The translations under genes were made by a program, and so were the position numbers. A DNA stretch of 45,190 bases from Kocuria tytonicola (GTDB lineage: Bacteria; Actinomycetota; Actinomycetes; Actinomycetales; Micrococcaceae): NCBI RefSeq assembly GCF_003687455.1, contig NZ_PHOA01000006.1, positions 1 through 45,190 on the forward strand. The letters are read 5' to 3'. The notes beneath the pieces were generated by a model. The model was not told the origin of the DNA and did not search any database. It was given only the letters and a program-made list of their open reading frames with translations. Shown here one piece after another: positions 1 to 45,190 of this stretch (the first letter of the stretch is position 1; each line of letters begins with the position of its first letter).

Positions 1-2106
1 CCCCGCCCCGGTGGCCCGCGCCCCTCGCCGAACATGATGCCGGGCCACACCACGGGTGTGGCACCCATCGGCAGCCGTCCTGCTCCCGGTTCCGGTCCCC
101 GCCGCGGTGGTGGCGGGCCCGGCGGTGGACCCGGCGGCGGCGGTGGTTTCCGCGGCCGCGGTGGCCGCGGCGGCACCCAGGGCGCGTTCGGTCGCGGCGG
201 AGCCCGCGGCAAGCACCGCAAGTCGAAGCGGGCGAAGCGCCAGGAGCTCGAGCAGATGTCCGCACCCGCCGTGGGCGGCGTGTCGGTCCCGCACGGCGAC
301 GGCAGCACCGTGGTGCGCCTGCGCCGCGGCGCGTCCCTCATGGACTTCGCGGAGAAGATCAACGCGAACCCGGCCTCGCTGGTGACCGTGCTCATCCACC
401 TGGGTGAGATGGCCACGCAGACCCAGTCCCTGGACGAGGAGACCTTCCAGCTCCTCGGTGCCGAGCTCGGCTACCAGATCCAGGTGGTGTCCCCGGAGGA
501 CGAGGAGCGCGAGCTGCTCGAGTCCTTCGACATCGACCTCGAGGCGGAGCTGGAGGCCGAGGGCGAGGACGTCCTCGCACCGCGCCCGCCGGTCGTCACC
601 GTCATGGGCCACGTGGACCACGGCAAGACGCGTCTGCTGGACGCGATCCGGAACACCAAGGTGATCGAGGGCGAGGCCGGCGGCATCACCCAGCACATCG
701 GTGCGTACCAGATCTCCACCGAGGTGGACGAGCAGGAGCGTCTGATCACGTTCATCGACACCCCGGGCCACGAGGCGTTCACCGCCATGCGTGCCCGTGG
801 TGCCCAGGTCACGGACATCGCCGTGCTGGTGGTCGCCGCGGACGACGGCGTCATGCCGCAGACCGTGGAGGCGCTGAACCACGCGCAGGCCGCGAACGTG
901 CCGATCGTCGTCGCCGTCAACAAGGTGGACAAGCCGGACGCGAACCCCGAGAAGATCCGCGGCCAGCTCACCGAGTACGGCCTGGTGCCCGAGGAGTACG
1001 GCGGCGACACGATGTTCGTGGACGTCTCCGCCCGCGAGAACCTGAACATCGACCACCTGCTGGACGCGATCGTCCTGACCGCGGACGGCGCGCTGGAGCT
1101 TCAGGCCAACCCGGACAAGAACGCCCGCGGCGTGGCCATCGAGGCGAACCTGGACAAGGGCCGCGGCGCGGTGTGCACCGTGCTGGTCCAGTCCGGAACG
1201 CTGAAGGTGGGCGACTCCATCGTGGCCGGTGCGGCGTACGGCCGTGTCCGCGCGATGTTCGACGAGATGGGCCGCACCGTCGAGGCGGCCACGCCGTCCC
1301 GCCCGGTGCAGGTGCTGGGTCTGTCCACCGTGCCGCGCGCCGGTGACACCTTCCTGGCCACCCAGGAGGAGCGCACCGCGCGTCAGATCGCGGAGAAGCG
1401 GGAGGCCGCGGACCGCAACGCCCAGCTGGCCAAGCGCCGCAAGCGCATCACGCTGGAGTCCTTCGACGAGGCCGTGGCCGAGGGCAAGATCGACACCCTC
1501 AACCTCATCATCAAGGGCGACGTGTCCGGTGCCGTGGAGGCGCTCGAGGACTCGCTGCTCAAGATCGACGTGGGCGAGGAGGTCCAGCTGCGCGTGATCC
1601 ACCGCGGCGTCGGCGCCATCACGCAGAACGACGTGAACCTGGCCACGGTGGACAACGCCGTGATCATCGGCTTCAACGTCCGCCCCGCGGAGCGCGTCAC
1701 CGAGCTCGCCGAGCGCGAGGGCGTGGAGATGAAGTTCTACTCGGTCATCTACAACGCCATCGACGAGGTCGAGAGCGCCCTGAAGGGCATGCTCAAGCCG
1801 GAGTACGAGGAGGTGGAGCTCGGCACCGCCGAGATCCGCGAGGTGTTCCGCTCCTCCAAGTGGGGCAACATCGCCGGTGCCTACATCACCAAGGGCACCG
1901 TCCGTCGCAACGGCAAGGCACGCCTGGTGCGCGACGGCAACGTGGTGCAGGACAACCTCACCATCGACTCGCTGCGCCGCTTCAAGGACGACGCCACCGA
2001 GGTCCGCGAGGGCTACGAGTGCGGCATCGGGCTCGGGTCCTTCAACGACATCCATGAGGGTGACATCATCGAGACCTGGGAGATGCGCGAGAAGCCGCGC
2101 GACTGA
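1..2106 (+). CDS. infB: Translation initiation factor IF-2 (5' end outside window)
   Basis: GTPase that brings fMet-tRNA to the 30S subunit and promotes 70S joining. The reading frame is open from base 1, so the N-terminus lies upstream; 701 residues are visible. A Gly/Arg-rich segment (about residues 20-75) leads into the IF2_N domain. The G domain follows with G1 GHVDHGKT (about 203), G3 DTPGH (about 253) and G4 NKVD (about 307), then domains II to IV. The Gly/Arg-rich linker is usual in actinobacterial IF-2. It stands at the head of an infB-rbfA-truB cluster, separated from rbfA by a hairpin-rich 211-nt gap. Identity is certain; only the start is missing. Confidence 0.98.
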
Positions 2107-2170
2107 TCCGGTCTCCCCGCCCGTCCCGCGCCCCGTGGCCGGGGCGGGTGGAGTGAACCACAGCGTGACC

Positions 2171-2207
2171 GGGTGCCCGGGATCCCAGTGAGGGGTCCCG
2201 GGCACCC
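2171..2207 (+). terminator. Strong hairpin downstream of infB
   Basis: A perfect 12-bp inverted repeat (2171-2182 with 2196-2207) is extended inward by about 4 bp around an AGTGA loop. There is no T tract, which is common for terminators in very GC-rich actinobacteria. A weaker hairpin (CGCCCC at 2129-2134 with GGGGCG at 2141-2146) precedes it. It could end or attenuate the infB transcript; see the finding on alternative pairing with the next hairpin. Confidence 0.6.
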
Positions 2208-2244
2208 TGCCCCGCACCGGGCCGCCACGCTTGCGGCCCATCCA

Positions 2245-2269
2245 GGGCGGGTGCCCGAGGCACCCGCCC
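2245..2269 (+). promoter_or_regulatory. Second hairpin in the rbfA leader
   Basis: A perfect 11-bp stem (2245-2255 with 2259-2269) with a 3-nt CGA loop ends 35 nt before the rbfA Shine-Dalgarno. Nine bases of its 5' arm (2249-2257) are also fully complementary to 2199-2207, the 3' arm of the preceding hairpin, so the two folds can exclude each other. Confidence 0.5.
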
Positions 2270-2317
2270 GAGGACTTCGCAGCGCGCACGCGCTGCCACG
2301 ACACGAGGAGCTCCACC

Positions 2318-2776
2318 ATGGCCGACGCCGCACGCGCCGCCCGCCTGGCCGATCGCATCAAGGTGATCGTGGCCCAGGCACTCGAACGCAGGATCAAGGA
2401 CCCCCGGCTCGGGTTCGTCACGGTCACCGACGCCCGCGTGACGAACGACCTCCAGCACGCCACGCTCTACTACACGGTCTACGGGGACGAGACCCAGCGC
2501 GAGGACACCGCGCGCGCCCTGGAGTCCGCCAAGGGCATCCTGCGCGCCGAGGTGGGCAAGAACATCACGGCCCGTCTGACCCCCACGCTCACGTTCGTGG
2601 CGGACGAGATCCCCGCGGACGCCGCGCGTCTCGAGTCCCTGCTGCGCACGGCCCGGGAGAAGGACGCGCAGGTGGCCGAACAGGCCCAGGGTGCCCAGTA
2701 CGCCGCGGGGGAGGACGTCTACCGCACGTCCGAGGACGACGACGCGGCCGGCACCGAGAACACCAGCCAGGCCTGA
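2318..2776 (+). CDS. rbfA: 30S ribosome-binding factor A
   Basis: Small KH-fold protein that binds the 30S subunit and helps mature the 5' end of 16S rRNA. The product is 152 residues. The family-typical core (DPRLGFVTVTDARVTND, then the ATLYYTVYG strand) lies in the first 65 residues, and an acidic tail ends the protein. The ATG at 2318 is chosen because GAGGAG at 2305-2310 sits at good spacing and homology begins there; upstream in-frame codons fall in the hairpin leader. It is followed 5 nt later by the truB start, so the two are probably translationally coupled. Confidence 0.95.
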   Translation: MADAARAARLADRIKVIVAQALERRIKDPRLGFVTVTDARVTNDLQHATLYYTVYGDETQREDTARALESAKGILRAEVGKNITARLTPTLTFVADEIPADAARLESLLRTAREKDAQVAEQAQGAQYAAGEDVYRTSEDDDAAGTENTSQA

Positions 2777-2781
2777 GCCCG

Positions 2782-3933
2782 GTGGCGCAGCGACAGGACG
2801 TCCCGAGCCCGGACCCCTCCCTCCCGAGGGTGGCCGGGCTCGTGGTCGTGGACAAGCCGCTGGGCTGGACCTCGCACGACGTCGTCTCCCGCATGCGTCG
2901 GCTCGCCGGGACCCGGAAGGTGGGTCACGCAGGCACACTGGACCCCGCGGCGTCGGGTGTGCTGGTGATCGGGGTGGAGAAGGCCACCAAGCTGCTCACC
3001 TACGTGACCGGCACGGACAAGACGTACCGGGCGAGCATCCGCCTGGGTGCGGCCACCGTGACCGACGACGCCGAGGGCGAGGTCACGCGGACAGCATCAC
3101 CCGAGCGGCTGGCCGGGATCACCGACCAGCAGGTCATGACCGCGGTGGGGGAGCTCACCGGCGAGATCCAGCAGGTGCCCTCCGCCGTGAGCGCCATCAA
3201 GGTGGACGGCAAGCGCTCCTACGCGCGCGTGCGCAGCGGGGAGGACGTGCGGCTCGCCGCCCGGCCCGTGACGGTCTCGGCGTTCGACGTGCACGAGATC
3301 CGGCGGGTCTGCGGTGAACCGGCGTTCGTCGACGTCGAGGCAACCGTGACGTGCTCCTCCGGCACGTACATCCGGGCGCTGGCCCGGGATCTCGGGGCCG
3401 CCCTGGGGGTGGGGGGCCACCTCACCGCGCTGCGGCGCACCCGTGTGGGGTCGTTCACCCTCGAGCACGCGCACACCCTGGACGAGCTCGCGGAGCAGGT
3501 GGCGTCCGGGGGCACCGTCGAGACCCTGGAGATCGCACGGGCCGCCCGGCTGCTCTTCCCGGTCCGTGAGCTGGGTGCCGAGGAGGCCACCGACCTCTCG
3601 CACGGGCGACGGATCTCCGCCTCCCCGGCGGCGGCACCCACCGGGGGCCGTGCGGAGTCCGGGGACGGCCCGGTGGTGGCGTGCTTCGCCCCGGACGGGA
3701 CACTCGTTGCGCTTGCGCAGGACCGCGGCGCGGCGGGCCGTCGCTACGCCACGTCAGTGCTGGGCATCACGGTGGGCACGAGGTTCACCCCGGGTCCGGG
3801 GGAGACCCCCGGTGCAGGAGCGTCGGACGGTGCCGGAGCGGCAGACGGCCCGGACGTGGCAGCGGGCGACGACGCCCACGGCTCGCCGCAGCGCCAGGGC
3901 GACAACGACATCGACACGGGAACGGACGCGTAG
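2782..3933 (+). CDS. truB: tRNA pseudouridine(55) synthase
   Basis: Converts U55 of the tRNA T-loop to pseudouridine. The 383-residue product begins VAQRQDVPSPDPSLPRVAGL, followed by the family opening LVVVDKPLGWTSHDVV. The catalytic aspartate lies in GHAGTLDPAASGVL (Asp54). The GTG at 2782 is chosen because it lies 5 nt after the rbfA stop and just ahead of the conserved core; upstream in-frame codons overlap rbfA. The PUA-like C-terminal domain is followed by about 45 Gly/Asp/Ala-rich residues that look disordered and are not part of the family core. Confidence 0.95.
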   Translation: MAQRQDVPSPDPSLPRVAGLVVVDKPLGWTSHDVVSRMRRLAGTRKVGHAGTLDPAASGVLVIGVEKATKLLTYVTGTDKTYRASIRLGAATVTDDAEGEVTRTASPERLAGITDQQVMTAVGELTGEIQQVPSAVSAIKVDGKRSYARVRSGEDVRLAARPVTVSAFDVHEIRRVCGEPAFVDVEATVTCSSGTYIRALARDLGAALGVGGHLTALRRTRVGSFTLEHAHTLDELAEQVASGGTVETLEIARAARLLFPVRELGAEEATDLSHGRRISASPAAAPTGGRAESGDGPVVACFAPDGTLVALAQDRGAAGRRYATSVLGITVGTRFTPGPGETPGAGASDGAGAADGPDVAAGDDAHGSPQRQGDNDIDTGTDA

Positions 3934-3936
3934 GCC

Positions 3937-4308
3937 ATGGTGTGGGGATATGACGGCTGGTTCTGGGCGGCAGTGGTCCTGGGGGTGATCTCGTTCGCCG
4001 TCTGCCTGGTGCAGGCGCTGCGCGGACGCGCCCCGGACGACTGGTCCCAGGGCTCCGTGCTGGTGCTGGAGGCGTTCCTGCTCGTGTACTGCGTGGGCTC
4101 GGTGCTGCTGCCCGTCCTGGGACCCTCTCCGTCCGGGAGCCTGCTGGAGTACTGGGGCTACCTGCTCACCGCGCTGCTCATCCCGGCCGGAACGTTCGTG
4201 TGGTCCCTCGTGGAGCGCTCCCGCTGGTCCACGCTGATCCTCGCGGCCGCCGGGCCCGTGGTGATCGTGATGGTCTACCGCATGAACTTCATCTACTACT
4301 ACCAGTGA
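3937..4308 (+). CDS. Small integral membrane protein, function unknown
   Basis: I do not recognise a named family. The product is 123 residues with about four hydrophobic segments (near residues 8-28, 43-62, 70-90 and 97-115) and little soluble sequence. It starts at an ATG 3 nt after the truB stop with no good Shine-Dalgarno, which suggests coupling to truB. The C-terminus, FIYYYQ, is Tyr-rich. Codon use and hydrophobic pattern support a real gene. It may function with the next membrane protein, since both lie between truB and ribF. Confidence 0.8.
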   Translation: MVWGYDGWFWAAVVLGVISFAVCLVQALRGRAPDDWSQGSVLVLEAFLLVYCVGSVLLPVLGPSPSGSLLEYWGYLLTALLIPAGTFVWSLVERSRWSTLILAAAGPVVIVMVYRMNFIYYYQ

Positions 4309-4351
4309 GCCGCGCCGCAGCGCCCGGCTCCGCGCACCCGAAAGGACGACG

Positions 4352-4819
4352 ATGGACCGCGACTCCTCCCACAGCACCCTCCAGCAGCGCTTCGGCCGCC
4401 CGGGTGGTCCCCGGCGCACCGACCGCAAGAGCACGGGGTTCGGTCGGCTGCTGATCGTCGTGTACTGGGTCTTCTCCCTCTCCGCGGGGGTCCGCTCGCT
4501 CTACCAGCTGGCCACGGAGTTCTCCGCGGCGCCCCTGGCCATCCTGCTCTCCACCCTCTCGGCGGCCATCTACGTGCTGGCCACCGTGGCGCTGTCCAAG
4601 ACCGGACCGCGGTGGCACCGGGTGGCCACGCTCGCCGTGGGCGCGGAGCTCGTGGGCGTGCTCGGGGTGGGCCTGCTGAGCGTGCTCCGTCCCGATCTCT
4701 TCCCCAAGGCCAGCGTGTGGTCGGAGTTCGGCGCGGGCTACGGCTACATCCCGCTGGTGCTGCCCGTGGTGGGCCTCGTGTGGCTGTGGCTGACGCGGCC
4801 CTCCCACGCCGGGCGGTAG
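4352..4819 (+). CDS. Membrane protein, function unknown
   Basis: A 155-residue product with a basic cytoplasmic N-terminus (about 30 residues, rich in Arg, Ser and Pro) and four predicted transmembrane segments near 30-50, 60-80, 88-108 and 125-147. The start ATG follows AAAGGA at 4341-4346. No catalytic motif is visible. The stop codon TAG at 4817 is also the first half of a TAGGCT box that may be the ribF promoter. It resembles the small multi-pass hypothetical proteins common in actinobacterial core clusters; no role can be assigned. Confidence 0.82.
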   Translation: MDRDSSHSTLQQRFGRPGGPRRTDRKSTGFGRLLIVVYWVFSLSAGVRSLYQLATEFSAAPLAILLSTLSAAIYVLATVALSKTGPRWHRVATLAVGAELVGVLGVGLLSVLRPDLFPKASVWSEFGAGYGYIPLVLPVVGLVWLWLTRPSHAGR

Positions 4820-4822
4820 GCT
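4817..4822 (+). promoter_or_regulatory. Putative -10 box for ribF
   Basis: TAGGCT fits the actinobacterial TAnnnT -10 pattern and overlaps the TAG stop of the upstream gene. A start site near 4829 would give a leader of about 36 nt carrying the GAGGAG Shine-Dalgarno at 4855-4860. No clear -35 is visible. Confidence 0.5.
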
Positions 4823-4864
4823 CTACACGATGCGCCACACACCCATGACACCTCGAGGAGCACT

Positions 4865-5878
4865 GTGATTCGCTGGAGAAGCCTGGACGAGGTCACCCCG
4901 GGATTCGGTCCCTCCGTGGTGAGCATCGGCAACTTCGACGGTGTCCACCGCGGCCACCAGGAGGTCTTCACGCGGCTGCTGGACACCGCCCGGGAGCGTC
5001 ACGCGCAGTCCGTGGTGGTCACGTTCGACCCCCACCCCGCCCTGGTGCACCGCCCCGAGTACCATCCCGGGCTCATCATGGGTCTCGAGGACAAGCTCGA
5101 CGCGCTCGAGGAGACCGGCGTGGACGCTGCGCTCGTGCTGCCCTACAGCCTCGAGTTCTCCGAGCTGACTCCCGAGGAGTTCCTGGTGGACTACCTCGTC
5201 CGCCCGCTGCGCGCGGTCTCGCTCGTCCTCGGCTCGGACGTGCGGCTGGGCCGCAACAACTCCGGTGACCTCGCCGCCATCACGGAACTGGGCCACGAGT
5301 ACGGCTTCGACGTCGTCGTGGTCGAGGACGTGCCCGGCACCCCCGCCTCGGACGATGACGCCCCGTCCGGTTCCGCAGCCCGCCGTGAGGAACGGCGCTG
5401 CTCCTCCACGTGGGTGCGCTCGTGCCTCGAGGCCGGGGACATCGAGGGGGCCGCGCAGCTGCTGGGACGTCCCCACCGGATGCGCGGCGAGGTGGTGCAC
5501 GGCGCCGCCCGTGGCCGGCAGCTCGGTTTCCCCACCGCCAACCTGGCCCCGGAGGCCACGGGGTTCATCCCCGCGGACGGCGTCTACGCCGGGTGGCTCG
5601 TGGACCAGGACGGCACGCGGTGGCCCACGGCCATCTCGGTGGGCTCCAACCCCACGTTCGACGGCGTCACCCGCCAGGTCGAGGCGCACGTGATCGACCG
5701 CCCGGACGAGGCGGTGGAGGACTTCGACCTCTACGACCAGACCGTGGTGGTGGAGTTCGTGGAACGGCTGCGGGGCATGGTGGCCTACCGCGGCATCGAC
5801 GCGCTCGTGGCGCAGATGAAGGACGATGTGAACCGCACCCGGGACATCCTGCGCGCCCACTCCCGCGCGGCGGACTGA
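4865..5878 (+). CDS. ribF: Bifunctional riboflavin kinase / FMN adenylyltransferase
   Basis: Makes FMN from riboflavin and then FAD from FMN, in the cytoplasm. The 337-residue product has the nucleotidyltransferase signature SIGNFDGVHRGHQ near residues 20-32 and a C-terminal flavokinase domain beginning around residue 195, with RGRQLGFPTANL near 214. The start is GTG at 4865, 4 nt after GAGGAG. A short charged linker (DDDAPSGSAARREERR, about 160-178) joins the two halves. Length and domain order match the family. Confidence 0.96.
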   Translation: MIRWRSLDEVTPGFGPSVVSIGNFDGVHRGHQEVFTRLLDTARERHAQSVVVTFDPHPALVHRPEYHPGLIMGLEDKLDALEETGVDAALVLPYSLEFSELTPEEFLVDYLVRPLRAVSLVLGSDVRLGRNNSGDLAAITELGHEYGFDVVVVEDVPGTPASDDDAPSGSAARREERRCSSTWVRSCLEAGDIEGAAQLLGRPHRMRGEVVHGAARGRQLGFPTANLAPEATGFIPADGVYAGWLVDQDGTRWPTAISVGSNPTFDGVTRQVEAHVIDRPDEAVEDFDLYDQTVVVEFVERLRGMVAYRGIDALVAQMKDDVNRTRDILRAHSRAAD

Positions 5879-5966
5879 GCACCGACCGCAGCCTTTTCCA
5901 CCGCCCGACTCGCGCGGGTGCCGGGCTGGGCGGGTGGGCCGGGGAGCGGCAGAGCCGTGCCGGGCT

Positions 5967-5997
5967 CCGACCGCGGAACGCCGTGCCCCGCGGTCGG
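5967..5997. terminator. Bidirectional terminator hairpin between ribF and the aldo/keto reductase
   Basis: A perfect 10-bp inverted repeat (5967-5976 with 5988-5997, loop of 11 nt) lies between convergent genes, where a shared terminator is expected. It has no T tract on either strand. Confidence 0.6.
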
Positions 5998-6003
5998 CCC
6001 GTG

Positions 6004-6876
6004 TCACATCTCCTCGTGCGCCGCCGGATCGAACCCCGAGCCGCTGATGCCGGTGTGCATCATGCGCAGGCGCTCCATCTGCTCGTCCGTGAGATCCCAC
6101 TCGAAGACGTCGATGTTCTCCGCCATCCGCTCGGGGTTGGAGGACTTGGGGATGGGCACGATTCCCGACTGCACGTGCCAGCGCAGCACCACCTGGGCGG
6201 GCGTGCGTCCCTGCCGCCGGCCGATCTCCGCGAGCCAGTCACTCTGCAGCAGGTCCGTCTTGCGCCCCAGCGGGGACCAGGCCTGCGTGAGGATCCGGTG
6301 CTCCTGGTGGAAAGCGCGCAGGGCCTCCTGCTGGTACTGGGGGTGCAGCTCCACCTGGTTCACCACGGGCATCTCGCCGGTCTCCGCCTCGAGACGCAGC
6401 AGGTGCTCGGGCAGGAAGTTGGAGACGCCCACCGAGCGGATGAGTCCCTCGTCCCGGGCCTCGAGCATGGCCTGCCACGTCTGGACGTACTGGTCCACGC
6501 CCGGATTGGGCCAGTGGATCAGGTAGAGATCCAGGTAGTCGGTGCCGAGCCGCCGCAGTGAGCCCTCCAAGGAACGGCGCACCGACTCGCGGCCGTGGTC
6601 CCGCCCCGGGATCTTGGACGTCAGGAAGATGTCGTCCCGGGAAATGCCGCTGTGGCGGATTCCCCGGCCCACACCGCGCTCGTTGCCGTAGTTCACCGCC
6701 GTGTCGAGGAGCCGGTAGCCCCGCCACAGGGCCTCGGGCAGCAGCGCCTCGGCCTCGGCGTCGTCCATGGGGTAGGTGCCGAACCCGAGCTGCGGGATCT
6801 TGTGCCCGTCCCGCAGCACGTGGTGGGCCACGTCCGGGACGGCGTCCTGGAGGGCCTTGTTCTTGTGGTCGCTCAT
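6004..6876 (-). CDS. Aldo/keto reductase
   Basis: NADPH-dependent oxidoreductase of the AKR superfamily (2,5-diketo-D-gluconate reductase-like); the substrate cannot be told from sequence. The 290-residue product shows the catalytic tetrad Asp58 and Tyr63 (LLDTAVNYGNE), Lys88 (LTSKI) and His121 (YLIHWP), plus the C-terminal nucleotide-binding IPKSSNPERM. The start is the ATG at 6876, preceded on the minus strand by GAGGAA; a longer frame upstream lacks homology. A TACTGT box (complement of 6927-6932) may be its -10. It lies convergent to ribF, with the nucleosidase gene upstream on the same strand. Confidence 0.93.
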   Translation of the reverse strand: MSDHKNKALQDAVPDVAHHVLRDGHKIPQLGFGTYPMDDAEAEALLPEALWRGYRLLDTAVNYGNERGVGRGIRHSGISRDDIFLTSKIPGRDHGRESVRRSLEGSLRRLGTDYLDLYLIHWPNPGVDQYVQTWQAMLEARDEGLIRSVGVSNFLPEHLLRLEAETGEMPVVNQVELHPQYQQEALRAFHQEHRILTQAWSPLGRKTDLLQSDWLAEIGRRQGRTPAQVVLRWHVQSGIVPIPKSSNPERMAENIDVFEWDLTDEQMERLRMMHTGISGSGFDPAAHEEM

Positions 6877-6926
6877 GGGTTCCTCGTTCTCCTCGACGTG
6901 CGGGCGGGGTGCTGTTGCTTCCGGGG

Positions 6927-6932
6927 ACAGTA
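6927..6932 (-). promoter_or_regulatory. Putative -10 box for the aldo/keto reductase
   Basis: TACTGT on the minus strand fits TAnnnT, about 50 nt before the start codon. It is flanked by GGGGA and TCCCC arms, a small inverted repeat that could be an operator. Confidence 0.4.
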
Positions 6933-6949
6933 TCCCCGGTGGGGGCGGG

Positions 6950-7714
6950 TCAGCCCTGGTGTGCGGGCGCGGGCAGAGTGCTGAGCAGCTCGACCACGGC
7001 ATCCGCGCTGAGGCGCGCCACGAGGTCCAGCTCCAGGTGGAACTGCTGGTCCGCGGCCGGTCCGCACAGGTCCGAGATGCTGCGCACCGCCAGGAACTTT
7101 CTCCCGTGGGCCTGGCACACCTGCGCCAGGGCGGTGCTCTCCATGTCCGTGCTCAGCGCCTCGGGGAACGTGCCGCGCGCCCCGCCCACGTTCTCGGCGG
7201 TCACGAAGGAGCCCCCTGAGAGCATGGTGCCGCGCCACACGGTTCCGTTCCCGCCGGCCACGAGCCGGCTTGCCGCCGTCACGAGGTCGGCAGAGGCCGG
7301 ATAGGCCTCGGGCATCCCGGGCACCTGGCCGGGTGCGTAGCCGAAGGCGGTGGCGTCCGCGTCCGCGTACCGGAACTCCGTGCCGACCACGAGGTCCCCC
7401 ACGTTCACGTCCGCGCGCAGACCACCGCAGGACCCCGCGGAGACGACGACGCCCGGCTCGAACCGCTCGACGGCCGCCGTGAGCGCCGAGGCCGCGTTGA
7501 CCAGGCCGATGCCCGTGCGCACGAGCAGCACGGCTCGCCCCGCGAGCTCCAGGGCGTGGAACGAGGCGTTGCCCACGAGCTGCGGGTGCTCGCAGCGGCG
7601 CGAGGCGAGCTGCAGGAACGGCTCGGCCTCCTCGGGCATGGCGACCACCACGGCGGGTGCGCCCACGCAGGCGGCGAACAGGGCTGCGTCGTCGGTCGTG
7701 TCGGTGCTGTGCAT
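6950..7714 (-). CDS. mtnN: 5'-methylthioadenosine/S-adenosylhomocysteine nucleosidase-type phosphorylase
   Basis: Purine-nucleoside phosphorylase superfamily. The expected reaction is hydrolysis of MTA/SAH to adenine plus the thioribose moiety, recycling methylation by-products. The 254-residue product has the features of MTA/SAH nucleosidases: VAMPEEAEPF with acid residues at 28-29, the loop VSAGSCGGLR (91-100), STDMESTA (Met191-Glu192, ribose binding) and RSISD with catalytic-type Asp215. The start ATG at 7714 lies 6 nt from a GACAAT box, so it may be leaderless. The exact substrate (MTA, SAH or another nucleoside) is inferred; a futalosine hydrolase or other PNP-like enzyme is possible. 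Confidence 0.85.
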   Translation of the reverse strand: MHSTDTTDDAALFAACVGAPAVVVAMPEEAEPFLQLASRRCEHPQLVGNASFHALELAGRAVLLVRTGIGLVNAASALTAAVERFEPGVVVSAGSCGGLRADVNVGDLVVGTEFRYADADATAFGYAPGQVPGMPEAYPASADLVTAASRLVAGGNGTVWRGTMLSGGSFVTAENVGGARGTFPEALSTDMESTALAQVCQAHGRKFLAVRSISDLCGPAADQQFHLELDLVARLSADAVVELLSTLPAPAHQG

Positions 7715-7720
7715 GGGCCC

Positions 7721-7726
7721 ATTGTC
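7721..7726 (-). promoter_or_regulatory. Putative -10 box, leaderless spacing, nucleosidase gene
   Basis: GACAAT on the minus strand (5 of 6 to TACAAT) lies exactly 6 nt before the ATG at 7714, the spacing seen at several other starts in this window. Confidence 0.4.
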
Positions 7727-7787
7727 TCAGCAGGGGCGGACACGCATAACCGGGAGCGGCCGTGCGGTGCCCGGTGGCCGCATCGGT

Positions 7788-7793
7788 TAGGAT
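7788..7793 (+). promoter_or_regulatory. Putative -10 box for rpsO
   Basis: TAGGAT fits TAnnnT. A start near 7800 would give a leader of about 105 nt. That leader contains a stem GGTCCG/CGGACC (7812-7817 with 7844-7849) enclosing CCGGGG/CCCCGG (7831-7836 with 7841-7846), which are alternatives in part. Confidence 0.5.
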
Positions 7794-7886
7794 GGTCAAC
7801 GGTCTGACTGCGGTCCGTGGCGGTCGGGCCCCGGGGCACGCCCCGGACCCCGGGCGGGAATCTCACGCACCGGGCGGTCACGGTAC

Positions 7887-7901
7887 TAACTCGAGGAGTT
7901 A
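7887..7901 (+). promoter_or_regulatory. Hairpin enclosing the rpsO Shine-Dalgarno
   Basis: TAACTC (7887-7892) and GAGTTA (7896-7901) form a perfect 6-bp stem with loop GAG. The rpsO Shine-Dalgarno GAGGAG (7893-7898) lies in the loop and 3' arm, and the ATG follows at 7905. The fold would hide the ribosome-binding site, a plausible target for S15 autoregulation. Confidence 0.55.
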
Positions 7902-7904
7902 CCC

Positions 7905-8174
7905 ATGGCACTGGATGCCACGATCAAGAACCAGATCATCACCGAGTACGCGACGCACGAGGGCGACACCGGTTCGCCCGAGGTGCAGATCGCCGTTCTG
8001 TCCCGTCGGATCTCCGACCTGACCGAGCACCTGAAGATGCACAAGCACGACCACCACACCCGTCGCGGCCTCATGGCCCTGGTGGGTCGCCGTCGTCGCA
8101 TGCTTGACTACCTGCGTCGCACTGACATCGCCCGCTACCGTGCGCTCATCGAGCGCCTCGGCCTGCGCAAGTGA
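7905..8174 (+). CDS. rpsO: Ribosomal protein S15
   Basis: Primary-binding protein of the 30S central domain that contacts 16S rRNA helices 20-22. The 89-residue length is exactly standard. Conserved blocks are [14 protein letters not shown] (about 23-36), [11 protein letters not shown] and the C-terminal [12 protein letters not shown]. The start ATG follows GAGGAG. It is followed by pnp, the arrangement found widely in bacteria, with a perfect hairpin in between. Confidence 0.98.
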
Positions 8175-8187
8175 TGTGAGTCCCGGC

Positions 8188-8222
8188 GATTCCCCGCGCT
8201 CCGCACCGGAGGGCGGGGAATC
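8188..8222 (+). terminator. rpsO-pnp intergenic hairpin
   Basis: A perfect 10-bp stem (8188-8197 with 8213-8222) continues, after one mismatch, with 5 more bp (8199-8203 with 8207-8211) and a CAC loop. It begins 14 nt after the rpsO stop. It may terminate, attenuate or protect the rpsO mRNA. The remaining 229 nt to pnp hold no clear promoter or gene that I can see. Confidence 0.65.
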
Positions 8223-8451
8223 TCCACACCCGGCGCTGCTCGTGACGAGCACCGTCCGGGCCCGCACCACGCGGGCCGCCCGCGGGCAGATCCCCGCGGC
8301 ACCACGTACCAGGAACCACAGCAGCTGTGCAGCCGCGCCGCATGTCGCGGTCCTCGACAGTGGCCTCCGCAACGCGAGAGCGGTGCGAGGGCTTCGATCG
8401 AAGACCGGTGTGTTGCGCGGGCTGCGCACCACGAAGAAACGGAGGTGACCC

Positions 8452-10701
8452 GTGGAGGGTCCCGAGATCCAGAGTGCAGAAGCCGTCATCGACAACGGCT
8501 CCTACGGAAAGCGCGTCGTGCGCTTCGAAACCGGGCGTCTTGCCCGACAGGCCGCAGGTGCGGCCATGGTGTACATCGACGAGGAGACCTCGATGCTCTC
8601 GGCCACGGCCGTGGGCAAGCACCCCCGCGAGGGCTTCGACTTCTTCCCCCTCACGGTGGACGTGGAGGAGCGCATGTACGCCGCGGGCCGCATCCCCGGC
8701 TCGTTCTTCCGCCGCGAGGGCCGCCCGTCCACGGACGCGATCCTCACGTGCCGTCTGATCGACCGCCCCCTGCGCCCCGCGTTCGGCAAGGGTCTGCGCA
8801 ACGAGGTGCAGGTGGTCGTCACCGTCATGTCCATCGCGCCGGACGAGATCTACAACACCGTGGCCATCAACGCCGCGTCCATGTCCACCACCCTGTCCGG
8901 GCTGCCCTTCCAGGGCCCCGTGGGCGGCGTGCGCATGGCGCTCATGGCCGAGGAGAACGGCGGCCACCAGTGGATCGCGTTCCCCAAGCACTCCCAGCTC
9001 GAGAACGCCGTGTTCGACATGGCCGTGGCCGGCCGCGTGGTGACCACCAAGGACGGCGGCCAGGACGTCGCCATCATGATGGTCGAGGCCGAGGCCACCG
9101 ACAACGCGTGGGAGCTCATCAAGGGCCAGGGTGCCGTCGCCCCGTCCGAGGAGCTCGTGGCCGAGGGCCTCGAGGCCTCCAAGCCCTTCATCAAGGCCCT
9201 GTGCGACGCCCAGGCGGACCTCGCGGCCCGCAACGCGAAGCCCGAGCTCGACCTGCCCCGCTTCGGCGGCTTCGGCGACGACGCCGCGGCGGCCGTCCAG
9301 GAGTTCGCGGGCGAGCGCATGGCCCAGGTCTACTCGATCGCCGGCAAGCAGGAGCGCGAGGCCGCCACGGACGAGCTGCACCGGGCCACGCTGGCCGAGC
9401 TCACGGGTGAGGGCAAGCCCTTCGAGGGCCGCGCGGACGAGGTCAACGGCGCCTACCAGGCCCTGACCAAGCAGACCGTGCGCCAGCGCATCCTCAAGGA
9501 CAAGGTGCGCATCGACGGCCGCGGGCTCACGGACATCCGCCAGCTCAGCGCCGAGGTGGACGTGCTCCCGCGCGTGCACGGCTCCGCCCTGTTCGAGCGC
9601 GGCGAGACCCAGATCATGGGCGTCACCACGCTGAACATGCTCAAGCTGGAGCAGCAGATCGACTCGCTGTCCCCGGTGAAGAACAAGCGCTACATCCACC
9701 ACTACAACTTCCCGCCGTACTCCACGGGCGAGACCGGCCGCGTGGGCTCGCCCAAGCGCCGCGAGATCGGCCACGGCGCGCTCGCCGAGCGTGCGATCAC
9801 CCCCGTGCTGCCCACGCGCGAGGAGTTCCCCTACGCGATCCGCCAGGTCTCCGAGGCGCTGGGCTCCAACGGCTCCACCTCCATGGGCTCGGTGTGCGCG
9901 TCCACCCTGTCGCTGTACAACGCCGGCGTGCCCCTGCGCGCGCCGGTCGCGGGCATCGCCATGGGCCTGGTCTCGGACACCGTGGACGGCGAGGTCCAGT
10001 ACGCGGCCCTGACCGACATCCTCGGTGCGGAGGACGCCCTGGGCGACATGGACTTCAAGGTCGCCGGCACCTCGGAGTTCGTGACCGCCATCCAGCTGGA
10101 CACCAAGCTGGACGGCATCCCGGCGTCCGTGCTGGCCTCGGCGCTGACCCAGGCCCGTGAGGCCCGCCTCTACATCCTGGACGTGCTGACGTCGGCGATC
10201 GACGCCCCGGACGAGATGAGCGAGTTCGCCCCGCGCGTGATCTCCGTGAACGTCCCCGTCTCCAAGATCGGCGAGGTCATCGGCCCCAAGGGCAAGATGA
10301 TCAACCAGATCCAGGAGGACACCGGCACGGACATCTCCATCGAGGACGACGGCACCGTGTACATCGGCGCCACCGACGGCCCCTCCGCCGAGGCCGCGCG
10401 GTCCGCGATCAACGCGATCGCCAACCCGCAGGTCCCCGAGGTCGGGGAGCGCTACCTGGGCACCGTGGTCAAGACCACCACGTTCGGGGCGTTCATCTCG
10501 CTGACCCCGGGCAAGGACGGTCTGCTGCACATCTCCGAGATGCGCAAGCTCAACGACGACAAGCGCGTCAACGAGGTGGACGACGTCCTCTCCGTGGGCC
10601 AGAAGGTCCAGGTGGAGATCACCAAGGTGGACGACCGCGGCAAGCTCTCGCTCGCGCCGGTGGCGGCCGGGTCGGACGCCGCGTCCGACGACCAGAACTG
10701 A
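8452..10701 (+). CDS. pnp: Polyribonucleotide nucleotidyltransferase (PNPase)
   Basis: Phosphorolytic 3'-to-5' exoribonuclease and RNA-tailing enzyme, a trimer in the cytoplasm. In actinobacteria this family has also been called guanosine pentaphosphate synthetase. The 749-residue product has two RNase PH domains (about 15-160 and 340-560), the intervening helical domain, a KH domain ([16 protein letters not shown] near 602) and an S1 domain ([13 protein letters not shown] near 668). The GTG at 8452 follows GGAGGTGA and yields the family N-terminus [16 protein letters not shown]. In E. coli PNPase autoregulates through its leader; whether the 8188-8222 hairpin plays that part here is inference. 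Confidence 0.97.
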
Positions 10702-10721
10702 GCAGAGGTCTTCGCTACTCG

Positions 10722-12125
10722 ATGACGGCTGTCGACCTTCCCCTGAGGGCGGGCGATCCCGCGGAGCACGGCTCCGGCGCGGACGCCCGCCTTCGGGCGT
10801 ATCCGGACCAGGGACCACGCGGGGGCTTCACCCACGTGGTCCACGACGACGCAGACGGTGCCGTGGTCATGCGCACCGTGCTGCCGTGCGGCACGCGCGT
10901 GCTCACCGAGAAGATGCCCGGGCAGCGCTCCGCGTCCGTGGGCTTCTGGGTGAGCCTGGGCTCCCGCGACGAGGCGCCGGGCATGCTCGGCTCCACACAC
11001 TTCCTGGAGCACCTGCTCTTCAAGGGAACCGCCCGACGCAGCGCGCTGGAGATCGCCGAGGCGTTCGACCGTGTGGGAGGGGAGTCCAACGCGTTCACCT
11101 CGCACGAGCACACCTGCTACCACGCACGGGTGCTCTCCGAGGCGCTTCCCATGGCGGTGGACGTGCTCGCGGACATGTTCACCGGGGCTGTCCTGGACCC
11201 CCGCGAGTTCGACCGGGAACGCGGTGTGATCCTCGAGGAGATCGCCATGGACCGGGACGACCCCACGGACTTCGCGTTCGAGCAGTTCACGGCCCAGGTG
11301 TTCCACGGCTCGGCCCTGGCACGTCCCATCGCGGGCACGCCCGAGGAGATCCGCAGCGTGGCGCGGGACGCCGTGTGGGAGCACTACCGCGCGGCCTACC
11401 GCCCCGAGAACCTCGTGGTCACGGCCGCGGGCGGCCTGGAGCACGAGGCCGTGGTGGAGATGGTCCGCGAGTCGCTCGCGCGCGCGGGCTGGGACCCGGA
11501 CGCGGCCGGTGCCGTGGGCACCCGCCGTGCCACCACGCCCGCGCCGCTGAGCCCGCTCACCGGCACACGGTCTTTCGACCGGCCCGTGGAGCAGGCCAAC
11601 GTGGTGCTCGGCGGCCCCGGTCTGCAGTCCGGGGACGACCGTCGGTTCGCCATGACGGTGCTCAACGCGGCACTCGGTGGCGGCATGTCCTCCCGGCTGT
11701 TCCACACGATCAGGGAGCAGAAGGGCTTGGCGTACTCCACCTTCTCGTTCTCCGGCTCGTACTCGGACGCGGGGTTCTTCGGCATGTACGCCGGGTGCAC
11801 GCCGGGGCGCGTGGACCAGGTGAGCGAGCTGATGCGGGCGGAGCTGGACCGGTTGGCCCAGGACGGCATGGACTGTGCGGAACTCGCGAAGGTCGAGGGG
11901 CAGCTGAGCGGGGCCACGGTGCTCGCGCTCGAGGACACGGGCTCGCGCATGTCGCGGCTCGGCTCCGCGGAGCTGAAGACCGGCACCTTCGTGGACGTGG
12001 ACGAGTCCCTGCGCAGGATCCGGGCGGTCACGTCCGGGGACGTTCAGGAGCTGGCGGCCCGGCTCTCGGCGGACGCCACCGTCCGCACCGTCGTGGGGCC
12101 GCAGGCCGCGGACGAGCAGGAATGA
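10722..12125 (+). CDS. M16 family zinc peptidase (processing-peptidase-like)
   Basis: Inverzincin metallopeptidase of the pitrilysin/M16B group, commonly encoded directly after pnp in Gram-positive bacteria. The 467-residue product has the inverted zinc motif HFLEH (His93, Glu96, His97), with the third ligand expected at the Glu pair near 171-172 (RGVILEEIAMD). The C-terminal half carries the inactive-type M16_C domain (REQKGLAYSTFSFSG). The first 45 residues are variable, so the true start could be somewhat downstream. The substrate is unknown. The stop overlaps an in-frame ATG of dapB, so the two genes are probably cotranscribed. Confidence 0.92.
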   Translation: MTAVDLPLRAGDPAEHGSGADARLRAYPDQGPRGGFTHVVHDDADGAVVMRTVLPCGTRVLTEKMPGQRSASVGFWVSLGSRDEAPGMLGSTHFLEHLLFKGTARRSALEIAEAFDRVGGESNAFTSHEHTCYHARVLSEALPMAVDVLADMFTGAVLDPREFDRERGVILEEIAMDRDDPTDFAFEQFTAQVFHGSALARPIAGTPEEIRSVARDAVWEHYRAAYRPENLVVTAAGGLEHEAVVEMVRESLARAGWDPDAAGAVGTRRATTPAPLSPLTGTRSFDRPVEQANVVLGGPGLQSGDDRRFAMTVLNAALGGGMSSRLFHTIREQKGLAYSTFSFSGSYSDAGFFGMYAGCTPGRVDQVSELMRAELDRLAQDGMDCAELAKVEGQLSGATVLALEDTGSRMSRLGSAELKTGTFVDVDESLRRIRAVTSGDVQELAARLSADATVRTVVGPQAADEQE

Positions 12126-12136
12126 GGCAGGAGAGC

Positions 12137-12895
12137 ATGGAGCAGCGGATCAGGGTGGCCGTCCTCGGGCGGAACGGACGCATGGGCTCGGAAGCGGTGC
12201 GCGCGGTCTCGGACGCCCCGGACATGGATCTCGTGGCGGCACTGGGACGCACGGACGACCTCTCGGAGCTCGTGCGCGCGGGCGCCCAGGTGGTCGTGGA
12301 CCTCACGGTCCCGGACGCCACCCGGGAGAACGTGCGCTTCGCCGTCTCCCACGGCATGCACGCCGTGGTGGGCACCACGGGCTGGGACGACGCCGCCCTG
12401 GCGGAGCTCACGGCCCAGCTGGCGGAATCTCCCGGCACCGGCGTGCTGGTGGCCCCGAACTTCGCGGTGGGCGCCGTGCTCGCCATGAAGTTCTCGGAGC
12501 TGGCCGCGGCGTTCTTCGACTCCGTGGAGATCGTGGAGCTGCACCACCCCCGCAAGCTCGACGCGCCGTCGGGCACTGCCGCCCGGACCGCCGAGCTGGT
12601 GGCGGCCGCCCGCGAGGCGGCGGGGGTGGCGCCCTCGCCGGACGCCACGGAGTCCGATCCCCGGGGTGCGCGCGGCGCGGACGTGTCCGGTGTGCACGTC
12701 CACTCGGTGCGGCTGCAGGGCCTCGTGGCGCACCAGGAGACCCTGCTGGGCAACGCGGGGGAGCAGCTGAGCCTGCGCCACGACTCGTTCGACCGCGTGT
12801 CGTTCATGACGGGCGTGCTGCTCGGCGTGCGCTCCGTGGCCGAGCACCCCGGACTCACCCACGGTCTGGACGGCTACATGGACCTCGGCCTGTGA
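12137..12895 (+). CDS. dapB: 4-hydroxy-tetrahydrodipicolinate reductase
   Basis: NAD(P)H-dependent step of lysine and meso-diaminopimelate synthesis. The 252-residue product has the nucleotide-binding VLGRNGRMG (9-17), GTTGW, PNFAVGAVL and the active-site HHPRKLDAPSGTA (His136, His137, Lys140). The ATG at 12137 is chosen for its AGGAG at 12129-12133; an in-frame ATG at 12122 overlaps the M16 stop and would add five residues. It ends with GTGA shared with the next gene. Confidence 0.95.
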   Translation: MEQRIRVAVLGRNGRMGSEAVRAVSDAPDMDLVAALGRTDDLSELVRAGAQVVVDLTVPDATRENVRFAVSHGMHAVVGTTGWDDAALAELTAQLAESPGTGVLVAPNFAVGAVLAMKFSELAAAFFDSVEIVELHHPRKLDAPSGTAARTAELVAAAREAAGVAPSPDATESDPRGARGADVSGVHVHSVRLQGLVAHQETLLGNAGEQLSLRHDSFDRVSFMTGVLLGVRSVAEHPGLTHGLDGYMDLGL

Positions 12896-13527
12896 CCGCG
12901 GGACAAGGACGTGGCGGTCTGCGGTGGTGGGCCACCGCGGCGATCGTGCTGCTCGTGCTCACCGTGCTCCTGCTGCCCCTCTCGGTGGGCTCCACGACGT
13001 GGATTGTCGCGGTCCTGGTCTTCGCCGGGGTGTTCACGGTGCTGGAGGTGGGCTCCGCAGGTCGCGCGCTCGCGGCGCTGATGATCGCCCTGCTCACGCT
13101 GTACCTGGGGCTCTCGCTCCAGCGTGCCGTGCTGCTGCTGGAAACGCCCGGGTGGATCCCCAGGGTGCTCGGTGTGGCCATGCTCGTGATCCCCGCCGTG
13201 GGCGCGTGGGCCATGGTGCGGGAGATCGTCTTCGGCGCCCGCACCCAGCAGCTGGGCAGGGAGCTGGCCGCGAACGGCGAGCTCCCCGCGGACGACCTGC
13301 CGCGGACCCCGGCCGGGCGGTACGTGCGCTCGGCCGCGGACGAGCGGTTCGACGTCGTGCGCCGTGAGGTGGAGGCAGCCCCGGAGCAGTGGGGCGGCTG
13401 GTACCGGCTGAGCCTCGCCTACTCGGCCAGCGGGGACGGTCGGCGGGCCCGCGCCGCCATGCGCACGGCGATCGCCCTGCACCGCAGCGGCAGCCCCGAG
13501 ACCGTGCTCGCCGGGTCCGGACGGTAG
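12892..13527 (+). CDS. Membrane protein with C-terminal TPR-like helices, function unknown
   Basis: A 211-residue product with about four hydrophobic segments in the first 110 residues (near 12-30, 35-52, 57-78 and 88-108), followed by a soluble part. The final helix pair (GWYRLSLAYSASGDGRRA then AMRTAIALHRSG) looks like a tetratricopeptide unit. The GTG start at 12892 overlaps the dapB stop by 4 nt. A protein of this kind between dapB and dapA fits actinobacterial gene order; I cannot assign a role. Its TAG stop is part of the putative dapA -10 box. Confidence 0.8.
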   Translation: MTAGQGRGGLRWWATAAIVLLVLTVLLLPLSVGSTTWIVAVLVFAGVFTVLEVGSAGRALAALMIALLTLYLGLSLQRAVLLLETPGWIPRVLGVAMLVIPAVGAWAMVREIVFGARTQQLGRELAANGELPADDLPRTPAGRYVRSAADERFDVVRREVEAAPEQWGGWYRLSLAYSASGDGRRARAAMRTAIALHRSGSPETVLAGSGR

Positions 13528-13530
13528 CCT
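13525..13530 (+). promoter_or_regulatory. Putative leaderless -10 box for dapA
   Basis: TAGCCT, whose TAG is the stop codon of the preceding gene, ends exactly 6 nt before the ATG at 13537. That places +1 on the start codon. dapA has no clear Shine-Dalgarno, which agrees with leaderless translation. Confidence 0.55.
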
Positions 13531-13536
13531 GTGGGT

Positions 13537-14472
13537 ATGACACACGAGAGCACCCCAGTGCAGAAGGACCGTCCCGCGCCGCTGTTCGGAACCCTGCTGA
13601 CCGCCATGGTCACGGTCTTCCACGAGGACGGGTCCGTGGACCTGGAGGCCACGGGCCACCTCGCCGAGGAGCTCGTGGACGACGGCTGCGACGGTCTGGT
13701 GGTGTGCGGCACCACGGGCGAGTACTCCACCATGACGGACGAGGAGAACCTCTCGGTCTTCCGCGCCGTCAAGGACGCCGTGGGCGGGCGGGTCCCGTTG
13801 CTCGCGGGCACCGGGTCCAACGACACCGAGCACTCCCGGTACCTGTGCCTCGAGGCGCAGAAGATCGGGATGGACGGGCTGCTCGTGGTCACCCCGTACT
13901 ACAACAAGCCCACCCAGGCGGGCGTGGAGGCGCACTTCCGTTCCCTCGCGGACTCGGTGGACACCCCCGTGATGGTGTACGACATTCCCGGGCGCTCGGG
14001 GATCCCCATCGAGCCGGAGACGATGATCTCCCTCGCCTCGCACCCCAACATCGTGGCCGTGAAGGACGCCAAGGCGGACTTCGTCTCGGCCGCGCGGGTC
14101 ATGGCGGAGACGGACCTGCTGTTCTACTCCGGCGACGACGCCCTCACCCTGCCGTGGATGGCGCTCGGTGCCGCCGGGCTCGTGGGTGTGACCACGCACG
14201 TGGACACGCCGCGGTACCGCCGCCGCGTGGACGCCGTCCTGGACGCGGACCTCGAGACCGCCCGGAGGATCAACGCGGAGCTGCTGCCCGTGGTGCGCGC
14301 CACCATGATGCGCGTGCCCGGTGCCGTGGCCGCGAAGACCATTCTTCACTGGCAGGACCGTCTGCCGAACAACACGGTGCGCCTGCCGCACGTGGCACCC
14401 ACGCAGACCGAGCTGGAGCAGATCCGAGCGGATCTGAGCACATCGGTCATTGCGGACACACTGATCAACTGA
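13537..14472 (+). CDS. dapA: 4-hydroxy-tetrahydrodipicolinate synthase
   Basis: Condenses pyruvate with aspartate semialdehyde, the first committed step to lysine/DAP. The 311-residue product shows GTTGEYSTMTDEE, the catalytic Tyr148 in MVYDIPGRSG and the Schiff-base Lys176 in IVAVKDAKAD. The start is ATG at 13537; a GTG six bases upstream (13531) is in frame, but the leaderless box favours the ATG. RNase J follows after 16 nt, so these are likely one transcript. Confidence 0.96.
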   Translation: MTHESTPVQKDRPAPLFGTLLTAMVTVFHEDGSVDLEATGHLAEELVDDGCDGLVVCGTTGEYSTMTDEENLSVFRAVKDAVGGRVPLLAGTGSNDTEHSRYLCLEAQKIGMDGLLVVTPYYNKPTQAGVEAHFRSLADSVDTPVMVYDIPGRSGIPIEPETMISLASHPNIVAVKDAKADFVSAARVMAETDLLFYSGDDALTLPWMALGAAGLVGVTTHVDTPRYRRRVDAVLDADLETARRINAELLPVVRATMMRVPGAVAAKTILHWQDRLPNNTVRLPHVAPTQTELEQIRADLSTSVIADTLIN

Positions 14473-14488
14473 CGACGAAAGGGGTCTC

Positions 14489-16183
14489 ATGACCCAGTGG
14501 AACTCCACAGACCTGGCCACGCCGCCCGCACTCGCGAAGGACACCCTCCGCGTGGTGCCCCTGGGTGGGCTCGGTGAGGTCGGCCGGAACATGACCGTGT
14601 TCGAGATCAACGGGCAGCTGCTCGTGGTGGACTGCGGTGTGCTGTTCCCCGAGGAGACGCAGCCCGGCGTGGACCTGATCCTGCCGGACATCAACAACAT
14701 CCGGGACCGCCTGGACGACATCGTGGCGATCGTGCTCACCCACGGGCACGAGGACCACATCGGGGCGGTCCCGTACCTGCTCAAGCGCCGCCCGGACATT
14801 CCCGTGATCGGCTCGCAGCTGACCCTGGCCCTGATTGAGGCCAAGTTGCAGGAGCACCGGATCAAGCCGTTCACCATGGCCGTGCGCGAGGGCCAGGTGG
14901 AGAAGCTCGGCGAGTTCGAGTGCGAGTTCGTCGCGGTGAACCACTCCATCCCGGACGCCCTGGCCGTGTTCCTGCGCACCAAGGCCGGCACGGTGCTGCA
15001 CACCGGTGACTTCAAGATGGACCAGCTGCCCCTGGACGGGCGCATCACGGACCTGCGCCACTTCGCCCGCCTGGGCGAGGAGGGCGTGGACATGTTCCTC
15101 ACGGACTCCACGAACGCCGAGGTCCCCGGATTCATCCCGTCCGAGAAGGCCATCGGCCCCGTGCTCACGGACGTGGTCTCCCGCGCCAAGCAGCGCGTGA
15201 TCGTGGCCTCCTTCTCCTCCCACGTGCACCGCGTGCAGCAGGTGCTGGACGCCGCGGTGGCCAGCGGGCGCAAGGTCGTGCTCATGGGCCGCTCCATGAT
15301 CCGCAACATGTCGATCGCTGAGAAGCTCGGCTACCTGGACGTGCCGCCGAACGTGCTCGTGGACCAGAAGAAGGTCGGGGACTACCCGGACGACAAGCTG
15401 GTCATCATGTGCACCGGCTCCCAGGGCGAGCCGATGGCCGCGCTGTCCCGCATGGCCAACGGGGACCACAAGGTCCAGGTCAACGCCGGGGACACCGTGG
15501 TGCTGGCGTCCTCGCTGATCCCCGGCAACGAGAACTCCGTGTTCCGCGTGATCAACGGCCTCATGCGTCTGGGCGCCCACGTGGTGCACAAGGGCAACGC
15601 GAAGGTCCACGTCTCGGGCCACGCCGGTGCCGGTGAGCTGCTGTACTGCTACAACATCGTGGAGCCGGAGTACGTGATGCCGGTCCACGGTGAGGTGCGC
15701 CACCTGATCGCCAACGGCGAGCTCGCGCGGGAGACCGGTGTGCCGGACGACCACGTGATCCTCGCGGAGAACGGCACCGTGGTGGACATGCACGCGGGCA
15801 AGGTCAAGATCACGGGCCAGGTGGAGTGCGGCTTCATCTACGTGGACGGCTCGTCGGTGGGCGAGATCACGGACGCGGACCTCAAGGACCGCATGACGCT
15901 CGGCGAGGAGGGTTTCATCTCCGTGGTCACGGTGGTCAACCGGGACACCGGCAAGATCGTGTCCGGCCCGGACATCCACGCCCGCGGCGTGGCGGAGGAG
16001 GACAAGGTCTTCAACGAGATCCGTCCGAAGATCGCCGCGGCGCTGGAGGAGGCGCTGGGCGAGAGCGGGAAGAACCACACCGCCAACCAGCTGCAGCAGA
16101 TCGTGCGCCGCACGGTGGGCTCGTGGGTCGCCCGCAAGCTGCGCCGCAAGCCCATGATCGTCCCCGTGGTCGTGGAGGCCTGA
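14489..16183 (+). CDS. rnj: Ribonuclease J
   Basis: Metallo-beta-lactamase/beta-CASP ribonuclease with 5'-to-3' exonuclease and endonuclease activity in mRNA decay and rRNA maturation. The 564-residue product has the zinc motif HGHEDH (His85, His87, Asp89, His90), further ligands in VNHSIPDA and HTGDFK, the beta-CASP segment (FSSHVHRVQQ and GRSMIRNMS) and the C-terminal VHGEVRHL motif. GAAAGG precedes the ATG. Its position after dapA is conserved in actinobacteria. With pnp upstream, the window encodes two main RNA-decay enzymes. Confidence 0.97.
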   Translation: MTQWNSTDLATPPALAKDTLRVVPLGGLGEVGRNMTVFEINGQLLVVDCGVLFPEETQPGVDLILPDINNIRDRLDDIVAIVLTHGHEDHIGAVPYLLKRRPDIPVIGSQLTLALIEAKLQEHRIKPFTMAVREGQVEKLGEFECEFVAVNHSIPDALAVFLRTKAGTVLHTGDFKMDQLPLDGRITDLRHFARLGEEGVDMFLTDSTNAEVPGFIPSEKAIGPVLTDVVSRAKQRVIVASFSSHVHRVQQVLDAAVASGRKVVLMGRSMIRNMSIAEKLGYLDVPPNVLVDQKKVGDYPDDKLVIMCTGSQGEPMAALSRMANGDHKVQVNAGDTVVLASSLIPGNENSVFRVINGLMRLGAHVVHKGNAKVHVSGHAGAGELLYCYNIVEPEYVMPVHGEVRHLIANGELARETGVPDDHVILAENGTVVDMHAGKVKITGQVECGFIYVDGSSVGEITDADLKDRMTLGEEGFISVVTVVNRDTGKIVSGPDIHARGVAEEDKVFNEIRPKIAAALEEALGESGKNHTANQLQQIVRRTVGSWVARKLRRKPMIVPVVVEA

Positions 16184-16208
16184 CGGTCCCCACGGCGCCA
16201 TCGTGACG

Positions 16209-16243
16209 AGCGGCCCGCCCGGATCCACTCCGGGCGGGCCGCT
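16209..16243 (+). terminator. Terminator after the dap-rnj cluster
   Basis: A perfect 15-bp inverted repeat (16209-16223 with 16229-16243, loop TCCAC) starts 25 nt after the rnj stop and lies just ahead of the ftsK promoter. It is the strongest hairpin in the window and has no T tract. Confidence 0.75.
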
Positions 16244-16254
16244 GCGCGTCCGGG

Positions 16255-16260
16255 TACCCT
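16255..16260 (+). promoter_or_regulatory. Putative leaderless -10 box for ftsK
   Basis: TACCCT ends exactly 6 nt before the ATG at 16267. There is no Shine-Dalgarno in the short gap between the terminator hairpin and the start. Confidence 0.55.
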
Positions 16261-16266
16261 GGAGCA

Positions 16267-19196
<2,930 letters not shown>

Positions 19197-19200
<4 letters not shown>

Positions 19201-19829
19201 GCTCATCCGAGACCGCGGTTCCGCACGGGGACCCCGCGCCGAACAGCTCCAACTGGAACCTGCCGAACGCGCTCACGGCCCTGCGCATCGTCATGGTGCC
19301 GTTCTTCATCTGGTTCCTCGTGGCCGGCGGCACCCACGGCGAGCAGTCCATGGGGATGCGCTGGGCCGCGGTGGTCACGTTCGGCCTGGCCATGTACACG
19401 GACAAGCTGGACGGGGACCTCGCCCGCGCCCGCAACCTCATCACGAGCTTCGGCAAGATCGCGGACCCCATTGCGGACAAGCTGCTCACGGGCGCTGCGT
19501 TCGTGGTGCTGTCCCTGCTGGGCGAGCTGTGGTGGTGGGTGACCATCGTGATCCTCGTGCGCGAGTGGGGCATCACGGTCATGCGCTTCGTGGTGATCCG
19601 CTACGGCGTGATGGCCGCGTCCAAGGGCGGCAAGACCAAGACCGTCCTGCAGACCGCCGCGCTGCTCGCGCTGCTGCTCCCGCTCGCACCGCTCGTGGGG
19701 CAGTGGTGGCTCTGGTTCGCGTGGGTGCTCACGGCGCTGGCGCTGCTCGCCACCGTGGTCACGGGCGTCGACTACGTGGTGAAGGCGGTCCAGCTGCGCA
19801 ACCGCTCGGTCCGCGGGGAGGCCGCGTGA
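19197..19829 (+). CDS. pgsA: CDP-diacylglycerol-glycerol-3-phosphate 3-phosphatidyltransferase
   Basis: Membrane enzyme making phosphatidylglycerophosphate. The 210-residue product carries the complete CDP-alcohol phosphotransferase signature D-G-x2-A-R-x8-G-x3-D-x3-D, from Asp72 on (DGDLAR, then [10 protein letters not shown]), and about five to six transmembrane helices. The ATG at 19197 overlaps the ftsK stop; an in-frame ATG at 19179 would add six residues within ftsK. Exact substrate preference among actinobacterial PgsA paralogues is inferred from the ftsK-pgsA-cinA-clgR context. Confidence 0.92.
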
Positions 19830-20323
19830 CGGCACCGTCCTCCGGATACGACGCCGCCGCGCTCGTCCGTCTCGCCACGGACCTGGGCCTCATGATCGGC
19901 ACCGCCGAATCCCTCACCGGGGGAGCGGTGGCGTCCGCCGTCGTGACGGTGGCCGGGGCGTCGGCCTGCTTCCAGGGCGCCGTGGTGAGCTACTCGCACG
20001 AGGTCAAGGAGCGCGTGCTGGGCGTGCCCCACGACCTCCTGGCCGCACGCGGTGCGGTGGACGCGGAGGTTGCGATCGCGATGGCCCGCGGTGCCCGCGC
20101 GGCGCTCGGGGTGGACTGGGCCGTCTCCACCACCGGAGTCGCGGGACCGGAGCCCCACGACGGACACGCCGTGGGGACGGTGTTCCTGGGGGTCAGCGGC
20201 CCGCGCGGGGACCGTGCCGAGCGGCTGGAGCTGCTGGGGGACCGCGCACAGATCCGGGAGGCCACCGTGGAGCGGGCCATTGACACACTGGCGACTCAAA
20301 TCTCATTACCAGCCAACGCCTAG
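19826..20323 (+). CDS. cinA: CinA C-terminal-type nicotinamide-nucleotide amidase
   Basis: Predicted NMN amidohydrolase (PncC-like) that recycles nicotinamide mononucleotide. The 165-residue product consists of the CinA C-terminal domain only: TAESLTGGAVASAVV, VVSYSHEVKERVLGV, STTGVAGP and GTVFLGVSG. The N-terminal molybdopterin-binding domain of full-length CinA is absent. GTG at 19826 shares four bases with the pgsA stop (GTGA). pgsA-cinA-clgR is a standard actinobacterial trio. Confidence 0.92.
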   Translation: MTAPSSGYDAAALVRLATDLGLMIGTAESLTGGAVASAVVTVAGASACFQGAVVSYSHEVKERVLGVPHDLLAARGAVDAEVAIAMARGARAALGVDWAVSTTGVAGPEPHDGHAVGTVFLGVSGPRGDRAERLELLGDRAQIREATVERAIDTLATQISLPANA

Positions 20324-20385
20324 TGCAATTCGCCCCGCGACGGGGGAACAATTGAACCTGCAAGCACGTTATGACCCACAGAGCG

Positions 20386-20402
20386 TGAGCCGGAACGGCT
20401 CA
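20386..20402 (+). promoter_or_regulatory. Inverted repeat upstream of the clgR-like gene
   Basis: TGAGCCG and CGGCTCA (20386-20392 and 20396-20402) form a perfect 7-bp inverted repeat with a GAA spacer. It lies in the 152-nt gap before the regulator and could be an operator or a leader hairpin. The published ClgR motif (CGC-N5-GCG type) is not clearly present. Confidence 0.35.
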
Positions 20403-20475
20403 GGCACTGCGAGACCGTCGCGCTGACCACAGCGTGCCGAGCCCCGTTCGTTGATACGAGGAGTAGGCAATTCAC

Positions 20476-20901
20476 ATGACGAAGCAACCCGTGTCCGTCA
20501 ATGGTGTCGTCCGTTGGAAGGACGTGGGTCTGGCCGACGACGTCACTGCAGAGACCCACGAGACCAAGGTGGGCGTTCTGCGCCAGGAGATCGGAGAGGT
20601 GCTGCGCAGCGTGCGTCAGCGCCAGGGACGCACCCTGCGCGAGGTGTCCCACAGCGCCCGCGTGTCGCTGGGCTACCTCAGCGAGGTGGAGCGCGGCCAG
20701 AAGGAGGCCTCCTCCGAGCTGCTCGCCTCCATCTGCACGGCCCTGGACATCCCCATGTCCCAGATGCTGCGCGAGGTGGCCGACCGGCTCGCCTACGCGG
20801 AGGGCAACTTCATCCCGGACACCGTGCCCTCGGAGATGACCGAGGAGTTCACCCGCGAGGTCCGTCAGCTGCGCGGGGGCACCGCCGCCGGCGCCCACTG
20901 A
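20476..20901 (+). CDS. clgR: ClgR-type XRE transcriptional regulator
   Basis: Helix-turn-helix activator; in actinobacteria ClgR controls clp protease and stress genes. The 141-residue product has an XRE-HTH at about 37-95: [16 protein letters not shown], then [18 protein letters not shown] as recognition region, then [12 protein letters not shown]. Both flanks are charged. GAGGAG at 20458-20463 precedes the ATG with rather long spacing (12 nt). Assignment to ClgR rather than another XRE protein rests on the pgsA-cinA upstream context and the family-typical recognition helix. Its own binding targets are not identified here. Confidence 0.85.
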
Positions 20902-21016
20902 TCCCGACCAGCCGCCCGGGCGCCGCCACGCGGCCCGGCGGCCCACGTCGCGGGGCACCCGTGCTCCCGCGGCACCAGAACGACGGCCGTGCGGTGTGCA
21001 CGGCGTGTACGGTGAA

Positions 21017-21040
21017 CGGACCCGCCCTCGGGCGGGTCCG
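21017..21040 (+). terminator. Terminator after the clgR-like gene
   Basis: A perfect 11-bp inverted repeat (21017-21027 with 21030-21040), so tight that the inner one or two pairs must open. It lies 115 nt after the stop and 60 nt before the DUF3046 start. Confidence 0.6.
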
Positions 21041-21099
21041 TTGCGCTGTCCCGTCCACCGTTCGTCCCGATGAACCGACCACCCGAGGAGTACCTCGCC

Positions 21100-21321
21100 A
21101 TGCGAGTCAGCGCGTTCTGGGAGCTGATGGCCCACGAGTTCGGGGCCGGCTACTGCCGGGTCCTGGCGGGAGACCTCGTGCTCACCGAGGTGGGGGACCG
21201 CACGGCACTGGAGGCACTCGACGCCGGTGTGGATCCCAAGGTTGTGTGGTTCGCGGTGTGCCGGGCCCAAGAGGTGCCGGAGTCCCGCTGGTGGGGTCCG
21301 GACCAGCCACCGCGGCGCTGA
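21100..21321 (+). CDS. DUF3046 family protein
   Basis: A 73-residue protein of unknown function typically found just upstream of recA in actinobacteria. The family opening MRVSAFWELMAHEFG and the segment DPKVVWFAVCRAQEVP are recognisable. The ATG at 21100 is chosen because the family starts MR and GAGGAG lies at 21085-21090; an in-frame ATG at 21070 adds ten unlikely residues. No catalytic residues are visible. Confidence 0.88.
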   Translation: MRVSAFWELMAHEFGAGYCRVLAGDLVLTEVGDRTALEALDAGVDPKVVWFAVCRAQEVPESRWWGPDQPPRR

Positions 21322-21365
21322 GCGCCTCCCTCGCGGGCGCGCCCTCGGGATGCGAGGCGGCGCAT

Positions 21366-21381
21366 TCGAAGGTATATTCGA
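21366..21381 (+). promoter_or_regulatory. LexA (SOS) box of recA
   Basis: TCGAAGGTATATTCGA matches 10 of 12 arm positions of the actinobacterial SOS box TCGAAC-N4-GTTCGA. Including the flanking bases, the arms are the perfect palindrome TTCGAA/TTCGAA. The core contains TATATT (21373-21378), an AT-rich -10-like element in an otherwise GC-rich region, so LexA would cover the promoter. It lies 122 nt before recA. Confidence 0.85.
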
Positions 21382-21503
21382 AGGGCGTCACGCGCTCTCC
21401 ACAGTGCGGCCGGGCCCTTATGGGTGTCTGAGCCCCTGGATACCGTGGAGCGCGACGACAAAGACCGGGCCCACAGATCGGCCCCCGAGATCCGAGGTGA
21501 ATC

Positions 21504-22655
21504 ATGGCAGCCAAGTCCAAGGGCGCATCCACTCCCGCTCCTTCTCAGGTGGCAGGCTCCGATCGGCAGAAGGCGCTCGACACGGTGCTCTCCCAGATCG
21601 ACAAGAACTACGGCAAGGGCTCGGTCATGCGGCTGGGGGACCGTCCCGCCACCAAGATCGAGACCATCCCCACCGGGTCCATCGCACTGGATGTCGCCCT
21701 GGGCATCGGCGGGTTCCCCCGCGGCCGCGTGGTGGAGATCTACGGCCCGGAGTCCTCGGGCAAGACCACCGTGGCGCTGCACGCCGTGGCGAGCGTCCAG
21801 AAGGCCGGCGGGATCGCCGCGTTCATCGACGCCGAGCACGCCCTGGATCCCGCCTACGCCGAGAAGCTGGGAGTGGACACCGACAACCTCCTGGTCTCCC
21901 AGCCGGACACCGGCGAGCAGGCGCTCGAGATCATGGACATGCTCGTGGGCTCCGGCTCGATCGACATCATCGTGATCGACTCCGTGGCCGCGCTGGTCCC
22001 CAAGGCCGAGATCGAGGGCGAGATGGGGGACAGCCACGTGGGACTGCAGGCACGCCTGATGTCGCAGGCACTGCGCAAGATCACCGGGCGGCTGTCCCAC
22101 ACCAACACCACGGCCATCTTCATCAACCAGCTGCGCGAGAAGATCGGTGTGTTCTTCGGTTCACCGGAGACCACCACGGGTGGCAAGGCCCTGAAGTTCT
22201 ACGCCTCCGTGCGCGTGGACGTCCGCCGCATCGAGACCCTCAAGGACGGTGCGAATCCGGTGGGCAACCGCACCCGGGCGAAGATCGTCAAGAACAAGAT
22301 GGCCCCGCCCTTCAAGCAGGCCGAGTTCGACATCCTCTACGGCCAGGGCATCTCCATCGAGGGCGGCCTGATCGACATGGGCGTGGAGCACGGGATCGTC
22401 AAGAAGTCCGGAGCGTGGTTCACCTACGAGGGGGACCAGCTGGGGCAGGGTAAGGAGAATTCCCGCCGCTTCCTCAAGGACAATCCGGAGCTCGCGCAGG
22501 AGATCGAGCGCAAGATCCTGGTGAAGCTCGGCATCTCCGAGGATCCGGACGAGGCATCCCAGGACTCCGCCGGTCTGAACGCGGAGACCGGTGAGCTGGA
22601 TCCGGACGCCGCCTTCGCCCCGGAGACCGACGACACCGGGCTGCCCGCCTTCTAG
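21504..22655 (+). CDS. recA: Recombinase RecA
   Basis: ATP-dependent strand-exchange protein and LexA/SOS coprotease. The 383-residue product has Walker [10 protein letters not shown] (81-89), the DAEHALDP segment, the L2-region NQLREKIGV and [10 protein letters not shown], and the usual acidic C-terminal tail. There is no intein. The ATG is preceded by GAGGTGA. Transcription is probably LexA-controlled through the box at 21366-21381; TACCGT at 21441-21446 might be a second, LexA-independent -10. recX follows 13 nt after the stop. Confidence 0.98.
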
Positions 22656-22668
22656 AGGCTGATCCGTC

Positions 22669-23325
22669 GTGACCGGTTCCGCTCCCCACGGTGGCCGCCG
22701 CCGCCGTTCCTCGGCTCCCTACCGCGCGGGACTCTCCTCACGAGATTCCCTCGCGGGGGGAGAGCCATCCGCGGCGTCGGATGCGGACCAGCACGAGGCG
22801 GCACGGGCCATTGTCCTGCGGCAGCTCGCGGCGTCCGCGAAGTCGCGGCGGCAGCTGGAGGAAAAACTCGCGGCCCGGGACATCCCCGCGGGGGTGGCCC
22901 ATGAGGTCCTGGACCGGTTCGAAGAGGTCAACCTCGTAGACGACCGTGCGTTCGCCGCGATGTTCGTGCGGTCCCGTGCCGAGACGCGGAGACTGTCCCG
23001 GAGCGCGCTGCGGCGCGAACTCTCCCAGCGCGGCATCACGGGGGATCTCGCGGAGGAGGCGCTGGCGCAGCGCAGCGACGAGGACGAGGCCCGTGACGCC
23101 CACGAGCTCGTCCGCAAGAAACTCCCCGCGCAGGTGGACCCGGGGGACCGCAAGGAGTACGAGAAGCTCACGCGCAGGCTCGTGAGCATGCTCGGACGCA
23201 AGGGCTATCCGCCGGGCACTGCGTTCGCAGTGGTCAAGGCAGAGCTCAGCGCACCGGGGTCCGTGACGGACACGGACGGCGCGGCCGCAGACACCATGGG
23301 AGCCGAGGTGTGGGACACGCCCTGA
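22669..23325 (+). CDS. recX: Regulatory protein RecX
   Basis: Binds RecA filaments and limits strand exchange. The 218-residue product has the helical RecX repeats: LRQLAASAKSRRQLEEKL, then FEEVNLVDDRAFAAMFV, then the ALRRELSQRGI repeat. About 40 variable residues precede the core and a 30-residue tail follows it. The start GTG lies 13 nt after recA; a start further downstream is possible given the variable N-terminus. It is very likely cotranscribed with recA. Confidence 0.93.
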   Translation: MTGSAPHGGRRRRSSAPYRAGLSSRDSLAGGEPSAASDADQHEAARAIVLRQLAASAKSRRQLEEKLAARDIPAGVAHEVLDRFEEVNLVDDRAFAAMFVRSRAETRRLSRSALRRELSQRGITGDLAEEALAQRSDEDEARDAHELVRKKLPAQVDPGDRKEYEKLTRRLVSMLGRKGYPPGTAFAVVKAELSAPGSVTDTDGAAADTMGAEVWDTP

Positions 23326-23371
23326 CTTCCCAGGAGCAGCAGTGCGCCCCCGGCGGGGCCAGGGCACATCG

Positions 23372-23452
23372 CCCGCGAGACCCACCCGGACACCGCGCGG
23401 GAGCCGCCGGAGAACGGAGCCCAGTCACTGGGCGGCCCGGGTGGTTCGCGGG
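23372..23452 (+). terminator. Structured element between recX and miaB
   Basis: Two outer helices (7 bp: 23372-23378 with 23446-23452; 8 bp: 23382-23389 with 23437-23444) enclose a perfect 6-bp hairpin with a TCA loop (23419-23433). The whole forms a branched fold in the 187-nt gap and could terminate recA-recX ahead of the miaB promoter. Confidence 0.5.
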
Positions 23453-23500
23453 GGCAGAGTGTCCCGGGCAGAGCGGCCGCGAGAGATTTGACCCCCTCCC

Positions 23501-23506
23501 TAAGAT
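23501..23506 (+). promoter_or_regulatory. Putative leaderless -10 box for miaB
   Basis: TAAGAT ends exactly 6 nt before the GTG at 23513. The sequence around it is unusually AT-rich for this window. Confidence 0.6.
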
Positions 23507-23512
23507 GATGAG

Positions 23513-25036
23513 GTGACTCAGATGCCCCACGCCGTGCAGCCCCCAGCGACCTCCGTCTCCGTGCAGAATCCGCCGGCCTACGAGGTCCGCACCCTCGGCT
23601 GCCAGATGAACGCGCACGACTCCGAGCGCATCACGGGTCTGCTCGAGAGCGCGGGCTACGTTCCGGCCGTGGACCAGGATCCCGACCTCGTGGTGTTCAA
23701 CACGTGCGCGGTCCGGGAGAACGCGGACAACAAGCTCTACGGCCAGTTGGGTCAGCTGGCCCCGGTCAAGCGGCGCAACGAGCGGCTGCAGATCGCCGTG
23801 GGCGGCTGCCTGGCCCAGAAGGACCGCTCCACCATCGTGGAGAGGGCCCCGTGGGTGGACGTGGTGTTCGGCACCCACAACATCGGTTCGCTGCCCGTTC
23901 TGCTGGAGCGCGCACGGCACAACGAGAGCGCCCAGGTGGAGATCCTGGAGGCGCTCGAGACCTTCCCGTCCGCGCTGCCCACCAAGCGCGAGCAGGCCTA
24001 CGCGGGATGGGTGTCCATCTCCGTGGGGTGCAACAACACGTGCACGTTCTGCATCGTCCCGCAGCTGCGCGGGAAGGAGAAGGACCGTCGTCCCGGGGAC
24101 ATCCTGGCAGAGGTGCAGGCCCTCGTGGACTCGGGCGCCGTGGAGGTGACCCTCCTGGGCCAGAACGTGAACTCCTACGGTGTGGAGTTCGGAGACCGCG
24201 GTGCGTTCGCCAAGCTGCTGCGGGCGTGCGGCGACATCAAGGGGCTGGAGCGCGTCCGTTTCACGAGCCCTCACCCGGCCGCCTTCACGGACGACGTGAT
24301 CGACGCGATGGCCGAGACGCCCAACGTGATGCCCCAGCTGCACATGCCCCTGCAGTCGGGCTCGGACCGGGTCCTGAAGGAGATGCGCCGCTCCTACCGT
24401 TCGAAGAAGTTCCTGGGCATCCTGGAGCGGGTCCGCGAGCGCATCCCGCACGCGGCCATCACCACCGACATCATCGTGGGCTTCCCCGGTGAGACCGAGC
24501 AGGACTTCCAGGACACCCTGGACGTGGTGGCGGCCTCCGAGTTCTCCTCCGCCTTCACGTTCCAGTACTCCGTCCGCCCGGGCACGCCCGCCGGCGAGAT
24601 GGCGGACCAGGTGCCCGCGGCCGTGGTGCAGGAGCGCTTCGAGCGCCTCACCGCTCTGCAGGACTCCATCAGTGCCCGGCTCAACCGGGAACTCGTGGGC
24701 ACGCGCGCGGAGGTGCTGGTCAGCGCCCAGTCCGGACGCAAGGCGGAGAGCACCCACCGGCTCTCGGGGCGGGCCCGCGACCAGCGCCTCGTCCACTTCA
24801 GTGTCCCCGAGGGGTCGCCCGCTCCCCGGCCGGGTGACCTGGTCACGGTGCCCGTCACGGGCGCGGCGTCGTACCACCTGCTGGCCGACCCCCGGGATTC
24901 CTCCGAGTACACGCTGCGCCGCTCGCGTGGCGGGGATGCCTGGGAGGCGGCGCAGGCCGAGTCCTGTGGTGCGCCGTCGTCCGGCGGGACTCCCGGGGCC
25001 GTGGGGCTGGGAATGCCCACCCTGCGCACTTCCTGA
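23513..25036 (+). CDS. miaB: tRNA-2-methylthio-N6-dimethylallyladenosine37 synthase
   Basis: Radical-SAM methylthiotransferase modifying A37 of tRNAs reading UNN codons. The 507-residue product has the three N-terminal cluster cysteines ([15 protein letters not shown] and VGGCLAQK), the radical-SAM motif CNNTCTFC (Cys173, Cys177, Cys180) and a TRAM domain near 385-460. It ends with about 45 low-complexity residues. The start GTG fits a leaderless promoter. miaA, which makes its substrate, begins 3 nt after its stop. Confidence 0.96.
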
Positions 25037-25039
25037 GCC

Positions 25040-26056
25040 ATGGCGACGCCGCACGGCACCGCCCGCGTTCCCCCGCACCCCTCGGGCTCGTCGCCTGAGG
25101 CGGGGGAGGTCCCAGCACGGGACGCCTCGGTCCCCCCGCTCGTGGCGGTCGTGGGGCCCACGGGAACCGGCAAGTCCGACCTCGGGATCGCAGTCGCGCA
25201 GCGCCTCGGGGGCGAGGTGGTCAACGCGGATGCGCTGCAGCTGTACCGGGGGCTCGACATCGGCACGGCAAAGCTCGGCCCGGAGGAACGGGGTGGCATC
25301 CCGCACCACCTGCTGGACGTGCTGGAGATCGCCGAGGAGGCCTCCGTGGCGGCGTTCCAGCGCGACGCCCGGCGGGTCGTCCGTGAGATCGCGGGCCGGG
25401 GGAAGGTTCCCGTCCTGGTGGGCGGATCGGGGCTCTACGTGCGGGCGGTGGTGGACGCCATCGAGTTCCCGGGCACGGATCCCGAGGTGCGTGCCGCCCG
25501 CGAGGAGCAGCTGCGGACACGTGGCAGGGTGGCCCTGCTCCGGGAGCTCGCGGAGGTCGACCCGGAGTCGGCGTCGCGGGTCAAGGACGACCGGCGCCTG
25601 GTGCGTGCCCTCGAGGTGCACGACCTCACGGGACGCCCGTTCACGTCCTTCATGCCGCAGCGGCGGTACGTGGCGCCCACGGTGCAGATCGGTCTGGGCA
25701 TGAGCCGGGAGCCGCTGAACGAGCGGCTGGCACGCCGTGTGGACATCATGCTGGAACGCGGGTGGCTGGACGAGGTCCGCGGCCTGGAGGCCGTGGGCCT
25801 GCGGCAGAGCCCCACCGCGGGGAAGGCCCTGGGGTATCCGCAGCTGCTGGCCGTCCTGGACGGCTCGCTGTCCCTGCCGCAGGCCCGTGACGAGACCGTG
25901 GCCGCCACGCGGAGGTTCACCAAGCGCCAGCGCACCTGGTTCCGCGCGGACCCGCGCATCACCTGGCTGGATGCCCTCGACCCCGGGGGCTGGGAGTCCG
26001 TGGTGGAGCGCGCCGTGGGTCTCGTTCGTGCTCAGTATGATGGCGCGCATGACTGA
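25040..26056 (+). CDS. miaA: tRNA dimethylallyltransferase
   Basis: Transfers the dimethylallyl group from DMAPP to A37 of tRNA, supplying the substrate of MiaB. The 338-residue product has the P-loop VVGPTGTGKSDL (about 37-48), VNADALQLYRGLDIGT, GGSGLYVRAVVD and the C-terminal RRFTKRQRTWFR. The first 30 residues are a non-conserved Pro/Ser-rich lead. It overlaps dapF by 8 nt. Confidence 0.95.
   Translation: MATPHGTARVPPHPSGSSPEAGEVPARDASVPPLVAVVGPTGTGKSDLGIAVAQRLGGEVVNADALQLYRGLDIGTAKLGPEERGGIPHHLLDVLEIAEEASVAAFQRDARRVVREIAGRGKVPVLVGGSGLYVRAVVDAIEFPGTDPEVRAAREEQLRTRGRVALLRELAEVDPESASRVKDDRRLVRALEVHDLTGRPFTSFMPQRRYVAPTVQIGLGMSREPLNERLARRVDIMLERGWLDEVRGLEAVGLRQSPTAGKALGYPQLLAVLDGSLSLPQARDETVAATRRFTKRQRTWFRADPRITWLDALDPGGWESVVERAVGLVRAQYDGAHD
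26036..26041 (+). promoter_or_regulatory. Putative -10 box for dapF
   Basis: TATGAT lies within the last codons of miaA, 7 nt before the ATG at 26049, close to leaderless spacing. It may give dapF expression independent of miaA. Confidence 0.45.
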
Positions 26057-26993
26057 AACGACCGAGGGGACGGTGCGAGCTGTGGGCGGCCACGAGCTGA
26101 CGGGTGTGCGGGTGAGCAAGGCGCACGGCACGGGCAACGACTTCGTGGTCTTCACGGACGGTGACGGCACCCGGGACGTGGGCCCGCAGACCGTGGCGGC
26201 CGTGTGCGACCGGCACACGGGGCTGGGCGGGGACGGCATGATCCGCGCCGTCCGCTCCGAGCACGTGCCCGAGGGGCGCGCCCTGCTGCGGACGCATCCG
26301 GACGCCGAGTGGTTCATGGACTACCGCAACGGGGACGGCTCCGTGGCACAGATGTGCGGCAACGGTGTACGGGTCTTCGTGGACCACCTCGTGCGTGAGG
26401 GGCTGGTCCGCCTCCCGCGCGGCGCCCGCGTGCGGATCGGCACGCGGGCGGGTGTGCGCACGGTGGCACGCACCTCGGACGGCTACGCCGTGGACATGGG
26501 CCCCTGGAGCTTCACGGACGGGGAGACCGCTCGTGAGCGCGGCGCGGACTGCGTGGTCACGGCGGCGGGCCTCACCGTCCCGCGGCCCGGGATCTCGATC
26601 GACATGGGCAACCCCCACGCGGTGGTGGCGCTGTCCGAGGGCGAGAAGCTCGACGGGCTGGACCTGCACACCGCGCCCGTGGTGGAGCCGGTCCCCGCGG
26701 AGGGCACCAACGTGGAGTTCGTGGTGCCCCTGGACCACGACGACTCCGACGTGGGGCGGCTCGAGATGCGTGTGCACGAGCGGGGGGTGGGGGAGACCTT
26801 CTCCTGCGGCACCGGTGCGTGCGCCGCCGCCGCTGCCACGCGGTTCTGGGGTGGGCCCGAGTCCCCGGACCGCTGGTTCGTGCAGGTTCCCGGCGGGGTC
26901 CTCTCCGTCACGTTCGTGCCCGCACCGGACGGCACCGAGCACGTGGTGCTTGCCGGGCCCGCGCGAGTGGTGGCGCACGCCGAGCTCGTCTGA
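26049..26993 (+). CDS. dapF: Diaminopimelate epimerase
   Basis: Interconverts LL- and meso-diaminopimelate for peptidoglycan and lysine. The 314-residue product has both catalytic cysteines: Cys103 in MCGNGVRVF and Cys253 in FSCGTGACAAA, plus the substrate-binding KAHGTGNDFVVF near the N-terminus. Three in-frame ATGs occur (26037, 26040, 26049). The last is chosen because the first two lie in the TATGAT box and within miaA. The following 82 nt to the convergent gene hold only weak dyads. Confidence 0.94.
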   Translation: MTETTEGTVRAVGGHELTGVRVSKAHGTGNDFVVFTDGDGTRDVGPQTVAAVCDRHTGLGGDGMIRAVRSEHVPEGRALLRTHPDAEWFMDYRNGDGSVAQMCGNGVRVFVDHLVREGLVRLPRGARVRIGTRAGVRTVARTSDGYAVDMGPWSFTDGETARERGADCVVTAAGLTVPRPGISIDMGNPHAVVALSEGEKLDGLDLHTAPVVEPVPAEGTNVEFVVPLDHDDSDVGRLEMRVHERGVGETFSCGTGACAAAAATRFWGGPESPDRWFVQVPGGVLSVTFVPAPDGTEHVVLAGPARVVAHAELV

Positions 26994-27075
26994 GGTCATC
27001 TCCTGCCCGGCCCTGCGCCGAGGGGCGCCTGGCGGCGTCGTCGCGGAGGTGTGCCGCTCAGTTCGCTCCCACGGT

Positions 27076-27693
27076 TCAGTCGCGCCGCACGGTGATGATC
27101 CGGAAGCCCTTGTCCGTGGCCGCGCGCGCCACGGTGAACCCCTCGCCGAGCGTGTCCGCGAGCCAGCGCTGGAGGCTGTCCCCGCCCAGGTTCTTCTGGA
27201 CGACGAGCCAGGCCGTCCCGCCGGGGGAGAGCCGTGGGAGCCAGGCGCTGAGGATCTCGTGCAGGGCGTCCTTGCCCACGCGGATCGGCGGGTTGGACCA
27301 GATGGTGTCGAAGGTGCGGTCCTCGGGCACGTCCTCGGGTCGCAGGGTCTGCACCCCGGAGAGGCCCAGTTCACGGGCGTTCTCCGCCGTGAGCCGCAGG
27401 CTGCGGTCGTTGACGTCCACGGCGGTCACGACGGCGTCGGGAGCCGCGAGCGCGAGCGCCAGGGTGAGCGGACCCCAGCCGCAGCCGATGTCCAGCAACG
27501 ACGAGCCGCGGGGATCCGCAACGCTGCGCAGCAGCGCGGCCGTGCCCCTGTCCAGGTCCCCGGGGGAGAACACGCCCGCGGCGGTGCCCACGGTCACCGT
27601 GCGCCCCCGCAGCTCCACCGTGATCCGTCTCGGCTTCTCCGGGAGGGAGGGGTCGGACACGAAGTAGTGCTGCGCGGGAGGTTCGTGGGCCAT
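27076..27693 (-). CDS. Class I SAM-dependent methyltransferase (RsmC-like small domain)
   Basis: The 205-residue product has SAM motif I LLDIGCGWGPLTLALAL (about 65-81), VTAVDVNDRSL and the N6/N2-amine methylation motif SNPPIRVGK, as in RsmC/RlmG-type 16S/23S rRNA guanine-N2 methyltransferases. Only the catalytic half of the two-domain E. coli proteins is present, which is usual in actinobacteria. Substrate is inferred. The ATG at 27693 is preceded on the minus strand by a TAGCAT box 8 nt away, so the leader would be almost nil. Confidence 0.88.
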   Translation of the reverse strand: MAHEPPAQHYFVSDPSLPEKPRRITVELRGRTVTVGTAAGVFSPGDLDRGTAALLRSVADPRGSSLLDIGCGWGPLTLALALAAPDAVVTAVDVNDRSLRLTAENARELGLSGVQTLRPEDVPEDRTFDTIWSNPPIRVGKDALHEILSAWLPRLSPGGTAWLVVQKNLGGDSLQRWLADTLGEGFTVARAATDKGFRIITVRRD

Positions 27694-27701
27694 GGCTCCA
27701 C

Positions 27702-27707
27702 ATGCTA
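27702..27707 (-). promoter_or_regulatory. Putative -10 box for the methyltransferase gene
   Basis: TAGCAT on the minus strand, 8 nt before the start codon, gives a leader of about 2 nt. It lies 33 nt from the divergent hflX -10. Confidence 0.45.
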
Positions 27708-27739
27708 GTGCCCGCCGGAGCCGTGTCGGGACCCGGCGC

Positions 27740-27745
27740 TAGACT
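27740..27745 (+). promoter_or_regulatory. Putative -10 box for hflX
   Basis: TAGACT, identical to the boxes before hisC, hisB and pheS. A start near 27752 falls just before an ATG at 27756 and 28 nt before the chosen ATG at 27780. Confidence 0.5.
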
Positions 27746-27779
27746 GGGTCGACCCATGAACAGCGCAGATCAAGGAACC

Positions 27780-29447
27780 ATGACTGACTCTTTCCCCCAC
27801 CGGCAGACCGCGTCCGAGAGCTCGCAGCAGACCGGTGACCTGACCGGGACCGAACTCGAGGACGTCGTCTCACGCGTCCTCGCCCGCGCGCGCTCGCGGT
27901 CCGAGTCCGCCTCGCCCACCCACCCCGGTGACGACGTCTCCGCGGACGACGCCGCCGCGTCGGCGCGCCCGGCCCACGAGCGTCTCGGGCGTGCCCGGGA
28001 ACTCGCGCCGGAGGACGACGCCCACGTGCCGTCGGACGGGGACCAGCAGGACCTCGCGGAGCGCCACGCCCTGCGTCGCGTCGCGGGACTGTCCACGGAG
28101 CTCGAGGATGTCACCGAGGTCGAGTACCGCCAGCTGCGGCTGGAGCGCGTGGTGCTCGCCGGGCTGTACTCCAGCGGAACCCCCGCGGACGCGGAGAACT
28201 CCCTGCGGGAGCTCGCGGCGCTCGCGGAGACCGCAGGGTCCGAGGTCATGGACGGCATGCTGCAGCGTCGCGTGAACCCGGACCCGGGCACCTACCTCGG
28301 TTCCGGCAAGGCACTGGAGCTCAAGGACGTCGTGGCCGCCACGGGGGCGGACACCGTCATCGTGGACGCCGAGCTCGCGCCCTCCCAGCGCCGTGCCCTG
28401 GAGGACGTGGTGAAGGTCAAGGTGATCGACCGCACGGGACTGATCCTGGACATCTTCGCGCAGCACGCCAAGTCCAAGGAGGGCAAGGCCCAGGTGGAGC
28501 TCGCGCAGCTCGAGTACATGCTTCCGCGACTGCGAGGCTGGGGCGAGTCCCTGTCCCGGCAGGCGGGCGGGCGCGCGGCCTCCGGTGAGGGCATCGGCAG
28601 CCGCGGTCCCGGTGAGACGAAGATCGAGCTGGACCGGCGCCGGATCCGGCAGCGCATGGCCAAGCTGCGGCGTGAGATCGCCGCGATGAAGCCTGCGCGC
28701 GAGACCAAGCGCCTGAACCGCAAGCGCAACGCCGTGCCCTCCGTCGCGATTGCCGGCTACACGAACGCGGGCAAGTCCTCGCTGCTGAACCGGCTCACGG
28801 ACGCCGGCGTGCTCGTGGAGAACGCCCTGTTCGCCACGCTGGACCCCACGGTGCGCAAGGCGCAGACCCCGGACGGCATCGGATACACGCTGGCGGACAC
28901 CGTGGGCTTCGTGCGGTCCCTGCCCACGCAGCTGGTGGAGGCGTTCCGCTCCACGCTGGAGGAGGTGGCGGACGCGGACGTCATCGTGCACGTGGTGGAC
29001 GCCTCCCACCCGGATCCGGAGGGGCAGCTGAAGGCCGTGCGGGACGTCCTCACGGACGTGGGTGCCAACGACATACCGGAGATCGTGGCCCTGAACAAGG
29101 CGGACATCGCGGACCCGGTGGTCCTCGCCCGGCTGCGCAACCACGAGCACCCCTCCGTGGCCGTCTCGGCCCGCACGGGTGAGGGCGTGGCCGAGTTGCA
29201 GCGCCTGATCGCCGCCGCGATCCCGCGTCCCGACCACGACCTCGACCTGCTGGTGCCCTACGTGCACGGCGAGGTGGTCTCACGGCTGCACGCGCAGGAT
29301 GCCGAGATCCTCAGCACGGAGCACACCCCCGAGGGCACCCGGTTGCACGTGCGCGTGCGGGAGGATCTCGTGGGGGACCTGGAGCAGTACCGCACCGACC
29401 GCGCTCCGGGCGGAGCCGCCGCGGCGGAGGACCACCCCAGCGCATGA
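27780..29447 (+). CDS. hflX: Ribosome-associated GTPase HflX
   Basis: GTPase that splits stalled or heat-damaged ribosomes. The 555-residue product has an actinobacterial N-terminal extension of about 120 charged residues. The HflX N-domain follows (YLGSGKALELKDVV, AQVELAQLEYMLPRLRG, GSRGPGETKIELDRR), then the G domain with GYTNAGKSS (about 326) and NKAD (about 438). The ATG at 27780 has AAGGA just upstream. An in-frame ATG at 27756 would suit near-leaderless initiation, so the start is uncertain by eight residues. The stop overlaps the helicase start. Confidence 0.94.
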   Translation: MTDSFPHRQTASESSQQTGDLTGTELEDVVSRVLARARSRSESASPTHPGDDVSADDAAASARPAHERLGRARELAPEDDAHVPSDGDQQDLAERHALRRVAGLSTELEDVTEVEYRQLRLERVVLAGLYSSGTPADAENSLRELAALAETAGSEVMDGMLQRRVNPDPGTYLGSGKALELKDVVAATGADTVIVDAELAPSQRRALEDVVKVKVIDRTGLILDIFAQHAKSKEGKAQVELAQLEYMLPRLRGWGESLSRQAGGRAASGEGIGSRGPGETKIELDRRRIRQRMAKLRREIAAMKPARETKRLNRKRNAVPSVAIAGYTNAGKSSLLNRLTDAGVLVENALFATLDPTVRKAQTPDGIGYTLADTVGFVRSLPTQLVEAFRSTLEEVADADVIVHVVDASHPDPEGQLKAVRDVLTDVGANDIPEIVALNKADIADPVVLARLRNHEHPSVAVSARTGEGVAELQRLIAAAIPRPDHDLDLLVPYVHGEVVSRLHAQDAEILSTEHTPEGTRLHVRVREDLVGDLEQYRTDRAPGGAAAAEDHPSA

Positions 29448-31492
29448 GCGGCGGGTTCATCGACGAGTCGGGTCGTGACATCTCCGACATCCGTCCGGAG
29501 TCCCTGCCCGGGGGTGCGGACGCTCTGGAGCTGCTGGATGCGGCGGTCTCCGCCCTGGGCGGTCAGCGCCGCGACGGCCAGCGGTTCATGGCCGCCAAGG
29601 TCGCCGAAGCCCTCGAGACCCGTCGGCACCTGCTCGTGCAGGCGGGCACGGGGACCGGGAAGTCCCTGGCCTATCTCATTCCGGCGCTCCTGCACGCCCG
29701 GTCCTCGGAGAAACCGGTGGTCGTGGCCACGGCCACCCTGGCCCTGCAGAACCAGATCACGGGCCGGGACGTCCCCCGCCTGCTGGACGCCCTCGAGGAC
29801 GAGCTCGACGAGCGCCCGGACGTGGCCCTGCTCAAGGGGCGGTCGAACTACGCGTGCCTCCACAAGGTGGAGGGCGGCTACCCCGAGGACGACGACGCCC
29901 TGTTCTCCGCTCCCGTCGGGGGAGGAAGTGGCACCGAGGCACCCCTGGGCGGACTCGCCCAGCAGGTGCTGCGGCTGCGGGAGTGGGTGGAGACCACCGA
30001 GTCCGGGGACCGGGACGACATCCAGCCCGGTGTCTCGGACGCGGCGTGGCGGCAGGTCTCGGTGACCGCCAAGGAGTGCCTGGGGCGCAAGTGTCCGCTC
30101 GTGGAGCAGTGCTTCGCGGAACGTGCGCGCTCGCAGGCGGGCGAGGCCGACGTGGTCATCACCAACCACGCGCTGCTCGCCATCAACGCCTTCGAGGGGC
30201 TGGCCGTGCTGCCCGAGCACGACGTCGTCGTCGTCGACGAGGCGCACGAGCTGCGGGACCGCGTGACGGGAGCCGTCACGGCCTCCCTGTCCGCCGCCGC
30301 GGTGCGGGCCGCCGCCACGGCCGTGCGCAAGCACACCGCGGCGTCGAGCGACGAGCTGGAGCGCGCGGCGCAGGCCTTCGACAAGGCCTTCGACGACGAC
30401 GAGTCCGGCCTGCTGGCCCGCGGGTTCACCGAGGAGCAGGTCTATGCGGTGCGCGGGGTGCAGGATGCGGCGCGCACCGGCCTCAGCGAGACGAAGGGCG
30501 AGTCCAAGAACGAGGACGCGGGCAGGCACGCCGCGCGCTCACGGCTGTCCGAGCTGCTGGACACGGCGGAGCGGATGCTCTCTGCGGACACCGCCCACGA
30601 CGTCCTGTGGATCTCCCGGGTGGGCCGGTGGAGTCCCACGGAGGGGTACGTGGGGGCGTCGGCGGGGGAACCGGCAACCCTCAACATCGCCCCGCTGAGC
30701 GTGGCGGGCCCGCTGCGGGAGGGGCTGTTCGACGGTCGCACCGTGGTGCTGACCTCCGCCACGCTCGCCGTGGGATCCTCGTTCGCCAGCGTGGCCGGCT
30801 CACTCGGCCTGCAGGGCCCGGGATCACCGTCCTGGCGTGGCGTGGACGTGGGGAGCCCGTTCGACTACCGCCGGCAGGGCATCCTCTACGTGGCCAAGCG
30901 CCTCGCCAAGCCGGGCAGGGGCGTCTCACCGGAGCAGCTCGACGAGCTGCTGGAGCTGCTGGAGGCCTCGGGCGGCGGAGCGCTGGGCCTGTTCTCGTCG
31001 CGCCGCGCGGCGGAGGATGCCGCCGAGGCCCTGCGCGGGCGCACGAACCTGCCCATCCTGTGCCAGGGGGATGCCTCCCTGCCCTCGCTCGTCAAGGACT
31101 TCACGGACGATCCCGCCGCGAGCCTGTTCGGCACCATGAGCCTGTGGCAGGGCGTGGACGTCCCGGGGCACTCGTGCCGCCTGGTGGTCATCGACAGGAT
31201 CCCGTTCCCGCGCCCCGACGATCCCCTCGGCACCGCGCGCACCCGTGCCGCCGAGCGGGCCGGGGGCAACGGGTTCATGACGGTCTCCGCCTCCCACGCG
31301 GCCGTGCGACTCGCGCAGGGTGCCGGGCGGCTGATTCGCGCGAGCGGGGACAGGGGAGTGGTGGCGGTGCTGGACTCCCGCCTGGCCACCGCCCGCTACG
31401 GATCCTTCCTCGCGCGGTCACTGCCGCCGCTGTGGCCCACCACCGACAAGAAGACCGTGCTCGGCGCGCTGGAGCGGCTGAGCGGAGCCTGA
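29444..31492 (+). CDS. dinG: DinG/XPD-type ATP-dependent DNA helicase
   Basis: Superfamily 2, 5'-to-3' helicase with an iron-sulfur cluster. The 682-residue product has Walker A AGTGTGKSL (about 66-74), DEAH (VVVDEAHEL near 263), the C-terminal helicase motifs (LFSSRRAAEDAAE, LWQGVDVPG, QGAGRLIR) and four candidate cluster cysteines between motifs I and II: one in NYACLHK (about 138) and three in CLGRKCPLVEQC (about 212-223). It overlaps hflX by 4 nt (ATGA). Despite the DinG name, no LexA box is visible upstream; it seems to ride on the hflX promoter. Confidence 0.92.
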   Translation: MSGGFIDESGRDISDIRPESLPGGADALELLDAAVSALGGQRRDGQRFMAAKVAEALETRRHLLVQAGTGTGKSLAYLIPALLHARSSEKPVVVATATLALQNQITGRDVPRLLDALEDELDERPDVALLKGRSNYACLHKVEGGYPEDDDALFSAPVGGGSGTEAPLGGLAQQVLRLREWVETTESGDRDDIQPGVSDAAWRQVSVTAKECLGRKCPLVEQCFAERARSQAGEADVVITNHALLAINAFEGLAVLPEHDVVVVDEAHELRDRVTGAVTASLSAAAVRAAATAVRKHTAASSDELERAAQAFDKAFDDDESGLLARGFTEEQVYAVRGVQDAARTGLSETKGESKNEDAGRHAARSRLSELLDTAERMLSADTAHDVLWISRVGRWSPTEGYVGASAGEPATLNIAPLSVAGPLREGLFDGRTVVLTSATLAVGSSFASVAGSLGLQGPGSPSWRGVDVGSPFDYRRQGILYVAKRLAKPGRGVSPEQLDELLELLEASGGGALGLFSSRRAAEDAAEALRGRTNLPILCQGDASLPSLVKDFTDDPAASLFGTMSLWQGVDVPGHSCRLVVIDRIPFPRPDDPLGTARTRAAERAGGNGFMTVSASHAAVRLAQGAGRLIRASGDRGVVAVLDSRLATARYGSFLARSLPPLWPTTDKKTVLGALERLSGA

Positions 31493-31547
31493 GGCGGAAC
31501 CGGACCGGAACCCGCGGGCCGCAGGGGCTGCGCGCGGCGGGGTCCGC

Positions 31548-32291
31548 TCAGAGTGCGCGGAACACGGAGACCACCTTGCCCATGACCGTGGCGTGGTCGC
31601 CGAGGATCGGCTCGTAGCGGGTGTTCTGGGGCAGCAGCCACGTGTGCCCGTCGCGCTGCCGGAAGGTCTTCACGGTGGCCTCGTCGTCCAGGAGCGCGGC
31701 CACGACGTCCCCGTTCTCGGCGGAGTTCTGCTGTCGCACCACCACCCAGTCGCCGTCGCAGATGGCGGCGTCGATCATGGAGTCGCCCGAGACGCGCAGC
31801 ATGAACAGCTGGCCGTGGCCCACGAACTGCCGGGGCAGCGAGTAGACCTCCTCCACGGACTGCTCCGCGGTGATCGGCCCGCCGGCGGCAATGCGCCCCA
31901 CGAGCGGCACGGGCACCATGGCGTCCTCGTCGGAGGTGGTGTGCAGGGCCCTCACGGACGGTTCGGCCGACGACGCCGCCTCCGCTGCCTGGTTCTCGTC
32001 GACACCGAGGTGACGTTCGAGCTCGTCCTGGCTGAGGGGCTTCAGGACCTCCATGGCCCGGGGGCGGCGGGGGTCCCTCCTGAGGTATCCCCACTTCTCG
32101 AGCTGGCCCAGCTGGTGCGTGACGCTGGACAGTGACGCCAGGCCCACGATGTCACCGATCTCGCGCATGGAGGGCGGGTAGCCGCGGGTGGCGATCGAGC
32201 GCTGGACGGCCCCCAGGATCTTGGCCTGCCGCGCACTGAGTGTTCGAACGCGGGTGCCGGGGGTGTGCTGCTGCGGGGAAGTGGTGCTCAC
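31548..32291 (-). CDS. lexA: SOS repressor LexA
   Basis: Self-cleaving repressor of the SOS regulon. The 247-residue product has a winged-helix DNA-binding domain ([18 protein letters not shown] near 38-55), a variable hinge, the cleavage site Ala136-Gly137 in GRIAAGGP, the catalytic Ser171 in SGDSMIDA and Lys208 in EATVKTF. The GTG at 32291 is chosen because AAAGGA lies 8 nt upstream; a longer frame from 32318 has no such site. It diverges from the LysM gene across a 288-nt region with several LexA-like boxes. Confidence 0.97.
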
Positions 32292-32340
32292 GTGCGGGGT
32301 CCTTTCACCGTGCCGCACATCGCTGGCTCGCGGGGCGAGC

Positions 32341-32359
32341 AGCGGACGGAGCGTCCGCT
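32341..32359. promoter_or_regulatory. Inverted repeat in the lexA leader region
   Basis: AGCGGAC (32341-32347) and GTCCGCT (32353-32359) form a perfect 7-bp repeat with a 5-nt spacer. It lies 50-68 nt before lexA and may be a leader hairpin. Confidence 0.35.
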
Positions 32360-32431
32360 TATGCGTGTCGGAGACGTGGGGTCGACTATCACCTGTGTGA
32401 CCTCGAGCTTAACCCGGCGGGGCTCACCCGC

Positions 32432-32447
32432 TCAAATATGTGTTCGA
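32432..32447. promoter_or_regulatory. LexA (SOS) box 1 in the lexA-LysM divergent region
   Basis: TCAAATATGTGTTCGA matches TCGAAC-N4-GTTCGA at 10 of 12 arm positions, with one perfect arm (GTTCGA). Its ATGT core is the same as in box 2. Confidence 0.75.
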
Positions 32448-32465
32448 AGTGGACCTCGACAGCAT

Positions 32466-32481
32466 TCGTACATCCGTGCTA
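32466..32481. promoter_or_regulatory. Degenerate LexA-like box between boxes 1 and 2
   Basis: TCGTACATCCGTGCTA matches 9 of 12 arm positions. It overlaps the -10 region of the LysM gene and lies 34 and 33 nt from its neighbours. Confidence 0.4.
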
Positions 32482-32485
32482 GAAC
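32480..32485 (+). promoter_or_regulatory. Putative promoter of the LysM gene
   Basis: TAGAAC as -10, extended by an upstream TGC, with TCGACA at 32456-32461 as -35 (18-nt spacing). A start near 32492 puts LexA box 2 at about +8, a position that would block transcription. Confidence 0.5.
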
Positions 32486-32498
32486 TGAGTCCAAAGAT

Positions 32499-32514
32499 TC
32501 GAAGATGTGTTCTA
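32499..32514. promoter_or_regulatory. LexA (SOS) box 2 in the lexA-LysM divergent region
   Basis: TCGAAGATGTGTTCTA matches 10 of 12 arm positions of TCGAAC-N4-GTTCGA. A further palindrome GTTCGAAC at 32526-32533 contains perfect half-sites but no full box. Confidence 0.78.
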
Positions 32515-32579
32515 AACGCTGAGTTGTTCGAACACCGCCGCCCGGAGGGGCGGTTCCGGTCCGATCCCAGGAGGTAGCC

Positions 32580-32996
32580 ATGACCGCACTCATCATGCCG
32601 AGGTCCGTTCGCCGAGTGACGCTCTCCACCGAACGGGCGGACCGCACTGCCCGGACGGACCGCGCAGTCGGAGCCGCCCGGAGGGGCGGTCTGCACCTGA
32701 CGCGACGCGGTCGCTTCTTCCTGGTCGGTCTGCCGGTGGTCACCGGTGCAGCCGCCCTGCTCGTGGTCGCCGCCGTGTTCCTGTTCCCGTCCACGGTCAA
32801 GGCCTCCACGGGCGCCGTGGGTGCCCCCGTGACCCAGACCGTCACCGTGCAGCCGCGGCAGACCCTGTGGGACATCGCCCGTGAGGCGGACCCGGAGCGT
32901 GACACCCGTGAGGTCGTGAACGACATCGCCGAGCTCAACGGCCTGACCTCGCCGGCCCTCACCTCGGGCCAGGTCCTCGAGGTCCCCGCTCGCTAG
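32580..32996 (+). CDS. LysM-domain membrane protein, candidate SOS division inhibitor (YneA/Rv2719c/DivS-like)
   Basis: The 138-residue product has a basic, Arg/Thr-rich cytoplasmic N-terminus (1-45), one transmembrane segment (about 48-70) and an extracytoplasmic LysM domain (about 85-137: VTVQPRQTLWDIAREAD, then LEVPAR), predicted to bind peptidoglycan. It has the best Shine-Dalgarno in the window, AGGAGGT at 32569-32575. In Bacillus, mycobacteria and corynebacteria, the gene divergent from lexA is an SOS-induced division suppressor of this build. Together with the LexA boxes, this makes a damage-checkpoint role the best inference; activity is not proven. Confidence 0.88.
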   Translation: MTALIMPRSVRRVTLSTERADRTARTDRAVGAARRGGLHLTRRGRFFLVGLPVVTGAAALLVVAAVFLFPSTVKASTGAVGAPVTQTVTVQPRQTLWDIAREADPERDTREVVNDIAELNGLTSPALTSGQVLEVPAR

Positions 32997-33027
32997 GTCC
33001 GCACGGACGCTGGGCGGCAGGGGTCGT

Positions 33028-33033
33028 TAGACT
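33028..33033 (+). promoter_or_regulatory. Putative leaderless -10 box for hisC
   Basis: TAGACT ends exactly 6 nt before the GTG at 33040, and no Shine-Dalgarno is present. Confidence 0.6.
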
Positions 33034-33039
33034 GGATCG

Positions 33040-34143
33040 GTGAACTCACCTGCCGATCCCCTGGCCACCCTCCCGCTGCGCGACGACCTGCGGGGCATGT
33101 CCCCGTACGGTGCTCCCCAGCTGCAGGTGGAGGTGGCGCTGAACACCAACGAGAACACCCACCCGGTGCCCGCGGACGTGGTGGACGCCATCGGGGAGCG
33201 CGTCCGCAGCGTGGCGGCCCAGCTCAACCGGTACCCGGACCGTGACTTCACGGAGCTGCGCCGCGCACTGGCGAACTACCTGGGGCACGGGCTCACCGAG
33301 CAGAACATCTGGGCCGCCAACGGCTCCAACGAGATCCTGCAGCAGATCCTGCAGGCGTTCGGCGGACCCGGGCGGTCTGTCCTGAGCTTCGTCCCCACCT
33401 ACTCCATGTACCCGTTGCTGGCACTCGGGACGGGCACGGAGTTCATTGCCGGTCGTCGTGAGCCCGACTTCTCCCTGGGCGCGGAGTCCGCCGCTCGGCA
33501 GGTCGCCGAGCACGCGCCCGCCGTCGTGTTCCTGTGCTCACCCAACAACCCCACCGGGACCGCGCTGGACCTGGACGTGGTGGACGCGGTGTACGAGGCT
33601 GGCGAGGCCCACAGCACCGTGGTCGTGGTGGACGAGGCGTACGCGGAGTTCTCCCGTTCGGGGACACCCTCTGCCTTGACGCTGCTGGAGGGCCGTCCGA
33701 GGCTCGTCGTGTCACGCACCATGAGCAAGGCGTTCGCCCTCGCCGGAGCACGGCTGGGGTACTTCGCGGCAGCCGCCCCCGTGGCGGACGCCATGCGTCT
33801 GGTCCGCCTGCCGTACCACCTGTCGTCGGTCACGCAGGCCACCGCTCTGGCGGCGCTGGAGCACCACGAGTCGCTGCTCGCCACCGTCGAGGAGATCAAG
33901 ACGCAGCGCGACCGGATCGTCGCCGAGCTGGCCGCCCTGGGGCTCACACCCGCCACCTCCGACTCCAACTTCGTGTTCTTCGCCTGCGGCCAGGATGCCC
34001 CCACCCTGTGGCAGGGTCTGCTGGACGAGGGCGTTCTCGTGCGTGACGTGGGCATTCCCGGTCACCTGCGCGTCACGGCGGGCACCGAGGCGGAGACCAC
34101 CGCGTTCCTCACGGCGGTGCGGGCGTGTCTCCACCGCGAATGA
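33040..34143 (+). CDS. hisC: Histidinol-phosphate aminotransferase
   Basis: PLP-dependent transamination of imidazole acetol phosphate in histidine synthesis. The 367-residue product has [10 protein letters not shown] near the N-terminus, [20 protein letters not shown] and the PLP-lysine segment [17 protein letters not shown] (Lys230). The GTG start agrees with the leaderless box. hisD, often directly upstream in this group, is not in the window; the LysM gene occupies that place. Confidence 0.95.
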
Positions 34144-34149
34144 CCGCAA

Positions 34150-34192
34150 CAGGCCGCGGGAGCCGCAAGGTGCGGCCCTGCGTGCCGGCCTG
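34150..34192 (+). terminator. Structured hairpin between hisC and hisB
   Basis: A perfect 6-bp hairpin (34162-34167 with 34171-34176, loop AGG) is enclosed by a 7-bp outer helix (34150-34156 with 34186-34192). It lies right after the hisC stop and before the hisB -10, so hisC may be a separate transcript. Confidence 0.5.
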
Positions 34193-34211
34193 GGTCGGGC
34201 GTGAGCGCACC

Positions 34212-34217
34212 TAGACT
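34212..34217 (+). promoter_or_regulatory. Putative -10 box for hisB
   Basis: TAGACT, with a leader of about 48 nt to the ATG at 34272 that carries GAGGAGA at 34254-34260. Confidence 0.55.
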
Positions 34218-34271
34218 GGACATCCCGCCGCAACGACGGCGCGAAGGCACCCCGAGGAGAGACCGCCACAC

Positions 34272-34889
34272 ATGAGCGCGAACGAGAAAGCCCGCACCGC
34301 CACGGTGGAGCGCGCCACGAGCGAGTCCACCGTGCGCGTGAGCCTGGACCTGGACGGCACGGGTAGATCCCGCATCCGCACCACGGTGCCGTTCTTCGAC
34401 CACATGCTCACCGCCCTGTCGAGGCACTCGATGATCGATCTGGACGTCGAGGCGAGTGGTGACACGCACGTGGACGTGCACCACACGGTCGAGGACACCG
34501 CGATCGTGATCGGAGAGGCGCTCGCCCGCGCCCTGGGGGACAAGCGGGGCATCCGTCGGTTCGGGCAGGCCACCGTGCCCCTGGACGAGGCCCTCGCCTC
34601 GGCCGTGGTGGACGTCTCCGGGCGGCCGTACGTGGTCCACACCGGTGAGCCGGAGGGGCAGCAGTACCACCTGATCGGCGGTCACTTCACAGGGTCCATG
34701 ACCCGCCACGTCCTGGAGTCCCTGGCCCACCACGCCCAGCTGTGCCTGCACGTGGAGCTGATCCGGGGGCGCGATCCGCACCACATCGTCGAGGCCCAGT
34801 TCAAGGCCCTGGCCCGCGCGCTGCGCGAGGCCGTGGAGCCCGATCCCCGTGCGGCGGGGGTCATCCCGTCCACCAAGGGCGCACTGTGA
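34272..34889 (+). CDS. hisB: Imidazoleglycerol-phosphate dehydratase
   Basis: Dehydrates imidazole glycerol phosphate. The 205-residue, monofunctional product has the metal-binding repeats [13 protein letters not shown] and [12 protein letters not shown], then [16 protein letters not shown] and the C-terminal [18 protein letters not shown]. There is no phosphatase domain, so histidinol phosphatase must be elsewhere. Its stop overlaps the hisH ATG (TGATG). Confidence 0.96.
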
Positions 34890-35602
34890 TGCCGGGACGC
34901 CCCGCGGCGGCAACGGTGCCGAGCGTCGTCGTGCTGGACTACGGTGCGGGCAACGTCCGCTCCGCCGTGCGGGCACTGGAGGCGGCGGGCGCGAACGTGC
35001 TGCTGAGTGCGGAGCCCCGCGACGTCCTGGAGGCCGACGGTCTCGTGGTGCCCGGCGTGGGCGCGTTCGAGGCCGTGATGGAGGGGCTGCGTGGGGTGGA
35101 CGCCCCCCGGCTGATCGACCGAAGGCTCAGCGGCGGGCGCCCCGTCCTGGGGATCTGCGTGGGACTGCAGGTGATGTTCGACTCCGGTGTGGAGCACGGC
35201 CGTGAGTCCGAGGGCCTGGGCCAGTGGCCCGGCACCGTGGAGCGGCTGGCCGCGCCCGTGGTCCCGCACATGGGGTGGAACACGGTCCGCCCTCCCGAGG
35301 GTTCCGTGCTGTTCCGGGGCATCGAGGACGAGCGCTTCTACTTCGTGCACTCCTACGGGGTGCAGGAATGGGCGTTCGACCAGAGCATCCAGCACATGGC
35401 GCCGCCGGCCGTCACGTGGGCCGAGCACGGCGCACCCTTCGTGGCCGCGGTGGAGAACGGCCCGCTCAGCGCCACCCAGTTCCACCCCGAGAAGTCCTCG
35501 CACGCGGGCATCGCCCTGCTCCGCAACTGGATCGCCACCCTGCCCCGCACGGGTCGCCTGGACCACCGCTTCGCAGACCCCGCGCAGGAGAGCACCTCAT
35601 GA
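34889..35602 (+). CDS. hisH: Imidazole glycerol phosphate synthase, glutamine amidotransferase subunit
   Basis: Class I glutaminase supplying ammonia to HisF. The 237-residue product has the nucleophile Cys90 in [12 protein letters not shown] and the His-Glu pair in TQFHPEKS near 198, plus [13 protein letters not shown] at the N-terminus. The ATG at 34889 overlaps the hisB stop. hisF is not in the window. The stop overlaps the next small gene by 4 nt. Confidence 0.96.
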
Positions 35603-35760
35603 CCGCATCCGTCCTGGTCCTCGTGGCCGGAGCCTTCTTCGTGGGCGGTGCCATCTCGTTCGCCCAGCAGCGCAAGCCGCTGTGGTCCGTGGTGCTGCTG
35701 GGCGTGCTCGCCGCGGCACTGATCGGCTACGGCGCGTACTCGTGGTTCGTGAGCGTCTGA
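35599..35760 (+). CDS. Small two-helix membrane protein in the his cluster
   Basis: A 53-residue product beginning [17 protein letters not shown] and ending YSWFVSV, almost wholly two transmembrane helices (about 4-21 and 28-48) joined by QQRKPLW. The ATG overlaps the hisH stop (ATGA) and CAGGAG lies just upstream. I do not recognise a family. The tight coupling argues for a real gene rather than chance. Confidence 0.78.
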
Positions 35761-35830
35761 CGGACCCCGGTGGGCCGTGCCCGGCCCACCCGACCATCGT
35801 CGCGCGCGCAGCGCGCACAGGAGGAGACAC

Positions 35831-36580
35831 ATGAACGACACCACCGGCCGCCGGCTCGAGCTGCTTCCCGCCGTGGACGTCCAGGGCGGACAGGCCGTCC
35901 GACTGGTCCAGGGCGAGGCGGGTTCGGAGACCGGCTACGGAGACCCGCTCGAGGCCGCGCGCGCCTGGCAGGATGCCGGCGCGCAGTGGCTGCACCTCGT
36001 GGACCTGGATGCCGCGTTCGGGCGCGGGGACAACATCGAGGTCCTGCGCGGCGTCGCCGAGAACCTCGACCTGAAGATCGAGATGTCCGGGGGCATCAGG
36101 GACGACGAGTCCCTCGAACGGGTGCTGTCCCTGCGCCCCGCACGGATCAACCTCGGCACGGCGGCGCTGGAGAACCCCGAGTGGACCCACCGCGTGATCG
36201 CCGAGCACGGCGACCTGATCGCCGTGGGCCTGGACGTGCGGGGCACCACGCTCGCGGCGCGCGGCTGGACGCGTGACGGCGGGGACCTCTGGGAGGTCCT
36301 GGACCGTCTCGAGGCGGACGGCTGCGCCCGCTACGTGGTCACGGACGTCACCAAGGACGGTACTCTGCGCGGGCCCAACACCGAGCTGCTCGCCGAGGTG
36401 GCGCGCCGCACGGACAAGCCCGTGGTGGCCTCGGGCGGCATCTCGTCCCTCGAGGACATCGCGGCCCTGCGCGAGCTCGTCCCCGCGGGTGTGGAGGGAG
36501 CCATCGTGGGCAAGGCGCTCTACGCGGGCAGGTTCACGCTCGCCGAGGCGCTGGACGTCGCGGGGCGCCCGGGTGCCTGA
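35831..36580 (+). CDS. hisA: Phosphoribosyl isomerase A (HisA/PriA)
   Basis: TIM-barrel isomerase of ProFAR in histidine synthesis. The 249-residue product has catalytic Asp16 in [26 protein letters not shown], the phosphate-binding SGGIRDD and GGISSLEDI, and the second acid in [13 protein letters not shown] at 35831 follows GAGGAG by 4 nt. In many actinobacteria this protein (PriA) also acts as TrpF; the window gives no evidence on whether a separate trpF exists. Confidence 0.94.
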
Positions 36581-37448
36581 GCAGGACAGCTCCGACCACG
36601 ACGCCGCTCGGGCCCTCCCGCCGCACATCGCGGCGCAGCTGCGCTCCGCGGGCGGTCCCGCGGACACGGGCGGCCAGGCCTGGGAGGGGCGCAACCTGGG
36701 GGAGGGCACGAGCCACACGCACCAGTTCCCGGAGGACGACGGCGCCGCGGCCCCCGCTCTCGGCCGCGCGCTCACCGCGTGGCGCGAGGGGCACGCCCCG
36801 GAGGACGAGGTGGTGGCCGCACTGTCCGGGGTGCGCGTGTTCGTGCCGATCATCGCCCAGGTCTCCCGCTCGCACATCACCGAGGACGGGTTGGTCTCCG
36901 ACAAGGAGGCGGACATGGCCCTGGTGAGCCTCCAGGCCTCGGACGGGCGCAAGGCCCTGCCCGTGTTCACCTCCACGGAGACCCTGCGGGCGTGGAACGC
37001 ACAGGCCCGTCCGGTGGCGGCGGACTTCCGGCGCGCCGCGCTCTCGGCCGTGCAGGACGGATCCGCCCTGCTGGTCCTGGACCCCGGCGCGGATCCGGCG
37101 TTCGTGGTGCGGCGGCCCGCGGTGTGGGCCGTGGCGCAGGGGCGCGGCTGGACGCCCTCGTACCGGGACTTCGCGGTGGACGACGCCGTGACCCGGGCGG
37201 CGCTGGGCCTGCCCGGGGTCGTCTCCGCACTCGCCGCGCCGGGCAGCGGTGTGCACGCCGTGCGCCACGACGGCACGGTCCTGACGGGGGGAGGGGAGGG
37301 GCCCGAGCTCGTCGTCTCCCTGCAGCTGCGCCCCGGGCTGGCCCAGGAGGACGTGGACGCGTCCGTGCGGCAGTTCCAGCAGGCCCTCGCGGCGCAGCCG
37401 GTCATGGCCGAGAACGTGGACTCGATCCGGGTGCGGCTGACCGCCTGA
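36573..37448 (+). CDS. SseB-like N-terminal domain protein
   Basis: A 291-residue protein of the SseB-type family that often follows hisA in actinobacteria; function unknown. Recognisable parts are [10 protein letters not shown], a stretch with [20 protein letters not shown] (about 112-131), then [20 protein letters not shown]. The GTG at 36573 overlaps hisA by 8 nt; the first 60 residues are variable. No catalytic residues are evident. Confidence 0.85.
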
Positions 37449-37515
37449 GCGCCTCACCCGCACCCCCGTGCAGGCACGGGCGGCCACGACCGTGTCGTAG
37501 AACCAGCGCAGACCT

Positions 37516-37543
37516 CGGTCGCGTTCGCGGGCGGGAGCGACCG
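37516..37543. terminator. Possible bidirectional terminator
   Basis: CGGTCGC (37516-37522) and GCGACCG (37537-37543) form a 7-bp stem with a 14-nt loop between the convergent SseB-like and DUF1844 genes. Confidence 0.45.
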
Positions 37544-37560
37544 GCCGCGGAGCTGCCGCC

Positions 37561-38013
37561 TCAGCCGTAGACGGGGCCGGTGAACTTCTCGCCCGGTCCC
37601 GCACCGGGGGCGTCCGGGAACGGGGAGGCCTCGCGGAACGCGAGCTGGAGGGACTTCAGGCCGTCGCGCAGCGGCCCGGCGTGCTGGGCCCCGATCTCCG
37701 GGGCGGCGGCCGTGACGAATCCGGCCAGAGCGGTGATGAGCTTGCGGGCCTCGTCAAGGTCCTTCAGCTCCTCCGCGTCCTCACCGGCCGCGAGCCCGCA
37801 CTTCACGGCGGCGGCGCTCATGAGGTGCACCGCCGCGGTGGTGATGACCTCCACCGCCGGCACCTCGGCGATGTCGCGCATCTGGGCGCTGACCACCTCG
37901 ACCGTCTCGTCGGGCAGGTCCTCGGGCGCGGTGGCCGACGGCCCACCGTGGGCGTCCCGGGTGGAGGGGGCGGAGGGGAACTCGAAGCGCTCGGAGCGCG
38001 GCTGATCGGACAT
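37561..38013 (-). CDS. DUF1844 domain protein
   Basis: A 150-residue protein of unknown function, commonly encoded divergently from infC in actinobacteria. The core (about 55-130) runs AVEVITTAAVHLMSAAAV, then EDAEELKDLDEARKLITAL. It is largely helical with an acidic Pro/Ser-rich lead. The ATG at 38013 lies exactly 6 nt from a TACAGT box, so it should be leaderless; a longer frame to 38139 is not supported. Confidence 0.88.
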   Translation of the reverse strand: MSDQPRSERFEFPSAPSTRDAHGGPSATAPEDLPDETVEVVSAQMRDIAEVPAVEVITTAAVHLMSAAAVKCGLAAGEDAEELKDLDEARKLITALAGFVTAAAPEIGAQHAGPLRDGLKSLQLAFREASPFPDAPGAGPGEKFTGPVYG

Positions 38014-38019
38014 GCTCCC

Positions 38020-38025
38020 ACTGTA
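38020..38025 (-). promoter_or_regulatory. Putative leaderless -10 box for the DUF1844 gene
   Basis: TACAGT on the minus strand, exactly 6 nt before the ATG at 38013. It diverges from the infC promoter about 70 nt away. Confidence 0.6.
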
Positions 38026-38093
38026 GAACAGGGGAGCCGAGGCCACAGAGCAGTCCGGGCGGCGCCCGGTGGCGCCACGGTGCGGGGATGCGC

Positions 38094-38099
38094 TACCAT
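38094..38099 (+). promoter_or_regulatory. Putative -10 box for the infC operon
   Basis: TACCAT, with +1 expected near 38106. The whole 322-nt gene-free stretch 38014-38335 holds this promoter, the divergent DUF1844 promoter and the infC leader. Confidence 0.55.
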
Positions 38100-38105
38100 G
38101 GCTGG

Positions 38106-38335
38106 CAGTGTGCAAGCGGAGGAGACTCCCACCCGTCACCGCCCGTTCCGGACCAGTTCCGAGGACACCAGGTGCTCGGGTCAGAGACCGAACGGTCGTG
38201 CCGGGTTGCCGGGGCAGATCGAGTCATCGGTCCCAGTGTGGTTTCCAGCCTCCGCTCGCGCGTGCCGCAGCGGAGGTTTTTTCGTTGCGGTCCCGTCCGA
38301 ACCACGGGGAAACCCACGAACATCAGGAGATCGGC
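38106..38335 (+). ncRNA. infC leader with attenuator (L20-leader-like candidate)
   Basis: Roughly 230 nt of structured leader. AGCGGAGG at 38115-38122 is an exact copy of the 3' arm of the terminator at 38269-38276, so it can pair with the 5' arm (38249-38256) as an antiterminator. The same segment can fold locally as GGAG-GAGA-CTCC (38118-38129), a helix with a GNRA-type loop. Smaller helices lie at 38159-38179 and 38186-38197. In Bacillus the infC-rpmI-rplT operon is controlled by L20 through leader termination; that L20 acts here is inference. Confidence 0.6.
38249..38282 (+). terminator. Intrinsic terminator inside the infC leader
   Basis: CCTCCGCT (38249-38256) pairs perfectly with AGCGGAGG (38269-38276), with three more inner pairs, and is followed at once by TTTTTT (38277-38282). 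It is the only hairpin plus T-tract of this quality that I see in the window, and it sits between the infC promoter and its start codon. Confidence 0.82.
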
Positions 38336-39331
38336 ATTAGCGAGCCACGCATCAATGACAGAATCCGCGTCCCGGAAGTCCGCCTGGTCGGACCTGGCGG
38401 CGAGCAGGTCGGCATCGTGCGCGTCCAGGACGCGCTGCGGCTGGCCCGTGAATCGGATCTCGATCTGGTCGAGGTCGCACCGAACGCCAAGCCCCCGGTG
38501 GCCAAGCTCATGGATTTCGGCAAGTACAAGTACGAGGCCGCGGTCAAGGCACGTGAGTCCCGCAAGAACCAGGCCAACACGGTCCTCAAGGAAGTGCGTT
38601 TCCGGCTGAAGATCGACACGCACGACTACGAGACCAAGGTGGGCCACGCCAAGCGCTTCCTCTCCGCGGGGGACAAGGTCAAGGCCATGATCCAGTTCCG
38701 CGGTCGTGAGCAGCAGCGCCCCGAGATGGGCGTCCGTCTGCTCGAGCGGCTCGCGAACGACGTCGCCGAGGTCGGTGCCGTGGAGACCACCCCCCGCGTG
38801 GACGGCCGCAACATGGTCATGGTCATCGGCCCTCTGAAGAACAAGGCCGAGGCGCGTGCGGAAGCACGCAAGCAGGCGCAGCGCGAGAAGTCCCAGGCGG
38901 ACAGCGCGCGCAAGCAGCGGGTGGACACCTCGTCCGCCGAGTCCGTGACCCAGTCCATCGGGGACGCGTTCCCGGAGGAGCTGCGCCGGGCGGCGTCGGC
39001 ACCCGAGGCGGAGGCCCCCGCGACCGAGGCGCCGGTGGAGAGCGCTCCGCTGGCCGCCGAGGACGAGGTCAAGGCCACGGTCGCTCCCGCGAGCGAGGGG
39101 ACGCAGGACGCCGGGCAGCCCGAGCCGGTGGAGGCGTCCGAGGCCGTCGCGGAGAAGGCGCCCGCCGAGCAGGAGGCACCGGCGGCGACGTCGTCGGCCA
39201 AGCCCGTTGCCGACAAGCCTGCCGCGAGCAAGCCGGCGGCGAAGCCCGCCGCGAGCAAGCCTGCCCCGGCCAAGCCGGCGGCGTCCGCGCCGAAGCCCGG
39301 GGCGCCCAAGCCCGGGCCCGCCAAGAAGTAG
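38336..39331 (+). CDS. infC: Translation initiation factor IF-3 with long C-terminal tail; probable ATT start
   Basis: Binds the 30S subunit and checks start-codon choice. The IF3_N domain (residues 2-75: [18 protein letters not shown], and [12 protein letters not shown]) and IF3_C domain (about 80-170: [23 protein letters not shown]) are complete. A tail of about 155 residues follows, first charged and then a [12 protein letters not shown]-type repeat, making 331 residues against roughly 180-220 in common IF-3s. No ATG/GTG/TTG lies at the homology start; ATT at 38336 follows AGGAG (38325-38329) by 6 nt, matching the known rare-start habit of infC. An in-frame GTG at 38108 would need translation through the terminator and is less likely. 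Confidence 0.93.
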
Positions 39332-39352
39332 CGCGAACCGAGAATTGACAGC

Positions 39353-39374
39353 GCCGGGCGTGTGACCGCCCGGC
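39353..39374 (+). promoter_or_regulatory. Hairpin between infC and rpmI
   Basis: GCCGGGCG (39353-39360) and CGCCCGGC (39367-39374) form a perfect 8-bp stem with a TGTGAC loop, starting 21 nt after the infC stop. Confidence 0.5.
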
Positions 39375-39406
39375 ACCAGCGTGGTCGTGGCCGAGTGCCG
39401 CGACCC

Positions 39407-39427
39407 ACCGGTGTGCCCCACACCGGT
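39407..39427 (+). promoter_or_regulatory. Hairpin directly upstream of the rpmI ribosome-binding site
   Basis: ACCGGTGTG (39407-39415) and CACACCGGT (39419-39427) form a perfect 9-bp stem with a CCC loop. The rpmI Shine-Dalgarno GAAGGAGA begins 7 nt later. It may stabilise or regulate rpmI translation. Confidence 0.5.
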
Positions 39428-39450
39428 CGACGGAGAAGGAGACGGCCACC

Positions 39451-39648
39451 ATGCCGAAGATGAAGACCCACAGCGGAGCCAAGAAGCGCTTCAAGCTCAC
39501 CGGCTCGGGCAAGGTCAAGCGCCAGCAGGCCAACCGCCGCCACTACCTGGAGCACAAGTCCTCCCGCCTGACCCGCCGTCTGGCGAGCGACCAGATCGTC
39601 TCCACCCCGGGCGAGGCCAAGGCCATCAAGCGGATGCTGGGCAAGTAA
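39451..39648 (+). CDS. rpmI: Ribosomal protein L35
   Basis: Small basic protein of the 50S subunit. The 65-residue product has the family sequence [20 protein letters not shown] and the C-terminal IKRMLGK. GAAGGAGA precedes the ATG. It is the middle gene of the conserved infC-rpmI-rplT operon. Confidence 0.98.
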
Positions 39649-39743
39649 GCCCTTCCTGCCAGACCAGTCAGCACCACGTCGCTCGGTGAGCGGCGGCAGT
39701 CATCTCCCGGGAGCACCGGGACCAGATCGTGAGGAGTACACAC

Positions 39744-40130
39744 GTGGCACGTGTGAAGCGGGCAGTCAACGCCCACAAGAAGCGTCGGGAAGTCCTGGAG
39801 AAGGCGTCGGGCTACCGCGGTCAGCGTTCGCGCCTGTACCGCAAGGCCAAGGAGCAGATGCTCCACTCGTACACCTACTCGTACAACGACCGCCGGAAGA
39901 AGAAGGGCGACTTCCGTCGGCTGTGGATCCAGCGCATCAACGCCGCGTCCCGCGCCAACGGCCTGACCTACAACCGCTTCATCCAGGGCCTGAAGGCCGC
40001 TGAGGTCGAGGTGGACCGTCGCATGCTGGCCGAGCTGGCCGTCAACGACGAGAACGCGTTCGCGGCCCTGGTCCAGGTGGCCAAGGACGCGCTGCCGGAG
40101 GACACCTCCGCGCCCCGCGCCGCCGCCTGA
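39744..40130 (+). CDS. rplT: Ribosomal protein L20
   Basis: Early 50S assembly protein and, in other bacteria, repressor of its own operon. The 128-residue product begins [19 protein letters not shown] and has [17 protein letters not shown] and [17 protein letters not shown]. The GTG at 39744 follows GAGGAG (39731-39736) by 7 nt; an in-frame ATG-like start 15 nt earlier overlaps that site and is rejected. A 6-bp hairpin (39705-39710 with 39716-39721) lies in its 95-nt leader. It is a candidate ligand of the infC leader. Confidence 0.97.
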
Positions 40131-40138
40131 GTGCAGCT

Positions 40139-41302
40139 GTGACGTTCGTCGAGCGCCTGGAAGACCGGTTGCTGTCCAACCCCCGAGCCGATCGGGTGAG
40201 GGACGTGGCCGCGTTGACCAGGCGCTCGACGCGTTCCAAACGGGGTCTGTTCCGCGCCGAGGGGCCCCAGAACGTGCGGGAGGCGCTCCGCCTCGCGCTC
40301 GCACCCCCCGCGGGCCAGGACCCTGCCGAGCTGCCGGTCCTCGACGCCGTGTACGTCACCGGCCCGGAGCTGGAACGGCACCCGGAGATCGCCGCGGACC
40401 TCGAGGTCCTGGAGGCACGTCGCGACGTCTTCGTGCGGGCGGTGTCCACCGAGGTGCTCGCGGCCATGACGGACGCCGTGACACCGCAGGGCATGCTCGC
40501 GGTGTGCCGCACCCCGCGCCCGGATGCAGAGCGGGCGGCCGCCACCGCGGACCTGGTGTGCGTGCTCGTGCGCGTGCAGGACCCGGGCAACGCCGGGACG
40601 GTGGTGCGCGCCGCGGATGCCGCGGGCGCCGGGGCCGTGGTGTTCACCGCGGGCAGCGTGGACCCGTTCAACCCGAAGGCCGTGCGCTCCAGCGCCGGCT
40701 CCCTCTTCCACCTCCCGGTGCTCACCGGGGTGGACCTCACCGACTTCTCGCGATCCGCGCACGAACGCGGGCTGCAGCTGCTCGCCGCGGACGGCCACGC
40801 GTGCGTGACCGTGGACGAGCTCGCCGACGCCGCCCTGCTGCGCCACGTGGGTGCCCGCCCCGGTGCCCAGGCGGATGTCATCGGCGGGACGCACGACGAC
40901 GCCGCCCCGCACTCCGGACGCGCCACGGTCGCCCTGGAGCGGCCCACGGCCTGGCTGTTCGGCAACGAGGCCCAGGGCCTGAGCGCCACCGAGCGGGAGC
41001 TCGCCGACCTCGCCGTGGCCGTCCCGCTGCACGGCCGCGCCGAGTCCCTCAACGTGGGCACCGCAGCCACCGTGTGCCTCTACTCGTCCGCCCGGGCGCA
41101 GCAGCGGCGCACTCAACCGTCCATCTCGACAGCGGTCGCGCGGGACGCGGCCGGAAGCCCTCGGCACGGCGGCACCGACGCGCTCGGCGGAGCACCCGCG
41201 CAGGACGGGAGCCACGCCCCCGTGGGAACCGAGACGCCGGCCGGTGCGGACGCACCCGCCGGCCCCGGCGGCGTCGTCCCCGGGGCCGGGGAGCCCCGGT
41301 GA
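40139..41302 (+). CDS. SpoU/TrmH-family RNA 2'-O-methyltransferase
   Basis: Predicted rRNA or tRNA ribose methyltransferase with a trefoil-knot fold. The 387-residue product shows motif 1 VRVQDPGNAGTVVRAADA (about 144-161), motif 2 AWLFGNEAQGLS (about 271-282) and motif 3 VPLHGRAESLNVGTA (about 296-310). A substrate-binding domain precedes these. About 60 Gly/Pro/Ala-rich residues follow and are not part of the family. GTG at 40139, 8 nt after rplT. Substrate unknown; rRNA is usual for homologues next to rplT. Confidence 0.9.
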   Translation: MTFVERLEDRLLSNPRADRVRDVAALTRRSTRSKRGLFRAEGPQNVREALRLALAPPAGQDPAELPVLDAVYVTGPELERHPEIAADLEVLEARRDVFVRAVSTEVLAAMTDAVTPQGMLAVCRTPRPDAERAAATADLVCVLVRVQDPGNAGTVVRAADAAGAGAVVFTAGSVDPFNPKAVRSSAGSLFHLPVLTGVDLTDFSRSAHERGLQLLAADGHACVTVDELADAALLRHVGARPGAQADVIGGTHDDAAPHSGRATVALERPTAWLFGNEAQGLSATERELADLAVAVPLHGRAESLNVGTAATVCLYSSARAQQRRTQPSISTAVARDAAGSPRHGGTDALGGAPAQDGSHAPVGTETPAGADAPAGPGGVVPGAGEPR

Positions 41303-41760
41303 CCGCCGCCGCGGAGCACGTGACCCGCGTGGTGGGCGCCGCGGTGCTCGACTCCGCCACCGAACCCACCCGTGTGCTGGCCGCCCAGCGGTCCTACCCC
41401 GAGTCCCTGCGCGGGCTGTGGGAGTTCCCGGGCGGCAAGCAGGAACCGGGGGAGTCCGCGCGTGGCGCGCTGCTCCGCGAGTGCCGCGAGGAGCTGCATG
41501 TGGAGCTGGAGCTGCTGGAGGAGGTGCGAGCGCCGCAGCCGCAGGGGTGGCCGCTCGCGGGCTCGGCGGTGATGCGCGTGTTCACGGCCGTTCCGACCCA
41601 CGGGGCGGACACCGGTCTCAGCGCGGGCGAAGACCACCTGGCCGTGCGGTGGCTCCCGCTCGCGGACCCCGCCGCCGTCCTGTCCCTGCCGTGGATCCCC
41701 GCGGACCTGCCCATCGTGGCCGCCCTGCTGGAGCTGCTGCGACCGCGCGTGACCCCGTGA
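41299..41760 (+). CDS. NUDIX hydrolase (MutT-like)
   Basis: Pyrophosphohydrolase of the 8-oxo-dGTPase type by similarity. The 153-residue product has the complete Nudix box at 45-67 (GGKQEPGESARGALLREC, then REEL), preceded by LRGLWEFP as in MutT. Possible substrates are oxidised nucleotides; this is inferred. GTG at 41299 shares four bases with the upstream stop, and its own stop overlaps the exporter gene in the same GTGA way. Confidence 0.9.
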   Translation: MTAAAEHVTRVVGAAVLDSATEPTRVLAAQRSYPESLRGLWEFPGGKQEPGESARGALLRECREELHVELELLEEVRAPQPQGWPLAGSAVMRVFTAVPTHGADTGLSAGEDHLAVRWLPLADPAAVLSLPWIPADLPIVAALLELLRPRVTP

Positions 41761-43268
41761 CCCGGAGCCGCACGGAACCGCCGGGTACCGGGACCGACCC
41801 GCGGGCGTGGCACGCCCTGTGGGCACTGGTGATCGGCTTCTTCATGATCCTGGTGGACGCGACGATCGTCTCCACCGCGATCCCCGCCATCACCTCGGGT
41901 CTGCACACCGACATCTCCGGGGTGCTGTGGGTGACCAGCGGCTACCTGCTCGCGTACGCCGTGCCGCTGCTGGTCACGGGCAGGCTGGGTGACCGCTTCG
42001 GCCCGCGCACCGTGTACCTGTGGGGGCTCGCGGTCTTTACTGGGGCGTCCCTGTGGTGCGGCCTCGCGCAGGACGTCACCGGCCTCGTGGCCGCGCGCGT
42101 GGTCCAGGGGCTGGGGGCGGCGTTGATGTCGCCGCAGACCATGACCGTGATCACGCGGATGTTCCCGGCCCGCACGCGCGGCTCCGCGCTCGGCATCTGG
42201 GGTGCCACCGCCGGGGTCGCCACCCTGGTGGGGCCGCTGCTGGGCGGTCTGCTCGTGGACCTCGCAGGCTGGCGGTGGATCTTCTGGGTCAACGTTCCCG
42301 TGGGGATCTTCGCGCTGTGGCGGGCGGCGGTCCACCTCCCGCGGCTGCCGTCCCGCAGCCACTCGTTCGACGTCCTGGGCGTGCTGCTGTCCGGGCTGGG
42401 CCTGTTCCTAATGGTCTTCGGGATCCAGGAGGGCCAGACCTACCACTGGTCCACCGTGTGGGGGCCCGTCACCATCCCGATGGTGATCGGGGCGGGTGCC
42501 GTGGTCTTCGCCGCGTTCCTGGTGTGGCAGCGGGTGACACCCGCGGAACCCCTGCTGCCGCTCAGCCTGCTCCGGCAGCGCAACTTCACCCTGGCCAATG
42601 CGGCCACGGCGGCGGTGAGCCTCACCGTGAACTCGATGATCATTCCCGCGATGCTGTACCTGCAGGTGGTCCGCGGGCTGGACCCCACCGCGGCAGCCCT
42701 GAGCTACGCGCCCATGTCCCTGCTCTCCGCCGTGCTGGCCCCGGTGGTGGGCCGTGCCCTGGCCCGAGTGTCCCCGCGCTCGCTGGCCCTGCCCGGCATG
42801 CTGGTGATGGCGGCCGGGCTCGCGGTCTACGCGTGGAGCCTGCGCCCCGGCACGCCCGTGTGGCTGCTCGGGGCGCTCACGCTCGTGATCGGTCTGGGCA
42901 GCGCACTGATCTGGTCCCCCGTGTCCCTGACCGCCACCACGGACCTCGCACCGGACGTGGTGGGTGCGGGGTCGGGTGTCTTCAACGCCACGCGGCAGGT
43001 GGCCGCTGCGGTCGGCAGTGCCATGATGGCCGTGCTCATGCAGGCCCAGCTGGCCGCGAACCTCCCGGCGGGCGCGGGCTCTGCGGAGCTCGGGGCAGCG
43101 GGCCGACTCCCGGAGGAGCTGCGCCCGGGCTTCGCCCTGGCCATGACGCACTCCCTCATGCTCCCGGTGGTGGTGCTCCTGCTCGGGGCGGTGGCCATGG
43201 CGTTCTTCCGGCCACCCGGCTCCGGGCGCTCGGCGGCTCCGGCACCGGCCACCACGGGCACGGAGTGA
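41757..43268 (+). CDS. DHA2-type MFS drug/proton antiporter
   Basis: Fourteen-helix major facilitator of the EmrB/QacA type, expected to export hydrophobic drugs or metabolites with proton influx. The 503-residue product has the family opening FFMILVDATIVSTAIPAI (about 25-42), motif A GRLGDRFGPRT (about 75-85) and the motif-C-like GPLLGGLLVDLAGWRWIFWVN (around 160-180). The GTG start overlaps the NUDIX stop. No adjacent TetR/MarR regulator is present, so expression seems tied to the upstream genes. Substrate is unknown. Confidence 0.9.
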   Translation: MTRSRTEPPGTGTDPRAWHALWALVIGFFMILVDATIVSTAIPAITSGLHTDISGVLWVTSGYLLAYAVPLLVTGRLGDRFGPRTVYLWGLAVFTGASLWCGLAQDVTGLVAARVVQGLGAALMSPQTMTVITRMFPARTRGSALGIWGATAGVATLVGPLLGGLLVDLAGWRWIFWVNVPVGIFALWRAAVHLPRLPSRSHSFDVLGVLLSGLGLFLMVFGIQEGQTYHWSTVWGPVTIPMVIGAGAVVFAAFLVWQRVTPAEPLLPLSLLRQRNFTLANAATAAVSLTVNSMIIPAMLYLQVVRGLDPTAAALSYAPMSLLSAVLAPVVGRALARVSPRSLALPGMLVMAAGLAVYAWSLRPGTPVWLLGALTLVIGLGSALIWSPVSLTATTDLAPDVVGAGSGVFNATRQVAAAVGSAMMAVLMQAQLAANLPAGAGSAELGAAGRLPEELRPGFALAMTHSLMLPVVVLLLGAVAMAFFRPPGSGRSAAPAPATTGTE

Positions 43269-44474
<1,206 letters not shown>

Positions 44475-44478
44475 AGCA

Positions 44479-45190
44479 ATGCGTATTCCTTTGTCATGGC
44501 TGCGCGAGTACGCGCCCGTCCCCGAGGACGCGACCGCCGAGGACGTGCTGGCCACCCTGGTCAAGGTCGGTCTGGAGGAGGAGGACGTCCACCGTCCCAC
44601 CGACTCCCTGTCCGGGCCCATCGTCGTGGGCCAGGTGCTCACCATGGAGCCCGAGACCCACTCCAACGGCAAGACCGTGAACTGGTGCTCCGTGCGCGTG
44701 GTTCCCGAGGGGCAGGAGCAGACGCTCACGGGTAAGGGCATCGACCCCTCCGGTGTGCAGGGCATCATCTGTGGTGCCCACAACTTCTCGGTCGGGGACA
44801 AGGTCGTCGTCACCCTGCCCGGCGCGGTGCTGCCCGGTGACTTCCGGATCTCTGCGCGCAAGACCTACGGCCACACCTCCGCGGGCATGATCGCCTCCGT
44901 GCGCGAGCTCGGCATCGGGGAGGACCACGACGGCATCCTGGTGCTCTCGCGCCTCGGCCTGGACCCCGAGGTGGGTTCCGACGCCATGGAGCTGCTGGGT
45001 CTCTACGACTCCGCCGCCGAGGTCAACGTGACCCCGGACCGCGGCTACGCGTTCTCCCTGCGCGGCATTGCCCGCGAGTACTGCAACGCGGTGCGCGCGC
45101 CCTTCACGGACCCGGTCGAGCAGCTCGCCCCCACGGTCCCCGCACCCACCCAGGACGGCTTCCCGGTCACCATCGACGACGCCGCCCCCG
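44479..45190 (+). CDS. pheT: Phenylalanine-tRNA ligase beta subunit (3' end outside window)
   Basis: Partner of PheS, with tRNA-binding and editing functions. The 237 visible residues begin MRIPLSWLREYAPVPEDATA, followed by the OB-fold tRNA-binding domain (about 40-150: GIICGAHNFSVGDKVVV, LPGAVLPGDF) and the start of the B5-preceding region (VNVTPDRGYAFSLRGIARE). The frame is open to the window edge; the gene should be about 850 codons. Truncation is by the window, not by mutation. Confidence 0.96.
   Translation, partial: MRIPLSWLREYAPVPEDATAEDVLATLVKVGLEEEDVHRPTDSLSGPIVVGQVLTMEPETHSNGKTVNWCSVRVVPEGQEQTLTGKGIDPSGVQGIICGAHNFSVGDKVVVTLPGAVLPGDFRISARKTYGHTSAGMIASVRELGIGEDHDGILVLSRLGLDPEVGSDAMELLGLYDSAAEVNVTPDRGYAFSLRGIAREYCNAVRAPFTDPVEQLAPTVPAPTQDGFPVTIDDAAP

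Follow-up and report, generated by a model that had tools for sequence, protein, structure and literature searches.

Organization of the infC Leader

The window, that is, the whole stretch of 45,190 nucleotides analysed here from contig NZ_PHOA01000006.1 of Kocuria tytonicola, harbors the genes of initiation factor IF3 and of ribosomal proteins L35 and L20 in the order infC-rpmI-rplT, and the leader under study sits 5' of this L20-encoding operon (Table 1). By IF3, the closest named relatives are K. salsicia and K. varians (98%). The IF3 protein bears a long Ala/Pro/Lys-rich C-terminal extension past its conserved part (about 38880-39331, +). An open reading frame starting at GTG 38069 reads without a stop through the leader into infC (38069-39331, +), so that automatic annotation may put the infC start too far upstream, and a similar misannotation of the infC start has been reported in Streptomyces (PMC5472188). 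Shortly 5' of the infC ribosome-binding site lies a GGGGAAACCCAC box (38306-38317, +), which recurs in 17 of 193 leader rows from the same genus, Rothia, and a few others, with the window entering this count twice. Elsewhere in the window, an Actino-pnp RNA (RF01688) was recorded at 8346-8409 (+) with 50 bits, above the Rfam gathering score.

Table 1. Features of the infC leader and its operon in the window
Feature	Positions	Strand	Basis
Predicted promoter -10 element TACCAT for the infC operon	38094..38099	+	Fixed spacing to GCAAG in same-genus leaders
Conserved core	38109..38184	+	Covariance model R2, E 1.3e-9 in own genome, the window sequence itself being in the training set
Switching strand A, GCAAGCGGAGG	38112..38122	+	Pairs locally (P1) or with terminator 5' arm
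P1 hairpin GGAG-GAGA-CUCC, predicted anti-antiterminator, within the core	38118..38129	+	Anchor-based pairing count
P2, ACCCG (38131-38135) / CGGGU (38177-38181)	38131..38181	+	Aligned sequences, folding
Terminator 5' arm CCTCCGCT, able to pair with strand A	38249..38256	+	Sequence, pairing tests
Possible read-through hairpin (uncertain), 38264-38269 with 38286-38291	38264..38291	+	Swap tests
Terminator 3' arm AGCGGAGG	38269..38276	+	Sequence reading
T6 tract, predicted termination point	38277..38282	+	Sequence reading
infC (IF3), start codon ATT 38336-38338	38336..39331	+	ORF translation
rpmI (L35)	39451..39648	+	ORF translation
rplT (L20), proposed regulator	39744..40130	+	ORF translation

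The original prediction had described, between the promoter and the infC start, a hairpin with the 8-bp stem CCTCCGCT/AGCGGAGG followed by six Ts, together with an exact copy of its 3' arm at 38115-38122, 154 nt 5' of that arm, and both were confirmed by reading of the sequence. The copy belongs to strand A, which also contains an AA dimer (38114-38115), and the antiterminator pairing of the terminator 5' arm with this strand reaches 38259. The P2 helix encloses a variable stem formed by CACC (38137-38140) and GGUG (38171-38174), while the possible read-through hairpin would loop out both the terminator 3' arm and the T tract. In all 27 same-genus leaders, own genome included, a TA...T hexamer stands at a constant distance 5' of GCAAG, which indicates that the switching strand is probably located at the very 5' end of the transcript; the predicted -10 position thus agrees with the earlier placement of the copy near +1.

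Folding of the Leader RNA

Strand A (taken as 13 nt) pairs better with the terminator 5' arm than with any of 200 dinucleotide-shuffled versions of the leader downstream of it, with a z of -4.4, the p value lying at the 0.005 floor of the test. The preferred fold changes as the modelled RNA is lengthened. For the RNA ending at 38262, the antiterminator fold has -71.5 kcal/mol against -65.6 with the local helix forced; for the RNA ending at 38282, the local helix together with the terminator reaches -76.8 kcal/mol against -74.1 with the antiterminator forced; and for the RNA ending at 38300, the antiterminator returns at -89.0 kcal/mol against -81.2 with the local helix and the terminator forced. 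This calculated order of antiterminator, terminator, and antiterminator fits a switch, and it implies that a ligand keeping P1 closed during the emergence of the terminator would turn the operon off. A simple terminator scanner reported no site in the leader; the 12 nt between the 8-nt arms exceed its loop limit of 3-8 nt.

Conservation of the Core in infC Leaders

At the start of the leader, the core motif GCAAGYGGAG-N-CUCCCACC..GGU is recognized, and its distribution was followed in 137 leader rows selected by infC homology alone, which were gathered from genus and family infC scans plus 79 of 80 named contigs (L103, with no upstream DNA, was omitted) and in which the window appears twice; the rows amount to 129 distinct sequences, and the core is present in 123. 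The loose pattern AAGN-GGAG-loop-CUCC-C-ACC occurs in 130 of these 137 leaders, and the strict pattern, in which CGGGU is also required, in 120; by chance, shuffled leaders yielded them in 140 and 1 of 2740 cases, respectively. The core is missing in seven leaders with infC present, namely, three from Nesterenkonia (L113, L115, and L116) and four from one further genus, g12 (L052, L053, L055, and L058); when six g12 genomes were searched with the model, nothing scored below E 0.01 and nothing fell at infC. In an enlarged set, the core was found in 186 of 193 leaders, a set that is not unbiased, being partly picked via model match (17 leaders of the phylum draw and most later additions). Judged by pattern, 190 of the 193 leaders have an infC start codon of ATC (111) or ATT (79). 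Filtering of the 186 core-bearing leaders gave the 117 non-redundant leaders used below.

The comparison of Micrococcaceae infC leaders that had been proposed with the original prediction revealed that the upstream 8-mer and the T-tract hairpin both recur. The earlier interpretation is to be widened on this and the following evidence, which supports an element found across the Actinomycetes with a structured core (P1 and P2) beyond the duplicated 8-mer.

Support for the P1 and P2 Helices

The pairing of P1 was counted with anchors that are independent of pairing: the tetranucleotide that follows AAGN was matched to the one preceding C-ACC. Among the 117 non-redundant leaders, 457 of 468 cells are paired, while 2000 shuffles of the 3' rows gave 441 ± 1.5 paired cells and never more than 447. 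Double-sided changes were seen at pairs 2, 3, and 4, that is, at three of the four pairs, so that the local helix with the GAGA loop, which had been predicted for the upstream copy, is borne out as a covarying structure. The outer three pairs of P2 are invariant, partly because the selection patterns asked for ACC, and for each of the inner two, both bases are altered in three of the 54 sequences.

In the 54 aligned sequences, the whole structure is 84.6% paired and slid partners reach 55.3% or less, with pair counts over the structural alignment leaning towards pairing; the inner stem within P2, as aligned, is only 60% paired. One of the five alignment measures, the number of further pair types, was reached by 77 of 500 shuffles.

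Terminator and Antiterminator in Relatives

A terminator finder, which is blind to the upstream strand, reported a match in 84 of the 117 leaders and in 215 of 585 shuffles; with a threshold of -14 kcal/mol for the hairpin preceding the T tract, 80 of 117 leaders and 47 of 585 shuffles were left. These shuffle rates imply that single weak matches of the finder mean little; in the 33 leaders where it found nothing, some are misses of the finder. For leaders in which the finder gave no terminator, masking of the ribosome-binding site was considered as the switch and is unsupported, with 3 of 33 reaching p <= 0.05.

The strand-A shuffle test gave p <= 0.05 in 52 of the 117 leaders (about 6 expected), 22 of them at the floor, and the other 65 lay above p 0.05. 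In a swap test with 84 leaders, the pairing of strand A with its own 5' arm had -17.66 kcal/mol against -14.79 ± 0.28 for swapped partners, a value reached in 0 of 5000 permutations; in 35 dissimilar leaders, 0 of 10000 permutations matched the own antiterminator pairing, and kinship among leaders can inflate both results. The earlier claim that the upstream copy pairs with the terminator 5' arm gains from these tests the signature of coevolution. The possible read-through helix, C:E, likewise gave 0/5000 and 0/10000. Among the control pairings, A:C was reached by 638 of 10000 permutations, B:E by 145, and A:E by none, the last of which weakens C:E more than the antiterminator, because the own-swap difference of the antiterminator is larger (3.0 kcal/mol against 1.4 for the A:E control); indirect complementarity may be the cause of the A:E result. 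From the sequences, the terminator 5' arm is thus predicted to have a mutually exclusive upstream partner, the feature by which an attenuator is recognized.

Distribution across the Actinomycetes

Two covariance models were used for wider searches. Model R1, constructed from 57 Micrococcales sequences, gave 28 loci in 26 genomes out of a phylum-wide draw of 197; 19 of these loci precede infC (the window and a same-family genome included), while the remaining nine, all with E >0.001, do not. Seventeen of these loci carry IF3, L35, and L20, two carry IF3 and L35 up to the end of the locus, and the nine weak ones carry none of them.

Model R2, based on 54 sequences, matched 176 of 246 Actinomycetes genomes at E <= 0.01. 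Among the matches listed, the R2 match lies 126-302 nt before infC on the same strand in 87 of the 87 genomes that have both places, at least six of which supplied R2 training sequences; of the 150 R2 places taken, 63 had no infC place among the matches listed and were not joined. In the phylum draw, R2 matched 27 of 197 genomes, with infC adjoining in 18 class members and six others and not in three. IF3, L35, and L20 were all present in 8 of 12 further R2 loci checked, and a second, weak R2 match (L165) in the own genome lies away from infC. The model also misses real cases, since, of eleven R2-negative genomes taken, all ten that were read upstream of infC have the loose-pattern core (the eleventh, L200, was a wrong stretch and was dropped), and four of these leaders belong to one family (f72) carrying AAGCGGGGGTTCGCCCTCCACC. 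Inspection of the matches listed by eye revealed no genome in which infC and rplT are separated, an arrangement that could tell L20 from IF3 or L35, the instances in which the two genes fall on two contigs (e.g., G394 and G367) being contig-end cases.

Relation to Scr1601 and Known Leaders

The Rfam scan that had been suggested with the original prediction returned no family match for the leader: no family was obtained at E <= 10 in 37900-38500 and none at the leader by gathering score. The Rfam models of L20 leaders, such as L20_leader (RF00558) for the L20-interacting leader of B. subtilis, gave no match at the leader of the window either.

In four of four Streptomyces-like infC leaders (L146, L147, L150, and L153), a designation taken from the Rfam family name, the family Scr1601 (RF02830) scores above its gathering score and extends over the core as far as the T tract, where it ends. 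An initial Rfam scan of 20 source loci had given Scr1601 at the gathering score in one (L146). The cut-off was reached in 25 of 41 relatives of one Streptomyces-like genome, all of one family, and adjacency to infC was examined in a minority of these 25. Scr1601 is accordingly regarded as a homologous RNA with the same core and the same end at the T tract, which differs in being classed as an sRNA gene ("Gene; sRNA" in Rfam) rather than as a leader and in having no match in the Kocuria window. The S. coelicolor scr1601 has been reported as an ncRNA with confirmed expression, and its S. ambofaciens homologue was placed in a UTR, outside the predicted sRNAs (PMC8388888).

A literature search of limited coverage found no paper presenting an actinobacterial infC or L20 attenuator. 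By term match, "infC" is absent from the main text of the Streptomyces papers PMC4681348, PMC4895711, PMC3765725, and PMC8914203, and none of the 20 rows in Table 1 of PMC7247131 concerns infC, its actinobacterial rows being those of L17 and L31. The earlier statement that such an architecture was not known to be described is upheld as far as an attenuator is concerned and needs amendment in that the Streptomyces homologue is already filed in Rfam as the sRNA Scr1601.

Proposed Mechanism and Ligand

We infer, with a probability of roughly 0.6, that this leader is an L20-type transcription attenuator of the infC-rpmI-rplT operon with L20 as the most likely ligand. The sequence itself, its conservation and covariation, and the swap tests speak for the core, the P1 hairpin, the terminator with its alternative pairing, and the placement before infC, whereas L20 as ligand, a binding that favors termination, and the working of the switch in the cell belong to the proposed model. 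The 5' core RNA, composed of the AA dimer, the P1 hairpin, and the P2 helix, would most likely be bound by L20. Without free L20, GCAAGCGGAGG would pair with CCTCCGCT about 130 nt downstream, by which the terminator would be blocked and the operon transcribed; with free L20, the core would be held closed with P1 formed, leaving CCTCCGCT free for AGCGGAGG, and transcription would end at the T tract, a feedback by which the protein probably restrains its own synthesis.

L20 is the favored ligand in view of its control of this operon in other bacteria and of the presence of the AA dimer and the two adjacent G-C pairs reported for L20 leaders. In B. subtilis, L20 regulates infC-rpmI-rplT by leader termination (PMC10931766 and PMC6097659), and in E. 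coli it regulates rpmI-rplT (PMC10931766); an AA dimer and two G-C pairs in succession are described as common to L20 leaders (PMC7247131, section 9). Both features occur in 54 of 54 aligned cores, a set picked by patterns or a model that asked for AAG and ACC. The likeness to L20 leaders is in part a product of this selection; it covers a short stretch and was assessed visually. The 23S stretches of two other genomes were set beside the core by eye, and a search for the 23S site in the own genome gave no match. Since no Rfam family matches at the leader, the link to L20 is one that we infer.

Compared with the B. subtilis L20 leader, the operon, the leader position, and the logic of a terminator and an alternative structure are the same, and its AA dimer and G-C pairs are present here; the sequence and the scaffold differ, as indicated by the missing Rfam match. 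The Deltaproteobacterial L20 r-leader candidate, likened here by its description, comes from another lineage with one regulated gene listed, and represents a different scaffold for which retention of the AA dimer and the two G-C pairs has been proposed (PMC7247131).

Alternative Explanations

The same attenuator might respond to a different product of the operon or of ribosome assembly (IF3 or L35), or to an unrelated ligand, instead of L20, a possibility that we take seriously yet consider doubtful. It draws on the indirect nature of the ligand assignment, with no Rfam leader model matching, and on the finding that the core adjoins infC in the loci holding the operon (19/28 and 8/12); since infC stands beside the core in all operon-holding loci, infC and rplT are inseparable by position. 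Arguing against it, IF3 regulates its own translation through the ATC/ATT start, and in Streptomyces it already has its own control via an ATC start codon (PMC5472188), L20 is the regulator in both E. coli (rpmI-rplT) and B. subtilis (PMC10931766), and the AA dimer with two C-G pairs fits L20 leaders. A broader version, rated as unlikely, takes the core as a widespread actinobacterial sensor of another ribosome-assembly product (IF3, L35, or something new), of which the Scr1601-type sRNAs would be the terminated products.

The sRNA typing of Scr1601 in Rfam and the confirmed expression of the S. coelicolor ncRNA (PMC8388888) would also suit a 5' RNA that is mainly a trans-acting sRNA, whose terminator is a constitutive end and from which infC is reached by read-through only. 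This explanation appears improbable: coevolution of strand A with the terminator 5' arm would be needless for a constitutive terminator, the core stands before infC in 87 of 87 genomes among the matches listed, and in S. ambofaciens the homologue was assigned to a UTR instead of being predicted as an sRNA (PMC8388888). Even less credence is given to an explanation of the conserved 5' sequence as the coding region of a leader peptide or as a simple determinant of RNA stability, for which an SD-like GGAGG near the 5' end might speak, since P1 covaries as a helix; the leader peptide was rejected because the loop length of P1 varies across leaders, so that no reading frame is kept across it.

Implications

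If the L20-type attenuator is real, many Actinomycetes, from the Micrococcales to the Streptomyces-like genomes, would run infC-rpmI-rplT by one RNA switch, whose sole entry in Rfam is an orphan Streptomyces sRNA and which was partly visible before in that form. It would also add a further r-protein leader scaffold for infC-rpmI-rplT, implying repeated invention of the same control, and would make the function of Scr1601 directly testable.
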